DNA of 63,511 nucleotides from positions 1 to 63,511 of the forward strand of contig JAILAD010000079.1 in NCBI GenBank assembly GCA_024681795.1, in the 5' to 3' direction. Shown piece by piece: positions 1-63,511 of the stretch. The position numbers and the translations under genes are program-made. How positions within the stretch are numbered: the stretch's first letter is position 1; the number at the start of each line of letters is the position of its first letter. Source of the DNA: Lachnospiraceae bacterium (GTDB taxonomy: Bacteria > Bacillota > Clostridia > Lachnospirales > Lachnospiraceae). The notes beneath the pieces are model-generated. The model was given only the letters and a program-made list of their open reading frames with translations. It had not been told where the DNA came from and did no database searches.

Positions 1-215
1 CCCAGCCAGTCCGGATGCTCCGCAAGCACTGCCGTAAGTGTCTGACCGGTGGATGCGATCAAGGACTCTCCGTCCGGATGCGTACTGCACTCCCACGTCT
101 CCGCCAAGGGCGATAGTGGAATGTCTTTTGCAAAATCATCGTTGAGTCTCGAGCCACCCCACAGATAATCTTTTGCCACAGGTTTTAACAGGAATGGTTG
201 TCTTTGTTCTGTCAT
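1..215 (-). CDS. manA: Class I mannose-6-phosphate isomerase, partial (C-terminus beyond window)
   Basis: Interconverts mannose-6-phosphate and fructose-6-phosphate in the cytosol. Only the first 71 codons are visible, because the gene runs off the left edge. The N-terminus carries the family-typical LKPVAKDYLWGG stretch, followed by an AETWECSTHPDGES-like segment that corresponds to the start of the zinc-binding cupin in class I isomerases. The ATG lies only 2 bases after the stop codon of the upstream manC gene, so the two are co-transcribed and probably translationally coupled. Together they make the fructose-6-phosphate to GDP-mannose route. Not annotated beyond this because the rest is missing. 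Confidence 0.85.
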   Translation of the reverse strand, partial: MTEQRQPFLLKPVAKDYLWGGSRLNDDFAKDIPLSPLAETWECSTHPDGESLIASTGQTLTAVLAEHPDWL

Positions 216-217
216 AG

Positions 218-1522
218 TTATACCGGCATTTCGTATTTGTGTTTATCCGCAGAGGAAATATCTTTTCCAAGCTGCACTTCGATCAGCTGCAGTCCCTGGT
301 CTCCCGCGATCACGGTATGCTTGCAGCCTGCTGCCATCGTGATCACATCCCCCGGGGTGATCAGCTGCTCCATCCCGTCCACGATCGTTTTACCGGATCC
401 GCTGATCACGTTCCAGATCTCATCACGTTTATCGTGGCTGTGGTAATTCATCTTATGTCCCGGATTCAACGTTACCTTTACCGTCATGGAACCTGCTTCC
501 ACATCCAGTACACGATAGGATCCCCAGCTTTTCTCCGCAAACATGATCTGCTGATTGATCGCATCCACAAAAGGCTTGATGCGGCTGCTCTGCTCTTTAT
601 CCGATACCAGGATACCTTCCGGAGACGCGGAGATCACCACATCCTTCAGCCCCATTGCCAATACCGGAACTCCCAGCTCGTTTACCACATGCACATTTTC
701 ACAGGTCTCGTTTAAGATACCTTCGCCAACAATGTTTTCTTCCATTGCTTCGGTCAGGGTGTTCCAGGTTCCCAGATCCTTCCACTGTCCGGCATACTTG
801 AGCACATCGATCGAGGTCTCCTGCTCTACGACCGCATAGTCAAACGAGATCTTCTTTAACTGATCGTAGCCGTTAAACAGCTCGGAATAGTCGGAGGTGC
901 CCAGCAGCTCTTTTGCCTTATTCAAAACATAGGACAGCTTATAGGCAAACACGCCGCCGTTCCAAAGAGCTCCGGCTGCAATATACTCTTTTGCCTTCTC
1001 CTCGGTCGGTTTTTCCGTAAAGCCCCATGAACCGTCTGCCGCAGGCTTGATATAGCCGTATTTTTCGGAAGGGTAGGTCGGCTCGATGCCCATCAGCACC
1101 AGGTTCTTCTCACCCTTGGCTGCTGCTTTGTACAATTCATTCACGCAATGGAAATATTCCGCATCCACATAAGGATCCACCGGGCAAACCGCTACGGCTT
1201 CCTCCTCCGGCACTCCTTTCACATCATGCAGATACGCCGTTGCCAGAGCGATTGCCGCAAAGGTATCTCTCCGGCAGGGTTCCACGGAAATACCAACATT
1301 ATTCCCCAGCTGGTTATGGATCTCCGATACCTGGGATTTGGATGTAGCAATGGTCACGGTCGCATCCGGATCCGCTGCCTTGATCTGTCCGTAGATACGC
1401 TGCACCATAGACTGGTAGCCGCTCTCCGTTTTAAAGATCTTGATGAACTGCTTGGAACGGATGTCGTTGGATAACGGCCACAGGCGTTTTCCGGATCCGC
1501 CGGATAATAATATGATATTCAT
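218..1522 (-). CDS. manC: Mannose-1-phosphate guanylyltransferase with C-terminal cupin
   Basis: Makes GDP-mannose from mannose-1-phosphate and GTP for glycan synthesis. The 434-aa protein starts with the nucleotidyltransferase signature LSGGSGKRLWPLS and contains the FTEKPT block used in sugar-phosphate binding. The last ~110 residues form a cupin (GHKMNYHSHDKRDE, then a GSG/DGM segment) like the isomerase half of bifunctional GMP-PMI enzymes; whether the isomerase half is active cannot be judged. An upstream in-frame ATG at 1561 exists, but the start at 1522 is preferred because a GAAGGAGAC ribosome binding site sits just before it and the protein then begins right at the nucleotide-binding strand. 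First gene of a manC-manA pair. Confidence 0.88.
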   Translation of the reverse strand: MNIILLSGGSGKRLWPLSNDIRSKQFIKIFKTESGYQSMVQRIYGQIKAADPDATVTIATSKSQVSEIHNQLGNNVGISVEPCRRDTFAAIALATAYLHDVKGVPEEEAVAVCPVDPYVDAEYFHCVNELYKAAAKGEKNLVLMGIEPTYPSEKYGYIKPAADGSWGFTEKPTEEKAKEYIAAGALWNGGVFAYKLSYVLNKAKELLGTSDYSELFNGYDQLKKISFDYAVVEQETSIDVLKYAGQWKDLGTWNTLTEAMEENIVGEGILNETCENVHVVNELGVPVLAMGLKDVVISASPEGILVSDKEQSSRIKPFVDAINQQIMFAEKSWGSYRVLDVEAGSMTVKVTLNPGHKMNYHSHDKRDEIWNVISGSGKTIVDGMEQLITPGDVITMAAGCKHTVIAGDQGLQLIEVQLGKDISSADKHKYEMPV

Positions 1523-1618
1523 GTTTCTATTGTCTCCTTCTGATATATAAAAATGTACCAATAGTTTGGTTTACCATAACAGATTATAGGGCAGCCCTAT
1601 GGGATTGTCAAATATGGG

Positions 1619-2725
1619 CTATAGGATCTGCCGGATACGTTTCACAATCACATCCGCTGCCGCACGGTGCGCAGCATACCCGGGGTGCCAGCGAGCGCCT
1701 ATGGTTTCCGGTGTCGTCTCCGGGATCGCCAGATACTCCACATGCGTATCCCCGCTTGCTTTTGTATACTCCACGATCGCCTCCCGGATCGTAGCACCCA
1801 TCCGGTCTCCCAAAATGCCGAAGCACCACAGGATCTGCGCCTTCGGATTATCTTTGCGCAGCATCACCAGAAAATCCTGCATCGCCTGCCGGATATTCTG
1901 CCGATCCTCTTCATTATAGACATCCCCATCCATACGCATCCCCGTCGTTTCCCCGGTCACCGGATCAGTAAATGCAGGATTCTGGAATGCCCCATCATCG
2001 TTGGTTCCGAGGTTCACGCAGATCACATCCGGCTGCCATTTGGAAAAATCATTCTTTTCATGAAAACCCGCCGGAGCAAAATTCTCCGCCGGTACCAGCC
2101 CGCAGATCTGTTCATAATACCGCGGGATCACGTACTCCTTCCGGTTATCCCACGATACATACGTCCCCCAGCCGCTCTGGGATACGATATGATACTCGGC
2201 ATCCAGTTCTTTAGAGACCAGATACGGATAGGAATGTACGTGGCTGAAAAACATTGCGATCCAGTCTTCTTCTTTTGTATCCCCGATCGCGCCCTCCGCC
2301 GAGGTCACACTGTCTCCGATAAACTCGATCTTATGCTTTTTCGGCGCTACCGGCAATAGTTCCCCGTCCAGACGAAGACGATGGATCTTTATACAATGCT
2401 TCGGATCGGCGTTCATTGCCTGTACTTCCTTGATGATACGTACATCGGTAGGCTTTGCCGCATTTCTGGCCCGGAATACGCATACCCAGCTTCGCTCCGG
2501 GCTTATCATCTGACGCGCCAGAACTGCGCCGTTCACTTCAAACGCCACCCAGTTTTCCAGCGTTTCAAACGGTCCTTCCATCTCCACCCACAGTTCACTG
2601 CACTGTACGCACAGGTCCAGGGAAGATCCTGACCAGAGAAGTGTCAGCGGATCCCGTTCTTCCGTGGTACGTCCCTGTACGCGATAGTTTTCGGTATCGG
2701 TTAATTTGATCGTTTTCCATTCCAT
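1619..2725 (-). CDS. CE2-like SGNH/GDSL carbohydrate esterase
   Basis: Predicted deacetylase of acetylated sugars or polysaccharides. The 368-aa protein has the two-domain build of carbohydrate esterase family 2: an N-terminal beta-rich jelly-roll part (about 1-125) and a C-terminal SGNH hydrolase. Visible catalytic blocks are FIGDSVT with the nucleophile Ser139, VNLGTNDDG with Asn242, and ARWHPG near the end supplying His347. No signal peptide is visible, so it probably acts in the cytosol, perhaps on imported acetylated oligosaccharides. It follows manC/manA upstream on the same strand but is separated by about 100 bases, so co-regulation with mannose metabolism is only a suggestion. Substrate unknown. 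Confidence 0.7.
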   Translation of the reverse strand: MEWKTIKLTDTENYRVQGRTTEERDPLTLLWSGSSLDLCVQCSELWVEMEGPFETLENWVAFEVNGAVLARQMISPERSWVCVFRARNAAKPTDVRIIKEVQAMNADPKHCIKIHRLRLDGELLPVAPKKHKIEFIGDSVTSAEGAIGDTKEEDWIAMFFSHVHSYPYLVSKELDAEYHIVSQSGWGTYVSWDNRKEYVIPRYYEQICGLVPAENFAPAGFHEKNDFSKWQPDVICVNLGTNDDGAFQNPAFTDPVTGETTGMRMDGDVYNEEDRQNIRQAMQDFLVMLRKDNPKAQILWCFGILGDRMGATIREAIVEYTKASGDTHVEYLAIPETTPETIGARWHPGYAAHRAAADVIVKRIRQIL

Positions 2726-2788
2726 TTTATGATCCCCCGTTTCTTACTTAAATAGGTCCTTTCCCGCGTTTTCTCTCCGGAAAGCCCG

Positions 2789-4261
2789 CTAATACAATCC
2801 CTGCACGGCTGCCCCCTGCTGCAGCAATCCGTTCAGTTCCTCTGCCTTGCTCTCTGTGATCCTCTCCCCCGGTACCAGGATCGGCTGTCCCGGCGGATAC
2901 ACCGAAACAAATCCCGCACTGAAACTGCCGACTGCCTCCGACAAAAGGAGCTTTTCCGCCGGTGCTTCCGCCGCTTCCCCGATCGTCAGTGACAGATCCT
3001 CTGTTGCCCGGCTTTGCAGACTATTCTCCCGGATCACAGACACTGCCGCTCCTCCGGATCGTTCTGCACCGCTTCCTTCATATACACTTCGGCGGTCAGA
3101 CAGGATCTCCGGCTTACGATCCAGCTTCTCCAACGCTTCTGCCAGTTTCTCATAGCCCTCTTCGGTATCGCATACGGAGCAGATCAAAAGCACATACGCC
3201 GGGAGTGCCATCTCACACTGTACTCCTTCCCCTGCCAGCCATTCCCCCAGCACTACACCGCTTTTTCCATCCGGCGGAAATACCAGGAGCTTTCCTGCCT
3301 CAGGATTCTGCCCGGAAGCATCAGCATCCGGTATATTATGTCTTCCGAAACAGTCCCAGATCCCGATCTGCTCCAGCCGGTGCAGCCGTTCGCTCAACCG
3401 CCTGCGGCGCTCATAAAAATCTCTCCATACAAAAGCTTCCCATTCCGATACCTGCTTTACACAGTCATCGATCGCGGCCATCAGCAGATAAGAAGGAGAC
3501 GATGTCTGGTAGATACTTAAAAACCTCTGTATCCGTTCCGCCGATACTCTGTCACTCCCCAGATGCAGCAGTGCCGTCTGCGTCGGCGCCGGAAGTGTTT
3601 TATGCACACTCATCACGACCACATCCGCACCTTCCTGCAGTGCACTCTTCGGAAAATACTCTGAAAATCCCAGATGCGCGCCATGAGCCGCATCCACGAT
3701 CAACGGGATGTTCCTGCTGTGAAGATAAGCAGCGATCCGCGACAGATCCGATGAAAAACCGTCATACGACGGTGAGGTCAGAAATACCGCTTCGATCTGC
3801 GGGTCACGCTCCACAGCTTCCCGTACTTCTTCCGCATCCACACCCGTACCGATCCGGCCGGTCTCTCCGCACACTACCTGTCTGCCATAGAGATAGCATA
3901 CCTTCAGATCCCGGAGCTGTACTGCATGATAAGCCGAGCGATGCGAAGCCCTCTGCATCAGGATCGTACCGCCCTTTTTTACCGATGCCGAAACTGCCGC
4001 CAGCACACCTGCCGTACTGCCGTTTACCAGAAAGAAACTCTGCCGCGAACCATATAATGCAGCCGCTCTCTCCTGCGCCTCCCGAAGGATCCCTTCCGGT
4101 GCGTGCAGATCGTCCAGTCCCGGGATCTCGGTAAGATCCCTCTCAAACCACTGTGCAAAAAAAGGGGGCATCCCCTTCCCCTGCCGTTTATGCCCCGGCA
4201 TGTGAAAAGGATACGCTCCCTTTTTGCTGTATTCTTCTATCTGTTCCAGTAATGTTCCCAA
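2789..4261 (-). CDS. Orn/Lys/Arg decarboxylase-fold PLP enzyme
   Basis: PLP-dependent fold type I protein of the Orn/Lys/Arg decarboxylase family, in the short SpeA/YaaO-like form found in Firmicutes (490 aa). Seen features: N-terminal FHMPGHKRQGKG, a glycine/serine-rich cofactor phosphate-binding region (NGSTAG, residues 80-85), VDAAHGAH with Asp190 and His193 next to the ring, and SVHKTLPA with Lys221 as the likely Schiff-base lysine. The C-terminal region after residue 380 is less conserved. The substrate (arginine, lysine or ornithine) cannot be told from sequence alone. It would release CO2 and give a diamine or agmatine for polyamine synthesis. It lies alone between the esterase and the L,D-transpeptidase genes on the same strand. 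Confidence 0.75.
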   Translation of the reverse strand: MGTLLEQIEEYSKKGAYPFHMPGHKRQGKGMPPFFAQWFERDLTEIPGLDDLHAPEGILREAQERAAALYGSRQSFFLVNGSTAGVLAAVSASVKKGGTILMQRASHRSAYHAVQLRDLKVCYLYGRQVVCGETGRIGTGVDAEEVREAVERDPQIEAVFLTSPSYDGFSSDLSRIAAYLHSRNIPLIVDAAHGAHLGFSEYFPKSALQEGADVVVMSVHKTLPAPTQTALLHLGSDRVSAERIQRFLSIYQTSSPSYLLMAAIDDCVKQVSEWEAFVWRDFYERRRRLSERLHRLEQIGIWDCFGRHNIPDADASGQNPEAGKLLVFPPDGKSGVVLGEWLAGEGVQCEMALPAYVLLICSVCDTEEGYEKLAEALEKLDRKPEILSDRRSVYEGSGAERSGGAAVSVIRENSLQSRATEDLSLTIGEAAEAPAEKLLLSEAVGSFSAGFVSVYPPGQPILVPGERITESKAEELNGLLQQGAAVQGLY

Positions 4262-4311
4262 TACGTCCTCATCCGTAACTGTTCAGGTCCCGCCGGTTCT
4301 GACAGTTACCC

Positions 4312-6048
4312 TCATCCTTCCGTTCCCGCATTTTCCGCATTTGCATTCTCTGCGGGCACCGGCGCCGGCGTGGCGGCAGGTGCATTCGGATCCACCACTG
4401 TTCCGTCCGGATATACGATCACGCCACCCGGGTAGATCGCGGTGCCGTCCGGATACAGGATAATACCATTCGGTAACAGGAACGTACCATCCGGCAGGTA
4501 AACCGTTCCCTCCGGGAATACCGGTACTTCGGTCTGCGTCGGTGCCAGTGTCGGCTCTTCCTCAATGATCGTAGGTCCCGGGGTCGGCGTAGGCGTAGGT
4601 GTCTCACTCGGTCCCTCTTCCGTCGGTTCCGGTTCTTCCGGTTCCGGCTCCGATACGATGTAGCGTTCATCCAGATAATAACAGATAACCGGACATCCGA
4701 CATACACCAGGTCATAGATCTTCTTTGCGGCAGCGGTCGGCAGATTCACGCAGCCATGGGAGCCGCTGTATTGATAGATGTTTCCGCCGAAACGGGATCT
4801 CCACGATGCATCATGCAGACCGATCCCCTTGTTGAACGGCATCCAGTACTTCACCGGAGTCGCATAATCCGGCCCGCGCAATACGGCATTACGTGCCATA
4901 TAAAACACCGCATGAATGCCTGCCGGCGTATCACAGTGCTTTGCGACACTGCCGGTCACACACTGCGTAGTAAACGTCACTTCGCCTTTGTCTACCACAT
5001 AAACCGTCTGGTTGGTGATATCCACTTCCACATAGAAATCACCGATATCATTCTCGCCAAAAGCCGCCCCTTTGGAATACCATACCGGCTCACGCTCGGT
5101 CTTCGTTCCCGCCAGCAGTTCGGTCTTCAGCTGCTCCGATTCTTCTTCTACATTGATCTTCCATCCGAAATCACCCTTCGGCAGTTTTAACAGATAGCCG
5201 TCTACCGTGGTAAACTCTTCATCCTTCCGATAGGTGCTGTATTTCTCATCAACCTGTTCCACATACTCGGAAACTTTTGCCTCATTCAGTGAAACACTGC
5301 CGCCGATTTCATCGACCCAGTCTCCGAAAACAGAGAAATCCACCACTTCCTTTTCGTCACCGATGGTATAGGTCACTTCCGCTTCGGTAAAGGAGTTCAG
5401 CGCATCCAGCTCTGCGGTGAGCGTCACATCGTCCGAACGTACCGCCGGTTCACGATAGCATCCGTTCTCATCCAGATCCACCTGTTCCAGATGCTGCAGT
5501 ACAGCATTCTGCACGCTCTGCTGCATACGCTCCGGTATGATCACCGTGCCCTCTTCTTCCGGGACGATCACATAGCGGTGTTCCTGCTTGTCAAAACCTC
5601 CCAAATGTGCATCCTTGGGCTGTATCATATTTTCCGTCTGCAGGAAACTGATCGCACCCAGTTTCTGTGCCAGAAGGGTCCTGTCAAAATCAACGGTACG
5701 ATCGGAAGTATGGTCTTCCACATCAAAGAAACTCATCGGCCACAAAAACGGGTTCTGCTCCTGCTTGATCTGTCCCATGGTTTTTGTGTAAATACACTGA
5801 AAGCCGATGTCCTGCGCGGTAAGTACGGCTTCTGCGCCGCCGCGTCCGAGGATCTTTATACTGTATTGCATATCCTCGCTGCTGCGCCTGCTTTCTGCTT
5901 CCGCCGGGGAAAGATTGCCATACGAAACCCCGCCCACGCGGGTATTATAGAACAGATGTGAGCTGTAATAAAAAGCCACACCAAAATAGACTACTGCCAG
6001 TACTCCGAGTACGGCGATCCCGATGATCACTCCTGTCTTCTTTTTCAT
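4312..6048 (-). CDS. Membrane-anchored L,D-transpeptidase (YkuD family)
   Basis: Forms 3-3 peptidoglycan cross-links or attaches proteins to the wall, outside the membrane. The 578-aa protein begins with MKKK and one hydrophobic segment (about residues 7-28). A long extracytoplasmic region resembling the peptidoglycan-binding domain PF12229 follows, then the YkuD catalytic domain with HDASWR (His412) and the SHGCVN motif holding catalytic Cys433. The tail after residue ~460 is rich in Pro, Glu and Thr and then repeats short YPDG/LPDG/LPNG units, probably a wall-spanning or surface spacer. The start at 6048 is preferred over the upstream ATG at 6111 because that places the lysines and membrane segment at the N-terminus and leaves an AGGG-type site ahead of it. 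Confidence 0.85.
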   Translation of the reverse strand: MKKKTGVIIGIAVLGVLAVVYFGVAFYYSSHLFYNTRVGGVSYGNLSPAEAESRRSSEDMQYSIKILGRGGAEAVLTAQDIGFQCIYTKTMGQIKQEQNPFLWPMSFFDVEDHTSDRTVDFDRTLLAQKLGAISFLQTENMIQPKDAHLGGFDKQEHRYVIVPEEEGTVIIPERMQQSVQNAVLQHLEQVDLDENGCYREPAVRSDDVTLTAELDALNSFTEAEVTYTIGDEKEVVDFSVFGDWVDEIGGSVSLNEAKVSEYVEQVDEKYSTYRKDEEFTTVDGYLLKLPKGDFGWKINVEEESEQLKTELLAGTKTEREPVWYSKGAAFGENDIGDFYVEVDITNQTVYVVDKGEVTFTTQCVTGSVAKHCDTPAGIHAVFYMARNAVLRGPDYATPVKYWMPFNKGIGLHDASWRSRFGGNIYQYSGSHGCVNLPTAAAKKIYDLVYVGCPVICYYLDERYIVSEPEPEEPEPTEEGPSETPTPTPTPGPTIIEEEPTLAPTQTEVPVFPEGTVYLPDGTFLLPNGIILYPDGTAIYPGGVIVYPDGTVVDPNAPAATPAPVPAENANAENAGTEG

Positions 6049-6133
6049 AATCTGCATCCCTAAATAACCGAACGATATAATGGTTAAAAAATCGTAGCAA
6101 AAATTATACACTATTGCAGGATATATTACAATA

Positions 6134-7594
6134 CTATATTATTCTCCGGATTGCAACGTATTCCCGGTAATTTGCTCTGGAAACCTTGATACCGCTGCGC
6201 TCCGTACTGGCGTGCACGATCATACCGTTCCCGATATAGATCCCCACGTGTCCCGGGTAGCAGATCACATCCCCCGGCTGGGCCGAATCGATCCCGGATA
6301 CTTCCTTTCCCGCACTGCGCAGGGCATAAGAAGTACGAGGCACCTTATAACCGAATTCCTTATATACTGAAAATACAAATCCCGAACAATCCGCACCGTT
6401 TGTCAGACTGGTTCCTCCTGCCACATAAGGGTTTCCGATAAACTTGCAGGCAAATGCCGCGATGGATTTTCCGGTATCCCCTCCGTTTGCCGCATAAATA
6501 GAAGAAATATCATACGTTGCAGATCCGGTCGTCGTGATCGTTCCGGTCTCCCGGCTCTCCGCCACGGAGCTTTCCGCCGATTCCCTGGCAGCTTCGGATG
6601 CCTTTTTTTCATCCTCCTCTACCTGTCGTCTGGCTTCTTCCTCGATCTGTTTTCTGTCCTCTTCTGCCTGCTTCCTTGCCTGTTCTTCTGCCTGTTTTCT
6701 GGCCTGCTCCTCCGCAAGCCTTCTCGCTTCTTCTTCTGCCTGTTTTCTGGCCAGTTCTTCCGCGAGCCTCTTTGCTTCTTCCTCTGCCTTTCTGCGGGCT
6801 TCCTCTTCTGCACGTCTCTGCGCTTCTTCTTCCGCCTTTCTGCGGGCTTCTTCCTCCAGCCGTTTGATCTCGGCATTCTGCGCCCGGATCTGTTTGGCAT
6901 ATTCCGCAGCCTGTGCCTGTGCCGTACGGATCTCTGCGGCAAAATCATCCGATACTTCTTTCAGTTCGGCGATCACGCCTTCCATATACTGCTGCTCTTC
7001 TTCGTGATCCTTCTCCAGCCCCAGCAGCTCCTCCCGTTCTTCTTCCAGCACCGCTTTCCGGTCCGCCACTTCCTGTACCGTTTCCTGATACTGTGCCAGC
7101 ATATCCCGGTCATACTCATACAGCTTTTCGATATAATCCGCCTTCGTCAGCATATCCGCATAACTTTCCGCCTGCATGAGCATTGCGGCATAATTGCTCT
7201 CGCCTTCCTCATACATATAACGGATACGGATCTTCATCGCCTCATACTGGTCAAGCGCCCTCTGCTCCGCTTCCTCGAGCAGGATCTGAGATGCCGCGAT
7301 CTCGATCTCTTTATCGTCGATCTGGCCTTCCAGTACTTCGATCTCAGCCATCACCTGTGTCAGAGCCTCGCTCACCTCGGAAATCTGTGCCTCCACGTCT
7401 TCCTGCTCCGCAGCCAGCTCTTCCAGAGTAGCATTTACTTCATCCAGCTCTGCCTGCGTTTCATCCCGCTCCTCTTTCACATCATCGATGTCCGGATCGG
7501 CATATACGGTCATCGTACCGTTCAGCAATACCAGAGAGGTACACCCTGCGATTATCAGTTTTCGGATCTTATCTTTTTTCGCCATAGTTAACAT
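6134..7594 (-). CDS. Secreted coiled-coil NlpC/P60 peptidoglycan endopeptidase
   Basis: Predicted DL-endopeptidase of the cell wall, of CwlO/PcsB-like build. A signal peptide (about residues 4-32, ending near VYADP) is followed by a coiled coil rich in Glu and Gln (35-255), then an imperfect repeat of about 11-residue units based on AEEEARRKAEE/LARKQAEE (about 240-325). A Ser-rich linker leads to the NlpC/P60 domain with DCSGF (Cys403), PGHVGIYIG (His449) and HAS (His461). Coiled-coil NlpC/P60 enzymes are often held inactive until FtsEX or another partner binds. Two starts are possible, 7594 and the internal ATG at 7585; no clear ribosome binding site decides between them. The gene begins 12 bases after the stop of the upstream 870-aa gene, which suggests coupling. 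Confidence 0.85.
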   Translation of the reverse strand: MLTMAKKDKIRKLIIAGCTSLVLLNGTMTVYADPDIDDVKEERDETQAELDEVNATLEELAAEQEDVEAQISEVSEALTQVMAEIEVLEGQIDDKEIEIAASQILLEEAEQRALDQYEAMKIRIRYMYEEGESNYAAMLMQAESYADMLTKADYIEKLYEYDRDMLAQYQETVQEVADRKAVLEEEREELLGLEKDHEEEQQYMEGVIAELKEVSDDFAAEIRTAQAQAAEYAKQIRAQNAEIKRLEEEARRKAEEEAQRRAEEEARRKAEEEAKRLAEELARKQAEEEARRLAEEQARKQAEEQARKQAEEDRKQIEEEARRQVEEDEKKASEAARESAESSVAESRETGTITTTGSATYDISSIYAANGGDTGKSIAAFACKFIGNPYVAGGTSLTNGADCSGFVFSVYKEFGYKVPRTSYALRSAGKEVSGIDSAQPGDVICYPGHVGIYIGNGMIVHASTERSGIKVSRANYREYVAIRRII

Positions 7595-7606
7595 AATAAT
7601 AACATA

Positions 7607-10219
7607 TCAGTCTTCCAGCCGCAAGCATACGAGGAAACGATTTCCGTTTTCTTCCAGCATTTCCGCCGCATCTCCGCGCCCGATCTTATACACCTGATCC
7701 CCATTCTCGCGCCCGGGCGGATTCAGCACCACGATGTTCAGTTCGTTATATCCGATCAGCAGCATACCGCTGCCGTCCTTATACTGCATCAATACCGGGA
7801 TATCCTGCGCGGTATAGTACAGCACCGCATCCGGAGATACTCCGGACAGATCCAGGATCTCGGCCGTCTGCAGCGAATCCTGAAGGATCTGTCGTGCAGA
7901 GGCGCCATCCTCCATCTGTACCAATGTCTGCGTATGCACTCCCAGATAAGCCAGCATGGTATCTACACTTGCCGCCTGCACCGCCAAAGGAATGTCTCCC
8001 GGGGATACCGGTGTTACGGATCCGCTGATCGCCATGATCTGGTTTTTGGCCGGCATTGTCACTCTCCGGTAGATCACGCTTCCCTTTGCATCGCGTACCA
8101 CGCCGCTGCCGAGAGCGACCTCTGTCACGGGCTCATATGCATTGTCATAGATCCCCTGCAGATGTCCTCTCTGATACAGATAATAATATGAACACCCTTC
8201 CGATTTTTCCGGTTCCGCGATACGCTCCCCTTCAAAGATCACGAAGCGGGGATCCAATATCTGCATGGATGAGGTCTTGATCTCGGTCCGCACCGCAAGC
8301 TGCACGATCGTTTCAAAACGCTCTGTGACAGCAGTCTCGATCGTATTCTTCGTACTCCCGTTCCTGCTGTTGTTTAAGATCTGATCGTCCGCATATGCCT
8401 GCAATTCGCCGTTTTCACCCAATGTCGCACGATGCAGCGTGATCATGCCGTCGCTCACATCCACTCCGGTGATAAATACTCCGTCCTGGGAATACTCTTT
8501 CAGTATCGCCCCTTCCTCATCACGGATGCATACGCTGTGCATCGCAAACAACGTATGTCCGCTGATATCCTCCCGGATATCTGTGGCTCTTGCGACCCCG
8601 TATACGAGATCGTTCCCGAAAAAAGTAATCGGGATCACCCGTTCTCCTTCCCCCGCCCGAACCGTACTCTCCACATCCGTCATCAGGTTTTTGAGCATCA
8701 GCTCTTTCGCATCGTACAGATCCGTACTGCAGCTCCACGCCGCCATCATCCCGTCGTCCGAGGAGACCACTCCTCCGATGGGCAGATCCTGCGCCAGTTC
8801 ATAGCATCCCGTCCCTTCCAAGGACACTTCGTAGATACTGTTTCCAAACAGGACATGCATACCCTGCTCGCCCACAAAGGCCAGCCGGTCCACATCATAT
8901 TTTAACAATTCATAGGAGCCGTCATACGGTACAAATACTTTCTCCTCTACAGAATTAACTGTGCTGTCATACTCGTAGACCGATACCCCCATCCGGCCTT
9001 CGCGGCCGCCGCAGTTCATATAACCATACACCAGGAATATTATATTTCCGGTCTCCTGTACCTGACAGATCCGTATGTCATGCATCCGGGCCGTCTCCCG
9101 GCGGTCGGTCAGGTCATCTCCGTAAAAACTGAACACCTCGGCAAACCGGTTATCGGCAACATCATAGGCAAACAGCCGGCCGCAATTTACAAAGGCCAGC
9201 GTATTGCCGTCCACGCTTTCCATTTTCTGCACATCGGTATCCGTGATACCCAGAACGATCTTGTTTCCGGCGATAATGGATGCCATATCCGGCACGCCTT
9301 CTTTTTTCTCCTGTTCCCCGAGCGTAAAGATCTGGTCCATCGTACGCTCGTAATCCAGCAGAAACATCCGCTCCGTACCCAGACGCAGCCGGAAATATTC
9401 TTCCACAAAGTAACTGCGCACTCTCGTCTCTTCCGGGATCTGTACGATGTAATCCAGACAGATCTGCGCGGTTTCCCTATCTATGTCCTTTACGGACGCC
9501 ATCGGTTCCGTCAGTCGCTCCACCGGCAGATTTCCCCAAAACACCTGTCCCGAACCGGAATGAATATCCACTTTATAAAAGGTCGAATTATCACCCTGCG
9601 CATTGCTTTCCAGATAGGTCGGCAGCTCCGTGGCCCCCCGCCCGCGGTCAAAGGTAAGCTCGCTGAAGTGATAGGCAAATTCCAGCTTATTCGCTAAAGC
9701 ACAATCATAGCAGCATAACAACTGCGTATAATAGTACAGTTTTGCTCCCGCTTTCGTCTCCAGGATCAGACAAAGGGAATATTCTGCATCCTTCCGCATA
9801 AGATCCTTCAGCGAAAGGCTGCCGCGGATGATCTCTTCATCTCTCGCATAATCAAAGATCTGCGTCTCCTCGATCAGACGCCCGTCCCGGAGGGAACGCA
9901 GCTTAAACGAGATACGCTCCATCTCCGTACCGTACGTATCCACCACAAATTCCAGTTTCCGGTTTTCCGGAAGCGGCGTGATATGTTCCCGTACTTTGGA
10001 TACATCCATTTCCTGCGCGTATCCGTGCATCCTGTTGAAACTCATACCGTCACACAGAAAGCGCACCAATGGAAAGGTCGCATCCGGCATCTCTGTCGTC
10101 ATATCCGTGTTTCCGCGGTTCATAAAAGAGCTCAACACGAAAAGAGAGAGGATAAATACCCCCCCACAATAAATGATCCGTAATATTCCCTTGCTGATGT
10201 GGTACCCTTTGCTTCTCAT
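7607..10219 (-). CDS. Large single-pass membrane protein of unknown function
   Basis: 870 aa, not recognised. A basic N-terminus is followed by one membrane segment (about residues 10-32); the remainder is predicted to lie outside the cell. The middle part (about 250-640) alternates short strands and turns with DG/GN-rich loops, in the manner of a beta-propeller or similar repeat sensor domain. The last ~120 residues (SVDTMLAYLG... to PVLMQYKDGSGMLLIGYNE) resemble a C39-like papain-fold segment, but no catalytic Cys is clear. It shares a strand with, and lies 12 bases upstream of, the NlpC/P60 gene, and the L,D-transpeptidase follows, so a role at the cell envelope is likely. No Shine-Dalgarno sequence is seen before the ATG; a hairpin with a T-run sits directly upstream. 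Confidence 0.7.
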   Translation of the reverse strand: MRSKGYHISKGILRIIYCGGVFILSLFVLSSFMNRGNTDMTTEMPDATFPLVRFLCDGMSFNRMHGYAQEMDVSKVREHITPLPENRKLEFVVDTYGTEMERISFKLRSLRDGRLIEETQIFDYARDEEIIRGSLSLKDLMRKDAEYSLCLILETKAGAKLYYYTQLLCCYDCALANKLEFAYHFSELTFDRGRGATELPTYLESNAQGDNSTFYKVDIHSGSGQVFWGNLPVERLTEPMASVKDIDRETAQICLDYIVQIPEETRVRSYFVEEYFRLRLGTERMFLLDYERTMDQIFTLGEQEKKEGVPDMASIIAGNKIVLGITDTDVQKMESVDGNTLAFVNCGRLFAYDVADNRFAEVFSFYGDDLTDRRETARMHDIRICQVQETGNIIFLVYGYMNCGGREGRMGVSVYEYDSTVNSVEEKVFVPYDGSYELLKYDVDRLAFVGEQGMHVLFGNSIYEVSLEGTGCYELAQDLPIGGVVSSDDGMMAAWSCSTDLYDAKELMLKNLMTDVESTVRAGEGERVIPITFFGNDLVYGVARATDIREDISGHTLFAMHSVCIRDEEGAILKEYSQDGVFITGVDVSDGMITLHRATLGENGELQAYADDQILNNSRNGSTKNTIETAVTERFETIVQLAVRTEIKTSSMQILDPRFVIFEGERIAEPEKSEGCSYYYLYQRGHLQGIYDNAYEPVTEVALGSGVVRDAKGSVIYRRVTMPAKNQIMAISGSVTPVSPGDIPLAVQAASVDTMLAYLGVHTQTLVQMEDGASARQILQDSLQTAEILDLSGVSPDAVLYYTAQDIPVLMQYKDGSGMLLIGYNELNIVVLNPPGRENGDQVYKIGRGDAAEMLEENGNRFLVCLRLED

Positions 10220-10246
10220 AAAAAAAATTCAGAACCTTGCAGGTTC
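10220..10246 (-). terminator. Intrinsic terminator, probably of the atp operon
   Basis: On the minus strand a short GAACCT/AGGTTC hairpin with a 3-base loop is followed by TGAA and a run of eight T. It lies after atpC and ends exactly at the start codon of the next gene. A second GC-rich hairpin (CCCCCTT...AAGGGGG) lies between it and atpC without a T-run. Confidence 0.5.
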
Positions 10247-10334
10247 CTCCATTTACAACCGCCTGTAATGAAAGATTTCCCCCTTCGGTTTCCCAAAGGG
10301 GGAATTATTCTACAGCTTGAAGGCGCTTTCGTTC

Positions 10335-10736
10335 TTATTTTAATGCCTGAATCCGGGCGATCGCTCGTTTGAGCGCCACCTCGGCGCGATCCAAATCCAC
10401 GCCGTCATCTCTGGCCGCGATACGCTCCCGGGCTCTCTGCTCTGCCGCGGTTGCACGGTTTTCATCGATCTCTCCGGGCCACTCGATCAACTCCGCCAGG
10501 ATCGTTACCTTATCCTGCAGGATCTCTGCAAAGCCCGCATGCAATGCCGCCTTTTTCTCACCCTCCGATGTGGTGATCGTAAGCACTCCCGGACTGACGA
10601 TCACGGTCAGCGGAACATGGTTCGCATAGATACCCAGCTCACCTTCCGTTGTATTAAATTCGACCATCTCTACCGGTGCCTCAAAAAAGATCCGCTCCGG
10701 AGTGACGACTTTTAAGTGAAATGTTGTGTCTGCCAT
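10335..10736 (-). CDS. atpC: F1F0 ATP synthase epsilon subunit
   Basis: Central-stalk subunit that couples c-ring rotation to the catalytic head and can inhibit ATP hydrolysis. The 133-aa length is normal. An N-terminal beta sandwich (FHLKVVTPERIFFE ... LGIYANHVPLT) precedes a C-terminal helical hairpin rich in Ala, Arg and Glu. Last gene of the atp operon, 52 bases after atpD. Its isoleucine codons are almost all ATC, like the genes to its left and unlike atpG and the other atp genes to its right. Confidence 0.95.
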   Translation of the reverse strand: MADTTFHLKVVTPERIFFEAPVEMVEFNTTEGELGIYANHVPLTVIVSPGVLTITTSEGEKKAALHAGFAEILQDKVTILAELIEWPGEIDENRATAAEQRARERIAARDDGVDLDRAEVALKRAIARIQALK

Positions 10737-10788
10737 TCGACTTCACCTTAATTAATTCCAGATTTAACTGTAACTGTTTTTCGTTACA

Positions 10789-12213
<1,425 letters not shown>

Positions 12214-12250
12214 TTACTTATTTTTTCAAAAATTACCGGCGGCATTCCTG

Positions 12251-13120
12251 CTAGGAAATTGCCTCTGCACCTGCGATAATCTCCGTAAGTTCCTGCGTAA
12301 TGGATCCCTGTCTTGCACGGTTGTACTTCAGTGTCAGGGAGGCAATCATCTCCTCCGCATTGTTTGTTGCGTTATCCATTGCCTGCATTCTCGCTCCGTT
12401 TTCACTGGCGGTTGCCTCAATCAGGGCACCGTACAGAAGGGAGGATACATACTTCGGAATAATCATCTTCAGCGCATCCGTATCTTCCGGCTCGAAGTTC
12501 ATAATCAGATCATCGTCGTCATCATCTTCGTCATCTCCGATTAATTCGTCCTCGGGAAGAATGGGCAGAAGTTTAATGAGGGTCGGAATATGACTGACCG
12601 TATTTTTAAAATTGGTATAGGCCAGATAAATCTCTCCGATTTCACCCTTTTCCAGGCGGTGAGTGATTCGCTCGCAAATCTTCATGGTATCCGCATATTC
12701 AAATTCTTCCATCAGATCGGACATTTCTTCTTCAATATGATATCCGCGGCGTTCGAGTAATTCCCTGCCTTTCTTTCCGATGGCATAGATATCCAGATCC
12801 TCTTTCTTAAAATCGGACTGCGTAATCAGCTTTACCACGTTGGAGTTATATCCGCCCGCAAGTCCCCTGTTGGAAGTAATCACAATCACTGCCTTTTGGG
12901 AGGTTTCCTGCTTTGTGGTATAAACCGAATCCACGTTACCCGACTTGGAAAGAAGGCTCTTTACCGTAAGATACATACTGTGGAAATATGTTTTTGAACG
13001 AAGCGCTCTTTCCTTTGCTCTCTGGAGTTTTACCGTAGATACCAGTTTCATTGCCTTGGTAATCTGTCCGGTGGATTCCACTCCGGCACGGCGGCGCTTG
13101 ATGTCTCTCATGGAAGCCAT
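12251..13120 (-). CDS. atpG: F1F0 ATP synthase gamma subunit
   Basis: Rotating central shaft of F1. The 289-aa protein has the N-terminal MASMRDIKRRRAGVESTGQITKAMKLVST helix (conserved start shown in part: IKRRRAGVESTGQITKAMKL) and the C-terminal helix ending in RARQGSITQELTEIIAGAEA. An insertion of acidic residues (DDEDDDDDD, about residues 197-205) lies in the middle alpha/beta domain, where length varies between species. Set between atpA and atpD as is normal. Isoleucine is mostly ATT here. Confidence 0.96.
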   Translation of the reverse strand: MASMRDIKRRRAGVESTGQITKAMKLVSTVKLQRAKERALRSKTYFHSMYLTVKSLLSKSGNVDSVYTTKQETSQKAVIVITSNRGLAGGYNSNVVKLITQSDFKKEDLDIYAIGKKGRELLERRGYHIEEEMSDLMEEFEYADTMKICERITHRLEKGEIGEIYLAYTNFKNTVSHIPTLIKLLPILPEDELIGDDEDDDDDDLIMNFEPEDTDALKMIIPKYVSSLLYGALIEATASENGARMQAMDNATNNAEEMIASLTLKYNRARQGSITQELTEIIAGAEAIS

Positions 13121-13211
13121 ACAATCATGCCTCTCTCACCTGTTTTACTTAAAATCTCTGCCTGAATTTATTCCGTAACCCTTCCGCATACCGGCATAAT
13201 AACCGCGCGGT

Positions 13212-14723
<1,512 letters not shown>

Positions 14724-14737
14724 TTATCCCTTTCTGT

Positions 14738-15289
14738 TTATTCTTCCAACAAAACGCCATGCAGAGAGCGTTCCATCTGTTCCAATTTGGTTCTGATACT
14801 GCTGTCCACAACCCTGTCCCGGATACGGATTACCATTCCGCCGATGATGTTTTCATCCACGGAGTAAATCACATCCAGTTTCCGGTATTTCGTAGTGGAA
14901 AGAATCTTCTGATAAATCTGGTTTTTCTTCTCTTCACTTAAGGCAAAAGCGGTCGTAACATAAGCAGTCCCGATTCCTTCGTCTTCTTTGATCCGGCTGA
15001 CAAAGTAATCCAGCACTTTCTCAAGTTCCCCGATTCGTCCTTTTTCCGCAAGTATGCACAGAAAAGAAACCAGGTCATCGCTGATTCTTGTTTCAAAAAT
15101 TTCCTTTATCAGGACGACTTTCTCCTCTTTGGAAATCCGGGGATTTACCATCAGTTTTGAAAAATCCGGATTTTTTTCAAGGACGTCCTTTAACGCGGTG
15201 ACTTCTTCGAGCAGGGCACTTTCGGATTTCTTTTCCTTGGCCAGCTCGTACAAAGCCTCGCCGTATGTTTTGGAAACTAGCTTAGCCAT
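14738..15289 (-). CDS. atpH: F1F0 ATP synthase delta subunit
   Basis: Links the peripheral stalk to the top of F1 (OSCP homologue). The 183-aa protein has the expected N-terminal helical bundle (KLVSKTYGEALYELAKE) and the C-terminal conserved segment IIGGMVIRIRDRVVDSSIRTKL, given here as positions ~150-171. It overlaps the end of atpF by 13 bases, a sign of coupled translation. Confidence 0.93.
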   Translation of the reverse strand: MAKLVSKTYGEALYELAKEKKSESALLEEVTALKDVLEKNPDFSKLMVNPRISKEEKVVLIKEIFETRISDDLVSFLCILAEKGRIGELEKVLDYFVSRIKEDEGIGTAYVTTAFALSEEKKNQIYQKILSTTKYRKLDVIYSVDENIIGGMVIRIRDRVVDSSIRTKLEQMERSLHGVLLEE

Positions 15290-15843
15290 GTATCGTCACC
15301 CATTTCTTTCAATGTATCATCCAGGAGTTTGTTCTGTGTTTCCTCATCCAAAGATGCGGCAACCAGTTTTCCTGCCATTGCTCCCGCAACGGAAACAATT
15401 TCTTCTTTTACTTCATTTGCAACCTTCTGCTTGGAAAGTTCCGCTTCTCTGTTTGCATTGTCCACGATACGTCCGGCTTCCGCCATGGCATCCTGAACAA
15501 TACGTTCCTCATTCATACGGGCTTTCTTTCTCGCATCGGCAAGAATTGCTTCCACTTCGGAATCAACATTCTTTAATTTTTCTTCATACTCTTCCTTTAA
15601 ACGAGCCGCCTCTTCCTTATCCGTTCTGGCTGCTTCGATGTTGTCCGCAATTCCCTTCTTTCTTTTCTCCAGAAAGTCCCTTGCAGGTTTAAAGAAGAAA
15701 ATTGAAGCCACCAAAAACAGCACGAAAACGGCAATTAAAGTAAGAACCGAATCGTGCAGAAGCTGAAAATCCAGATCGAACAGTCTTGTCCAGTCATTTT
15801 CAGCCGTAAGCAGTATGGAGTTCATGCCTGATAATGCATTCAC
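15277..15843 (-). CDS. atpF: F1F0 ATP synthase b subunit
   Basis: Peripheral-stalk subunit: one membrane helix (about residues 30-52, LTLIAVFVLFLVASIFFF) followed by a long charged helix rich in Ala, Glu, Lys and Arg that dimerises along F1. 188 aa. A second in-frame ATG six codons inside (15825) could also be the start. It has the normal place between atpE and atpH and overlaps atpH. Confidence 0.92.
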   Translation of the reverse strand: MNALSGMNSILLTAENDWTRLFDLDFQLLHDSVLTLIAVFVLFLVASIFFFKPARDFLEKRKKGIADNIEAARTDKEEAARLKEEYEEKLKNVDSEVEAILADARKKARMNEERIVQDAMAEAGRIVDNANREAELSKQKVANEVKEEIVSVAGAMAGKLVAASLDEETQNKLLDDTLKEMGDDTWLS

Positions 15844-15877
15844 ACCCTAATCCTCCGATCGTTTTTGCAGATACTTT

Positions 15878-16171
<294 letters not shown>

Positions 16172-16193
16172 TTATATTTTATAATTTTAAAAT

Positions 16194-16940
16194 TTATGCC
16201 TCTTCCTTGTTTCCGATTGCATTCGAGATGTATGTCATGGTCAGCATACAGAATACGTATGTCTGGATTGCACCGGAGAAAATATCAAAGTATGCATGCA
16301 GCACTGCCGGCCACGCATAAGCCACTTTGTTAAGAAGTCCGTAAACCAGAGCCATCATAACCGTTCCGGAAAGAACGTTTGCAAATAAACGAAGCGACAA
16401 AGAAATCGGAACCGCAAAATCACCGATTAAGTTAATCGGCAGCCAGATCGGCAGCCAGGGCGGAAGCGGTGAGCACTTGTCCACCCAGATATCTTTCACG
16501 GAATTGAACCGGAATTCGTTTACATGAATCAGAATAAAGGTAATGATACCGAGCGGAAGGGTTACGCCGTAATCCGCTGTCGGCGGTCTGAGTCCCAGAA
16601 GGCCGGAGATGTTGGAAAATAAAATAAAAATGAAAAGCATTCCGATATAATTGCGGAATCCCTTTCCTTTCTTTCCCATGGTTTTGTCCACCATTCCGTC
16701 CAGAAATTCCACGATAATCTCCAGAAAATTCTGGAATCCCGTGGGAATTTCGGATGCATGTTTAAAAACCTGTCCTCCGACTATAAAAAATATTGTAAGT
16801 ACACATACTACAATAAGGAGACATACATGTGAGGTTGTAATCCATACCTGCTGACCGAACAGCTGATAGGAAAATATTCCGTGAATCATGAAATCCACAT
16901 TATTTCCCGCTGAATCACCAGCTAACAGGATGCCCTGCAT
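16194..16940 (-). CDS. atpB: F1F0 ATP synthase a subunit
   Basis: Stator channel subunit that moves ions past the c ring. The 248-aa protein has five to six membrane helices. The essential arginine is in ISLSLRLFANVLSG, and the penultimate helix region with the AYFDIFSGAIQTYVFCMLT segment matches the family. It sits between the AtpI-like gene and atpE. Confidence 0.95.
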   Translation of the reverse strand: MQGILLAGDSAGNNVDFMIHGIFSYQLFGQQVWITTSHVCLLIVVCVLTIFFIVGGQVFKHASEIPTGFQNFLEIIVEFLDGMVDKTMGKKGKGFRNYIGMLFIFILFSNISGLLGLRPPTADYGVTLPLGIITFILIHVNEFRFNSVKDIWVDKCSPLPPWLPIWLPINLIGDFAVPISLSLRLFANVLSGTVMMALVYGLLNKVAYAWPAVLHAYFDIFSGAIQTYVFCMLTMTYISNAIGNKEEA

Positions 16941-16967
16941 TTTACTCCCTCCTTTTTTCTTACGATT

Positions 16968-17441
16968 TTATGGTTTCCCGTTTTCGGGTCTTTCTTCGTC
17001 CGGTGTTTCCTCCCCGTTTTCCTCCGGCGGATACTCCTTATCCTTAAAATAAGGATGTACTTTGGACGTAACCTTGTGAATCAGCGGATTGGAATACGCC
17101 GCAAATTTCATGGAAAGGATTCCCAGGAAAGTTCCGATCGGGTTCATTCTCGGAATCACACAGGCGACTGCTATGACTGCTGCCGCCGCAAAAAGTCTTA
17201 TCATGGACGAGACACGGATTACCCGGTCTCCTCTTCCGGCATCCAGATCCTCCACAAGTTTCCCGACACTCTTTGTCATATAAAATGCCAGGCCGAATGC
17301 GCTGATCATGCCAAATAAAATTCCGAATCCCCACGCGGGTTTGTCCTTGCAAAACCAGACTCCCGCCGCAGCAATGAGGATGCTCCAGATTACAATCCCA
17401 ATCCATAGTTCAATTAGCGTCGGGTGTAATTTCTCCCTCAT
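16968..17441 (-). CDS. atpI: ATP synthase subunit I (AtpI/UncI-like)
   Basis: Small membrane protein that assists c-ring assembly or magnesium supply in other bacteria. 157 aa with four hydrophobic segments (about 12-30, 36-55, 82-100 and 103-120) and a charged, Pro/Glu-rich cytosolic tail (DKEYPPEENGEETPDEERPE). Recognised by position directly before atpB and by its four-helix layout as PF03899-like; sequence identity is low in this family. It overlaps the end of the upstream atpZ-like gene by 32 bases. Confidence 0.7.
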   Translation of the reverse strand: MREKLHPTLIELWIGIVIWSILIAAAGVWFCKDKPAWGFGILFGMISAFGLAFYMTKSVGKLVEDLDAGRGDRVIRVSSMIRLFAAAAVIAVACVIPRMNPIGTFLGILSMKFAAYSNPLIHKVTSKVHPYFKDKEYPPEENGEETPDEERPENGKP

Positions 17442-17709
17442 CGGCTTTGTCGTTGCTTTCTGTGTTCTTGGGTGCTAAATCCCTGTTTCTCAAATCAGGT
17501 CTGTCATTGGACAGTTCTTTCTTAATCAGGCGCCAGACACCGGTCGCTCCGGCCAGGGCTCCGACAAAGAACAGAATCACGGACCAGAAGGATGTTTGGA
17601 ATTTCCGGTCCAGATAATATCCTAAAAAAAACAAAAGGCAGGTTGGGATTAACATTGTAAGGCCAAACTGCGTAAGAAATGCTATTTTACGAAGTACCTT
17701 CGTCATCAC
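17410..17709 (-). CDS. atpZ: AtpZ-like ATP synthase accessory protein
   Basis: First gene of the atp operon. 99 aa with two membrane helices, joined by a short LDRKFQTS turn, and a GALAGATGVWRLIKKE motif typical of the AtpZ/AtpI family (PF09527). The tail is polar. AtpZ with AtpI is thought to form a magnesium or calcium channel that supports the synthase. It overlaps the next gene by 32 bases. Confidence 0.75.
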   Translation of the reverse strand: MMTKVLRKIAFLTQFGLTMLIPTCLLFFLGYYLDRKFQTSFWSVILFFVGALAGATGVWRLIKKELSNDRPDLRNRDLAPKNTESNDKADEGEITPDAN

Positions 17710-17732
17710 CCCACACTCCGCTCACTTTAACC

Positions 17733-17761
17733 ATTATACGAAAATTCTTTTTTTATGTCTA
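17733..17761 (-). promoter_or_regulatory. Sigma-A-type promoter of the atp operon
   Basis: On the minus strand TAGACA, a 17-base spacer, and TATAAT lie about 25 bases before the atpZ start. Both boxes are close to consensus and no other gene begins here. Confidence 0.7.
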
Positions 17762-17815
17762 TGTACAATATGTCTATCTAAAATATGAGTATTTTGTCAC
17801 ATTTTATAATACAAT

Positions 17816-18304
17816 TTACGAATTTCCGTTTTCCAGGCTTTCCACGATTTTACGGTATTTGTTGAATTTTCCCGCGTAGATATCACTGACAAGGCGATCC
17901 GCACGACGCAGAGCCTCATAGAGCTGGTCGCTTGTAATCATTCTTTTTTCATGTGCCAGCGCAAGTTCGTCCAGATCCAGAATCCTGGAAGAGCCGTCCG
18001 GATAAACCACTACATCCACCAGTAAATCCGTTGTTGTACAGGTATTGTTCGTCACGTCGATTTCATAATCCACGATATCGCAATACCAGTAAAGCAGGGA
18101 ATCGTCGGGTTTGTAGAATTTGCTGACCTTGATGCCTTCTTTCAGACAGTAAACGGAAAAGCCGTGCGTAAAATCTTTCCTCGGACGCAATGTGGTCCAT
18201 TTGGAAACAATGTACTCCTCGTTGCACAGAAGCACAATATCATCCTTCAGCCAGATACATTCCTTTGGAATTAAGCGTTTGCGGTAAATCCTGAGCGATT
18301 CCAT
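17816..18304 (-). CDS. DUF402 protein, possible nucleoside di/triphosphate phosphatase
   Basis: 162-aa cytosolic protein of the DUF402/FomD-like fold. The conserved acidic metal-binding set is seen in WYCDIVDYEID and LVDVVVYPDGSSRILDLDEL. In Firmicutes a relative is the nucleoside tri-/diphosphatase NtdP; in other lineages DUF402 proteins are RNases or antibiotic biosynthesis hydrolases, so the substrate stays open. It has its own likely promoter upstream, and an AGAGGTG ribosome binding site precedes the ATG. Confidence 0.7.
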   Translation of the reverse strand: MESLRIYRKRLIPKECIWLKDDIVLLCNEEYIVSKWTTLRPRKDFTHGFSVYCLKEGIKVSKFYKPDDSLLYWYCDIVDYEIDVTNNTCTTTDLLVDVVVYPDGSSRILDLDELALAHEKRMITSDQLYEALRRADRLVSDIYAGKFNKYRKIVESLENGNS

Positions 18305-18369
18305 GGGGCACCTCTTTTCCGGTTTCAGAACCGATTGGCAGATGACTTCAAAAAATAGAAATTACAATG

Positions 18370-18398
18370 ATGATATCACGGAGCAGATTTTTTTACAA
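18370..18398 (-). promoter_or_regulatory. Possible promoter of the DUF402 gene
   Basis: TTGTAA, 17-base spacer, TATCAT on the minus strand, about 65 bases before the start codon. It is moderately close to consensus and lies partly against the end of the upstream gene. Confidence 0.4.
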
Positions 18399-18400
18399 CC

Positions 18401-19951
18401 TCAGTCCAGACCTCCGAGCAGGTTTCCGAACAATCTCGAGGAACTCTCGTCGGTCGTCTGCGGAATCGCAAATACATCGATTTCCTCACCCCCGACAGAC
18501 AGTTTTACGCTGATTTCACCGTGTTTATCGAAAAGCACGATCCGTACTTTTTCCTTTTCATGTCCGTGTTCCAGTTTATCCAGGAGTTTTTCCTCAATCA
18601 GAAACCGGTAACTTAAGGCCTGTTTTCTCTCCAGCCCGTATTCCGTCAGAAGGTCGTATACCGTAACCGCAATGTCATCGAGAGCCTCCGCGGTAAGAAT
18701 TTTTTCGGTATCTAAAATTTCGATGCTTTCACGGCATTTGACGGAAAGTCTTAACGCAAGGATGATTTCGAGTATGCTGATAAGTGCGAAAAACGGGAAT
18801 ACATACTCGAGTGAAAAAATTTTCAGAATGACATATACCGTCAGTTTCATGAACACATTGATGATAGACTGTCCGAGATTCAGCAAAACCAGCATGTTCT
18901 GCTGCTTTCTCCGGCTGTTTGTATCCACCGCCGCCATTCTTAAATAGGTCCTCATCGGGTCCCAGATCATACACATCAGAATATAGACAACCGCCATCAT
19001 GATGATTCCGGGAACGGTATTTTTTAAATAAAATCCGGAAATCCCGGTAAGCATGCTTGCGGCAAACAAAGTTACGGAACCGATTAAAATCACTTTCTCA
19101 CGCAATGCTTCGAGAATCTTCGGAAGAAAGAAATTCACCACCAGCTTTAACAGTCTGGAAATCCATACAATCAGGCCGAACACGAGAATGGTTGTTTTTT
19201 CCGAAAACATGTTTTTTAAGGTTCCGCTCATCAGAAGTTCGCTGTTTTTGGAAAACGTCACGGCAAGGCAGAAGAAAATACAAAATACCAAAAGAAGATA
19301 TTTCATCATCGAAGACAGCCGTACCGATCCTTTTTTCTTCCCGTTTTCCTGCTTTTTCTCCTTTTCTCCGGTTCCCGTTATCCGCTCGGAATAATCGGGC
19401 ATCATGAATGCCGTCACCAGTCCCCAGGTATATGCGGCAATACACAGAGCGGAAGGAAGATACCTGTTTACCATAAAAAGCGGTGGAATCAGGAGTGTGG
19501 AAGCCATGGTAATTCCGGCATATATGATATTCCCTCTTGAAAAAATCTTCGTAAACTGGTTCTTTTTCCCGACCAGGGAAAGATTGTTTCTTGCGCCCGC
19601 GCACCCCATGGAACGGAAGTTTCCGGAAGAAATAAACAGAATGTTTCCGATTGTGACTATCGCAAGATGCGGTCCAAACGTAATGAAAACAATGGCAAGA
19701 AGCGGCATTACGGCCCCTATGATGACGGCCGCGCTGTTCCCAATTTTACGGATAATCCGGTAGGAAACATATTCGAGTGCCAGATCCGCCGCGTCCGTAA
19801 TCAAAAAAACAAGGGCCACCTGAGAATCCGTATATCCTTTCACCAGCGTCAGAAACAGAATTTCAATCACACTGTAAAAAAGCAGGTCCAAAGACATCGC
19901 TTCGTAAATCGGATATATATCAAGTGCCCTTTTTATCTTTTTATTATCCAT
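18401..19951 (-). CDS. MFS-like 12-helix membrane protein with cytosolic GHKL-like tail
   Basis: 516 aa. Residues 20-400 contain about twelve hydrophobic helices with a charged central loop (GTGEKEKKQENGKKKG, near 190-205), as in major facilitator proteins. The region after residue ~405 is soluble: LTEYGLERKQALSYRFLIEEKLLDKLEHG, then paired strands (KVRIVLF, EISVKLSVGG). The IEEKLLDKL...VRIVLF order looks like the N-box helix and first strands of a histidine-kinase-type ATPase, but the later glycine boxes are absent. A transported substrate cannot be named. The gene stands alone between SleB and DUF402 genes on the same strand. Confidence 0.65.
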   Translation of the reverse strand: MDNKKIKRALDIYPIYEAMSLDLLFYSVIEILFLTLVKGYTDSQVALVFLITDAADLALEYVSYRIIRKIGNSAAVIIGAVMPLLAIVFITFGPHLAIVTIGNILFISSGNFRSMGCAGARNNLSLVGKKNQFTKIFSRGNIIYAGITMASTLLIPPLFMVNRYLPSALCIAAYTWGLVTAFMMPDYSERITGTGEKEKKQENGKKKGSVRLSSMMKYLLLVFCIFFCLAVTFSKNSELLMSGTLKNMFSEKTTILVFGLIVWISRLLKLVVNFFLPKILEALREKVILIGSVTLFAASMLTGISGFYLKNTVPGIIMMAVVYILMCMIWDPMRTYLRMAAVDTNSRRKQQNMLVLLNLGQSIINVFMKLTVYVILKIFSLEYVFPFFALISILEIILALRLSVKCRESIEILDTEKILTAEALDDIAVTVYDLLTEYGLERKQALSYRFLIEEKLLDKLEHGHEKEKVRIVLFDKHGEISVKLSVGGEEIDVFAIPQTTDESSSRLFGNLLGGLD

Positions 19952-20001
19952 TATTTATTATCCGTTATGATTCCCGCAGGTCATTAAAGCTTTTTTACTT
20001 T

Positions 20002-21210
20002 TTAATAGAAAATATGCCCTCCGATAATCTGTCCTTCCATTCCTTCCAAAGGAGTTCTGAAATAAAGACAGTTTCCGACATTGCTGTCGCCTCTCATGGC
20101 CTGGTCCGCCGCCTCATAGCACGCCGCATTGGCCCGGTCTTCCGCAAGAGCAAGCGCAAGCCTTCCGCTTGCGACGGGCGAAAACTGGGCAGACTGGTAA
20201 ATCACTCCCGAAATCGTTCCCGGATAACGGCTTGAAAGCACGCGGTTAATAACCACCGCACCGACCGCAAGTTTTCCTTCATAAGGCTCTCCGCCGGCTT
20301 CACAGTAAATTAAATTGGCAAGAAGATATCGGTCCCCGTCTTCGAAAGTAACTTCCGAAATATTACGCCAGGCAGCTGCTCTTGCCGCTCTCGACATCTC
20401 CAGCTCACGCTGGTACTGCGCCTGTAAGGCTGCGATATTTTCCTGCTGTGCCGCAATCTGGGCTTCTTTGGATTCTATGTCCGCCTGATACGCAAGAATT
20501 TCCTGATTCGCGGTATTTATCTGTGCCTGGTACTCTCTTACGTACGTGTTCGTAGTGGAAATCAGATCGCCGATTCTTTCCTGTTCTGCTTCAATCTGGC
20601 TTTTCAGTTCATCCAGTTCGGCCTTTTCCTTCTCCATCGTCTCTTCCCTGGCGATGACTTCTTCCTTGGCTTCCCTGTATTTTTCCAGCATTCTTGTATC
20701 ATAATCGGCCAGCATGTTTAAATAATCGGTATTGTTTAAAAATGCGGAAAAACTGGTACTGCCGATCAGTATCGCAAGATAGGTATCCCTCGGAGACTCG
20801 TAGGAAGCCTGAAAGCGCTTCTTCATGGCTTCGTACTGTTCCTCTTCCGTCTGCTTTGCCTCTTCGACTTCCAGCCTGGTCTTTTCGATCTCTTCTTCCT
20901 TATCGGCGATTTTACCCTCCACCTCCGTTAAATGGTCGGCGGCTTTGGTCATGTCGACATTCAAAGCATCCAGTTTTACCTTCAGATCACCCTGCTTGAT
21001 ATTCAGTTCCGATAGCTGACCTTCTTTCGCCTGCTTTTCCAATTCCGTTTCCTGCTTTTTCTTCTCGGTTTCGGCTTTTTCCTGCTCCGCCTGCTTGATT
21101 TTTTCAAGCGTGGAAGAGGGGTCTGCCAGTACCGGGAAAGAAGGGAACGCAGAAATCAACAAAGCCAGTACCGTAATCAGGGCAACCGTTTTGAATCTGT
21201 TTCCTCTCAC
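20002..21210 (-). CDS. Secreted coiled-coil cell-wall hydrolase, SleB-type catalytic domain
   Basis: Predicted wall lytic enzyme. The 402-aa protein has a signal peptide (about 1-30, ending near VLADP), a long coiled coil rich in Glu, Gln and Lys (about 32-265) similar in layout to the NlpC/P60 protein at 6.1 kb, and a C-terminal SleB domain (Hydrolase_2): NLIYCEAGGEPYEGKLAVGAV with the catalytic Glu of YCEAGGE, VINRVLSSRYP, and QFSPVASG. SleB enzymes are spore cortex-lytic transglycosylases, but the domain also serves vegetative cells in non-sporulating Clostridia. The coiled coil probably controls activity or location. Confidence 0.82.
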   Translation of the reverse strand: MRGNRFKTVALITVLALLISAFPSFPVLADPSSTLEKIKQAEQEKAETEKKKQETELEKQAKEGQLSELNIKQGDLKVKLDALNVDMTKAADHLTEVEGKIADKEEEIEKTRLEVEEAKQTEEEQYEAMKKRFQASYESPRDTYLAILIGSTSFSAFLNNTDYLNMLADYDTRMLEKYREAKEEVIAREETMEKEKAELDELKSQIEAEQERIGDLISTTNTYVREYQAQINTANQEILAYQADIESKEAQIAAQQENIAALQAQYQRELEMSRAARAAAWRNISEVTFEDGDRYLLANLIYCEAGGEPYEGKLAVGAVVINRVLSSRYPGTISGVIYQSAQFSPVASGRLALALAEDRANAACYEAADQAMRGDSNVGNCLYFRTPLEGMEGQIIGGHIFY

Positions 21211-21234
21211 TTAAACACCTTTTATTTTATACAT

Positions 21235-21714
21235 TTATACATTCAGTCTGATTTCTCTTCCGGAGTGTACGTACTGCCTGTACTCTACTCCGGCCGCATC
21301 AAACATTTTCTTGCTTGCAATATTACCGGGAGTTCCGTCATATTTGTCACTGTCATAAATGACCGTTTTGATTCCCGCCTGAATGATTGCTTTTGCACAC
21401 TCATTGCAGGGGAAGAGAGAAACGTAAAGTTTCGTTCCTTCCAGATTTCCGCCTCTGTAGTTTAAAATCGCATTCAGTTCGCTGTGCGCCACAAAGGGAT
21501 ATTTGGTATCCAGCTCGTTTCCCTCTCTTGCCCAGGGGAACAGTTCATCGGAGCAGCCGTTCGGAAATCCGTTATATCCGACCGAAAGAATGCGGTTATC
21601 CGCACCCACGATGCATGCTCCGACCTGGGTATTGGGATCCTTGCTTCTTTCTCCGGAAAGAATCGCAATCCCCATAAAATACTCGTCCCACGAAATATAA
21701 TCTGCTCTCTTCAT
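21235..21714 (-). CDS. dCMP deaminase (ComEB-like)
   Basis: Converts dCMP to dUMP for thymidylate synthesis. The 159-aa protein has the zinc deaminase motif HSELNAI (His and catalytic Glu) and PCNECAKAI (two zinc Cys). The start at 21714 is preferred to the upstream ATG at 21738 because AGAGGGGAAA precedes it. Followed 88 bases upstream on the same strand by upp, so pyrimidine salvage genes are grouped. Confidence 0.9.
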   Translation of the reverse strand: MKRADYISWDEYFMGIAILSGERSKDPNTQVGACIVGADNRILSVGYNGFPNGCSDELFPWAREGNELDTKYPFVAHSELNAILNYRGGNLEGTKLYVSLFPCNECAKAIIQAGIKTVIYDSDKYDGTPGNIASKKMFDAAGVEYRQYVHSGREIRLNV

Positions 21715-21755
21715 AGTGTTTCCCCTCTTTTTACACAAACCAATTACACATATTT

Positions 21756-21795
21756 CTTTTACACGCCTACCGGTACTTTTACACGTATACCGGTT
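21756..21795. repeat. Two tandem 20-bp repeats
   Basis: Two adjacent copies of a CTTTTACACG-N2-TACCGGT unit lie between upp and the dCMP deaminase gene, followed by degenerate CTTTTAT copies. Function unknown; it may be slippage-derived. Confidence 0.6.
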
Positions 21796-21828
21796 CTTTT
21801 ATGCCTTCTTTTATACCGTTCCCGGATT

Positions 21829-22458
21829 TTACTTGGTACCGAAAATACGGTCTCCGGCATCCCCGAGTCCTGGCACGATATAAGCATGATCATTCAGATG
21901 ATCGTCCAGCGAACCGATATACAAATCCACATCCGGATGCGCTTCCGTCATCTTCTTTACACCTTCCGGTGCCGCGATAATACACATAAAATGAATCTTT
22001 TTGCAACCCTTGTCTTTCAGCATCTGGATTGCCGCAACGGAAGATCCGCCGGTTGCAAGCATGGGATCCACAACAAATACTTCTCTTTCGGAACAGTCTG
22101 CCGGAAGCTTGCAGTAATACTCTACCGGTTCATGTGTTTCGGGATCGCGGTATAATCCGATATGTCCTACTTTTGCGGCCGGAATCAGGTTCAGCATTCC
22201 GTCCACCATACCGAGTCCTGCACGAAGAATCGGGATGATTGCCAGTTTCTTTCCCTTCAGTTCCTTTACCGTTGTTTTGCAGATCGGAGTTTCCACTTCC
22301 ACTTCGTCAAGAGGAAGATCCCTGGTTGCCTCGTAGCAGATCAGCATTGCAATTTCGCTGATTGTTTCGCGGAAATCCTTGGTTCCCGTATCCTTTCTTC
22401 TGATATAACCGATTTTGTGCTGAATCAAAGGATGATCCATTACTACTACTTTTGCCAT
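21829..22458 (-). CDS. upp: Uracil phosphoribosyltransferase
   Basis: Salvages uracil with PRPP to make UMP. 209 aa, the normal size. The PRPP loop is [16 protein letters not shown], and the uracil-binding C-terminus contains [16 protein letters not shown]. The conserved [10 protein letters not shown] segment is present. Set between rpiB and the deaminase gene. Confidence 0.96.
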
Positions 22459-22500
22459 TTCACCAAACCTCCGTTTTCTTTATTTTCTTAAAATCTTTAT

Positions 22501-22548
22501 TTCCTTAATTCTTTGCTTCCTTAATTCTTTGCTTCCTTAATTCTTTAT
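22501..22548. repeat. Three tandem 16-bp repeats
   Basis: Three head-to-tail copies of TTCCTTAATTCTTTGC (the third ends in AT) fill the gap between upp and rpiB. They are simple tandem repeats and a candidate site of length variation between strains. Confidence 0.85.
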
Positions 22549-22976
22549 CCTTCGATTTTGTCGATTCTTCTCTGATGTCTTTCCTCACCGGAGAATTCCG
22601 TACCGAAGAAGGTGTCTGCAATATTCAGGGCAAGCAGTTCTCCGACCACCCCGGCACCCAGAACCAGAACATTTGCATTGTTATGAAGTCTTGTTAAAGA
22701 TGCGGATAACGAATCCGCACAGAGTGCGGCACGTACGCCTTTCACCTTATTGGCAACCATGCTCATGCCGATTCCCGTCGTGCAGATTAACACACCGAAA
22801 TCGCATTCCCCCGATGCCACGGCCTCTGCTGCCGGCTTTCCGAAATCCGGATAATCACAGGATTTTTTTTCAAAGCATCCGAAATCCTTTACTTCGTAAC
22901 CTTTTTCCTCAAGATGTGTTTTTACTTTTTCTTTTAAATCAAATCCGCCGTGATCGCTGGCAATTGAAATTTTCAT
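22545..22976 (-). CDS. rpiB: Ribose-5-phosphate isomerase B
   Basis: Interconverts ribose-5-phosphate and ribulose-5-phosphate in the pentose phosphate pathway. 143 aa with SDHGGFDLKE at the N-terminus and CTTGIGMSMVANKVKGVRAA, which contains the catalytic Cys and phosphate-binding glycines. The start at 22976 follows GAGGAGAC; the ATG at 22997 would overlap tsaC further. It overlaps no other frame strongly and follows tsaC by 10 bases. Confidence 0.94.
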   Translation of the reverse strand: MKISIASDHGGFDLKEKVKTHLEEKGYEVKDFGCFEKKSCDYPDFGKPAAEAVASGECDFGVLICTTGIGMSMVANKVKGVRAALCADSLSASLTRLHNNANVLVLGAGVVGELLALNIADTFFGTEFSGEERHQRRIDKIEG

Positions 22977-22986
22977 TTCCGTCTCC

Positions 22987-24036
22987 TCAAAGTACAATCT
23001 TTTTATGTCCGGCCGCTTTTAAAAGACGGTTCATAACGGCATCCCCGATTCCGTCTTCCTGAAAGCTTTCCGAATAAATAACTTCCACATTCTCGTCATC
23101 GAATTCGCGTAAAATCCGGTACAGAGACGCTGCCGTCTCTTCCGGTGCGTTCCTGTTTCCGGCCTTTTTTACAATATCCGCACAGTAAAATGCAGCCGTT
23201 TCGTTGGTTGCGATGACACCCGTTTTTAAATCCGCTTCCCCGGCATCGGAAAGTGCACGGTTGATATAATCTATTACATCTTCCCGGGAGCCCTCTACAA
23301 TCGTCAGCTCCCCTTTCGGCGCATAATGACGGTAACGCATTCCCGGCGCCTTCGGACGTTCCTTTGAATTTGCATCCAGTATGGTCGGGTCGGTCTTAAC
23401 TTCGCCCAGTACGGACTCAAGCATTTTCTTCGTAATATAGCCCGGTCTTAAAATCATCGGAACGTCTCCGGTCAGGTCCACGATTGTAGACTCAAGACCG
23501 ATCGGAATGTCTCCCCCGTCAATGATGGCGTCCACTCTTCCGTCGAGATCTTCAAGCACATATTTGGCAAGTGTCGGGGAAGGTTTCCCCGAAAGATTCG
23601 CAGACGGTGCCGCGATATATCCGCCTCCCGCCTTAATCAGCTCCTGTGCCGTTCTATGGGAAGGGAAACGCACTGCCACGGTATCCAGACCGCCCGTGGT
23701 TTCCGTCGGAACAAGCGGCGATTTTTTCAGAATCATCGTTAAAGGTCCCGGCCAGAATGCATCGGAAAGCAGTTTTGCGTTTTCCGGGATTTCCGATACA
23801 AGCGCATCCAGATCTTCCTCCCTCGCAATATGGACAATCAGCGGATTGTCGGAGGGCCGTCCCTTGGCCGCATATATTTTTTTCGAGGATTCCGGATTCA
23901 GCGCATCTCCGCCGAGTCCGTACACCGTTTCGGTCGGGAATGCCACGAGCCCGCCTCTTTTAATGATTTCTCCGAGTTCTTTCATTTCGGGCGGATTCGG
24001 ATTCTTTTCCTCAATACGGACAATTCTCGTAATCAC
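22987..24036 (-). CDS. tsaC: L-threonylcarbamoyladenylate synthase, Sua5 type
   Basis: Makes threonylcarbamoyl-AMP for the t6A modification of ANN-decoding tRNAs. The 349-aa protein has the YrdC domain (GGLVAFPTETVYGLGGDAL, KGRPSDNPLIVHI, then PSANLSGKPSPT) and the extra C-terminal Sua5 domain (from about residue 240) joined by the PKAPGMRYRHYAPKGEL linker, so it is the long form. It shares 4 bases (ATGA-type overlap) with the upstream GH18 gene and is followed by rpiB. Confidence 0.93.
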   Translation of the reverse strand: MITRIVRIEEKNPNPPEMKELGEIIKRGGLVAFPTETVYGLGGDALNPESSKKIYAAKGRPSDNPLIVHIAREEDLDALVSEIPENAKLLSDAFWPGPLTMILKKSPLVPTETTGGLDTVAVRFPSHRTAQELIKAGGGYIAAPSANLSGKPSPTLAKYVLEDLDGRVDAIIDGGDIPIGLESTIVDLTGDVPMILRPGYITKKMLESVLGEVKTDPTILDANSKERPKAPGMRYRHYAPKGELTIVEGSREDVIDYINRALSDAGEADLKTGVIATNETAAFYCADIVKKAGNRNAPEETAASLYRILREFDDENVEVIYSESFQEDGIGDAVMNRLLKAAGHKKIVL

Positions 24037-25994
24037 TGCTCTGCCCCCTGCTCTGCTGCAGCATCCGTTGCCGTAGCATCCGTTGCCGTAGCATCTGTTC
24101 CGGCTTCTTCCGGTTCCGCCGGTTTTACGACTTCGGGATTTAACGTTCCCGCCATGTATTTTTCAAATACATCCCAAATATCCGGTGTTTCAAAGCCGAG
24201 CTTCCACTCCGCAACACCCGCAATATTATAGGAATCCATAACATTCAGTTTCACTTCCAGTGACTCGGCATCCTCAAGCCAGATCTGGCAGTTCTTACCG
24301 CCGACTTCCATTTCGCCGTAATTCTGGCAGGTTTCATTGTCCCATGCCGTCGTCATGCCGACCTGCTCAATCCACTCTTTCTGCATCTGCATGCCGATGG
24401 TGTCACTTCCGACCTTGCCCTCGTCATTGGTTCTCCAGATTCTCGTATAGAAAGGTACGGCATTAATTACCTTTTCTGCCGGAACCTCTTTTAAAGTCTC
24501 TCGAATTCCTCTCTCCACGTAGTCGATACTTGCAACGCTTCCCGGAGTCGGGGAAGAAGCCCAGTGCTCGTCATATCCCATGATTACCACATAATCCACG
24601 ACATTGCCCTGTTCCTTACGGTTATAGAAACCGGTTACGGAAGCAAGTGCGTAATTATCGACGGAAAGAATGATTCCGTTTTTATGTGTCTCCACCGAAA
24701 GTTCTCTCAAAAACTGGATAAAATCATCGGCTCCCTCTGACGAAATCCGCTCAAAATCGATGTTGATTCCGCTGATTCCGGCGGATGTGCTTTCTTCAAT
24801 CATGCGTTCGATAATGGCTCTTCTTCTGGTGGAGGATTTCAGAACCTGCTTCATGTCCACTTCATAGTCCACGTCCGTCCAGACCGCCCAGACATCCATA
24901 CCCTTTTCTTTTGCTGCCGCCACATATTTTTCCGCAGGCAGCGCCTCGATGGTTCCGTCGGAATCCTTGATTCTGAAAAGCGTCGGAGCCATGATATTCA
25001 CCGATTTTACCCCGGCCGTATCTCCGGAGAAATGGGAAGCCGGATCCGCGAATACCTGATGGAATGCCATATTGATTTTTCCGTTATAGGAAATGGGCTG
25101 ATACTGAAGAGGAATCTCCGGTTCCTCGACAAGATATCCCGGGAACGGTTCTTCCAGCTCGTCAAACTGCTTCACTTCCACGTATCCGATCATTCCGTGA
25201 ACGGAGCAGACTTTTGCCCAGTCCTCCAAAACTTCCACCACGCCGATTTTCGTTCCGCTCGGCAAATCCTCCAGAATCGGGCTCTTGATTCCGCCCTGAT
25301 AACGAATCGCCGTATCCTTATTTACAACTGCAGCCGTATATCCGGGAAGATCCTCCGTGCAGACCACAATATAATCCGGATTCGAATAAACTTCATATTT
25401 AATAAAGGTAAACAGTTTCAGATAATCCACGGCGAAATACACCGAATCTCCGCCGTCTATTACCGGCGCATAGTCAAGATCCACCTGTCTGTCAGCCGTC
25501 AGATAATATTTAAAATCCTCGCCGATCATGCACTTGATGGTCTGATCGTGCGTGGTGTACAAAACAGCCTTCTCTTCTTCATTTACATAGAAATGATCCG
25601 TAAAATACTGTTTGACAAACTCCAGCGAAAAATAAGGCTTTCCGTCAATCAAAACGGCCTTTTCCTCTATTTTTTCAAAGTTCATGACCACAGATAGTTT
25701 TCCGGCTTCCGTGTGGAAATACTCGTTTAAATCAGCTCTTTCCGTACCGTAGGAGTACTTTTCCATCAGTTTCTGCCCGTAAAAAGCACCGCCCACGACT
25801 AGTATTAAAAGTACTGCAATGATGACCGGAAGGATTTTTAAAAAAGCACCTTTTTTCTTTTTCTTACGCTTTTTCCTGCCGTCTTTTGCGGGTTTCTTTT
25901 TTCTGACCCTTATGATTTCATCATCCAGCTCGTCATCCAGTTCATCATCCGTCAGTTCTTCCTCTATTTCATCATCAATTGACCATTCCGACAT
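24033..25994 (-). CDS. Membrane-anchored GH18-family glycosidase with SH3 domain
   Basis: Predicted wall-acting N-acetylglucosaminidase or lectin-like protein. 653 aa: an acidic N-terminus (DDELDDELDDE), a strongly basic stretch (KKKPAKDGRKKRKKKKK), one membrane helix (about 52-72), then outside the cell a beta-rich region with copper-amine-oxidase-like repeats, an SH3b-like domain (about 225-275), and a GH18 barrel (about 310-620). The catalytic strand reads GINIDFERI, which keeps the last Asp and Glu of DxxDxDxE as in YaaH/SleL-like enzymes. The tail has an ATDATATDA repeat. It sits upstream of tsaC with a 4-base overlap. Confidence 0.8.
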   Translation of the reverse strand: MSEWSIDDEIEEELTDDELDDELDDEIIRVRKKKPAKDGRKKRKKKKKGAFLKILPVIIAVLLILVVGGAFYGQKLMEKYSYGTERADLNEYFHTEAGKLSVVMNFEKIEEKAVLIDGKPYFSLEFVKQYFTDHFYVNEEEKAVLYTTHDQTIKCMIGEDFKYYLTADRQVDLDYAPVIDGGDSVYFAVDYLKLFTFIKYEVYSNPDYIVVCTEDLPGYTAAVVNKDTAIRYQGGIKSPILEDLPSGTKIGVVEVLEDWAKVCSVHGMIGYVEVKQFDELEEPFPGYLVEEPEIPLQYQPISYNGKINMAFHQVFADPASHFSGDTAGVKSVNIMAPTLFRIKDSDGTIEALPAEKYVAAAKEKGMDVWAVWTDVDYEVDMKQVLKSSTRRRAIIERMIEESTSAGISGINIDFERISSEGADDFIQFLRELSVETHKNGIILSVDNYALASVTGFYNRKEQGNVVDYVVIMGYDEHWASSPTPGSVASIDYVERGIRETLKEVPAEKVINAVPFYTRIWRTNDEGKVGSDTIGMQMQKEWIEQVGMTTAWDNETCQNYGEMEVGGKNCQIWLEDAESLEVKLNVMDSYNIAGVAEWKLGFETPDIWDVFEKYMAGTLNPEVVKPAEPEEAGTDATATDATATDAAAEQGAEQ

Positions 25995-26583
25995 GTTTCT
26001 TCTCCCAAATTACAATAATATATATCGTCAGAATATAGAAAACGCATTCTGACTCAACATAGTATTATAACAAAGAAAACCCTTTCTGTATAGTCTGCCT
26101 TCCATGCACCCGATAAGGCACATTGCGGTTCAAGGGACTGTTTCGCGGCATATTGACATACAAAAAAGGTTTTCCCCGAGGATTTATTATTTCTTTCTTT
26201 TCACAAAGGAGACAGGTACCGCCCAAAAGGACCCGTGATGAATGCCGTACCTGACTGCGCAAACCGTGAAATGATGCAACCGTTCGAAATACCAAATAAA
26301 AAATAATGAATACGAAAATGAGTTATTTTGTTTTGTTCAGGATTTTTTATTTTATGAAAATTGTCGGAAATGCAAGTACGGAGCCGCACATTGCTTTGTA
26401 AGACGCTCACACAGAACGTGTAAGCATTATATTAATAAACTGGTATCTCCCGAAGCCTCCCTTCCGGTATACAAATTTCCGAAACGGTTGCCTGAAAATA
26501 TGTTATAATAACAGTAGGAAGAATTCAATATCATTTTTCCGTCGTTTTTCACAAAAAATTCGACATTTCCGCCCGAAAAAGAA
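25995..26583. other. Intergenic region between divergent GH18 and mecA genes
   Basis: About 590 bases between two divergent genes. It holds the minus-strand promoter listed separately and a plus-strand promoter at its right edge. Short open frames inside it lack ribosome binding sites and any recognisable protein, and no stable RNA motif was recognised. Confidence 0.5.
26064..26092 (-). promoter_or_regulatory. Likely promoter of the GH18-tsaC-rpiB group
   Basis: TATACA, a 17-base spacer, and TATAAT on the minus strand, about 70 bases before the GH18 start codon. Confidence 0.5.
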
Positions 26584-26612
26584 TTGACTCGGTTACGAAA
26601 AGTGATTATGAT
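26584..26612 (+). promoter_or_regulatory. Sigma-A-type promoter of mecA
   Basis: TTGACT, a 17-base spacer, and TATGAT, about 47 bases before the mecA start codon. Confidence 0.7.
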
Positions 26613-26659
26613 AAACTATCAACAGCAATTGATAATAAAAAATGAGGAGGTGTAACCAT

Positions 26660-27418
26660 ATGAAAATTGAAAAAATCAATGACTCTCAAATTCGTTGCAT
26701 CCTCACGAAATCAGAACTGGAAAAAAGAAATCTGAAATTAAGCGAAATCGCATACGGCTCCGCAAAAGTAAAGAAATTATTCCGGGATATGATGCATCTT
26801 GCATATATCCAGTGCGGATTCGAAGCAGATAATATTCCGCTTGCCATAGAAGTAATTCCGTTCCGGGATTACGCTTCCATTATCGTTACAAAGGTGGAGG
26901 AACCGGAAGAACTGGATACCAGATATTCCCGTTTTGCTCCCGGTGTGGATTCATCCGGCGGAATTCTTTCCGAACTGGACAGACTTTTCAGAGGCATCGC
27001 TTCTTCCGGACAGTTCCCGGAAGGAGAGCTTCCTTTTGAACCTGATGACGAGGATGATGATGTACCGCCCGCAGGCGACGGTATGATTTCCATCGGCAAC
27101 ATTTCGTTTAAAGAAGCACAAAACCGTTACTTTTATTTTGACGGAATCGACGATTTGTTCACGCTTGCAAATGCCCTTGATTCTTCATTGACCGTTGTAA
27201 GTACGCTCTATAAGAATAAATCACGGACGGATGATGCGCCTTATGTACTGGAAATTTCGAAGGAAGGGCTGGAACCGGATGCTTTTTCCTCGCTCTGCTC
27301 TTTTGTATCGGAATACGGTTCCCTTGCTTCCACGCTCGAGACCTTCCCGTACTACTTAACGGAGCATTATGAAATTTTACTGAAGGACGATGCACTGAAT
27401 TTCCTGAAAAATTCATAA
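26660..27418 (+). CDS. mecA: Adaptor protein MecA
   Basis: Adaptor that delivers substrates to the ClpC-ClpP protease and controls ClpC assembly. 252 aa. The N-terminal substrate-binding domain begins MKIEKINDSQIRCILTKSEL, a linker holds an acidic DEDDDV run, and the C-terminal ClpC-binding domain includes the YFYFDGIDDLFTLANAL and YEILLKDDALNFL segments. The start at 26660 is chosen because GAGGAGGTG lies 7 bases upstream. It is monocistronic, with its own promoter and terminator. Confidence 0.88.
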   Translation: MKIEKINDSQIRCILTKSELEKRNLKLSEIAYGSAKVKKLFRDMMHLAYIQCGFEADNIPLAIEVIPFRDYASIIVTKVEEPEELDTRYSRFAPGVDSSGGILSELDRLFRGIASSGQFPEGELPFEPDDEDDDVPPAGDGMISIGNISFKEAQNRYFYFDGIDDLFTLANALDSSLTVVSTLYKNKSRTDDAPYVLEISKEGLEPDAFSSLCSFVSEYGSLASTLETFPYYLTEHYEILLKDDALNFLKNS

Positions 27419-27480
27419 ATCCCGGGGTTCATGCCGGATTATGGATTTTGTAATTTTGTAACTGTATGATTCCTGCTTTA

Positions 27481-27512
27481 AACTGCGTATCCGTGCGATA
27501 CGCAGTTTTTTA
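27481..27512 (+). terminator. Intrinsic terminator of mecA
   Basis: AACTGCGTATC and GATACGCAGTT form an 11-bp stem with a 5-base loop, followed by a run of T, 60 bases after the mecA stop. Confidence 0.85.
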
Positions 27513-27651
27513 TTTCCCTTTCCGTTCTCTTTTTGCATTCCTTCCGTTCTCTTTTTGCATCCCTTCCGGGAACCGGTCTTAGCGTTTTCTTTAAATTTCC
27601 GACGAAAAGTGATACAATTTTCAGTGATATTATGAGACAGGAAGGATAAAA

Positions 27652-28377
27652 ATGGAAAACAGACTGATTCACGAAAACTATATTCTGCCGAGCAGAAGTA
27701 ACCGGCATGCCACCCTTTCCCTTTCCTCCGCCATTGACATTTTCATGGATATGGCGATGGAACATGCGGAGGGACTTAACGTCGGTATCACCGAATTCAA
27801 CAAAAAGGAACTCTTCTGGGTTGCCGCGAAAACAAAGATTCATTTCAACCGCGAGATTAAAATGGCCGAACGCGTGGAATTCATGACATGGCCGCAAGCT
27901 CCCGGAAAAATCAAATCCGACCGCCAGTACCGGATTTCGAAAGGCGACGAAATCCTGGTCACCGGCAAAACCGAGTGGGTTGTTATCGACACCGAAACAA
28001 AAGGAATCCAGAAGCTGGATAAAATTTTTCCGGACGATCTTATCTTTTGCGACGATCCCGGAGACACCAGTGATTTTGAAAGGCTACGCGATTTTAAGGA
28101 CGGAGAAGCATTCGGCGAATACAGGGTCCGCTCCGTCGACATCGACTATGGTCTTCACATGAACAACGTCGCTTACGTCCGGGCAATTGAAGGACTTTTT
28201 TCTTCCGAAGAATGGGATGAACGTAAGTTTAACACTTTCCAGATTGACTACAAGAAATCCTGCTATGAAGGGGATGTGCTTATCTTTACCAAAAAGGAAG
28301 AAGACGGCAGGTTCTTCCTGCGCGGAGCGCTGGAAGATGATACCACGATTATTCTTGCCGTACTCTCACGGAAATGA
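27652..28377 (+). CDS. Acyl-ACP thioesterase
   Basis: Hydrolyses acyl-ACP to free fatty acid. 241 aa with a double hot-dog layout: an N-terminal hot-dog beginning ENYILPSRSNRHATLSL and a second hot-dog containing VDIDYGLHMNNVAYVRAIEG, the conserved Asn/His catalytic segment of the plant FatA/FatB-like and clostridial thioesterases (PF01643). An AGGAAGG site precedes the ATG. It lies 60 bases upstream of murE on the same strand. Chain-length preference is unknown. Confidence 0.87.
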   Translation: MENRLIHENYILPSRSNRHATLSLSSAIDIFMDMAMEHAEGLNVGITEFNKKELFWVAAKTKIHFNREIKMAERVEFMTWPQAPGKIKSDRQYRISKGDEILVTGKTEWVVIDTETKGIQKLDKIFPDDLIFCDDPGDTSDFERLRDFKDGEAFGEYRVRSVDIDYGLHMNNVAYVRAIEGLFSSEEWDERKFNTFQIDYKKSCYEGDVLIFTKKEEDGRFFLRGALEDDTTIILAVLSRK

Positions 28378-28437
28378 GCCACTAACCCGGAACGGGTTGG
28401 ACCCCATGTCCCCCGGTCCAAAAAGAAAGGAGACAAT

Positions 28438-29913
28438 ATGCAGCATACACTACGGGAATTACTGACGGATCTGACTTATCAAATCATTCAGGGAAGTGAA
28501 GACATAACCCTGACCGGAATCTGCATGGATTCAAGAAAAGTGCAGCCCGGAAATCTGTTCTTGTGCATCTCCGGATACCGGACCGACGGGCATACCTACA
28601 TTCCGATGGCATTAAGTGCCGGCGCAACCGCGCTGGTGACCGAAAAAGAAGTGGATGTTCCGGATACCGTTACGGTAGTAAAAGTGGAAGATGCCAGATA
28701 TGCACTCGCACTGATTTCCGCAGCCTGGTACAACCATCCCACCAAAGACATGACCGTCATCGGTCTTACCGGCACAAAGGGCAAGACCACAACAGCCCAT
28801 ATGGTGAAAAAAATCCTCGAGGAAGCCGGAAACAAAACCGGCATGGTAGGTACAAACGGTGCCTTTATCGGCGATAAAAAGGTTCCCGTGGAAATCAAAA
28901 ATACCACGCCCGAATCCTTTGATCTTCAGCATATTTTTTCCATCATGAAAGAAGAAGGCTGCAGGTACGTTGTTATGGAAGTCTCCTCACAGGGGCTTAA
29001 ATTAAACCGTGTGGCCGGCATTGATTTCGATTACGGCGCATTTTTAAACCTTTCATACGACCATATTTCCCCGACGGAACATGCGGATATGAAAGAATAT
29101 GAGGAATGCAAACTGAAACTTTTCTCCATGGTGAAAAAATCCGTCATTTTCATGGACACCGAATACAGCGAAGATTTTTATAACGCCGCAAAAAATCCGG
29201 TAACCGTCTCCCTGAAAGGAAATGCGGATTACGTGGTCTCAAATGTCCGCAATGTATGGAATGACGATTTATTCGGCGTGGAGTTTGATTTACGGGAACC
29301 CGACGGAAAAAACAACCACGTATCGGTTGCCATGCCCGGATATTTCAATGCGGAAAATGCCGCCGTTGCATGCGCCCTCTCGGCAATGGAGGGCATTACG
29401 GAGGAAATCATGGACTCCGCGCTTCGTAAGGTCAGCGTAAAAGGCCGCACCCAGATTATTCCGGAAGCCATGTCGAAAGCAATTGTCATGATTGATTATG
29501 CGCATAATGCATTCAGTTCGGAATGCGTCCTGCAAATGCTTCGGGAATACAACCCGAAACGCCTTGTCTGCATTTTCGGCTGCGGCGGAAACCGTGCCGT
29601 TTCGAGACGAATCGGTATGGGTGAAGTTGCCGGAAAAATGGCGGATTTGTCCATAATCACAATGGACAACCCGAGAGATGAGGAATTAAAAGACATCAAC
29701 AAAGGAATCATCGAAGGCATAGATAAATACAACGGAAAATACATTACCATCGACGACCGGAAAGAAGCCATCCGCTATGCACTTGACAATGCGCTTCCCG
29801 GCGATATCATCGTAATGCTCGGAAAAGGTCACGAAACCTACCAGGAAATCAAGGGTGTCAGGTATCACTTCTCCGAGGAGGAAGTCATTCTGGATTATTT
29901 CGCCGAAAAATAG
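28438..29913 (+). CDS. murE: UDP-MurNAc-L-Ala-D-Glu ligase, diaminopimelate type
   Basis: Adds the third residue of the peptidoglycan stem peptide in the cytosol. 491 aa. The ATP-binding loop is GLTGTKGKTTTAHM, the Mur ligase signature EVSSQGLKLNRVAGIDFD follows, and the substrate-selecting motif reads DNPRDEE, close to the DNPR of meso-diaminopimelate-specific enzymes rather than lysine-type ones. AAAGGAG precedes the ATG. It forms a likely two-gene unit with the thioesterase. Confidence 0.9.
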   Translation: MQHTLRELLTDLTYQIIQGSEDITLTGICMDSRKVQPGNLFLCISGYRTDGHTYIPMALSAGATALVTEKEVDVPDTVTVVKVEDARYALALISAAWYNHPTKDMTVIGLTGTKGKTTTAHMVKKILEEAGNKTGMVGTNGAFIGDKKVPVEIKNTTPESFDLQHIFSIMKEEGCRYVVMEVSSQGLKLNRVAGIDFDYGAFLNLSYDHISPTEHADMKEYEECKLKLFSMVKKSVIFMDTEYSEDFYNAAKNPVTVSLKGNADYVVSNVRNVWNDDLFGVEFDLREPDGKNNHVSVAMPGYFNAENAAVACALSAMEGITEEIMDSALRKVSVKGRTQIIPEAMSKAIVMIDYAHNAFSSECVLQMLREYNPKRLVCIFGCGGNRAVSRRIGMGEVAGKMADLSIITMDNPRDEELKDINKGIIEGIDKYNGKYITIDDRKEAIRYALDNALPGDIIVMLGKGHETYQEIKGVRYHFSEEEVILDYFAEK

Positions 29914-29933
29914 ACAGATTCCGACTAACCGAA

Positions 29934-29962
29934 TTGACGAAACCTATCCCTCATACTATAAT
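29934..29962 (+). promoter_or_regulatory. Sigma-A-type promoter of the SRP RNA
   Basis: TTGACG, a 17-base spacer, and a perfect TATAAT. A start site near 29,969 is implied. Confidence 0.75.
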
Positions 29963-29968
29963 GAGAAA

Positions 29969-30217
29969 TGCGCATCTTCAAAGCGGGAAAAATCCCCCAA
30001 AGATACGCACTTAACAAATCAAATCGCTTCCGAGGGTGGCAGGATGGCTGCCCGGGATAAGCAGCGTTTAAGCTTGGGTCTTGCGCGACGGAAATCCGCG
30101 AACCGTGTCAGGTTGGGAACAAAGCAGCACTAAACGGAATCTTCCGGGTGCCGCAAGGCAACCTGAGCCCAGCCGGCTGTCCCGGTAACGCTCCTGTCGC
30201 TCTCGGAGGCGATTTTT
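29969..30217 (+). ncRNA. ffs: Signal recognition particle RNA, long Gram-positive form
   Basis: RNA scaffold of SRP, which brings membrane and secreted proteins to the translocon with Ffh. The helix 8 core is visible at about 30,099-30,131: GTCAGG, then a TTG-GGAA-CAA tetraloop hairpin, then AGCAGC, which is the Ffh-binding motif. Outer strands AAATCGC-TTCCGAG (from 30,021) and CTCGGAG-GCGATTT (to about 30,214) pair to close the RNA, followed by a T-run. The 5' part contains GGTGGCAGG as in the Alu domain. Whether the ~50 bases from 29,969 to 30,020 stay in the mature RNA is uncertain. Confidence 0.88.
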
Positions 30218-30267
30218 TTATTTTCATTCAGACCGGTTTAAGGAACATCCCCGGGAATGCATATTTC

Positions 30268-32328
30268 CTATATTTTTTTCGCCGTCAGAACGGCAACGCT
30301 TCTTCCGATCATCGATACCGTTCCGCTCCTTTTCGAGAATTTTGTTTCTCCGGAGGTTTCGATTTCCATAACCCACTCATATTTTCCCGGAATCTTCGGC
30401 AGGATGAAATCCCTCGTTTCCCAGTGCATATTCATACACAGGAATACGATGTCATCCGCTTTCTTTTTTTCGTTGTAACCGGTAAAAAGAATTCCGACCT
30501 CTCTGGTATCTTCGCGGAATGTCTCATTCCAGGGTGTCAGGTTATGCGCGCTGTATGCGGGAAATCCGATTTCAGAAGCCGGAAGTCTGCCGCGAATGAC
30601 AGGGTGCTGCTTTCTGAACGCTATCATTATTTTAACAAACTTGAAAAGATCCTTATTCCTGTCCAGGTCATCCCAGTCAAGCCATGAAATCTCATCATCA
30701 TGACAATAGGCGTTGTTGTTTCCCATCTGCGAATTCGAAAATTCATCGCCTGACAAAAACATTGCCGCCCCCCTGGAACAAAGCAGTACGGTAAATGCAT
30801 TTTTCTGCATCCTGCGTCTTAATTTCAAAATCTCCGAGTCGTTCGTTTCGCCCTCCGCGCCGCAGTTCCAGGAACAGTTATCGTTCGTTCCGTCGGTATT
30901 GTTCCAGCCGTTTGATTCGTTATGTTTCGTGTTGTAACTGAAAAGGTCGTTTAACGTAAACCCGTCGTGGCATGTAATAAAATTGACGGAGGCATTTTTT
31001 CCGCGGAAATTCGGGTCATACAAATCCTCCGACCCGGTGATCCGGCGGTAGGCAAGTTCTGCCATTCCGGCATCGGATTTTAAAAATTTCCTGATTTCGT
31101 CACGGTATCTGCCGTTCCATTCCGCCCAGCGCTTCCACGACGGAAATCTTCCGACCTGATAGAGTCCGCCCGCATCCCATGCTTCCGCAATTAATTTTAC
31201 TTTGCTGAGAATCGGATCATAGGCAAGGCTTTCCAGAAGCGGCGGTGCCTCCATCGGAGAGCCGTCCTCGGCACGTCCGAGAATGGATGCCAGATCGAAA
31301 CGGAAACCGTCCACACGGTACTCAACCGCCCAGTAACGGAGGCAGTCGATAATCATCTGTCTTACCACCGGATGATTGCAGTTTAAGGTATTTCCGCAGC
31401 CGCTGAAATTATAATACTTTCCCTCGGGCGTCATCATATAATAGATATTCGGATCATATCCCTTAAAGGAAAATGTCGGCCCGTCCTCATTTCCTTCCGC
31501 GGTATGGTTAAACACAACGTCCAGAATGACTTCGATTCCGTTTTCATTCAGTTCCCTGATCATGGATTTTAATTCATCGCCCTCGTGATTATGCTCCAGA
31601 ACCGACGCATAACTCGTGTTCGGTGCAAAGAAGCTGACGGTATTGTAGCCCCAGTAATTCAGGACTTTCTTTCCGTTTACGTCACGGATGTTTTCCAGTT
31701 CGTCGAATTCAAAAACCGGCATCAGTTCCACGCAGTTTACGCCTAAGGAACGAAGATAGGGAATCTTTTCCCGCAGCCCCTGAAACGTTCCCGGTGCGGA
31801 AACTCCGGAATTATCGTTTTTCGTAAAACCCCTGACATGTGCTTCATAAATTACCAGATCGCTGAAATCCAGATTCGGATTCTCGAAATTTCCCCAGTCA
31901 AAATCCTCGAGCACCACTCTCGACCGGTACGTAAAATCGGTGCGGCTCTTTTCACCCCACTTGCTCTGTCCGGTTACCGCCCTTGTATAAATATCGATTA
32001 AATACGGACTTTTCACGATTTTCCCGGACGGCGATTTTTCCAGAATACGGTAGCAGTATTCAATATCCCTGATATTAAGTCCGTACACAATCATGGAAAA
32101 CGTATTCCCGATCCGGTATGCCTCGGGAAACGGAATAATCGCAAAAGGATTCTTTTCCATCGGATGAAACAAAACCACTTCGCAGCCGACGGCATGTACG
32201 GAATGAATGGTAAAATTGATGCCGCCGGGCACCTTGAACGCACCGTTCATTAAATGAAATCCCGGTCTTACGTCAAATCCGGCCACATAATCGATTACCA
32301 CTTTTTTCGTGTCTGTTTTACTGTTCAT
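30268..32328 (-). CDS. glgX: Glycogen debranching enzyme (GH13_11)
   Basis: Hydrolyses alpha-1,6 branches in glycogen or limit dextrins. 686 aa: an N-terminal CBM48-like beta sandwich (about 20-130), a GH13 barrel and a C-terminal beta domain. GH13 regions are visible: VILDVVFNHT (I), VDGFRFDLAS with the Asp nucleophile (II), LIAEAWDAGG with the acid Glu (III) and FITCHDGF (IV). The first bases overlap the end of the upstream permease gene by 11 bases. Confidence 0.88.
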   Translation of the reverse strand: MNSKTDTKKVVIDYVAGFDVRPGFHLMNGAFKVPGGINFTIHSVHAVGCEVVLFHPMEKNPFAIIPFPEAYRIGNTFSMIVYGLNIRDIEYCYRILEKSPSGKIVKSPYLIDIYTRAVTGQSKWGEKSRTDFTYRSRVVLEDFDWGNFENPNLDFSDLVIYEAHVRGFTKNDNSGVSAPGTFQGLREKIPYLRSLGVNCVELMPVFEFDELENIRDVNGKKVLNYWGYNTVSFFAPNTSYASVLEHNHEGDELKSMIRELNENGIEVILDVVFNHTAEGNEDGPTFSFKGYDPNIYYMMTPEGKYYNFSGCGNTLNCNHPVVRQMIIDCLRYWAVEYRVDGFRFDLASILGRAEDGSPMEAPPLLESLAYDPILSKVKLIAEAWDAGGLYQVGRFPSWKRWAEWNGRYRDEIRKFLKSDAGMAELAYRRITGSEDLYDPNFRGKNASVNFITCHDGFTLNDLFSYNTKHNESNGWNNTDGTNDNCSWNCGAEGETNDSEILKLRRRMQKNAFTVLLCSRGAAMFLSGDEFSNSQMGNNNAYCHDDEISWLDWDDLDRNKDLFKFVKIMIAFRKQHPVIRGRLPASEIGFPAYSAHNLTPWNETFREDTREVGILFTGYNEKKKADDIVFLCMNMHWETRDFILPKIPGKYEWVMEIETSGETKFSKRSGTVSMIGRSVAVLTAKKI

Positions 32329-33232
32329 TCTGACACCCCTCTTTTGAAACCCGGTCCGCTCTTTTGTTCATCAGATACATCCATACTGCAACCCCTACAA
32401 TAATGACATATCCGAGAACGCTGTATAAATCGGGCTTCTGACTTAAAAATATCATACCCCATATCGTTGCAAAAATCACTTGCGAATAATCGTATACCGA
32501 AATCTCTCTTGCGGGCGCATGCGTATAGGCCGCCGTTACGAAGAACTGTCCGCCGCTGGCCGCAAGTCCCGTGCAGAGTAAAAATACCCACTGCCACGCC
32601 GTCATCGGCACATAGGTAAATGCAACCACGGGTCCCAGCATCACCACCGAAAAGGCCGAGAAGAAAAATACGATCAGTGCGCCTCCGACTCCCATGGAAC
32701 CCAGTTTTCTTACGCAGGTGTATGCAATTCCGGCGCCCAGTCCCCCGAGCACTCCCAAAAGCGCCGGAACCGCCTCCATGCCGAACGTCGGCTTTACGAT
32801 AAAAAGACTGCCCAGAAATGCAATCACCACGGCCGACCACTGGTACCATTTTGCATTTTCCTTTAAAAACATGGCCGAGAAAATCAGCGTAAAAAACGGA
32901 GCCAGTTTATTTAACATGGACGCATCCGAAATATTCATCCGGTCCACGCAGTAGAAATTGCATAAAAAACCGATGGTTCCGGCTGTTGCACGTCCCAGTA
33001 AAAGTCCGATATTTTTTTTATTAATCTTCATCCCGGGTTTCTTCCGCTCCCGAAAAAGAATTACGGACGCAAAAACCAGAGCCACCGCATTCCTGAAAAA
33101 ACCCTTCTGCCAGGTCGGTAACTCTCCCGCCAAATTGATGAATAAATTCATGGTTGCAAAGCAGAACGCGGAAAATACGATACACGCAATTCCCTTTGAG
33201 CGCTCCGAATGCAGTTTTAAAGACATCTGCAT
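32318..33232 (-). CDS. EamA/DMT-superfamily permease
   Basis: 304-aa inner-membrane transporter with ten hydrophobic helices arranged as two repeated EamA halves (about 15-145 and 160-295), typical of drug/metabolite exporters. Conserved small-residue helices such as FSAFCFATMNLFIN and the MNISDASMLNKLAPFFTLIFS region are present (cited here as positions 22-35 and ~105-125). Substrate unknown. It overlaps glgX by 11 bases, so the two are co-translated. Confidence 0.82.
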   Translation of the reverse strand: MQMSLKLHSERSKGIACIVFSAFCFATMNLFINLAGELPTWQKGFFRNAVALVFASVILFRERKKPGMKINKKNIGLLLGRATAGTIGFLCNFYCVDRMNISDASMLNKLAPFFTLIFSAMFLKENAKWYQWSAVVIAFLGSLFIVKPTFGMEAVPALLGVLGGLGAGIAYTCVRKLGSMGVGGALIVFFFSAFSVVMLGPVVAFTYVPMTAWQWVFLLCTGLAASGGQFFVTAAYTHAPAREISVYDYSQVIFATIWGMIFLSQKPDLYSVLGYVIIVGVAVWMYLMNKRADRVSKEGCQNEQ

Positions 33233-33256
33233 ATGCTTACCCCGATCCGGTATATG

Positions 33257-34504
33257 TCAATCGGCAAAAAACTCCCGGATTACCGCTTCCCTTGCAGGTG
33301 CGGAACCCTGAATCATAATCTCGCTTCCGCCGCCGCTTCCACCGAATGCTTCCTTCATCCGTGCCGCAAGCATCCTTAAGGAAAGTGCCTTCGGCTCTTT
33401 TTCAAGACCTTCCCTTCTGCCGCAAACGTAACGGTATCCTTCCGAATCGTTTCCCCGAAAGCCTGCCAGAATTCCGTCATACTCTTTCACGCATCTGTTG
33501 ATTACATTGCGGACCTGCGCTTCATCCGCATCCTTCATAAAAAAGCATATTTTCGTCGGAACATTTGCACCGGAATGAATTTCTTTTAAAAGATTTTCCG
33601 CATAAAGCCCGGTAATCTGTTTTTTCAGTTCCGTATTTTCCAAATGCATTTCCTGCGTCTTTGCGGCAAATTCCGACGCCGCTTCAAAAACCTTTTCCCG
33701 CTTTGCGGAAAATATTTTCATTAACTCTCCCATCTGGAAATCGATATTCCGATAATCCTTCCAGGCATCTTCCCCTGCAATCAGGGTAATCCTGGTTCCG
33801 CCCCTGTGCGGCATCCGGTCAAGTACTTTGACAATGCCGATTTCCCCGGTTGAATGCAGTGCCGGTGCACAGCAGGCACATAAATCATATCCCTCGATGC
33901 CGACCAGCCTGATTCCCTCCGAGAGTTCCAGTTTGGAACGAAACGGCAGTGTTTCCGCTTCCTCCGGAGACGGAAAGGAAACCGTAACCGGCACGTTTTC
34001 CCAAATCGCTTTATTGCAGGCATCTTCAATTGAGGAAACTTCCTCCTCCGTCAGCGGTCCGTCCAGATCGAAAGTAACCACATCGCTTAAATGAAATCCG
34101 ACATTGTCATATCCGAATCTCTTATTGGCAATTCCGCAGAATAAGTGCTCTGCAATATGGTTCTGCATCCGCCTGAAGCGAAGGGCAAAATCCACCTCTC
34201 CGCTTACCGTCCGTCCGGGCTTTAAAATCTCCGCCGCCTTCTCAGTTTCTTCCTGTGACGGCATCTCCAGAATATGATAAACCCTGCCGTCGATTTTTTT
34301 CGTATCGATTACTTCGTAACCTTCAATCCGGCCGCGGTCTCCGTTTTGCCCCCCGCCTTCCGGGAAAAAAACGGTCTCGGAAAGTTCAAGATATAGTTTC
34401 CCTTCCTTTTCCAAAACACTTAAAATCTTACCCTGAAAGGTTTTGATATATGCATCCGCTTCATAAAGAAGAACTGTATTGCACCCGGTTCTTTCATTTT
34501 TCAT
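33257..34504 (-). CDS. AlaX-type alanyl-tRNA editing protein with DHHA1 domain
   Basis: Trans-editing enzyme that removes Ser or Gly from mischarged tRNA-Ala. 415 aa. The N-terminal part holds FFPEGGGQNGDRG; the zinc-binding editing site is seen as NHIAEH (HxxxH) and CACCAPALH. A coiled linker leads to a DHHA1 domain ending GGSGGGSEIMIQGSA (positions ~390-405), so it is the long form. The start at 34504 is preferred because GGGAGAG lies just upstream. It lies upstream of the permease on the same strand. Confidence 0.87.
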   Translation of the reverse strand: MKNERTGCNTVLLYEADAYIKTFQGKILSVLEKEGKLYLELSETVFFPEGGGQNGDRGRIEGYEVIDTKKIDGRVYHILEMPSQEETEKAAEILKPGRTVSGEVDFALRFRRMQNHIAEHLFCGIANKRFGYDNVGFHLSDVVTFDLDGPLTEEEVSSIEDACNKAIWENVPVTVSFPSPEEAETLPFRSKLELSEGIRLVGIEGYDLCACCAPALHSTGEIGIVKVLDRMPHRGGTRITLIAGEDAWKDYRNIDFQMGELMKIFSAKREKVFEAASEFAAKTQEMHLENTELKKQITGLYAENLLKEIHSGANVPTKICFFMKDADEAQVRNVINRCVKEYDGILAGFRGNDSEGYRYVCGRREGLEKEPKALSLRMLAARMKEAFGGSGGGSEIMIQGSAPAREAVIREFFAD

Positions 34505-34593
34505 GAAAATCTCTCCCGTCATTCCGGACTTTTCCGTTATTTCGCATTCCGAAAAAGCGATATACTCATCATACTACTTTTTCCTTCATCCCG

Positions 34594-34625
34594 CAAAAAA
34601 ATGCCGCACCAAAACGGTGCGGCAT
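34594..34625 (-). terminator. Intrinsic terminator of the AIM24 gene
   Basis: ATGCCGCACC and GGTGCGGCAT form a 10-bp stem with a 5-base loop; on the minus strand it ends in seven T. Some U-richness on the other side could make it work both ways. Confidence 0.85.
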
Positions 34626-34693
34626 CTCTTTTTTCAAATACATTTTTAACTGTTTCCGGATTCGTCTGCATAACCCGGATTATTTCCCGGTTC

Positions 34694-35368
34694 TTACTTG
34701 GTTGCAATATAAGGAGAAATTGCTCCTGCAAGTTCAACCAGGGACATGGTCTGGAGCCATATTTTACCGGGTCCGGTAAGCTTGGTATTGAAGAATCCCT
34801 CGCCGCCGGCAAGCATATTTCCGAGGCCTTTCACGGATACGATATCCATGGATACGGTGGATTCCATTGCACAAAGGGTACCGGTCTGTACGATTATCGT
34901 CTGGCCGGGCTGAAGATCGTAATCAATCAGAGTTCCGCCTGCCTGAATCAGAACGGTTCCGTTTCCGCTGAATTTCTGCATGATGAATCCTTCACCGCCG
35001 AATACACCGGTACCGAATTTCTTCTGGAAGAAAATTTCCATCGAAACGGAATTGTCACTTGCAAGAAAAGAACTCTTCTGAGCGATAATGCAGTTGGAGC
35101 CGTTTAATTCAACCGGAAGAATTTCTCCCGGAACACCGGAAGAAAAGGTGATGAACCCGTCACCGCCCTGTGCGGTATAGAGGTTTTCAAAAATGGACTC
35201 GCCGGTCATCATTTTGCCGAACATTTTTCCGATTCCGCCGCCCTTGGTGGACATCTCCATATTGTCGCTCATCCATGCCATCGCACCTCTCTGGCAGCGA
35301 ACCGTCTGTCCTGCTCCCACATTACATACCGCAACCGGAAAAGCACCGCCCTTAATTTCGTAATTCAT
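34694..35368 (-). CDS. AIM24/TIGR00266-family protein
   Basis: 224-aa cytosolic protein of the AIM24 family (PF01987), which folds as a beta-rich trimer and whose bacterial function is unknown. Visible family features are the repeated Gly-rich blocks FGGEGFIMQKFSGNG and LAGGEGFFNTKLTGPG, and the N-terminal VGAGQTVRCQRGAMAWMS segment. An AGGAGG-type site precedes the ATG. It is monocistronic, with its own terminator. Confidence 0.85.
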   Translation of the reverse strand: MNYEIKGGAFPVAVCNVGAGQTVRCQRGAMAWMSDNMEMSTKGGGIGKMFGKMMTGESIFENLYTAQGGDGFITFSSGVPGEILPVELNGSNCIIAQKSSFLASDNSVSMEIFFQKKFGTGVFGGEGFIMQKFSGNGTVLIQAGGTLIDYDLQPGQTIIVQTGTLCAMESTVSMDIVSVKGLGNMLAGGEGFFNTKLTGPGKIWLQTMSLVELAGAISPYIATK

Positions 35369-35483
35369 AAAAAATCCTCCTTCTACTTTAAAATTGGTCC
35401 TGCACCTGCAATCCTGTTTTGCAGCAGTGCTGTATCAAAACCTCTTTTGAAACTTTCGTTTCAATTATTCTAAAAAACGTATC

Positions 35484-36968
35484 CTATCTGTGATACAGTT
35501 TCTTATTCTGATAAATCGGTTCACAGGTCAGATTTACACCGAGTTTTCGGAATACATTCACATCCACCGGTGAAAGAATTACACTGGAATGAACCTCACA
35601 TCCGCGCAAAGACTGAATCTGCTGCATGGCCTGCTCCGCCCTGTCATCCGTGGTCGCACAGATACTGAGGGCAATCAGTACCTCATCCGTATGAAGTCTC
35701 GGATTGTGGTTTCCGAGATGGTTTACCTTCAAATCCTGAATCGGCTCAATTAAGGTCGGTGAAATCAGTTCCGCCTCATCGTCGATTCCGGCAAGCGCCT
35801 TCAGTGCATTCAGTAAGAGAGCGGAAGATGCTCCGAGAAGCGTACTTGTCTTTCCGGTCACGATTCTTCCGTCCGGAAGTTCCATTGCCGCAGCCGGCTC
35901 TCCGGTCGCTTCTGCCTTCACTCTCGCCTGGCTGACAACCGGTCTGTCATCCACGGTAATTCCCGCCTGCTTCATCAGGAATTCAATCTTCATTACCTGA
36001 TCCATATCCGCATTGCCTTTTAAAACCTGGCAGCGGGTATTGAAGTATCTGCGGATAATCTCCTGTTTGCTTGCTTCCCTGCAGGCCTCATCATCTATGA
36101 TTCCGTAACCTGCCATGTTAACGCCCATATCAGTCGGTGATTTGTAAGGAGACTCGCCCATAATCTTTTCAAACATGGCATTGAGAACGGGGAAAATCTC
36201 CACATCACGGTTATAATTAACCGTAGTCTCTCCGTATGCATCCAGATGGAACGGGTCAATCATATTGACATCGTTTAAATCGGCCGTTGCAGCCTCATAC
36301 GCCAGATTAACGGGATGTTTTAACGGCAGATTCCAAATCGGGAAGGTCTCGTACTTCGCATATCCCGCCTTGATTCCCCTCTTGTATTCATGGTAAAGCT
36401 GGGAAAGGCAGGTTGCCATTTTTCCGCTTCCCGGTCCCGGTGCCGTAATGACAACCAGAGAACGTGTTGTCTCAATATATTCATTTTTTCCGTAACCGTC
36501 ATCACTGACGATTAAAGGAATATTGGAAGGATATCCTTCGATGGGATAATGACGGTATACCTTTAATCCCAAAGATTCCAGTTTTCTCTGATATGCAACT
36601 GCGCTGGACTGATTCGTAAAATGCGTCAGGCAGACACTTCCCACAAAAAGACCGTATCCGCGGAACGCATCGATTAACCGGAGTACATCCATATCGTAAG
36701 TGATGCCGAGATCGGAACGGACTTTGTTTTTCTCAATATCCTGTGCGGATATAACAATCACGATTTCCGCTTCCTCTTTCAGCTGTGTCAGCATGGTAAT
36801 CTTGCTGTCCGGCTTGAATCCCGGCAAAACGCGGGATGCATGGTAGTCGTCAAACAGTTTTCCGCCGAACTCCAGATACAGTTTTCCGCCGAATGCATTG
36901 ATTCTTTCCTTGATGCGCTCGGACTGCATTTTTAAATATTTTTCGTTATCAAAACCCGTTTTATTCAT
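35484..36968 (-). CDS. DUF1846-family protein
   Basis: 494-aa protein matching the DUF1846 family, common in Firmicutes, with a P-loop-like APGPGSGKMATCLSQLYHEY segment near residue 175 and long conserved stretches NLPLKHPVNLAYEAATADL and HLGNHNPRLHTDEVL. Structures in this family show a Rossmann-like core with an unknown ligand. No partner gene is seen; it lies downstream of the polytopic membrane protein gene on the same strand, with a 72-base gap. Confidence 0.85.
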   Translation of the reverse strand: MNKTGFDNEKYLKMQSERIKERINAFGGKLYLEFGGKLFDDYHASRVLPGFKPDSKITMLTQLKEEAEIVIVISAQDIEKNKVRSDLGITYDMDVLRLIDAFRGYGLFVGSVCLTHFTNQSSAVAYQRKLESLGLKVYRHYPIEGYPSNIPLIVSDDGYGKNEYIETTRSLVVITAPGPGSGKMATCLSQLYHEYKRGIKAGYAKYETFPIWNLPLKHPVNLAYEAATADLNDVNMIDPFHLDAYGETTVNYNRDVEIFPVLNAMFEKIMGESPYKSPTDMGVNMAGYGIIDDEACREASKQEIIRRYFNTRCQVLKGNADMDQVMKIEFLMKQAGITVDDRPVVSQARVKAEATGEPAAAMELPDGRIVTGKTSTLLGASSALLLNALKALAGIDDEAELISPTLIEPIQDLKVNHLGNHNPRLHTDEVLIALSICATTDDRAEQAMQQIQSLRGCEVHSSVILSPVDVNVFRKLGVNLTCEPIYQNKKLYHR

Positions 36969-37040
36969 GGAACCCCCTCTGAAAAATCACAAGAATAATT
37001 ATAAATATATTTTTCGATAAAATCAATATCTTGTGTTCCG

Positions 37041-38828
37041 TTACGGAATCCGGTACAAAAAGATTTCCGTTCCCCATTCGTCTGAAATAAAATTCTTTTC
37101 AAACTCCACACCCGGAGTATCCTCTATTTCCAGGGCAGAAAGAAGATATTTACAGCCGAGTTCTTTCATCGCACTCAGATCATAGGGGAGATTGTGATAT
37201 CCGTCTTCTGCGATATGAGAATCCCCGAGATACAGATAAGCCCTGCTTCCCCAGGTATCGTAATAAACCCTCGTTACTTCATCCTCCGCAAGTGCATCCG
37301 CAATCACCCTGCGAAATGCTTTTTTATACTTCATCGGATAGTTATTCGAATATCCGTCAATCGTATAAAAGCCGTAAACAAGGGACGGTGCGGGGCTTAA
37401 CCCGAGATGGGCAATCCGGTAGGAAGATTTGTCTTTTCCGATGTATTCATCGATTTCCTTCAGTACGTCTTCATGGTAATACTCTGCCATTCCGACAAGT
37501 CCGGTATATGCAGAGCCGTGATTTTTATAATTCACGTTCTGATAAAGATTCAGTTTGTTTTTCATGGAAAATGCGGTCGGAAGAAGCATCAGAACAAATA
37601 CCGCGGTTGCAGCAATGCAGATTTTCAATTGTTTTGCGGAAGAATCCTCACCCGCAAAATCCCCGATTACCACGCCCCCGAGAACCCCGAGGAGCATCCA
37701 GTAACAACCGGGAAGGAAATAATAAAACCGTTCGAAATCCGTATGCCGCATAAATCCGCTTAAGGAATTCTGCAAAGCGGCAAACGACTCCGAGCCGAGA
37801 ATTGCATACAGGATGCAGATTAACAGAACCGCACCCCAGAGAATATAAGCGAATACCGCAGCCTTTTTTAAATATCCGCTGAGTTTTTTAAACCGGATTA
37901 TCGTAATCACGGTCAGTAAAATCAGAACCGGAAGGAAAAACCTGTGAAGGGAAACCGCATAGGTTTCCTCCCCGAAAAAGAACATATTCCAAAGTCTCGA
38001 AAGGAACGTACCTCCGAGAGAGGATGCCACAAAATCCTCCCTGTGGGAAACAAATCCGCTTCCGCCGAAAACAAGCCCCGTAATCAGTTTCAGATTCCAG
38101 AGTCCGTAACAGAAAATCAAAAAAACACTTCCCGCGTAAAAAGGAATTCTCTTTTTCCGGAATCCCTTATCCGCAATCAGCACCGCAATCGCAGCAAGAA
38201 GTGCAAAGCCGCAGGCTACGTAGCCGGAAAGGGCAATATGGGTGGAAAGCGTATAATAAAGAATTCCGATTCCCGCAATTATTTTCGCCGGTAATTTTTC
38301 TTCGGCAAAATCATACAGAATCAAAAAACAGAGTACCAAAAAAGGCGTTCCGATGATATTCAGTCCGTACACCGGCTGGAACGGAAGAAGTGCGAAAAGA
38401 ACAGAAACCGGAAGCGCCGCAAACGGATTTTTCGTAAGTTTCGTAATCAGAAAATACAGTCCGAAAAAGGCGGTCAGCGTCTCCGTCATAAACTGGATTA
38501 AGAATGCATACTCCACATGAAAGATTCGATACAAGGGAATAAAAAGCGGCGCGGAAGGTTTTAAGGAATCCGTTGGCAGGGCGGTCATCATCTCGGAATA
38601 CGAGGTTGCGCCGGTAAAAAGATGCCTTGCCGGAAGAACATAGGAAAGAATGGTTTCGTCAAGCTGGTCATGAACATCAAAAACGGTATTTTTACCCCAT
38701 GAAAAATACAGGATAAAAATACCGATAAAAAACAAAAGTCCAAGCAAAAAAAGCGGACATTTCTCAATGTGAAAACACTGATTCTTATTATTCAATTCCG
38801 TTTTCTTTGATGTATTCAACAGCATCAC
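37041..38828 (-). CDS. Polytopic membrane protein, DUF6044-like, possible GT-C glycosyltransferase
   Basis: 595 aa with about eleven to twelve hydrophobic helices. After the first helix comes an extracytoplasmic loop FDVHDQLDETILSYVLPAR, whose acidic residues resemble the catalytic loop of lipid-linked-sugar GT-C enzymes. The C-terminal ~170 residues are soluble and hold a YxGxxGxAEYYHED-like segment and a second domain. It resembles the DUF6044 family; activity is not established. The first in-frame ATG overlaps the end of acpP by 41 bases and has no clear ribosome binding site, so a later TTG near 38,790 is also possible. Confidence 0.65.
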   Translation of the reverse strand: MMLLNTSKKTELNNKNQCFHIEKCPLFLLGLLFFIGIFILYFSWGKNTVFDVHDQLDETILSYVLPARHLFTGATSYSEMMTALPTDSLKPSAPLFIPLYRIFHVEYAFLIQFMTETLTAFFGLYFLITKLTKNPFAALPVSVLFALLPFQPVYGLNIIGTPFLVLCFLILYDFAEEKLPAKIIAGIGILYYTLSTHIALSGYVACGFALLAAIAVLIADKGFRKKRIPFYAGSVFLIFCYGLWNLKLITGLVFGGSGFVSHREDFVASSLGGTFLSRLWNMFFFGEETYAVSLHRFFLPVLILLTVITIIRFKKLSGYLKKAAVFAYILWGAVLLICILYAILGSESFAALQNSLSGFMRHTDFERFYYFLPGCYWMLLGVLGGVVIGDFAGEDSSAKQLKICIAATAVFVLMLLPTAFSMKNKLNLYQNVNYKNHGSAYTGLVGMAEYYHEDVLKEIDEYIGKDKSSYRIAHLGLSPAPSLVYGFYTIDGYSNNYPMKYKKAFRRVIADALAEDEVTRVYYDTWGSRAYLYLGDSHIAEDGYHNLPYDLSAMKELGCKYLLSALEIEDTPGVEFEKNFISDEWGTEIFLYRIP

Positions 38829-39018
38829 CGACTGTAACGATGCTCTCTAAATCTTCCTGGGGAATCTCCACACCGAACTCTTCTTCCATAGCCATTGCAA
38901 GTTCGAATAAATCCAGGGAATCAAGTCCCAAATCATCCTTAAAGGAAGTATCCTCGGTAATATCATTTTCATCAATATTTAACTGATCCATCATAATGGA
39001 TTTGATTTTCTCAAACAT
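38788..39018 (-). CDS. acpP: Acyl carrier protein
   Basis: Carries acyl chains as thioesters on 4'-phosphopantetheine. 76 aa, acidic, with the attachment motif GLDSLDLFEL, in which the Ser is modified. The start at 39018 follows AAAGGAGT; the longer frame to 39072 lacks a site. It is not beside other fatty acid genes here. The downstream membrane protein gene begins within its last codons. Confidence 0.93.
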   Translation of the reverse strand: MFEKIKSIMMDQLNIDENDITEDTSFKDDLGLDSLDLFELAMAMEEEFGVEIPQEDLESIVTVGDAVEYIKENGIE

Positions 39019-39173
39019 AAGCGTAACTCCTTTAAAATAGGTTTTTCGAATATGAGTATAGTATCCCCGCAATTCTTTGTCAACTGATTACGAATGACCT
39101 AATTGTGAAAGTTTCATTACTGCAGAAATCCTTTTGGGGCCCGTAATTTATCTCTTCCGTTTTCCGGGATGCT

Positions 39174-40016
39174 TTACTCACCCAGCAGTTCTTTGTAAAT
39201 ATCCCGCTTGGATACTCCCCTGTCTGCCGCCACCTTTTTCATGGCCTCTTTTTTATCAAGCCCCTCATCCAGATACATCTGCATATGCTCTTCCACGGTC
39301 ATTTCTTCGAACTTCCGGATCTGTGCCTCTTTTTTCTCATTCGGATCGGCACCGGAAATCACGAGAACATACTCTCCCTTCGGCTCCTTTTCCTCATAAA
39401 GCGAAACAGCTTCCGAAAGATTCATGGCAGGCGCTTCCTCATACTTCTTGGTCAGTTCCCTGCACAACGTAATTTTCCGGTCTCCGAGATTTTCCAGAAG
39501 TTCCCGGAGTGTCCCTTTCAGATGATGCGGAGCTTCGTAAAGAATGACGGTACGTTCCTCCTCTTTCAGGGACTCCAACACGGCCCTTCTCTCCTTCTTT
39601 TCCGCGGGGAGAAAACCCTCGAATACGAACCGTCTTGTCGGCAGTCCGGACAGCGTCAGGGCCGTAATCGCCGCACAGGCGCCGGGCAGGGAGGTAACCG
39701 TAATGCCCTCTTCCTTCGCCCTCTTTACCAGAACCTCTCCGGGATCGGAGATGGCAGGCGTTCCCGCATCGGTAATCAGCGCAAGATCCTTCCCGCTCTT
39801 TAACTGTGCAATTAACGTCTCCGCCTTTTCGTATTTATTAAACTCATGATAACTTGTCATAGGCGTTTTTATTTCAAAATGATTCAGTAATTTAACGGAA
39901 TTTCTGGTGTCTTCCGCCGCTATCAGATCCACGCCTTTTAATGTCTCCAGAACACGAAATGTCATATCCTGAAGGTTTCCGATAGGCGTTGCGCAAAGGT
40001 ATAAAATTCCTGCCAT
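39174..40016 (-). CDS. rsmI: 16S rRNA (cytidine-1402-2'-O)-methyltransferase
   Basis: Methylates the ribose of C1402 in the decoding centre of 16S rRNA using SAM. 280 aa, a tetrapyrrole-methylase fold with LYLCATPIGNLQDMTFRVL, AAEDTRNSVKLLNHF, TDAGTPAISDPGE and GACAAITALTLSGLP. The C-terminal helical part is normal. It sits 14 bases after the tRNA methyltransferase gene in an RNA-modification and replication gene group. Confidence 0.95.
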   Translation of the reverse strand: MAGILYLCATPIGNLQDMTFRVLETLKGVDLIAAEDTRNSVKLLNHFEIKTPMTSYHEFNKYEKAETLIAQLKSGKDLALITDAGTPAISDPGEVLVKRAKEEGITVTSLPGACAAITALTLSGLPTRRFVFEGFLPAEKKERRAVLESLKEEERTVILYEAPHHLKGTLRELLENLGDRKITLCRELTKKYEEAPAMNLSEAVSLYEEKEPKGEYVLVISGADPNEKKEAQIRKFEEMTVEEHMQMYLDEGLDKKEAMKKVAADRGVSKRDIYKELLGE

Positions 40017-40030
40017 AACCTCACTCCTGC

Positions 40031-40825
40031 TTAATTTCCCAAACCGACTTCCGTTCCCGACTCCGGCTTCGGTTCCTCTGCTCCGTAAATCTGAGCCACC
40101 TCACCGGCATAATTACCGTTTTCGTCATAGATGATTAACGGTTTCATAATCCTCATGCCGCTCTTTCCGCCCCTTCTTCCCTCGACCAGAATCATATTCG
40201 GTTCGCGGTCGGAATACGGATATACAAGACGTAAATTTTTCGGCTCCAGCCCCGCTTCGGACATTTTTTTCAGAATCTCCGCAAGACGCTCCGGCTTATG
40301 AACCATATAGAATCTCCCGCCGAATTTCAGGAATTTTGCGGCGCATTTCAAAACATCCTCAAGGGTTGCACACACCTCATGTCTTGCTATCGAAAGTGCG
40401 TCATTCGGATTTTTCATTCCCTTTCCCGCCTTCATATAGGGCGGATTGCAGGTGATGACATCAAAAGAAGCAGCAGCAAAATATGCCTCTGCTTCCCTTA
40501 AATCGCCGCAAATAATGTCTATTTTTTCTTCCAGATGATTGTAGAGTACACTCCTCTTTGCCATATCGGCAGACTCTTCCTGGATTTCAAGCCCCGTAAA
40601 ATGTCCGCCTTTCGTTTTGGCTTCCAGAAGAATCGGCAAAACTCCGGTACCGGTACACAAATCCAGCACGTTTTCTCCCGGTTTTACTCCGGCGAATGCA
40701 GACAAAAGCACCGCATCCATGCCGAAACAAAATCTTCCGGGATGCTGCAGAATTTCATATCCGTTTCTCTGAAGAGAGTCGAGTCTCTCTCCTTCTTTTA
40801 TCAGTTCCTTCCCGGAAGTGTTCAT
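40031..40825 (-). CDS. tRNA1(Val) adenine-37 N6-methyltransferase-like (TrmN6/YabB)
   Basis: Class I SAM methyltransferase of 264 aa. Motif I is VLDLCTGTGVLPILLEAKT, and the N6-adenine signature is TCNPPYMKAGKG (NPPY). A QHPGRFCFGMDAVLLSAFA N-terminal segment is typical of YabB/TrmN6. It stands between ricT and rsmI, the same order as yabB-yazA-rsmI regions of Firmicutes. The tail (~225-264) is extra and variable. Confidence 0.88.
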   Translation of the reverse strand: MNTSGKELIKEGERLDSLQRNGYEILQHPGRFCFGMDAVLLSAFAGVKPGENVLDLCTGTGVLPILLEAKTKGGHFTGLEIQEESADMAKRSVLYNHLEEKIDIICGDLREAEAYFAAASFDVITCNPPYMKAGKGMKNPNDALSIARHEVCATLEDVLKCAAKFLKFGGRFYMVHKPERLAEILKKMSEAGLEPKNLRLVYPYSDREPNMILVEGRRGGKSGMRIMKPLIIYDENGNYAGEVAQIYGAEEPKPESGTEVGLGN

Positions 40826-40828
40826 ATT

Positions 40829-42085
40829 TTATGCCTGATCCTTGTTGCTGTGGCTTCTGTGTTCCCTGCCGTTATGGCGGGAATTCTGTCCGTGCCTGTT
40901 TCCCGTTGTCTCTTTATTCTTCGCGTTATCCAGATCTTTCTTCGGCTTCCGTTCCGGATCCGGATGGTTATTCTTCGGCTGACGGTTTCTGTTGCGGTTT
41001 CTGTGGTTCTTCTTTCCGCCCGCAGCATCCTGTTTCTCCGCATCATCCGGGGCAAGACCGGGTCCCTTCTTCTCTGCTTTCTGAAGTGCCGCCTTTATGG
41101 TCTTTTCTTTCTTTTCCTTGCGTTCTTCCAAACGTTTCTGTCTGGCTTCCCGCTCTGCTGCCTGGTTTGCTTCTCTCTCCGCTTTCTCGATGCGGTCCTG
41201 TTTTTCCATCTGCTCAAGCATTGCAAGGGCTTCTCTGTCCTCGTCGGTCATCGCGTCCTTGTCTTTGCGGTACATCTTTTTAAACTGAAGATCGGATGCC
41301 TTATATTCACGAATTTCTCTTTCGTCTCCTTCTTCCACGATGACGCGGACGGTCTGACGAAGGACATTGACGGACTGGACGTTTCCGTGACCGCCGTCGG
41401 CTGCCGTCACATAGTCGCCGACACCCGGCAGATTCTTGTTTAATTCCTCGTAAGTCTCCTCTTCGTATTTCAGACAGCACATCAGTCTTCCGCAAACACC
41501 CGAAATCTTCGTAGGGTTCAAAGACAGATTCTGTTCTTTTGCCATTTTAATGGAAACCGAAACCAAATCGGTCAGATAGCCGTGACAGCAAAGTACCCTT
41601 CCGCAGACACCGATTCCGCCCATTAAGCGGATTTCATCACGTACCCCGATCTGACGGAGTTCGATTCTGGTTTTAAAAACCCCGGCCAGATCTTTTACCA
41701 GTTCCCGGAAATCAATTCTTCCGTCCGCGGTAAAGTAAAACAGAAGTTTATTGTTATCAAAAGTATATTCGGCATCCACCAGTTTCATCTCAAGCCCGTG
41801 CTTTTTGATTTTTTCCTTACAGATTGCGAATGCTTCCTTTTTCTTTTCCAGATTCTCCGCATTGTGTGCATCGTCTTCGGGTGTGGAAATACGGATAATC
41901 GGCTTTAAGGGGGCCACGATTTCGGAATCCTCCACCTCTTTTACCGGTCCTACCACGAAACCGTATTCCATTCCGCGCGCCGTCTCCACAATAACATGCT
42001 GTCCACGTTCCATCACGGCACCGCAGGGATCGAAATAATAAATCTTCCCTGCCATGTTGAATCTAACACCAACTACTTTTGTCAT
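40829..42085 (-). CDS. ricT: PSP1-domain protein RicT (YaaT)
   Basis: Part of the RicA-RicF-RicT iron-sulfur complex that helps RNase Y mature mRNAs and, in Bacillus, supports sporulation and competence. The 418-aa protein has a PSP1 core (to about 275) with the conserved Cys groups GVCGRVLCCHGYL and GVCGRLMCCLKYEEETYEEL. From about 280 to the end comes a long low-complexity tail rich in Lys, Glu, Arg, Asn and His, which is longer than in Bacillus and may bind RNA. It follows holB at 12 bases, an order conserved in Firmicutes. Confidence 0.93.
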   Translation of the reverse strand: MTKVVGVRFNMAGKIYYFDPCGAVMERGQHVIVETARGMEYGFVVGPVKEVEDSEIVAPLKPIIRISTPEDDAHNAENLEKKKEAFAICKEKIKKHGLEMKLVDAEYTFDNNKLLFYFTADGRIDFRELVKDLAGVFKTRIELRQIGVRDEIRLMGGIGVCGRVLCCHGYLTDLVSVSIKMAKEQNLSLNPTKISGVCGRLMCCLKYEEETYEELNKNLPGVGDYVTAADGGHGNVQSVNVLRQTVRVIVEEGDEREIREYKASDLQFKKMYRKDKDAMTDEDREALAMLEQMEKQDRIEKAEREANQAAEREARQKRLEERKEKKEKTIKAALQKAEKKGPGLAPDDAEKQDAAGGKKNHRNRNRNRQPKNNHPDPERKPKKDLDNAKNKETTGNRHGQNSRHNGREHRSHSNKDQA

Positions 42086-42097
42086 AGTATTTTCTTT

Positions 42098-43111
42098 CTA
42101 ATCCTCCGGCTCTTTTCTGCAGTCTTTGACCGCAATCAAAAGAAGGTCTGCTACCGTCTCCGCATTCACGTTGCTGCGAAGCATTGCCTGCGATTTTTTC
42201 AGCGCCTTGAAAATATCTTCAAAGCCTTCGTAGGAAATCTCTTTCGATACTTTCTTAATATACTGTATTTCTTCCCTAAAAATCAACCCTTCCTCTCTCA
42301 GCGTGGATTTATAAACCAGCGCATCCCTGTACCAGATGCGTATAAAATCCATCAGCTCCGTGAGATTTTCGGATTTCTTTTTTTCCGTAAGTTCTGCCGC
42401 CGTAACATAGAGCGTCGGATACGGCTTTTCCTCAATCCCCTTTAACAAAGCGACCGCTTTTTCCTTGCTTTCCTCAAACTCGCTGCTTGTTGCAAGGTCC
42501 ATTGCTTTTCCGAGATTACCCCTGGCAAATGCGGTAAAAACATCTGCGCGGTAATCCGGGATTTCCGCTTTGTGCATCAGATACCGTCTGATTTGTTCAT
42601 CCGGAACCGGTCTTACCGGCAGTACAATGGTACGGCTTAAAACAGTCTGAAGCATGGCCTCCGCGGAAGTCGTGGTCATGATGATTACGGCATAGGAAGG
42701 AGGTTCTTCCAGCGTTTTTAAAAGTGCGTTCTGCGCCTGCCTGGTCATTTTCTGGGCATCGTCAATAATATAAACCTTCTTCTCGCTTCTGTAAGGCTTT
42801 ATAACGATGTCATTGTTTAAGCCCTCCCTGATATCACGGATTCCGATGCTGTCCTCCTTCTCGCTTTGCAGCGTGATGACATCCGGATGGTTTCCCGCAT
42901 CCATCTGCATACAGGAAAGGCACATTCCGCAGGGTTTATTCCCTTCGCTTTCGCACTGGAGCGCCTTTGCAAAACAGTTTGCAAGAGTGGTTTTTCCGCT
43001 TCTTTTCTCCCCTACGATTAAATAGGCATGGGAGTGTTTTCCGCTGTTTGCCACGGCTTTCATTTTCGATTTTAAATGTTCTTCTCCGATGAGGGAGTCA
43101 AAATCATACAT
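42098..43111 (-). CDS. holB: DNA polymerase III delta' subunit
   Basis: Clamp-loader subunit of replication. 337 aa: an AAA+ module with the GEKRSGKTTLANCF nucleotide loop, a zinc module CGMCLSCMQMDAGNHPD, Walker B VYIIDDAQKM and the sensor segment LLKTLEEPPSYAVIIMTTTS. The C-terminal helical collar is shorter than in E. coli. The start at 43111 (MYDFDSLIG) is preferred to the ATG at 43141 because GAGAG lies before it. Precedes ricT and follows gmk. Confidence 0.92.
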   Translation of the reverse strand: MYDFDSLIGEEHLKSKMKAVANSGKHSHAYLIVGEKRSGKTTLANCFAKALQCESEGNKPCGMCLSCMQMDAGNHPDVITLQSEKEDSIGIRDIREGLNNDIVIKPYRSEKKVYIIDDAQKMTRQAQNALLKTLEEPPSYAVIIMTTTSAEAMLQTVLSRTIVLPVRPVPDEQIRRYLMHKAEIPDYRADVFTAFARGNLGKAMDLATSSEFEESKEKAVALLKGIEEKPYPTLYVTAAELTEKKKSENLTELMDFIRIWYRDALVYKSTLREEGLIFREEIQYIKKVSKEISYEGFEDIFKALKKSQAMLRSNVNAETVADLLLIAVKDCRKEPED

Positions 43112-43141
43112 CTGCGTTCTCTCTGTCTTTCTTCCCCGCAA

Positions 43142-43735
43142 CTAGCGGATCTCACCCCGGATATAATCTGTAATTTCCTTATAACATTCCTCTAAAGAAT
43201 TATTTTCGAATCGCTTTGCAATTCCGGCATGAGCCAGTTTTTCCTCACTGAAATCCTTCGCATCCGCCAGAAATCTTCTGCACATTTCCTCGTATTTCGG
43301 GTGTTCCTGCTTTCTTTCCCTTTTCAGTGCCCGTTCCAGTCGTACCCCGTCATCCACGGTAATCAGAACCGGAACCATAACATCGTTTCCGAAATGCGCG
43401 ACGCATTTTTCATATGATTCGGGAGTTCCGATAATCAGATAATTCTGTCCGGACGCAGGATCAAGATTTTCATCCTCCACCGTCATATATTTCCAGATTC
43501 CGTGCACGGTATCGTATGCCCTGAGTTCCACGATTTTTCCTTCTTCGGAAAGACGCTTTACATCCTCTTCGCCAATAAAAAAATACTCCTCTCCCGATTT
43601 CTCGCCTTCGCGGATCGGGCGGGTGGTATAGGTTACGATTTTCTTTAAAGCAAGGCTCTCATCCGCCAGAAGTTTTTTATAAACGGTATCCTTTCCCGTT
43701 GCGGATTTGCCCATAATACAGATTATTTTTCCCAT
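43142..43735 (-). CDS. gmk: Guanylate kinase family protein
   Basis: Phosphorylates GMP to GDP. 197 aa with the P-loop CIMGKSATGKDTVYKKLL (in place of the usual GxSGxGKS) and TYTTRPIREGEKSGEEYFFI, the GMP-binding segment. The departure in the P-loop makes a specialised member possible, and another gmk may exist elsewhere. The start at 43735 places the strand directly at the N-terminus, 4 bases after the HAD gene stop. Confidence 0.78.
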   Translation of the reverse strand: MGKIICIMGKSATGKDTVYKKLLADESLALKKIVTYTTRPIREGEKSGEEYFFIGEEDVKRLSEEGKIVELRAYDTVHGIWKYMTVEDENLDPASGQNYLIIGTPESYEKCVAHFGNDVMVPVLITVDDGVRLERALKRERKQEHPKYEEMCRRFLADAKDFSEEKLAHAGIAKRFENNSLEECYKEITDYIRGEIR

Positions 43736-43739
43736 TGTA

Positions 43740-44351
43740 TCAGTGTGTTTCCCCGGCAAGTATTTTACTTAATTTCTCATGTGCTTCCTCATAGGAGGTA
43801 AATTGAATCGCCTGCATTCCGACCGCTTCAGCAGCTTCCGTATTGCCCTTCCTGTCATCCAGGAAAATGCATTCCTCTGCCTTTAAGTCATACTCCCTTA
43901 ACAGGTATTCATAAATCTCCCTGTCCGGTTTAATCATTTTTACAAAAGAAGAAATGACCTTTCCGTCCACGAGTCCGGTAAAACGGAATTTTTCTTTTTC
44001 TTCTTTTTCAAAAAGACGTTTCGGAAAATTGGATAAAAGATAGATTCTGCATCCTCCGGCCTTTAACTCTTTCATCCATTCTTCCACGTAAGGATATACC
44101 GCAATGGCTTCATCAATACGTCCCCAAAGTTCTTCGAACTTTTCCTCCAGTCCGGGAATCACTTCTTCCACATATTTAAGAGCTTCTTCTTCCGTCATTA
44201 CGCCGCGGTCAAATTCATCCCAACGGTCCCCGATTACTTTTACCCGAAGAACCTCCAAATCCGCATCCGTAAAACCGATTTCCCTTGCAAGTACCTCCCA
44301 GTCGAACGTAACAAGGACGTTTCCGATGTCGAAAATAACATTCTTAATCAT
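43740..44351 (-). CDS. HAD-superfamily phosphatase (YihX-like)
   Basis: 203-aa HAD subfamily IA hydrolase with a small helical cap. Motif I is FDIGNVLV: the nucleophile Asp is kept and the second Asp is replaced by Asn-containing GN, as in YihX alpha-glucose-1-phosphate phosphatases. Motif II is LLSNFP, motif III Lys lies in KMIKPDREIYEYLL, and motif IV is IFLDDRKGN. First gene of the HAD-gmk-holB-ricT run. Natural substrate unknown. Confidence 0.83.
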   Translation of the reverse strand: MIKNVIFDIGNVLVTFDWEVLAREIGFTDADLEVLRVKVIGDRWDEFDRGVMTEEEALKYVEEVIPGLEEKFEELWGRIDEAIAVYPYVEEWMKELKAGGCRIYLLSNFPKRLFEKEEKEKFRFTGLVDGKVISSFVKMIKPDREIYEYLLREYDLKAEECIFLDDRKGNTEAAEAVGMQAIQFTSYEEAHEKLSKILAGETH

Positions 44352-44424
44352 ATCTGTTCCTAACTGTTTTACCGTAATTTATAATCGGAAATAAAAAAAC
44401 CTTCCGTCATTTGTCTGATTTTAT

Positions 44425-44453
44425 TTGACAATCACGCAAAAATCGTCTATTAT
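44425..44453 (+). promoter_or_regulatory. Promoter of tRNA-Pro
   Basis: Perfect TTGACA, a 17-base spacer, and TATTAT, 18 bases before the tRNA. Confidence 0.8.
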
Positions 44454-44471
44454 CAACAATGTGCCAAATAA

Positions 44472-44545
<74 letters not shown>

Positions 44546-44558
44546 TGCTTTATTTATA

Positions 44559-44595
44559 AGGGTTTGCGGGTTTCCGCAAACCCTGTTTTTTTCTT
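44559..44595 (+). terminator. Intrinsic terminator of tRNA-Pro
   Basis: An 11-bp stem AGGGTTTGCGG / CCGCAAACCCT with a short loop and a T-run. Confidence 0.88.
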
Positions 44596-44669
44596 TTCTC
44601 TAAAAATAATTCTAAAAATACCTTAATTTATTCCGAATTATTATATCACATATTTTATTAGATTTTCAC

Positions 44670-45992
44670 CTATGTTTCTTGCTGATTGTTTTTATACCCT
44701 ATTCCATAACCATTTAATATTTTGCTCATCACCCCTGATGTCTTTTCTTTAGCTGCCTTTGACTTTACTTTTGCATAAATATCCAATAAGACTTCTGAGT
44801 CCTTATGCCCCAAACGATCCTGGACACTCTTGATGTCTACTCCGTTAGATATCAGAATAGAAGCACACGTTTTTCTTAGCCCGTGCAACGTAATATCCTG
44901 CGGTAAATTTGGATTGCTTTCAACAATATCTTTAAAAATATCTGTAAGCGTATCCGGATGAAACTCTTTGCCGTCCTTATGCTTAAAGATCACATCATTA
45001 TCTTCATACCTGCTTGTCTGGATTGGTTTTCCCCAGCCAATAATCCAACGAATTTCATCTTCTTGGTCCTTCAAACTCTTAAGCATCTGCGATTCATACT
45101 CTTCCAAATAGTATATTCGCATCGGATCTCCGTTTTTAGTTCCATTTCTGACTATGGTTGGTTGACTGATTCCCTTCGTTCGTACTCTATAAATGTATAG
45201 GTTTTTTTTATCAAAATCGATATCAGACCACCGAAGGCCCATCAGCTCCGACCGTCTTAAACCCAAAAACAATGTAAAATAAAAAGCATAATATAGAATC
45301 TCATTGTGAGTGCGATAAAGATAATCCTTTGCCGTTTGCAGAAATAATGCCGCTTCCTCTTCATCAAATATTACATCATCATCATGTTTGATTTTTACGT
45401 ATTCCCAAATCTTGGTTCTATTAAGTGAAACACGCCTTAGTGGATTTTTTTCAATCAATCCTTCATCTAATGCTTCTTCCAATGCCTGGTTCACCAATAT
45501 CTTCGTGTCATTAATTGTATCTTCGGCATAGTGTTTTTCTTCTATTAAGTACTTGTTGAAATAGTCACTCAAAATATACTTATCAATTTCACAAAGCTTC
45601 TTCCCATTAAAAAAAGGGATAAGGCGGTTATAAGCATGACGATTTTTATCTATCGAGCCTTCCGACCAACTATTGTTTTTGAATAAACGAAAACTTTCGA
45701 CGTACTCTAAAAAGAGTATGTCTTCTTTATTATTATTTTTCGGCGGTATGCTTTTCTTTTCCATTTTGGCAAGACGTTCATTCCGTATCCGTTCAGCTTT
45801 TTCCCAATTTTCAGGTGTATCCGGAAGTCCTGTCTTCTCCCAGCCACCTCCCGGTACCTTTTCTCCGGTCACAGGGTCTTTCCAAACAGCAGTGTACAGC
45901 ATTCCATCTTTCGCATAAACGCCCTTTTTACGGGCAAGGGTTGTGTTCGGCGACTTTCTGGGTCTGCCTCGCCCTCGTTTCTTCCTTGGCAT
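44670..45992 (-). CDS. int: Tyrosine-family site-specific integrase
   Basis: Integrates and excises the element at tRNA-Pro. 440 aa: an N-terminal basic stretch (PRKKRGRGRPRKSP) and arm-binding domain, a SAM-like core-binding domain (about 95-190), and a catalytic domain with LGLRRSELMGLRWSDID (first Arg), HGLRKT (His and second Arg) and GHKDSEVLLDIYAKV (His and the Tyr nucleophile). The start at 45992 follows AAAGGATAATAA; the frame to 46040 overlaps the excisionase gene and is not needed. Transcribed from the promoter ahead of the excisionase. Confidence 0.93.
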   Translation of the reverse strand: MPRKKRGRGRPRKSPNTTLARKKGVYAKDGMLYTAVWKDPVTGEKVPGGGWEKTGLPDTPENWEKAERIRNERLAKMEKKSIPPKNNNKEDILFLEYVESFRLFKNNSWSEGSIDKNRHAYNRLIPFFNGKKLCEIDKYILSDYFNKYLIEEKHYAEDTINDTKILVNQALEEALDEGLIEKNPLRRVSLNRTKIWEYVKIKHDDDVIFDEEEAALFLQTAKDYLYRTHNEILYYAFYFTLFLGLRRSELMGLRWSDIDFDKKNLYIYRVRTKGISQPTIVRNGTKNGDPMRIYYLEEYESQMLKSLKDQEDEIRWIIGWGKPIQTSRYEDNDVIFKHKDGKEFHPDTLTDIFKDIVESNPNLPQDITLHGLRKTCASILISNGVDIKSVQDRLGHKDSEVLLDIYAKVKSKAAKEKTSGVMSKILNGYGIGYKNNQQET

Positions 45993-45997
45993 AATTA

Positions 45998-46210
45998 TTA
46001 TCCTTTCTTTTGAGGGCTTGAACCATATAGGTATTCCCACAAATAGTACTTAGGAATGATATATCTTCTGCCATCTCGAATACTGCGAATCTCGCCTGTC
46101 CGCAACATATACAGCACCTTTTTCTCACCTTTTCTAATGACATTACCAACCTCTTTGGGCACTAATACTTCCTCGTATTCCGGCAAAAATGTATCTGGAT
46201 TATATTCCAT
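45998..46210 (-). CDS. xis: Excisionase-like DNA-binding protein
   Basis: 70-aa winged-helix/MerR-like protein: EEVLVPKEVGNVIRKGEKKVLYMLRTGEIRSIRDGRRYIIPK (positions 12-53) has the helix-turn-helix and wing of excisionases. Such proteins bend DNA at attachment sites and steer the integrase towards excision. A strong AAAGGAGG site precedes the ATG, and its stop lies 5 bases before the integrase start, so the two form an operon. Confidence 0.82.
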   Translation of the reverse strand: MEYNPDTFLPEYEEVLVPKEVGNVIRKGEKKVLYMLRTGEIRSIRDGRRYIIPKYYLWEYLYGSSPQKKG

Positions 46211-46247
46211 GCTTTCCGCCTCCTTTCTTTTTTATTCTGTGCTTTTA

Positions 46248-46265
46248 AAGAACCGAACAGTTCTT
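46248..46265. promoter_or_regulatory. Palindromic operator candidate
   Basis: AAGAAC-N6-GTTCTT lies just downstream of the excisionase promoter's -10 box and before its ribosome binding site. A divergent XRE repressor gene 140 bases away is the natural candidate to bind it. Related TGTGCTTTT and AGTGTTCTTT half-sites lie nearby. Confidence 0.45.
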
Positions 46266-46277
46266 CTTTTTGCAGTT

Positions 46278-46306
46278 ATTGTACGTTATTTGTATGTGCT
46301 TGTCAA
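46278..46306 (-). promoter_or_regulatory. Promoter of xis-int
   Basis: Perfect TTGACA, a 17-base spacer, and TACAAT on the minus strand, about 70 bases before the excisionase start. Confidence 0.8.
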
Positions 46307-46408
46307 GTCTTTGCGTGTGCTTTTGTGCTTTTAGAGGACTTTAGTGTTCTTTTTCGTTTTTTTTTGGTATAATATCTTCATAATTTGTTTATAGAGGAGA
46401 TTCCATCT

Positions 46409-47068
46409 ATGAGTATTCCTGGTGTTTTTATAAATCCATCCGGGCAGGATCCCATGGATTTCGATAATGATACAGCAACGGAACGAATTGGCGACAGAAT
46501 CCGTACAATACGCTCAGCCAAAGGCTTATCACAAGCAGAATTAGGTACTAAAATTGGGCTCAATGCCGATCGTGTTCAGAAATATGAAAACGGTGCAAGA
46601 AAACCTAAACCGGAAATGATTAAGAAACTAGCTCAAGCACTTGGGGTAGAAACCATTGCCTTGACAGATCCTAATACTGAGACTGACTTGGGTTTTATGT
46701 ACGCTTTTTTTTCAAATGAAGATTTTTATGGATTAGAAGTAACCATAATAGAAAAAGAGGATGAAAAACTAAAAAAACTCGGAGCTACCTTAATAGACAA
46801 AAAAATGGCAATTATTTTTAATAGTGACCGATTAAATCGCGACTTAAGATTTTGGATGGAGAAACAGACTGAATTCAAGAAAAATATAGAATTGGCTACG
46901 ACAGAAGAAGAAAAGGATACTATAAAAAATGAATATAAAAATTGGAAATGGAATTACCCGGTTCCATTAGCCGAAGAAACCTATTTGGAATTAAGAAAAA
47001 AATGGTTAAAAGAGAAAATAGAACAGTTAACTGCAGAATTAGACACTTTATCAAACAGTGATTCATAG
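46409..47068 (+). CDS. XRE-family transcriptional repressor
   Basis: 219 aa. The helix-turn-helix (about residues 22-80: RIRTIRSAKGLSQAELGTKIG, then VQKYENGARKPKPEMIKKLA) is of the Cro/C1 type; the C-terminal half is charged and helical and may dimerise. It is divergent from xis-int, which suggests control of integration and excision. The start at 46409 is preferred because GAGGAGATTCC precedes it; the frame from 46385 begins inside that site. A TATAAT box lies about 35 bases upstream. Confidence 0.85.
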   Translation: MSIPGVFINPSGQDPMDFDNDTATERIGDRIRTIRSAKGLSQAELGTKIGLNADRVQKYENGARKPKPEMIKKLAQALGVETIALTDPNTETDLGFMYAFFSNEDFYGLEVTIIEKEDEKLKKLGATLIDKKMAIIFNSDRLNRDLRFWMEKQTEFKKNIELATTEEEKDTIKNEYKNWKWNYPVPLAEETYLELRKKWLKEKIEQLTAELDTLSNSDS

Positions 47069-47190
47069 CAATCTCACTTATTGCAGATACAACTTTTAGA
47101 ATGTATTATTATTCGGAACTCTTCATAAATGAAGCCAATCTTAATTGTGATATTTTTTAGTATTCTCACTCAGTGCATTTTTCATCATTA

Positions 47191-47511
47191 TTACTTCAAT
47201 CCATTTTCCCATAGCAGTATCATTTGGTTTATGACATCATCCCTGTCATCTCTTACCCCAAAAATATAATCATTTGCCAGTTTATCAAATTCTGCTTTTT
47301 CCTTTGGATCCTTTATAATGAACATATCGGTAATATAGTCACTTAAGACATCCCTTGCTGTGCAAAAATCATCTGCCACTTCTTCCGATTGTCCCTTTCT
47401 TCCTTCCCAAATATTAAGCCCGATGGACCGGAATTTATCAGCCATATTCTGCAAGGACCTGGATGAATCCAAATACATTTCCAATGTTCTTTTCATCTGA
47501 TACTTTTCCAT
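47191..47511 (-). CDS. Small protein of unknown function, end of cassette 1
   Basis: 106 aa, not recognised. It is mostly helical and acidic, with a SLQNMADKFRSIGLNIWEGRKGQSEEVADDF segment (about 19-50) and a C-terminal ANDYIFGVRDDRDDVINQMI. No signal peptide or membrane helix. AAAGGAGT precedes the ATG. It lies 68 bases downstream of the DUF4190-like gene and is probably the last gene of riboswitch cassette 1. Confidence 0.6.
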   Translation of the reverse strand: MEKYQMKRTLEMYLDSSRSLQNMADKFRSIGLNIWEGRKGQSEEVADDFCTARDVLSDYITDMFIIKDPKEKAEFDKLANDYIFGVRDDRDDVINQMILLWENGLK

Positions 47512-47579
47512 AACTGTTCTATACTCCTTTAATGATTATTTCATTTATAGAATGATTCCCGTTCTTCCCTTCCGGATTA

Positions 47580-48827
47580 TTATTCATATAATTCTTTTAT
47601 CGTGTTTTCTGATACATATACAAACCCTTCTGGTTCGTCAGATACTATTGCATCCAATCCCAGATAAAAAGAGTTGATAGGTCTATCATTTACCGGGAAA
47701 GCCAAATACATTTTTGCAGACATTCCTTTTTCCAAATCTTCAACATCGCCGGCATTAATATGATCATCTATTGCATCCATACCATACTCTTGAAAATATG
47801 ACATAATATATCCATCTTGATATGCTTCGCTATCAACAAATTTATTTGATGATATTTTTTTATCGGAAGTATTAGTAATGGTCAATTTAAATATAGCCAT
47901 TTGTTTCGTTTCCTTAGCTGTTTGCAAATCATATAATTCAAATCCATCATATATTATTTGACAACCGGAGGACCAAATAACATCCCCCTCACGCGTATCA
48001 TCTAAATCTAAATCAGTTCCTGGAAACATGGAATGAAAGGCATAATTCTCGGTATGAACATCCGCTTTGTGAACTGTCCAAATACAATCCGAATTATAGA
48101 AGAATTTCAATTCTTCCCAACTCTTTGGTACTTCATAATCCGCCACAGATAAAACTTTAGTTTTCGGATCCAGATTAGTTTCGTGGTACTGCATAATACC
48201 ATCCACTTCAACAAATGATGCTGTTTTAATATCCGATACTTGTACTCCGTCTGCATAACATGTAATATTATCAGGTTGTAAAAAAACTCTTTGATCAAGT
48301 GGGTTAAAGTAATCAAAGAAAGCAAGAATGACCTCATTATCTGACTTGCTAACTTCCTGATTGCTACCAAGAGAAACCGGAAGCGAGTCCATTTCTTTTA
48401 CATAAGATAGTCCAACATAAATGCCATTGCTCATTCCGATATCCCCGACACTCATATTTTCAAAATCAGATGCAATTATAAAATCATAGTTTGTTACATT
48501 TTCTTTTTCTGTTTTTTCTTCTGAATTGACCGTGTCGATAATAGGTTGCTCTGAGGTAGCCACTATGGGAGTATTTGCTACGGGTGGAGTTGTCGAGGTA
48601 TTTTTTAATTGTTTTGGTGATAGAAAGCCAAATAGACATCCAGTGAAAAAAAGGAATGCTTGAATAATTAATGCGGCAATTGAAAGGCCCTTCTTTCGGC
48701 CATCATTTTTAGACAAATCAACTATAGCCAATACTAAACCAATTATTGAAGTGCATCCTAGCAAAGTCAAAATGAAGGCCCAAATACTTAATGAGCTTAT
48801 TTTTCCTTCCATTGAATTATTATTCAT
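47580..48827 (-). CDS. DUF4190-like membrane protein with extracytoplasmic beta domains
   Basis: 415 aa. Two adjacent membrane helices (about 13-35 and 50-70) with the SKNDGRKKGLSIAALIIQ loop between them match DUF4190. A Thr/Glu linker (about 75-108) leads to two beta-rich extracellular domains resembling DUF4352/DUF5067 Ig-like modules. It is a shorter paralogue of the protein at 49.96 kb: both share NMSVGxIG and YVGLSYVK blocks and the same membrane part, but this one lacks the zinc ribbon. Function unknown; it lies in riboswitch cassette 1. Confidence 0.7.
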   Translation of the reverse strand: MNNNSMEGKISSLSIWAFILTLLGCTSIIGLVLAIVDLSKNDGRKKGLSIAALIIQAFLFFTGCLFGFLSPKQLKNTSTTPPVANTPIVATSEQPIIDTVNSEEKTEKENVTNYDFIIASDFENMSVGDIGMSNGIYVGLSYVKEMDSLPVSLGSNQEVSKSDNEVILAFFDYFNPLDQRVFLQPDNITCYADGVQVSDIKTASFVEVDGIMQYHETNLDPKTKVLSVADYEVPKSWEELKFFYNSDCIWTVHKADVHTENYAFHSMFPGTDLDLDDTREGDVIWSSGCQIIYDGFELYDLQTAKETKQMAIFKLTITNTSDKKISSNKFVDSEAYQDGYIMSYFQEYGMDAIDDHINAGDVEDLEKGMSAKMYLAFPVNDRPINSFYLGLDAIVSDEPEGFVYVSENTIKELYE

Positions 48828-48868
48828 TTTCCTTTCCTCCTTTTTTCCCTTGATTTAAAGGATTGACC

Positions 48869-49894
48869 TTATATTTCTTCTTGGATTACTTTCTCTTCCA
48901 AAATATCTATATAGTAGCTAAGTGTTATATGATTTCCATTTGATAACTCCTCTTCTTTGTCATTATCAAGTTTGGTTATTTGTTTATTTAAATCATCAAG
49001 GAATGCTTTATTCATATCTATTTCCGCTTGTGTATTTCTATTATTTTCCATTGTTTGTTTAATAGATCTGTTTAAAGCATCTACCTTGGAGATAGCTTGC
49101 GCTTCCTCTGGTTTCCATCGCGAAAGACGTATACCCCAAATAATCAAAAAGACCGCTATAGCAGAAAGAATAAACCATAATAAACAACCTACTCCACCCG
49201 AACTGGAAACAGCTACTATTAAAGCAACTATACTGCCAACAACAAAAAAAGCTGAACCACCAATTATAAAGATTTTTCCGAGTCCTTTCCTTTTTTGACC
49301 CTCGTCTACAATATTCTCAAACCCACTTCTTTGTTTTTTCCAAAGTTGTAGGTTTCCATCATTTTGCTGGATGTCAAACCAATCCGAATCAATTTTATCC
49401 ATAGTATTTTTTATTTTTTGTTGAAGTCTTTGTTTCTCTTCTTCACACTCCTTTATATAAGTATCTTCCCAAAAAACTTTTCCATCTCCGATAAAATTCT
49501 TCCATTGCTCTGGGACAATATTGAAACTTTTGTCCGATATAATAGAAAGTTTCATTTTATGCGACATTCCATTTTCGGCAACAGATAATCCTACCCAGGA
49601 TTTCCAATTATTTGGATAATCCTGAGACATTTTTCGAAAAGTATCCTGTGCATCCTGATACTTTTCAAGTTTTAATTGAGTAATACCATTTTCAGTGTAT
49701 TTATCTTCAGAAAAACCATTTTGAATAACGGCATTCTCAATTTTATTAATAGTTTGATGATTAGTTATATATTGATTAATTGCTTTTTCTACAACAAACG
49801 CAGAGCCGCAATGGGGGCATATAGCAGCATCCTTTCCTGCATCGATTTCTAACGTCCCACCGCAATTCGTGCATTCTGCCTTTATTAACGCCAT
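48869..49894 (-). CDS. Zinc-ribbon, TPR-like and two-helix membrane protein
   Basis: 341 aa. The N-terminal zinc ribbon is CTNCGGTLEI...CPHCGSAF (two CxxC pairs, residues 8-34). Next is a TPR-like segment (GITQLKLEKYQDAQDTFRKMSQDYPNNWKSWVGLS, about 68-103). Two membrane helices (about 207-228 and 233-252) separate this from a C-terminal coiled coil. It resembles zinc-ribbon membrane proteins that flank DUF4190 genes in Firmicutes. AACGGAGG precedes the ATG. Middle gene of riboswitch cassette 1. Confidence 0.65.
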   Translation of the reverse strand: MALIKAECTNCGGTLEIDAGKDAAICPHCGSAFVVEKAINQYITNHQTINKIENAVIQNGFSEDKYTENGITQLKLEKYQDAQDTFRKMSQDYPNNWKSWVGLSVAENGMSHKMKLSIISDKSFNIVPEQWKNFIGDGKVFWEDTYIKECEEEKQRLQQKIKNTMDKIDSDWFDIQQNDGNLQLWKKQRSGFENIVDEGQKRKGLGKIFIIGGSAFFVVGSIVALIVAVSSSGGVGCLLWFILSAIAVFLIIWGIRLSRWKPEEAQAISKVDALNRSIKQTMENNRNTQAEIDMNKAFLDDLNKQITKLDNDKEEELSNGNHITLSYYIDILEEKVIQEEI

Positions 49895-49955
49895 ATTCTA
49901 ATCCTCCGTTATTCTGATGACTCCTTTAAATAATTACCTTGTTTACATATAATAA

Positions 49956-51464
49956 TTATTCATCAGTTGCACCTATATAAACACAGCCCTTGGTATCTCC
50001 GACAATGTATCCGTCATCAAAGACCATATATAAATCACCTTCCTGCTTAACAACCGGAAATGCAATATATATATCTGAAGACATACCCTTCTCAATACTA
50101 TCAATATCAAAAATATTAATGAAACCATCGATTTTATCATCAAGCGTATAAGTTGCATCCTCTAATGCATATCCATCTTGGTATGCTCTCATTTTATATC
50201 CTACAAGCGAACAATCTATAGCTTCATCAGAAGTATTATTAATATTATACTTAAACACTATATAATGATAATCGCCCCAAACTTGATTATGATATGTATA
50301 ATATTCATTTCCCTCATATGTTAATTGATACTCTGAATCATATATAATCGTACCGGGTTGCGTTTCATCCATAGTAATGTAATTGTCAAACATCGGTTTC
50401 ATTTCAAATGCCTCAGTTTTAACATCTTCAGGATGCACCACCCACACGCAAGTTGATTCATAGAAAAACTTTATTTCCTTCCAGTCTTTAGGAACTTCAA
50501 AATCCTGACAAGATATTAGTTTCGTATCTGGTTCTAATTCAGTTGAATAGAACTGCCTTACGTCATCTACCAAAATATTAGTATAACTTTCTACATCTTT
50601 AACCTGTGTTCCATCCACATAACATGTAATATCATCCGGATTGACGGACACTTTCTTTCCGGAGCCATTGAAAAACTCGAAAAATCCAACAATTACTTCG
50701 TTATTTGGACTACTCACTTCATTGGTTCCGCCTAATGCATCCGGAAGTGAAGACATTCTTTTCACATATGAAAGACCAACATAAATATCTTTCTTTTCTC
50801 CTATTTCACCAACACTCATATTTTCTGTATCACTTGCTACAGTAATATTATATACTGGCTGAATTTCTTCTGGTTGCGGAGTATCAGATGGTGTATCCCA
50901 TGTTGTTCCTAGGCTCACTTCAGAAGTAATCTGTGTCGGGGTAGTTGTAACCGTATTTGTCGGGGTAGTTTGTTGATTCTTCGATATAAATGGTGACGCA
51001 ATACCATACAAAAAGCCTATAAGAAACAGTATTCCTTGTATAACCAAGGCAGCAATTGATAAGCCCTTTTTCCTTCCGTCCTTCTTGGAAAGATCGACAA
51101 TCGCAAAAATTAACCCAATTAGAGATGTACATCCTAAAAGTGATAATATAAACGCCCATATACTTAATGCGCTTGGCTTACTATCTTGTACAGGTTTAGG
51201 ATTAGCCGAAATAGTTGATGTCGTATAAGATGTACTTCCTACATAATTAGGATCGTTGTAAATTGCATTTGCCCCCTGTGCAGATGAATTTGAATAATTA
51301 GGATAAGTACCATTATTCATTCCACCATTATAGTTACTTGTGTTAGAATTAGACATGCCATTTAAACTTTCCGTATATTGTAAAATGGGATATCCGCAAT
51401 AAGGACAAGTTGGTGCCATATCAGATACATTATTTTTGCATTCAGGACATGTAATAAGTGCCAT
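49956..51464 (-). CDS. Zinc-ribbon DUF4190-like membrane protein with extracytoplasmic beta domains
   Basis: 502 aa. It starts with a zinc ribbon CPECKNN...CPYCGYP (residues 5-24), then an Asn/Ser/Tyr-rich linker (30-90), two DUF4190-type membrane helices (about 102-122 and 138-160) and two beta-rich outer domains like those of the paralogue at 47.58 kb. This puts a metal-binding tip inside the cell and a sensor- or binding-like part outside. A strong AGGAGG site precedes the ATG. First gene after the HTH protein in cassette 1, separated by 12 bases. Confidence 0.7.
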   Translation of the reverse strand: MALITCPECKNNVSDMAPTCPYCGYPILQYTESLNGMSNSNTSNYNGGMNNGTYPNYSNSSAQGANAIYNDPNYVGSTSYTTSTISANPKPVQDSKPSALSIWAFILSLLGCTSLIGLIFAIVDLSKKDGRKKGLSIAALVIQGILFLIGFLYGIASPFISKNQQTTPTNTVTTTPTQITSEVSLGTTWDTPSDTPQPEEIQPVYNITVASDTENMSVGEIGEKKDIYVGLSYVKRMSSLPDALGGTNEVSSPNNEVIVGFFEFFNGSGKKVSVNPDDITCYVDGTQVKDVESYTNILVDDVRQFYSTELEPDTKLISCQDFEVPKDWKEIKFFYESTCVWVVHPEDVKTEAFEMKPMFDNYITMDETQPGTIIYDSEYQLTYEGNEYYTYHNQVWGDYHYIVFKYNINNTSDEAIDCSLVGYKMRAYQDGYALEDATYTLDDKIDGFINIFDIDSIEKGMSSDIYIAFPVVKQEGDLYMVFDDGYIVGDTKGCVYIGATDE

Positions 51465-51476
51465 AAGTCTTTCCTC

Positions 51477-51710
51477 CTATCTCTCATTTTCACAGTTTTT
51501 TTTCATTTCATGTCTTTTACGATATCCAATCCAATCCCCGTTACGAATTCGGTTATCAACCGGTTTTTTTGCATCTTCGGGAATTGCCCAGGATTTACCA
51601 AATTTTATGACTCCTTCTATCCTTCCATCGGCACACATCTTTTGCACCATCCGGTTGGTTAATTCCCATTTTTCCGCAGTTTCTTTTACCGACATGTAAT
51701 TTCCAATCAT
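51477..51710 (-). CDS. Small HTH protein heading cassette 1
   Basis: 77 aa, MerR/excisionase-like helix-turn-helix: SVKETAEKWELTNRMVQKMC then DGRIEGVIKFGKSWAIP. It is about 75% identical over the first 44 residues to the protein at 59.0 kb. Such proteins are usually DNA-binding. It lies directly after a c-di-GMP-I riboswitch and terminator, with a GAGGT site before the ATG, and would be the first protein made when the switch lets transcription pass. A role as cassette regulator is inferred. Confidence 0.8.
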   Translation of the reverse strand: MIGNYMSVKETAEKWELTNRMVQKMCADGRIEGVIKFGKSWAIPEDAKKPVDNRIRNGDWIGYRKRHEMKKNCENER

Positions 51711-51727
51711 ATTTACCTCGCTAAAAA

Positions 51728-51834
51728 CAAAAAAGCACTGTCTATTCCGACAATGCCATTAACAGTTGCAACTGGCTGCCATTTTACAGGCCCTCTAGCT
51801 TTGCGTCACATCCTTTCGGATGCTTTGCCGAAAT
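51728..51834 (-). ncRNA. c-di-GMP-I (GEMM-I) riboswitch with terminator, cassette 1
   Basis: On the minus strand: GGCAAAGC, stem CATCC-GAAA-GGATG, the conserved TGACGCAAAGCT, GGGCCT, ATGG-AGCC and GTTGCAA, the ordered core of Rfam GEMM-I. The base before CAAA is G, as in c-di-GMP rather than c-GAMP binders. Directly downstream GCATTGTC/GACAGTGC forms an 8-bp stem (one G-T pair) followed by a T-run at 51,728-51,734, an intrinsic terminator just before the HTH gene. On or off response is not determined. Confidence 0.9.
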
Positions 51835-51845
51835 ATTATATTATC

Positions 51846-51874
51846 ATTATAAACGCACATGCGAAATTTGTCAT
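51846..51874 (-). promoter_or_regulatory. Sigma-A-type promoter of riboswitch cassette 1
   Basis: ATGACA, a 17-base spacer, and a perfect TATAAT on the minus strand; transcription would start at the aptamer's 5' edge. Confidence 0.85.
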
Positions 51875-51956
51875 CTAATAAATGTAATGTTTACAATATG
51901 TTCAAAAAATAACGGCGAAAAATCTTTATGATGTGGTAAAGTGCGCGTATTAATAC

Positions 51957-51985
51957 AAAAAGCGCATAATCATTTCTGATTATGC
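51957..51985 (-). terminator. Intrinsic terminator of the restriction cassette
   Basis: GCATAATCA/TGATTATGC form a 9-bp stem with a 4-base loop, then GC and a T-run on the minus strand, 52 bases after the last gene of cassette 2 and before the promoter of cassette 1. Confidence 0.75.
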
Positions 51986-52037
51986 ACCCAAAACCAACGA
52001 GATTGGACTTGGATAGAGAGCAACGGTATAGTATAGC

Positions 52038-52736
52038 TTATTGTATTCTGGCAAAACCATCCTCTGATATCAGATATATCGCATTGGCAACTTTTTTAAG
52101 GAATTTCTTTTGAATAACAGCATTAACTGGTTTTTCTGCCAATTGACCGGAGTACATAATTTTAATATTATTATCTACTTTTTCAGTATAAGATGAATCT
52201 GAGTTTGATTGCAGAGCGCGTATTCTCTTGGCATATTCCAGTAAATAACTCTTACCATAATCTAATTTTTCCACTTCGTTTTGCAATACATTTTTTTCAA
52301 TAAGCATTGCCTCCACAATAGTGAAATCATCGTTGTTTAAGTATTTTAAATCTTTCCTAATCCAACTATTATCCTTGCTTTTCTCACATTTTATGTTTGG
52401 CCAGATCAGCATAAAATAATCAGTTGCTAAATCATTATTTAAAAACCAACCTTCAACCGGTTCGATATGCCCTTTTTGTATGGAATCAATTTCAAAGGCA
52501 AATGTAGGAATCATTAGATTGCTGTAATACAGTGATGCTTTTTCATCAATGTGAATCCTTTTTCCGTTTGTAATCAACTCGACATCAATGCCATTTAACT
52601 GACTTTCTTTATCGGATTTCCGGATGAATTCAATGGGTTTCCCGTTTTTATCCAACAATTTTGAATAAAAGCATCTATCCATAAATATTGACAATTGGTT
52701 TTCTGCTTTCATATCAGTATTTCGAAATGATTCCAT
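52038..52736 (-). CDS. Small PD-(D/E)XK nuclease-like protein
   Basis: 232 aa, not assigned to a named family. The segment NGIDVELITNGKRIHIDEKAS carries an Asp51-x12-Asp64-x-Lys66 arrangement, followed by helix-strand elements (YYSNLMIPTFAFEIDSI), as in PD-(D/E)XK nucleases. The rest is charged, with a C-terminal KKVANAIYLIS segment. It is the last gene of the restriction cassette, 15 bases after the GHKL gene, with an AAAGG site. It may be a partner nuclease or a degenerated specificity subunit. Activity is inferred from motif spacing only. Confidence 0.6.
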   Translation of the reverse strand: MESFRNTDMKAENQLSIFMDRCFYSKLLDKNGKPIEFIRKSDKESQLNGIDVELITNGKRIHIDEKASLYYSNLMIPTFAFEIDSIQKGHIEPVEGWFLNNDLATDYFMLIWPNIKCEKSKDNSWIRKDLKYLNNDDFTIVEAMLIEKNVLQNEVEKLDYGKSYLLEYAKRIRALQSNSDSSYTEKVDNNIKIMYSGQLAEKPVNAVIQKKFLKKVANAIYLISEDGFARIQ

Positions 52737-52751
52737 ATTAAGCCTTTACCA

Positions 52752-54500
52752 TTAAACTAATTTCTTCAAATCAATTACATACACGGGGTTGCAATTAGGT
52801 ATAGTTAATATATGTGTTATTGAACTAGGACAATCATATTCATGCAATTTTCCTTTTTCAAGCTCTTCGCAATTTATACCAAAATTGTTTAACTGCAAAA
52901 TATCCGTATCATTTACATCCCAGCATATTACATAATCAATTTCGTCAAATACTTTCCTTGCATCTGCAAAATCTTTTGTTAAATGTCTTAAGTGTGACTT
53001 GAACTCATAAAAGCCAAATTTTTTCTTTTTCGTTTGCTTAGAAGTATAATATGCATATAAATCATATTTATTTCGGTAACCCAAATAAATTGGTGTAATA
53101 TCATCAATTACCTTATTTCCTATTAGTTCGAAGAAAATTGCTGAAACAGAAGCCTCTTGTTCTGAAGGAAGTTTTTCAAAAGCAGCAATTTTACTATTTA
53201 AATTCGGAAGGCCTTTTACTTCTTCAACAATTTCATCTCGGTCAAAATCACTCGGGCCTGGTGTTACAGGTACGGAGCTAGTATACTTTGTCACATATTT
53301 TGTTATTCTATTAAATAATTCTTTCGCTTTTGCCTGATATATAGCCTGAACTTTTCCATGTATTGATTTTCTACCAATATCAAAGGTCAAAGCATCATCT
53401 TGGAATATCATAAAAAAGTTAGACCAATATCCAGCGTTTCCTGAATTTGGATGGCTTATAGCTATTCCTGTAGGCATTCCTTTAGTTGCTGTATAAATGC
53501 CGGAATTCACTAAACAAAATGCATTGCTTTCCAGCCATTCATCTCCAACATCTCCTTCAGGTAACAATTTTAACTCTTTATTTATAAAATCCCAATCTCG
53601 TCTGGTCGGCAAAAAACATACCCAATAGGATATTTTCCTATAATTGTTATGTAAGTATGTACCTTTCAGCGTTAATATTTTACCTTGCAGCTTTGCTCGC
53701 TTATCAGTATCAGTTCGATCCTTTTCAGAAAGCCAAGCTTCAAATTCATCAATATCTACGATATCCGCAGCTGAAAGAACTTCCGTAGGTAAAATATATT
53801 CATTCTTTAGTACTTCTTCATAATTAACCCCATTAAAGTCCGTATACTTTATTATAATTTCAATTGGTTTAGTACTCTTTTCCCATAAATATGTCGTCTC
53901 CCCAAGAAAAGTTTTGCTCCGTAATATATACTTGAACTGTTCAAAGGAAAGATTAAAAAGAGAGGTTCCAATTTCTTCATTATCATCTCGCTCCAGCTCG
54001 ATTCCCTTCATGGATATTTTGGTTCCGCGACTTAAACCTTGTAATTCATTAACATCTAGCATTAATTCATCTTCAGACTTACTTTTCTTCCATAATCTAG
54101 CATCTTTGACGGTTGCAATGCCTCCCGTCTTTCCATCAGAGCTTCTTATCTCGAATTCCGTGCTTTGGAACATTACAAATTTAAGTCCCACGCCTTTTTC
54201 TCCAACTGAAGAAGTATCGCCGACTTTACCAGAAGAAAACAGATTTAATAGTTGTGGTAAATCTTCAAATGAAATTCCGCATCCATTATCTTCAAAAATA
54301 ATAGACTTTTCTTGCGAATTAACTGTTATCTTTATTTGTCCTTTTTCATCGCAATCCGCCTGCATTTTTCGTATAGCATCAACTGAATTTTGAGCAAGTT
54401 CAGCATACATATCCCAAGGATTTCTATAGCTATCATCTATATCTTTAATACTTCTTCTAATTGATGCTAACGGGAATTTTAAAAATTGTATTTTTGCCAT
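52752..54500 (-). CDS. GHKL/MORC-like ATPase fused to a PD-(D/E)XK nuclease domain
   Basis: 582 aa. The N-terminal GHKL ATPase has the N-box ELAQNSVDA (Glu34, Asn38), the G1 box DNGCGI (Asp71) and the G2 box GEKGVGLKF (100-108), as in MutL, Hsp90 and MORC. A transducer-like region follows (to about 400). The C-terminal part (about 460-582) holds Asp480 and FYEFKSH with Glu499 and Lys501, then a DYVICWDVND strand, a PD-(D/E)XK layout. Iyer and co-workers described MutL/MORC-type ATPases in bacterial restriction systems; this gene, beside a methyltransferase and endonucleases, fits that class. It starts 12 bases after the methyltransferase, with AGGAGG. Confidence 0.78.
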   Translation of the reverse strand: MAKIQFLKFPLASIRRSIKDIDDSYRNPWDMYAELAQNSVDAIRKMQADCDEKGQIKITVNSQEKSIIFEDNGCGISFEDLPQLLNLFSSGKVGDTSSVGEKGVGLKFVMFQSTEFEIRSSDGKTGGIATVKDARLWKKSKSEDELMLDVNELQGLSRGTKISMKGIELERDDNEEIGTSLFNLSFEQFKYILRSKTFLGETTYLWEKSTKPIEIIIKYTDFNGVNYEEVLKNEYILPTEVLSAADIVDIDEFEAWLSEKDRTDTDKRAKLQGKILTLKGTYLHNNYRKISYWVCFLPTRRDWDFINKELKLLPEGDVGDEWLESNAFCLVNSGIYTATKGMPTGIAISHPNSGNAGYWSNFFMIFQDDALTFDIGRKSIHGKVQAIYQAKAKELFNRITKYVTKYTSSVPVTPGPSDFDRDEIVEEVKGLPNLNSKIAAFEKLPSEQEASVSAIFFELIGNKVIDDITPIYLGYRNKYDLYAYYTSKQTKKKKFGFYEFKSHLRHLTKDFADARKVFDEIDYVICWDVNDTDILQLNNFGINCEELEKGKLHEYDCPSSITHILTIPNCNPVYVIDLKKLV

Positions 54501-54512
54501 GTTGTTTGCCTC

Positions 54513-55733
54513 CTATTCCAAAATTATAATTTCATCTAATTGCTTACCCATTCTTGTTATCATCGGAACCACAAGCGCATTTCCCATACAGAAGTATCGC
54601 ATTCGTTCCGGCATCCCGCCTGCAGCAGTCCAATCGTCCTTAAAACCCTGTAACCGTTCGGCTTCAATAGGTGTAAGCAAACGAAGCCTATGCGTTCCGG
54701 GATCTTCAACAACATGCGTACTGCGGTTAAGGGTGGATTCACTGGTTAACATTGTTCTTCCGGGGCGATCCCACGGATCAGGAAATGCAACAGGTCCTTC
54801 AGAAAAGATGTATTCATGTCCGTTTGCTGCTTTCCTCGGAATTTTCTTTGCTCCTTTCATATATTCCCATTTAGGCATTGCCTCTTCAGAAATATAATAA
54901 TGCTCATCAACATTCTTTTGAAGGACTTCTCCTAATAAAACGGGTTTCTCGTCAATTTCTATCACATTAGCAGTATATATGATTCCGTCACGCATCATAC
55001 CTGCATTGAAAAAATCAAATTTGAATGTATCAGAAATACTAACAACGTCTCCCTCTATAGTACCTTCATTAACGCTTTCTGTCGGATGAATAGGAAAGGA
55101 CTTTGCCATGAAACCATCTGTATTGATAATATCTATCGGTTTCTTTTTCTTCATTTTTTTTGCATATTTCGTAGTATTTTTATATGCAAAAATAAAAACC
55201 CTTCTTCGTCTTTGCGCTGCTCCATACAGTGCAGCATTAACAACACGCCATTCAACAATGTAACCTAACTCGTTTAAGCAGGCTAACATGATACCAAAAT
55301 CACGTCCTCTTTGATTTGCAGGGGACTTAAGTAATCTGTCTACATTTTCAAACAAACAGAATGGTGCTTTTTTTTCAATAAGTGTGTCTCTGATTTGCCA
55401 CCATAAAACACCTTTCTTGCCTTCAATTCCCTTAGATGAAGAGAGAGAATGCGCAACCGAGTAATCTTGGCACGGGAAACCGCCTACCAATAAGTTGTGA
55501 TCTGGGATGTTTTTCTTGTCGACGATACTGATATCAATACCGGTAGTTGAAGTGTCACCGGTTAAATCTTCTGAATCTCCAAAATGTGTCACATAACAAT
55601 CATGTGCCCATTGTTTTGATTTGCCCGGTTCCCACTGAGAAAACCATACGGTTTTCCATCCAGAATTGAGTTTTTCCAATCCAAGACGAAAACCGCCAAC
55701 TCCTGCGAAGAGTTCGCATACTGTCTTTTCCAT
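54513..55733 (-). CDS. DNA C5-cytosine methyltransferase
   Basis: Protective methylase of the restriction cassette. 406 aa with motif I ELFAGVGGFRLGLE, motif IV GGFPCQDYSVAH (catalytic Cys), motif VI ENVDRLL, motif VIII QRRRRVFIFA and motif X MGNALVVPMI. The target-recognition region lies between about 200 and 330. Pairing with a Sau3AI-type nuclease suggests GATC as the target, not proven. The start at 55733 is chosen because GGAGG lies 6 bases upstream. It is preceded by a 128-base gap with its own extended -10 promoter, so it can be made apart from the endonucleases upstream. Confidence 0.92.
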   Translation of the reverse strand: MEKTVCELFAGVGGFRLGLEKLNSGWKTVWFSQWEPGKSKQWAHDCYVTHFGDSEDLTGDTSTTGIDISIVDKKNIPDHNLLVGGFPCQDYSVAHSLSSSKGIEGKKGVLWWQIRDTLIEKKAPFCLFENVDRLLKSPANQRGRDFGIMLACLNELGYIVEWRVVNAALYGAAQRRRRVFIFAYKNTTKYAKKMKKKKPIDIINTDGFMAKSFPIHPTESVNEGTIEGDVVSISDTFKFDFFNAGMMRDGIIYTANVIEIDEKPVLLGEVLQKNVDEHYYISEEAMPKWEYMKGAKKIPRKAANGHEYIFSEGPVAFPDPWDRPGRTMLTSESTLNRSTHVVEDPGTHRLRLLTPIEAERLQGFKDDWTAAGGMPERMRYFCMGNALVVPMITRMGKQLDEIIILE

Positions 55734-55837
55734 AATAGCCTCCATATTGTCTTCTACCGCAAATCACGATAGGGTTTTAAGGATAATTCGGGAACTTCTA
55801 CAATGGATAAGCAGAAAGTGTTCCCGCCTTCGGGGTT

Positions 55838-55846
55838 ATTATATCA
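55838..55846 (-). promoter_or_regulatory. Extended -10 promoter of the methyltransferase
   Basis: TGATATAAT (TGn plus perfect TATAAT) on the minus strand in the gap between the Sau3AI-like gene and the methyltransferase. The -35 region is weak, which the TGn can offset. Confidence 0.6.
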
Positions 55847-55873
55847 TTTTTCGTCACATTGATGAAGGCTTTC

Positions 55874-57358
55874 TTATTCATTTTCTGACTTAAGATGAAT
55901 AAACCTTTTATCAAGAATATCAGAAATGAATTTACTATGAAGCCAATAGGCGTGTGTCGGCATATATTGTCCATCAGGGAGCTGATTACCGTTTGAAATA
56001 GTGCCTTTTCCATATTCCTGCTCGTCTTTTAAACGATAGTAGGCTTGTTGTTGATGCGGTCTAATATGGAAAATTGGATTATCTGTTATTTTGGGTAAAT
56101 CATTATGTACTATAACAGATCCGTCCGCTTTTGTTTCAACAGTTAATGTAACTCCTTCATTTAGTTTCTTCTTAACAGCTTCCCAACCTTGATGGACGAT
56201 TTCAATCTGCTCCTGGTTCATATGCCATAATTGGCTGCCGGCATAAACTATACTATCATCTGTTTCTTGATAAACAACAAGAAGAAACTGGGTACCTTCA
56301 AGCTGCTCATACAAATCGGATTCTTCCCATTCTTGAGCTGCCAGTTCCTTAAAATCAAAATCATGGAGTCGAAAGTGTTCCGGATTTCTCCCATACTTGT
56401 TTAATCGAACCGTTTTAACTTCGATATTAGCTTTTATGAATTCTTCAGCTCGATTACCCTTTACTCCAAGCATCGCATAGGCTAACAGTGCACGATACCC
56501 CTTGTTTGTTACATTTATGCTATATTTTTCAGCAAGAACGCAGTCTTTTATACCTCTATAGGCATTTAGCCTTTCCATAAGTATTTCGCCAAAAGGCTTT
56601 TCGCCGATTTCATTAGCATCCTTAATAATCTTTTCTTCTGTTTCAATTCCTATTACATAATGATTCAGAACATAAGTCATATAAGAGTTTTTGAAGCAAA
56701 AGGCTCTTTTCATTGCCGGGGTGTGATTGCCGTAGTATTGCGGGACCGTACTTTTTTCTGCGGTAGATCCTTTTGTACATGCTCCCAAGTACATAGTATC
56801 TGCTTCTGAAAGTTCATGTGCCTTTCCAGCTTCAATTTTATTTATAATAAACAAGTAATCGTTCCGGATTATTACAAGATCTTCTTCTGGAGGTGTAAAT
56901 AACTTAGTATATCCGATTTTATAAAGCAGATTCTGATTAAGCAATTTATTCCGCCAATAGTATATGAGCATTATTTTACTCATTTTTTTCCAGGCGTGAG
57001 ATTTATAAAAGTCTCTTTCCACCAGGGAATCATAACTAATCATAGTTAGCACAAGACGCTCGCCTGCTCGCAAATCGCCGTTTTGTTTTATTTCATAGCA
57101 AGTAACCTTAAGCTCGACACCAGCTTCTTCAAAGTCAGCATCCTGTTTGGAATTGGCCTTATAACCATAATAGATTTCTTCTAAAAGGTTTCCCAATCCG
57201 CCTTTTCGCGCCTTGTTTCCGTATGCTAACATTATTTCTTCGTGACTTCCGCCAACTTTCTCAAGGATAACATCAGCAAAGGTTTTACCTTCGAGCTTCT
57301 TACTGTACTCAACTATGCTATTTACATCAGTTTTATCATATAATTTCGAATAATCCAT
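55874..57358 (-). CDS. Sau3AI/MutH-type type II restriction endonuclease
   Basis: 494 aa, the usual length of Sau3AI relatives. The N-terminal MutH-like domain has NLLEEIYYGYK with Glu61, then DADFEEAGVELKVTCYE with Asp75, Glu82 and Lys84, the D-x6-ExK set of MutH/Sau3AI. The C-terminal half (about 250-494) corresponds to the second, inactive MutH-like domain that binds a further site in Sau3AI. Sau3AI cleaves GATC and is blocked by cytosine methylation; the same target is inferred here. The start overlaps the stop of the upstream endonuclease in a TAATG arrangement. Confidence 0.88.
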   Translation of the reverse strand: MDYSKLYDKTDVNSIVEYSKKLEGKTFADVILEKVGGSHEEIMLAYGNKARKGGLGNLLEEIYYGYKANSKQDADFEEAGVELKVTCYEIKQNGDLRAGERLVLTMISYDSLVERDFYKSHAWKKMSKIMLIYYWRNKLLNQNLLYKIGYTKLFTPPEEDLVIIRNDYLFIINKIEAGKAHELSEADTMYLGACTKGSTAEKSTVPQYYGNHTPAMKRAFCFKNSYMTYVLNHYVIGIETEEKIIKDANEIGEKPFGEILMERLNAYRGIKDCVLAEKYSINVTNKGYRALLAYAMLGVKGNRAEEFIKANIEVKTVRLNKYGRNPEHFRLHDFDFKELAAQEWEESDLYEQLEGTQFLLVVYQETDDSIVYAGSQLWHMNQEQIEIVHQGWEAVKKKLNEGVTLTVETKADGSVIVHNDLPKITDNPIFHIRPHQQQAYYRLKDEQEYGKGTISNGNQLPDGQYMPTHAYWLHSKFISDILDKRFIHLKSENE

Positions 57359-58614
57359 TATTTCTCCATATTGTTAACTATCTGAGCATAGCTTTTGCTA
57401 TATGCCGCAAACCTATTGTCACTTTCTCTTATATCATTTAGCCACAAATCAACATCAGTAGAATAAATAGCGTTCTGTCTTAGTATAGCTGCTATATCTG
57501 ATGCAGTAACTATAAGTATTGGATGCTCATCTTCAACAACTTCTTTATAAGCCTGATCATGAACATAGCTTGTTGTTACCATGATTCCAAATTGTCTATA
57601 TCGAATTCTCGATATCAAGCGTGACATTTCTCTAACCTTAACGGGATTCTTTTCGGCATAACATTTTGCTTCTAAAGCACAATCTATTTTCAGCGGACGA
57701 TTTGCTTTTCCACTTGAACTTATTTCGAAATAACCAATAGCATCCCTGCCGCCATCTCTCCATGGGCGAGTAAGAGTGAAGTCCACAAAATGATTATCCA
57801 TTTTGTAAATAAGGTCTCTAGCACATGCTTCAAAGCCCTGAGGATTCTGCTTATAATAATCGCGAATTCTCTGTAAACAGTGTCTTCCTTCAATATCACT
57901 TTGAAGCTGATCATATTTTGAAGGAATTTTTAATATTTGAGGCGCCTTTAGTGCTTCAATACCGTTTCGCCCCTTCCGAACGAATTTCTTCCATGCAGGA
58001 GGTGCTAATTCTAAGCTATTATCATGATCCTCAATAAGAGACCTAAGCCATTCCTTAGAAATAGGCTTATCTCCAGTATTTAAGATTGTAAAATGTGCTT
58101 CATAATTTTGAAACCTATTATCATCAAGAGTTCGCCAGAACGCGACCAAATCCCTATCAGGTGAGATTTTGGGATTTCCAGGAACGGCTAAACCAAGAAA
58201 TTGGATATCTTTTCCTGTTCCAACCTTCTTAAATACAAGAAACGGTGGAATATCTTCCAAACCCATTCCGGAATTCAATATAGCAAATACCTTTTCTAGT
58301 AGTTTATTTCCGCCTTGTTTCGTATCTGTTATATTTTTACCCGGCGTACGATTGTCTCCATAATACCGGAAAATACCGGTTTCCTTATCCAGATAATCTG
58401 GCCATTCTAATTCAGACATGGATGTATAAAGAACCACATAAGCCATTTCTCCAGGTTTATCTTTTCTGCCAACTTTTCTGAAGCCGGAAGAATTACCACA
58501 TTTGGGAAGGAGTTTCGGCAAAACTTCATCCGACTTATTTCCGGCTTTTCCACCTTTATAAATACAATCAACTATTAATGGTGCATTCTCTAAATCTGAA
58601 AACTGAACTTCCAT
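57358..58614 (-). CDS. AspBHI/MspJI-like modification-dependent endonuclease
   Basis: 418 aa. The N-terminal half (about 1-225) resembles the AspBHI SRA-like domain that reads 5-methylcytosine, with conserved KGGKAGNKSDEVLPKLL, GIFRYYGDNRTPG and FLVFKKVGTG segments. The C-terminal Mrr-type catalytic domain has WRDGGRDAIGYF (Asp291) and DCALEAKCYA (Glu315, Lys317), then a helix rich in Arg. It would cut DNA carrying modified cytosine, so it complements the Sau3AI-like enzyme, which cuts unmodified DNA. It lies 1 base into the next gene start. Family assignment is good; the recognised sequence is unknown. Confidence 0.83.
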   Translation of the reverse strand: MEVQFSDLENAPLIVDCIYKGGKAGNKSDEVLPKLLPKCGNSSGFRKVGRKDKPGEMAYVVLYTSMSELEWPDYLDKETGIFRYYGDNRTPGKNITDTKQGGNKLLEKVFAILNSGMGLEDIPPFLVFKKVGTGKDIQFLGLAVPGNPKISPDRDLVAFWRTLDDNRFQNYEAHFTILNTGDKPISKEWLRSLIEDHDNSLELAPPAWKKFVRKGRNGIEALKAPQILKIPSKYDQLQSDIEGRHCLQRIRDYYKQNPQGFEACARDLIYKMDNHFVDFTLTRPWRDGGRDAIGYFEISSSGKANRPLKIDCALEAKCYAEKNPVKVREMSRLISRIRYRQFGIMVTTSYVHDQAYKEVVEDEHPILIVTASDIAAILRQNAIYSTDVDLWLNDIRESDNRFAAYSKSYAQIVNNMEK

Positions 58615-58639
58615 AAGATATTCCTCTCAACCAATAAAC

Positions 58640-58834
58640 TTATTCCCCTTGCTTTAACCCATTCTTTTCAAAAAGATTTTTCCAGTATTCCATTCGTTTC
58701 TTCTCCAAATCTGATTCTGACAGATTGAAACGATCTACTTTTGTAAGTGGTATGTCTTTATAATAATCAATCCAAAAGTCTTTTTCGCGTTCATAAGTCA
58801 ACTTGCTTTTTTCATATTTCCGATAGGCCTTCAT
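58640..58834 (-). CDS. Small charged protein of unknown function
   Basis: 64 aa, not recognised. Highly charged and helical (YRKYEKSKLTYEREKDFWID, then LSESDLEKKRMEYWKNLF). It starts within the end of the preceding small frame and ends 25 bases before the AspBHI-like gene, so it belongs to the operon. It could be a leader, a partner or a small antitoxin-like control protein; none of these can be shown. Confidence 0.45.
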   Translation of the reverse strand: MKAYRKYEKSKLTYEREKDFWIDYYKDIPLTKVDRFNLSESDLEKKRMEYWKNLFEKNGLKQGE

Positions 58835-58970
58835 GAATTGTCAGTTTTTTGAAAAAACTCATCAAATCATCTACTAATTCTTCATCGTTCATTTTTCTCG
58901 AATTATCAGTATTGGGGGCTACATCCAAATTGATCGTTCGATTCTCTGCTTCAACGCTATCATCTTTCAC
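58812..58970 (-). CDS. Short frame between HTH and endonuclease genes
   Basis: About 52 codons from a GTG at 58,970; the frame is open back only to a stop a few codons upstream, so it is not a long gene remnant in this frame. It encodes NLDVAPNTDNSRK then MNDEELVDDLMSFFKKLTIH, an acidic amphipathic helix. The start is uncertain; an internal ATG would leave 24 codons. It overlaps the next frame by 23 bases. Confidence 0.35.
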   Translation of the reverse strand: MKDDSVEAENRTINLDVAPNTDNSRKMNDEELVDDLMSFFKKLTIHEGLSEI

Positions 58971-59006
58971 CTTCAGGACAATTTAAATACGTATAATTTG
59001 ATATTT

Positions 59007-59207
59007 CTAATTATTACGCCATCCCTTATACTTCCCGGAAATAATTCTTTTATCCTTTGGTCTTTCGGATTCTCTTGGAATAGCCCAGCTCTTCCCAAAT
59101 TTACTTGCTCCTGGAATACGACCATCTGTACACATTTTCTGTACAGCTCTCTCTTTTAATTCCCATTTTTCTGCCGCTTCTTTTACCGTAATATAATTCT
59201 CAATCAT
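59007..59207 (-). CDS. Small HTH protein heading the restriction cassette
   Basis: 66 aa, MerR/excisionase-like: ENYITVKEAAEKWELKERAV then QKMCTDGRIPG and SKFGKSWAIP. It is a close paralogue of the HTH protein of cassette 1. It follows the riboswitch terminator by about 20 bases. The ATG at 59,207 follows AAGGAAAG; the longer frame would need a TTG inside the terminator T-run. By place it is like the C (controller) proteins of restriction-modification systems, although it is not of the XRE fold. A regulatory role is inferred. Confidence 0.8.
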   Translation of the reverse strand: MIENYITVKEAAEKWELKERAVQKMCTDGRIPGASKFGKSWAIPRESERPKDKRIISGKYKGWRNN

Positions 59208-59223
59208 ATTTCTTTCCTTAAAA

Positions 59224-59336
59224 AACAAAAAGCATCAACTATTCCTAGCGATGCTCAACCTATTGCAACTGGCTACCATACTAAATAAGCTTAGGCCCTG
59301 AGTTTTGCGTCATAGCCTTTCGGCTATTTTGCCAAG
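59224..59336 (-). ncRNA. c-di-GMP-I (GEMM-I) riboswitch with terminator, restriction cassette
   Basis: On the minus strand: GGCAAA, stem ATAGCC-GAAA-GGCTAT, TGACGCAAAACT, GGGCCTAAG, TATGGTAGCC and GTTGCAA. The GAAA loop and the CCTAAG...TATGG pair are the classical tetraloop and 11-nt receptor of GEMM-I RNAs. G precedes CAAA, as expected for c-di-GMP binding. The terminator AGCATC...GATGCT with an inner CTA/TAG pair and a T-run (59,226-59,230) follows and ends about 20 bases before the HTH gene. It shares core and layout with the switch at 51.8 kb. Response direction not determined. Confidence 0.92.
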
Positions 59337-59350
59337 AATATTATGTTATT

Positions 59351-59379
59351 ATTATGGGCGGCATTCCGTACGATGTCAA
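59351..59379 (-). promoter_or_regulatory. Sigma-A-type promoter of the restriction cassette
   Basis: Perfect TTGACA, a 17-base spacer, and CATAAT on the minus strand, directly before the riboswitch aptamer. Confidence 0.87.
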
Positions 59380-59427
59380 TTATCCAAAGTTATCGTTAAC
59401 AAATTGTTTAAAAATCTATTCACGCAA

Positions 59428-60021
59428 TTATTGCGCATTTTTTCTGGCTCGAATCAATGTACTTTTACTTATTCCTGTCATTCGCTCAACCTCAGAATAT
59501 GAATTTTCGTTTAGAAGTGATAATGCATGCTCGATTTGAGCCTCCGTATATTTCCGATTCGGGCCTTCATGATAATTCGGATTCTGTCTGGCTATTTCCT
59601 TACCCTCTCGAGTCCGCTGCATAATCATATCTCTTTCAAATTCTGCAAAACAAAGCATAACATTTCGAATCAGTTTGCCGGTTGGTGTGTTATCCATCAT
59701 CCCAAGGTTAAGTACATGCACCTTTATCCCATTTTCGACCATTCCGTCAATAAGTTCGATTCCCTGCTGTACAGAACGGGCAATGCGATCAAGTTTAGTT
59801 ACGATAAGTGTATCACCAGGCTGAATTTCTTTCACAAGTTCATCGAGTGCAGGACGATTGATAGTCGTTCCAGTATAAACATCCTTTACTATTACCGTCG
59901 CCCCGGCAGCTCGAACTTTTTCTTCCTGATCTTCAAGCGAATTACCATCCCGAGCCTGCCCTTTACTCGATACACGAATATATCCATACATTAATGGTTC
60001 TCTGTCTCTCTTTTCATCCAT
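59428..60021 (-). CDS. Small serine recombinase (resolvase/invertase family)
   Basis: 197 aa. The catalytic domain starts MYGYIRVSSKGQ, with the Ser nucleophile after RV; the second motif is TLIVTKLDRIARSVQQG with its conserved Arg. The E-helix region is AEFERDMIMQRTREGKEIAR. The C-terminus is a short Hin-like helix-turn-helix (YSEVERMTGISKSTLIRARK). It resolves or inverts DNA at a site pair not identified here. It lies 49 bases upstream of the promoter of the restriction cassette on the same strand, with AAAGGACG before the ATG. Confidence 0.92.
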   Translation of the reverse strand: MDEKRDREPLMYGYIRVSSKGQARDGNSLEDQEEKVRAAGATVIVKDVYTGTTINRPALDELVKEIQPGDTLIVTKLDRIARSVQQGIELIDGMVENGIKVHVLNLGMMDNTPTGKLIRNVMLCFAEFERDMIMQRTREGKEIARQNPNYHEGPNRKYTEAQIEHALSLLNENSYSEVERMTGISKSTLIRARKNAQ

Positions 60022-60128
60022 ATTTCACGTCCTTTCTTTGAATACAAGATATGACACCACATTTTACTGAATAATCCGGCTCCGAAGAGCCGGTGTCTCA
60101 ACTGCTGAGTTATGAATATATAGCAGTG

Positions 60129-60854
60129 TTATTCCCAATCCTTAGGATCAGGAAACACTTCTTTCTCATTTGGAGGAACACAAAATGCCCAAGTCACGTA
60201 TGCATGCTCCCCTTCGATCCCAAGAGCCTTCGCCATGAGCTCGCCCCAATGCCGAAAGGAAACCTCATACCGCGTTCCATCATCAAAAACAGGCACTCCG
60301 TATGGATGCCTTTGATGAGATTCCCCCTTCATACGATATCCGTGTTCTCTTATGGCTTCTATAATTGCCATTTCATACGCTCTCATATCATCCCAGTTTC
60401 CTGTCCATTCGACTTCAGGATACCTTGAATCTTCCCAATGCGTCCATTTCACGACTTTTCTTTTTTTCGTCATTGTTATCGTTTCCGTTTTGACAATTTC
60501 TAATTCTTCGGGAGAAAGTTTATCGATTTCAGCAAGGATTTCAGCGGCTTCCGTTTCGTCCACATTTTCTGTTTTCTTTATGAACCCATTTTTTTGAGGG
60601 ACACTATCTTCAAAAAAATCCGGCTGTATCGATACGAAATATACGACATCCGATGTAGACGTTTCCGGATGTTCATCCAAAAATTTATTAAGCAAATCTA
60701 AATGTTCCTGTTTTCCTTTTGCATAATGAATAATCGCATCAACAAAATCAAAGTAGGAATCTTTTATATTTTCTAGCCTAGTTTTTAATTGCTCAAGCAG
60801 TAACACTTTTTCATCCGCAACATTGCTGCATTCATTATTGGTGACTTTTCTCAT
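60129..60854 (-). CDS. Protein of unknown function
   Basis: 241 aa, not recognised. The N-terminal third is helical and charged; the C-terminal part has conserved-looking aromatic groups (KWTHWEDSRYPEVEWTGNWDD, then FRHWGELMAKALG and WAFCVPPNEKEVFPDP). No membrane helix. The start at 60,854 is preferred to a GTG at 60,872 because GGAGG lies before it. Last gene of the five-gene unknown operon, 21 bases after the HicB-like protein gene. A GC-rich hairpin lies about 30 bases after its stop. Confidence 0.55.
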   Translation of the reverse strand: MRKVTNNECSNVADEKVLLLEQLKTRLENIKDSYFDFVDAIIHYAKGKQEHLDLLNKFLDEHPETSTSDVVYFVSIQPDFFEDSVPQKNGFIKKTENVDETEAAEILAEIDKLSPEELEIVKTETITMTKKRKVVKWTHWEDSRYPEVEWTGNWDDMRAYEMAIIEAIREHGYRMKGESHQRHPYGVPVFDDGTRYEVSFRHWGELMAKALGIEGEHAYVTWAFCVPPNEKEVFPDPKDWE

Positions 60855-60875
60855 CTTTTTAAAATCCTCCACCCT

Positions 60876-61343
60876 TTATTTCGAATAGTATAATTCCAAT
60901 GCTTCTTTTATATTTGCCAATGCCTCTTCCATTGTTTTCCCCTGGGATGTTACTACGGTTTCTCCATCTGTTGCCACAAACCATTCTTCTTCCTTCACAA
61001 CTCTCACAACAGACGTTTTTACCACAGGATTCGTAATACGAATCCGAATTCGAATTTCATTTTCAGACAACGGTTTGTCCGTTTCGGGACAAAGCATCAC
61101 CACATCAGATTCTTCATTTATCTCATTTAGGATACTCTTTACCAGATAAATGTTCTCCGATTCTTGTTCCACTTCTCCGATTACACCATTTGTCCAAAGA
61201 ACCCGAAACGTATTATCCGATCCTTTTTCAATAATTACTCCGCGGATTCTGGCATCCCAGTCATAAATAACATCGAATATCTGCCATGGACGATTCAATT
61301 TGTCCTCATCAATATCCTTATTTTCATCGTCTGCTGATTTCAT
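60876..61343 (-). CDS. Unknown protein with C-terminal HicB-like segment
   Basis: 155 aa. The N-terminal part is beta-rich (FDVIYDWDARIRGVIIEKGS). The last ~45 residues (EEEWFVATDGETVVTSQGKTMEEALANIKEALELYY, given as positions ~118-153) match the partial RNase H-like fold of HicB antitoxins: a strand pair, then the EAL-NIKEAL helix. No HicA-like toxin gene is beside it. The start at 61,343 follows AAGGCGGGTG and avoids overlap with the upstream gene; the longer frame to 61,448 is not needed. Confidence 0.5.
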   Translation of the reverse strand: MKSADDENKDIDEDKLNRPWQIFDVIYDWDARIRGVIIEKGSDNTFRVLWTNGVIGEVEQESENIYLVKSILNEINEESDVVMLCPETDKPLSENEIRIRIRITNPVVKTSVVRVVKEEEWFVATDGETVVTSQGKTMEEALANIKEALELYYSK

Positions 61344-61369
61344 GTAATCACCCGCCTTATATTCAGCAT

Positions 61370-62017
61370 TTACTCTTCCCAGGGAAATTTGAACCATTCT
61401 TCCGAATTTGACTTCTGCTCCGGTTCTAGAGTGGCATATACCACGCAAAACTCATTATTGATTTCTGCAACCTCACATTTATAGTATTCTCCGATTTTAA
61501 TGGAAGATGCATTCTCTTCCGAAACGGATACAAATACCTCAAGCCCCTCTATCTCATCCGATACGGCACCGAAACAGTCTTTTTTTCTAAATGTCGGATC
61601 CGGAATCCGGACGCACCTTACAGTTAACTCTTTTCCTAAAACAATACCGTTTTCGTCAATTATCTCATACCAGCTTTTTTCCATATCCAGCCTTGAGAGT
61701 TCAAAAATATCTTGTTCTTCACCGTCTATTAATTTGATGCCGCTGTAATCTGTTACATGAAAGCTGTAGCTTCGTTGTGATTTACAAGCCTCTTCAAATA
61801 ATCTGGTTCTTCCGCCTCTCCATTGATATGCCGAAATTCTTCCCCAGACGAACGCATTGTTATAAAGGTACACGACTCCATAATTATTCTCTTTTATTTC
61901 CGATACAAATCCCGAAACAATCGGCTTTTCCCCGGCTTTCAATTGTTTTATCAATTCCGCGGTTATAATAACCTGTGCATCCCTGTCACAAATAAGTTTC
62001 CCATATTCACTTCCCAT
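61370..62017 (-). CDS. Protein of unknown function, possibly nucleic-acid related
   Basis: 215 aa, not recognised. It is beta-rich with short repeated strand pairs (VVYLYNNAFVWGRISAYQWRG; YKCEVAEINNEFCVVYATLE) that suggest small-barrel folds such as S1 or OB. No signal peptide. The start at 62,017 follows GGAGGAAAT, a clear site. It lies 44 bases downstream of the 71-aa gene and 26 bases upstream of the HicB-like gene in the same operon. Confidence 0.5.
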   Translation of the reverse strand: MGSEYGKLICDRDAQVIITAELIKQLKAGEKPIVSGFVSEIKENNYGVVYLYNNAFVWGRISAYQWRGGRTRLFEEACKSQRSYSFHVTDYSGIKLIDGEEQDIFELSRLDMEKSWYEIIDENGIVLGKELTVRCVRIPDPTFRKKDCFGAVSDEIEGLEVFVSVSEENASSIKIGEYYKCEVAEINNEFCVVYATLEPEQKSNSEEWFKFPWEE

Positions 62018-62061
62018 CTCATTTCCTCCTTTCTCATAGCCTATGCCATGCTTACCAAGTA

Positions 62062-62277
62062 TCACTCTTCAACACCAGGATCAAAGATGCCCTCTCCGTG
62101 ATTGGAAAAAAATGCTATCTTTTCCAAAACTACATTTGCCTCCCAGCGGGATTGTAACTCAAACAATTTTTCGTTATCAGCAAAAATACATACCCGGTTA
62201 GGAGTTTCTTCTACCACGTTATACCGGCTTACCAGATCCATATTGATAAGTGAATTGTCCGTCTGAATAAATTTCAT
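62062..62277 (-). CDS. Small protein of unknown function
   Basis: 71 aa, not recognised. It starts MKFIQTDNSLINMDLVSRYNV and has a short FADNEKLFELQSRWEANVVLEKI helix; compact alpha/beta. AAAAGGTGGTG precedes the ATG at 62,277. It lies 16 bases after the 109-aa gene and forms part of the five-gene operon. Confidence 0.5.
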   Translation of the reverse strand: MKFIQTDNSLINMDLVSRYNVVEETPNRVCIFADNEKLFELQSRWEANVVLEKIAFFSNHGEGIFDPGVEE

Positions 62278-62293
62278 CGTAATCACCACCTTT

Positions 62294-62623
62294 TTATTTT
62301 TCTGTTAATCTTCTGCCAAAATTCGTTTTCAGAATAAATCTTCCGTTATCATCCATCCCGATAATATGCCAAAGAACATAACAGCCCGGAATTTTTATAT
62401 AACCTGGATTTTTCTCTACATCCGTCCTTCTGTCAACAACGAAATATGGCTGTATTTTATTCCTTCCGTCAAAACAGATTGCATTTTTTGCATCCAAAAT
62501 TACCATACCGTTTTCATCAAAACCTGCAATCTTACAATAGAATTCGTTGTCACTCTTGTCCCAATTTGTATAACCCGTTTCAACCTGGATTTCATCCCCA
62601 GTATGCAGTTCTTCAATAATCAT
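62294..62623 (-). CDS. Small beta-rich protein of unknown function, first gene of operon
   Basis: 109 aa, not recognised. Two similar blocks, CKIAGFDENGMVILDAKNA and HIIGMDDNGRFILKTNFG, suggest an internal beta duplication. A clear AAAGGAGAG site precedes the ATG. It begins the operon running left to 60.1 kb; a convincing promoter box was not found upstream. Confidence 0.5.
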   Translation of the reverse strand: MIIEELHTGDEIQVETGYTNWDKSDNEFYCKIAGFDENGMVILDAKNAICFDGRNKIQPYFVVDRRTDVEKNPGYIKIPGCYVLWHIIGMDDNGRFILKTNFGRRLTEK

Positions 62624-62724
62624 CGTGTCTCTCCTTTTTTATGCGCTATTCTTATCTATTCACCCTTTACCAGAACAACGTAACCGTTTTTTTAAATATC
62701 AAGTTTTTTCTTTTAAAATAAAAT

Positions 62725-62811
62725 GCTGCACATCAATTTTATTTTTCGGACTTCCTCTTACCGTCCCGGGTAGGTAACAGGGAGCTCGTTTTATTAAAAT
62801 TGACATGCAGC
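62725..62811. repeat. 87-bp inverted repeat, possible structured RNA or MITE-like element
   Basis: Outer arms of 17 bases (GCTGCACATCAATTTTA and TAAAATTGACATGCAGC) pair except at two positions; read as RNA on the minus strand the two positions become G-U pairs. Inner arms CTTCCT-C-TTACC and GGTAA-C-AGGGAG also pair around a GTCCCGGGTA loop. It is followed on the minus strand by ATTTTATTTT. It may be a terminator, a small RNA, or a short transposon remnant. Confidence 0.65.
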
Positions 62812-62873
62812 CAACGAGTATTTGAAAGAACATATTTTGTCCTGTTATCTTTATATAGTGGGCAGTCAATTAT

Positions 62874-62902
62874 TTGACTTTTCTTTATAGTATTGTTATA
62901 AT
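62874..62902 (+). promoter_or_regulatory. Sigma-A-type promoter of the right-hand XRE gene
   Basis: TTGACT, a 17-base spacer, and a perfect TATAAT, about 75 bases before the start codon. Confidence 0.85.
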
Positions 62903-62977
62903 TTCAGTATGTCAACGATATTTTGATAACTTTTCAAATTGTGCAGAATATGCACTTTTGTTCAAGGGAGATATTAC

Positions 62978-63511
62978 ATGAAAACCACTAAAACAGAAAA
63001 CCAGAAAGAAGCAATCAGCATATTTAACCGTAAAATCGGACAGTTAATACTAAGAAAACGAGAGGCACTCGGAATGTCGCAGTCTCAATTAGCCGCCATC
63101 ATCGGTGTAAATCGTACTACCATTTCCAGAATAGAAAATGGTACAAACAACGAACTACCCGCCTATTATCTTCCACTTATCAGTAATGCATGTCAGTTTC
63201 CTGCAAGGCTTTATTTTGAAGAAGAAGATATAAAACAGACCTTATCTGTTTTAGTGGAATTATTAAACTGGAAAGCAGTTGATACTTATGAACGAGCTGT
63301 TCGAACGCAGAAATCCTACGAATCAAAGATTGCCAAATTTGAAGAGAGAGCTCAAAAACCATTTATTCGCCAGGAAATAGTGAATGTATATCTGGACGGA
63401 GATACAGAAGTTAAAGAAAGAGTCGGCGAAGCATATAATTATGGTTTAGTTAATAATCCCAGTTGCGAATCCGCCCTGATACACGAAATGGAAAAATACG
63501 CTTGCAATGCA
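62978..63511 (+). CDS. XRE-family regulator, partial (C-terminus beyond window)
   Basis: The frame is open to the window edge, 178 codons. A helix-turn-helix (about 20-72) reads RKIGQLILRKREALGMSQSQ then LAAIIGVNRTTISRIENG. After it comes a helical region with FEEEDIKQTLSVLVELLNWKAVDTYERAVRT (positions ~78-110) resembling the TPR-like part of peptide- or stress-sensing XRE regulators. AAGGGAG precedes the ATG. It points away from the unknown operon and is likely to control genes to the right or the divergent operon. Confidence 0.8.
   Translation, partial: MKTTKTENQKEAISIFNRKIGQLILRKREALGMSQSQLAAIIGVNRTTISRIENGTNNELPAYYLPLISNACQFPARLYFEEEDIKQTLSVLVELLNWKAVDTYERAVRTQKSYESKIAKFEERAQKPFIRQEIVNVYLDGDTEVKERVGEAYNYGLVNNPSCESALIHEMEKYACNA

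Follow-up and report, generated by a model that had tools for sequence, protein, structure and literature searches.

Can c-di-GMP, a bacterial signal that governs motility and biofilm, also set the expression of a restriction system? The c-di-GMP riboswitch class is known chiefly for motility, adhesion and surface genes. In the 63,511 nucleotide Lachnospiraceae contig JAILAD010000079.1 (the whole of which is "the window" below) a first-pass annotation had placed such a riboswitch in front of a row of restriction genes, and its remark that no c-di-GMP riboswitch is known as the gate of a restriction-modification system agrees with our searches of open-licence papers, which showed none gating either restriction or CRISPR. 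Our reading is that an OFF-type c-di-GMP-I riboswitch probably heads an operon at 59379-51960, as part of a cassette that recurs ahead of defence genes. All window features given below are on the minus strand, and their coordinates are written in the direction of transcription.

The covariance search that the first-pass annotation had proposed gave a significant result: the RF01051 (c-di-GMP-I/GEMM-I) model matches positions 59343-59261 with 68.0 bits (E 3.5e-11; gathering score 35) over its full length (model positions 1-87), and the two motifs by which a GEMM-I aptamer had been recognized by eye, the GAAA loop (GNRA, P2) and the CCTAAG...TATGG receptor (P3), are both present. A chance match is ruled out by this score and by the recurrence described below. 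Both aptamers in the window (the second is described below) are of the GGCAAA form, while two of the 26 aptamers listed (G129 and L072) have A instead; G rather than A at ligand contact position 20 of the c-di-GMP-I aptamer presumably favours c-di-GMP over cGAMP. The window's aptamer would bind c-di-GMP. A search of the genome for the GGDEF domain gives 35 matches, of which 34 are above the cut-off; some are two pieces of one gene. The promoter and the terminator named in the first-pass annotation are found as well. The promoter is a sigma-A-like TTGACA-17-CATAAT site at 59379-59351 with 11/12 matches; in a motif scan of 51700-60200 the only 11/12 sites are those that precede the two riboswitches, and promoter-like sites as a whole are not in excess there (26, versus 30.7 in shuffles). 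The intrinsic terminator is a stem-loop (stem -11.1 kcal/mol) with a U tract at 59256-59220; our simple terminator scan misses some terminators, among them this one, probably because of its bulge.

In which direction would such a switch work? Folding predicts an OFF switch. The predicted antiterminator is a 10 bp pairing of a leader strand at 59340-59331 (UAUUCUUGGC) with a partner strand at 59249-59240 (GCUAGGAAUA) that forms part of the terminator (its 5' arm and loop), and it can form before the terminator 3' arm exists; its calculated probability is 0.95-0.98 at transcript lengths of 105-111. When no ligand is present, the antiterminator and the aptamer-plus-terminator fold are nearly equal in predicted energy (-28.8 versus -28.3 kcal/mol). 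The lowest full-length fold is the terminator without the aptamer (-33.0 kcal/mol), so ligand-free termination may happen, and this fold is a point for an ON switch, in which c-di-GMP would promote read-through and restriction would be made in sessile cells. In C. difficile the c-di-GMP-I riboswitches number 12, of which 11 are OFF switches and one acts in the ON manner (PMC3649979). Against an ON switch here, the terminator begins past the end of the aptamer, so that both can coexist, and the antitermination leader includes the GGC of the aptamer core; we regard this direction as very improbable.

The OFF reading was also examined across the other copies of the unit (below). Leader and terminator pair more strongly within than between cassettes: no permutation in 20000 did as well when the arms were set by hand (17 of 26 cassettes), and 250 in 100000 did when they were set by script (16 of 26). 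Cassettes C47, G209, G225, L069, L070, L071, L098, L101 and L113 were left out of both tests and G202 additionally out of the script-set one, so these results do not include the CRISPR carrier L070 or the DISARM carrier L101. Leader pairing is weak (-2 to -4 kcal/mol) in C74, G219, G120 and L108, and 87 of 5000 shuffles of the leader match or beat the pairing of the unit at 59379-59220 (W59).

What would this switch control? The first gene behind it (59207-59007), an HTH gene as the first-pass annotation had it, encodes a 66 aa HTH_17/excisionase-like putative DNA-binding protein (HTH_17 2.5e-8; its TIGR01764 match is under the family cut-off). It is followed on the same strand by an AspBHI-like endonuclease gene at 58614-57358 (418 aa; RE_AspBHI_N 7.8e-54, Mrr_cat 8.8e-12, structure 4oc8 6.9e-94, PADLOC mREase_II 5.4e-131), whose GGRD...EAK stretch aligns with AspBHI; a Sau3AI-family endonuclease gene of the MutH fold at 57358-55874 (494 aa; NF040973 488.5 bits, cut-off 300; Pfam MutH 1.7e-34; structure 4pxg 2e-56); and, starting 128 nt downstream of the latter, a C5 cytosine DNA methyltransferase gene at 55745-54513 (410 aa; PF00145 5.8e-59, PADLOC MTase_II 2.7e-165). 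These three assignments had been made by eye, and the profile and structure matches bear them out. Judged by sequence, the first endonuclease, with RE_AspBHI_N plus an Mrr-type catalytic domain, is of the AspBHI-like class, and the second, with its companion C5 methyltransferase, would make up a type II Sau3AI-family restriction-modification system. The fourth gene behind the HTH gene, at 54500-52752 (582 aa), had been called a GHKL-nuclease fusion; its GHKL ATPase domain is found (HATPase_c_3 3.3e-9), while the C-terminal half, the supposed nuclease, has no assignment in the profile scans and a sacsin-like domain match is under the cut-off. For the last gene, at 52736-52038 (an ORF of 232 aa), the proposed PD-(D/E)XK identity gains no support: its product has no match in Pfam, PADLOC or NCBIfam, and an AlphaFold model made from the single sequence without relatives has a mean pLDDT of 32 and is unusable. 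A terminator-like site (13 pairs, loop of 4) follows at 51989-51960.

The gaps between these genes are 392 nt from the HTH gene to the AspBHI-like gene and then -1, 128, 12 and 15 nt; the first of them counts against a single-transcript operon. Within it lie two small tiled ORFs, 58970-58812 (52 aa) and 58834-58640 (64 aa), which may not be genes; their best match among the loci compared has an E of 0.36. The riboswitch might govern the HTH gene alone, with the restriction genes always made from a promoter of their own, either within this gap or further along the operon. The HTH protein might then act on those genes, or else on a mobile element. We consider this quite unlikely. The gap, its ORFs without a convincing relative, several 9/12 promoter-like sites within the genes and one 10/12 site at 52861 speak for it, as does the risk that a cell would run if its methyltransferase were shut off along with the nuclease. 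Against it, there is no minus-strand promoter-like site of at least 9/12 between 59351 and 58112, and hence none in the gap; the simple scan, which misses some terminators, lists no minus-strand terminator-like site between 59207 and 51989, the gap included; and in E. ruminantium (L070) a Cas6 gene starts 37 nt past the HTH gene. Transcription from the riboswitch promoter probably reaches the last gene.

A second riboswitch-HTH unit (W51, 51839-51477), which went unmentioned in the first-pass finding, lies just beyond this operon. It has an ATGACA-17-TATAAT promoter at 51874-51846 (11/12), a c-di-GMP-I aptamer at 51839-51764 (RF01051 56.9 bits; gathering score 35), a terminator at 51757-51734 found by the terminator scan, and an HTH_17 gene at 51710-51477 (its end read from the sequence) whose product is 62% identical to the first.

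Does the aptamer belong to the restriction system or to the HTH gene? The survey of relatives suggested in the first-pass annotation, run in part, answers the first half of this question. An AspBHI-like homologue at 1e-20 is present in 5 of 397 family genomes, and of these five loci only the window's has the aptamer, the four others having none; the aptamer is therefore no constant component of this kind of restriction system. The original reading is supported as far as an aptamer, promoter and terminator heading one-strand restriction genes; the association shows at a different level, that of the aptamer-HTH unit, which leads defence systems of several kinds. (A weak fifth AspBHI-like match, 3.9e-4, is found in G110. 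A repeat of the tRNA-Pro end was also sought in the window with up to 3 mismatches, and only the tRNA itself was found.)

In 31 genomes of the genus, all nine close homologues of the HTH gene follow a same-strand aptamer, at 53-109 nt in eight cases and 1.4 kb in one; four of the nine belong to the window's own genome. Among the best 79 HTH loci in genomes of 84,980 species, 16 have an aptamer within 200 nt. Of the loci that were re-scanned, 16 of 16 score above Rfam's own cut-off. The aptamer is found at 1 of 60 HTH loci in a class-wide sample (record L093 again), at 0 of 40 further family loci, and at 1 of 7 in an earlier set (L062), where L060 has a weak, correctly placed match of 20.9 bits. 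Viral contigs have two HTH relatives, one with an aptamer; the viral contig L245 is outside the count that follows. The 27 training sequences of our aptamer model R1 included the window's, several from its genome, and those of G120, G209, G202 and G219, so L065, L067, L068 and L094 were found by construction. The short 76-nt aptamer form does not mark the cassette, as it precedes ordinary genes too, and two aptamers of this genome (C9 and C47) have no HTH gene to be seen. In all, we count 19 settings, from several Clostridia families, that combine aptamer, terminator and HTH gene, a grouping into independent cassettes that was made by judgement: W59, W51, C40, C74, an ABC-transporter group (G120/G209/G225/G202), G219 (= L094), G129, G004, G038 (L062), L069 with L071, L070, L072, L073 with L074, L092, L093 (= L145), L098 with L102, L101, L108 and L113. 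The arrangement is looser in G202, at 1.4 kb, and in L113, where the aptamer lies 528 nt from the start of the HTH gene.

The PADLOC scans covered between one and four proteins of most cassettes. Ten of the 19 have a gene behind them with a PADLOC family match of 1e-40 or better (W59, L070, L101, L093, L113, L073, G219, C74, G004 and L102), and the systems are restriction, type III-A CRISPR (in Eubacterium ruminantium FB3002), DISARM (in Oscillibacter valericigenes Sjm18-20), Ssp, Leo, Bunzi, Mza and candidates; the only such match of G004 is to the candidate family PDC-S01, those of L073 are to PDC-S37 and Hhe, and the L102 match covers part of a protein cut at a contig end. The other nine lead genes without a match at that level: those of G129 (ZorA), L062 (WYL, PDC-M40B), L072 and L108 (both HerA) reach 1e-15 to 1e-20 at best, the ABC group has only an ATPase-type match (1e-33), and W51, C40, L069 and L092 have none.

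Is it then the HTH gene that is the true defence-linked element, with the aptamer acquired upstream in some lineages and no lasting link to immunity? We think this unlikely, yet it has real arguments: 58 HTH loci without an aptamer are likewise rich in defence genes, so that the aptamer itself may not mark defence, and the nine cassettes just mentioned include an ABC transporter operon. These 58 are a selection (of 160 loci, 83 had two operon-like ORFs, and 58 of the 83 were used), and the summary scans give no total of matching proteins, so the rates in the two HTH groups are not comparable. Against it stands the joint occurrence of all three elements in 19 settings, and the aptamers of L098 and L101 differ at only 1 of 82 positions while leading different cargo, the L098 cargo being shared with L102 (335 of 336 residues). 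Aptamers without the HTH gene are not rich in defence genes: at 1e-5 none of 25 has a PADLOC match in the longest ORF within 1.5 kb behind it, an ORF that is often partial for that reason (27 loci were listed, and L007 and L012, masked with N, were dropped). No HTH gene was seen by eye among the ORFs listed for a further 20 aptamers at 18 loci, one of which has no listable ORF and one of which (L262) is at the same place as control L035. A general link between c-di-GMP-I riboswitches and defence is unsupported by the 0 of 25.

Under the OFF-type reading, the following steps are proposed. At low c-di-GMP the nascent 5' leader strand would pair with the terminator's 5' arm and loop, this antiterminator would let RNA polymerase read through, and the HTH protein, both endonucleases, the methyltransferase and the GHKL protein would be made. 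At high c-di-GMP the aptamer would be locked and the leader strand no longer free, the terminator would form, and the entire restriction set would be turned down; the HTH protein may have a part in this regulation. Aptamer, terminator and HTH gene would be one cassette, which in Clostridia now stands in front of defence systems of differing kinds.

How does this compare with known systems? PMC3649979 describes C. difficile c-di-GMP-I riboswitches (of the flgB operon and others) that switch off by premature termination; they share with W59 the Rfam family, a sigma-A promoter, an intrinsic terminator and probably the sense of regulation, whereas their targets are flagella, surface and small unknown genes rather than an HTH gene and restriction-modification. 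The nearest precedent is the c-di-GMP-I riboswitches that precede type I antitoxin RNAs in C. difficile prophages (PMC11477304); there, too, a c-di-GMP riboswitch sits in a conflict module of a mobile element, but what it precedes is an antisense RNA that also has another, stronger promoter, unlike the protein-coding defence operons of the W59 type. RCd22, the leader RNA of the AbiF defence system in C. difficile, likewise terminates early in the 5' region ahead of a defence gene, but it has no known small ligand and is of a different RNA family (PMC12373285). By sequence the window's enzymes belong to the known Sau3AI restriction-modification and AspBHI families, and its operon differs from these in that a riboswitch-HTH leader precedes a pair of endonucleases together with a methyltransferase and a GHKL protein.

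These findings suggest that some bacteria may tie immunity to c-di-GMP, the motility and biofilm signal. More tentatively, and with somewhat less than even confidence, we propose that aptamer, terminator and HTH gene travel as a transferable cassette through which c-di-GMP controls immune systems of Clostridia that are unrelated to one another (Sau3AI/AspBHI restriction, type III-A CRISPR, DISARM, Ssp, Leo, Bunzi, Mza, type IV restriction-like, and the candidates PDC-S37 and PDC-S01), up when it is low and cells are motile and down when it is high and cells are sessile. When bacteria pay the cost of immunity is an open question in the field, and if this proposal is true, c-di-GMP would regulate the defence repertoire from upstream, a defence regulon would be added to the c-di-GMP riboswitch class, and a small HTH protein would be marked out as a lead gene of Clostridia defence operons. 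The choice between motile and sessile life would then be linked, directly and in a way open to test, to defence against phages by restriction, CRISPR and DISARM operons.

The riboswitch that the first-pass annotation had placed before the restriction genes was confirmed by covariance search (cmscan, Rfam 15): a c-di-GMP-I (GEMM-I) aptamer at 59343-59261 on the minus strand matches the whole model with 68.0 bits (gathering score 35), and a second lies on the same strand at 51839-51764 (56.9 bits). The order of promoter, terminator and HTH gene that had been described around the aptamer was also borne out, as follows: a TTGACA-17-CATAAT promoter ends 7 nt ahead of the first aptamer and an ATGACA-17-TATAAT promoter 6 nt ahead of the second, these being the only 11/12 promoter matches in 51700-60200 (where the total of promoter-like sites is not above that in shuffled sequence), and behind each aptamer come a stem-loop with a U tract and a small HTH_17 gene, in that order. 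Both aptamers contain GGCAAA, which we take to be the form expected for c-di-GMP; an A in first place, presumably favoring cGAMP, is present in two of the 26 aptamers listed (G129, from another genome, and L072, a retrieved locus). AGCAAA with an HTH gene behind it was seen at L054:10354-10438 (-) and L072:9872-9947 (+). The genome has 35 GGDEF matches, so the c-di-GMP signal is very likely made.

The three genes after the HTH gene in the operon (59379-51960, minus strand) encode an AspBHI-like endonuclease, a Sau3AI-family endonuclease and a C5 methyltransferase, as had been called from the sequence. Pfam, PADLOC (mREase_II 5e-131, REase_II 2e-102 and MTase_II 3e-165) and solved structures concur, as does NCBIfam for the latter two (it has no model for the AspBHI-like protein). 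Motifs required in these families can be seen: GGRD...EAK in the AspBHI-like protein, where it aligns with structure 4oc8, and PCQ and ENV in the methyltransferase. The GHKL-nuclease fusion proposed for the fourth gene stood as to its GHKL domain; its C-terminal half is without family assignment, as is the fifth gene.

Is this operon transcribed as one unit? The gaps from the HTH gene to the last gene are 392, -1, 128, 12 and 15 nt. Our scan listed no minus-strand terminator-like site from the HTH gene to 51989, where a strong one stands behind the last gene, no minus-strand promoter-like site in 59351-58112 and, within the 128 nt ahead of the methyltransferase gene, no promoter that could serve it separately; the scan is not exhaustive, because the riboswitch's own bulged terminator escaped it. 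Spacing and scan together would look like the picture expected of continuous transcription, and the earlier proposal to that effect fits the gaps and the absence of listed internal terminators, as a reading of sequence layout. The 392-nt gap is mostly filled by two small ORFs (58970-58640, minus strand) that start 36 nt past the HTH gene, overlap each other by 23 nt and end 25 nt short of the AspBHI-like gene; tblastn against the collected loci gave no convincing relative (best E 0.36), so they may be no genes.

The second riboswitch-terminator-HTH unit (51839-47580, minus strand) is also complete and leads zinc-ribbon and DUF5067 proteins (51464-47580), of which the two scanned had no PADLOC match; by eye, the set behind the cassette in locus L092 resembles it. 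A tRNA-Pro (cgg) followed by a tyrosine integrase lies at 44472-46040, which makes it likely that an integrated island runs from 44.5 kb to 63.5 kb or beyond. The tRNA-Pro end has no repeat within the window; elsewhere in the genome, contig C16 has two stretches, and C4 and C59 one apiece, that resemble parts of the tRNA and its flank at 76-90%.

The predicted switching mechanism is as follows: a leader strand, UAUUCUUGGC, which carries the GGC of the aptamer core, would pair over 10 bp with GCUAGGAAUA in the terminator 5' arm and loop. Predicted co-transcriptional folding of the window RNA gives this pairing a probability of 0.95-0.98 at lengths 105-111, where the terminator 3' arm is still incomplete. 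At full length without ligand, the predicted antiterminator (-28.8 kcal/mol) and aptamer-plus-terminator (-28.3) folds are almost equal, and a third, the terminator without aptamer, is lower at -33.0; bound ligand would shift the balance toward termination. On these models, W59 (the window unit at 59343) is most likely an OFF switch working by leader/terminator antitermination, the predicted sense being that of nearly all C. difficile c-di-GMP-I riboswitches (all but one of 12 lowering expression; PMC3649979). Nucleases and methyltransferase would then be switched jointly, and this would need slow methylation loss or a weak promoter belonging to the methyltransferase alone.

Leader pairing is strong (-9 to -14) in W51 (the window unit at 51839), C40 and C9 of the same genome, and G004; the pairing of G129 and L073 is fair, and that of C74, G219, G120 and L108 weak. 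Permutation of partners among cassettes gave a mean of -5.15 (sd 0.41), versus -6.69 for the true pairs (0/20000), with hand-set arms for 17 of the 26 leaders, and a mean of -5.28 (sd 0.40) versus -6.46 (250/100000) with arms set by script for 16 of the 26, where both tests can be inflated by related sequences and omit L070 and L101. Leader shuffles were equal or better 87, 50, 1 and 205 times per 5000 for W59, W51, C40 and C9, respectively.

The genome has six c-di-GMP-I aptamers and four HTH_17 genes resembling the window's, all four of which sit 53-109 nt behind an aptamer. The 31 genomes of the genus have 56 aptamers and 15 HTH matches at 1e-12; all nine matches with E of 4.8e-31 or better (four from this genome) have a same-strand upstream aptamer, eight at 53-109 nt and one at 1.4 kb, and the six weaker ones have none listed upstream. 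Among 84,980 species' genomes, 133 stretches encode a related HTH gene; in the best 79 loci, which were retained, a custom model built from 27 aptamers places an aptamer no more than 200 nt upstream of the HTH gene in 16 (some of the same genus or near-copies), with two more farther off, in L113 at 528 nt and in L068 at 1.4 kb, and a nineteenth match, in L084, that is not upstream. Re-scanning with Rfam's own model confirmed 7/7 and 9/9 loci. Among the carriers are members of the Lachnospiraceae, of the Oscillospiraceae (Oscillibacter valericigenes, complete genome) and one Clostridiaceae genome.

Ten of the 19 cassettes that we group as independent lead genes with strong PADLOC matches (1e-40 or better) to known or candidate defence families. 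Besides the window's restriction operon, these are Cas10a (3e-255), Csm3 (6e-73) and, as first gene, Cas6_IIIa (8e-66) in Eubacterium ruminantium L070, with about 17 CRISPR repeats following; DrmA (1e-213) and DrmB (3e-88), with Vsr (9e-13), in O. valericigenes L101; SspC (8e-113) and BrxP (4e-80) in Anaeromassilibacillus senegalensis L093; MzaB (5e-90), MzaC (7e-175), MTase_II (5e-136) and Vsr (9e-35) in L113; PDC-S37 (E 0) and Hhe (6e-170) in L073; LeoA (9e-94) and LeoBC (4e-85) in G219/L053; BnzB (5e-48 and 1e-56) and PDC-S11 (8e-130) in C74/L046 of the same genome; candidate PDC-S01 (7e-153) in G004/L055; and mREase_IV (6e-52) in L102, where the contig end truncates the protein and the match covers part of it. 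Weaker matches are HerA-like and LeoA-like (L072, L108), PDC-M40B and WYL (L062) and ZorA-like (G129). PADLOC gave none or only generic ATPase-type matches for C40, the membrane proteins of L069 and L071, the zinc-ribbon and DUF5067 proteins of the window and L092, and an ABC transporter operon kept behind the cassette in four genomes of the genus.

The aptamers L098:2782-2863 and L101:9869-9950 differ at one of 82 positions yet precede different cargo (a 336-aa protein, 335/336 identical to that of L102, and Vsr plus DISARM genes, respectively), a sign that leader and cargo get exchanged. By eye, an amidase-like phage lysis gene directly precedes the cassette in L072 and in viral contig L245, and in the latter the cassette closes a stretch resembling a prophage; these two cassettes are possibly defence cargo of the phage.

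Does the defence link belong to the aptamer or to the HTH gene? None of the 25 longest ORFs downstream of aptamers without the HTH gene matches PADLOC at 1e-5 (this control covered up to 1.5 kb, versus 10 kb for cassettes), and by eye most of the products there look secreted, sensory or pilus-type. Across 58 HTH loci without aptamer, the first two ORFs of each (116 proteins) matched 349 PADLOC families at a cut-off of 1e-20, the largest number of proteins for one family being nine (type I methyltransferase), and DISARM, BREX-type and type III restriction were included; the 37 proteins of the aptamer-HTH group matched 43. Because HTH-only loci are defence-rich and aptamer-only loci are not (0/25), the link runs through the HTH gene, with the aptamer in a subset. 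Among the loci without the aptamer, the small HTH_17 gene often opens a defence operon (type I and III restriction, DISARM, BREX-type helicases), and relatives occur on 167 Enterococcus plasmid records. Class-wide, one of 60 further HTH loci has an aptamer (the already-known L093 record); in the family none of 40 further loci does, and one of seven earlier ones (L062) does. A weak match just upstream of an HTH gene at L060:11062-11135 (-) (20.9 bits, E 0.039) is perhaps a decayed or diverged riboswitch. The c-di-GMP-I aptamer is common overall (166/391 class genomes, 80/200 family genomes).

The survey that the first-pass annotation had suggested, of aptamers near such endonuclease genes elsewhere, was run for the AspBHI-like gene: five of the 397 family genomes contain it (cut-off 1e-20), and the four loci besides the window's have no aptamer. 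In one of these genomes, G022, the AspBHI-like gene is immediately preceded by an HTH gene of 36% identity. Locus L057 (G022:C44), which is related to the restriction operon, has its AspBHI-like gene broken into pieces; Sau3AI-like and C5 methyltransferase genes stand there together with a gene that by eye is Vsr-like, and an HTH gene lies in front.

The first-pass annotation knew of no c-di-GMP riboswitch described as gating restriction-modification, and in open-licence literature (preprints excluded; PMC3649979, PMC11477304, PMC12373285 and PMC6837544 among it) none was found ahead of restriction-modification, CRISPR, DISARM or Ssp genes; PMC6837544, alone in containing both "c-di-GMP riboswitch" and "restriction-modification", names the two in separate contexts. 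The nearest precedent there comes from C. difficile prophages, in which a c-di-GMP-I riboswitch heads type I antitoxin RNAs (PMC11477304). In its strongest form, that the riboswitch belongs to this Sau3AI/AspBHI restriction system, the finding rests on one locus. The finding itself is real and wider than first stated. Riboswitch class, enzymes and defence systems are each already known, and their union as a recurring lead cassette seems to be new.
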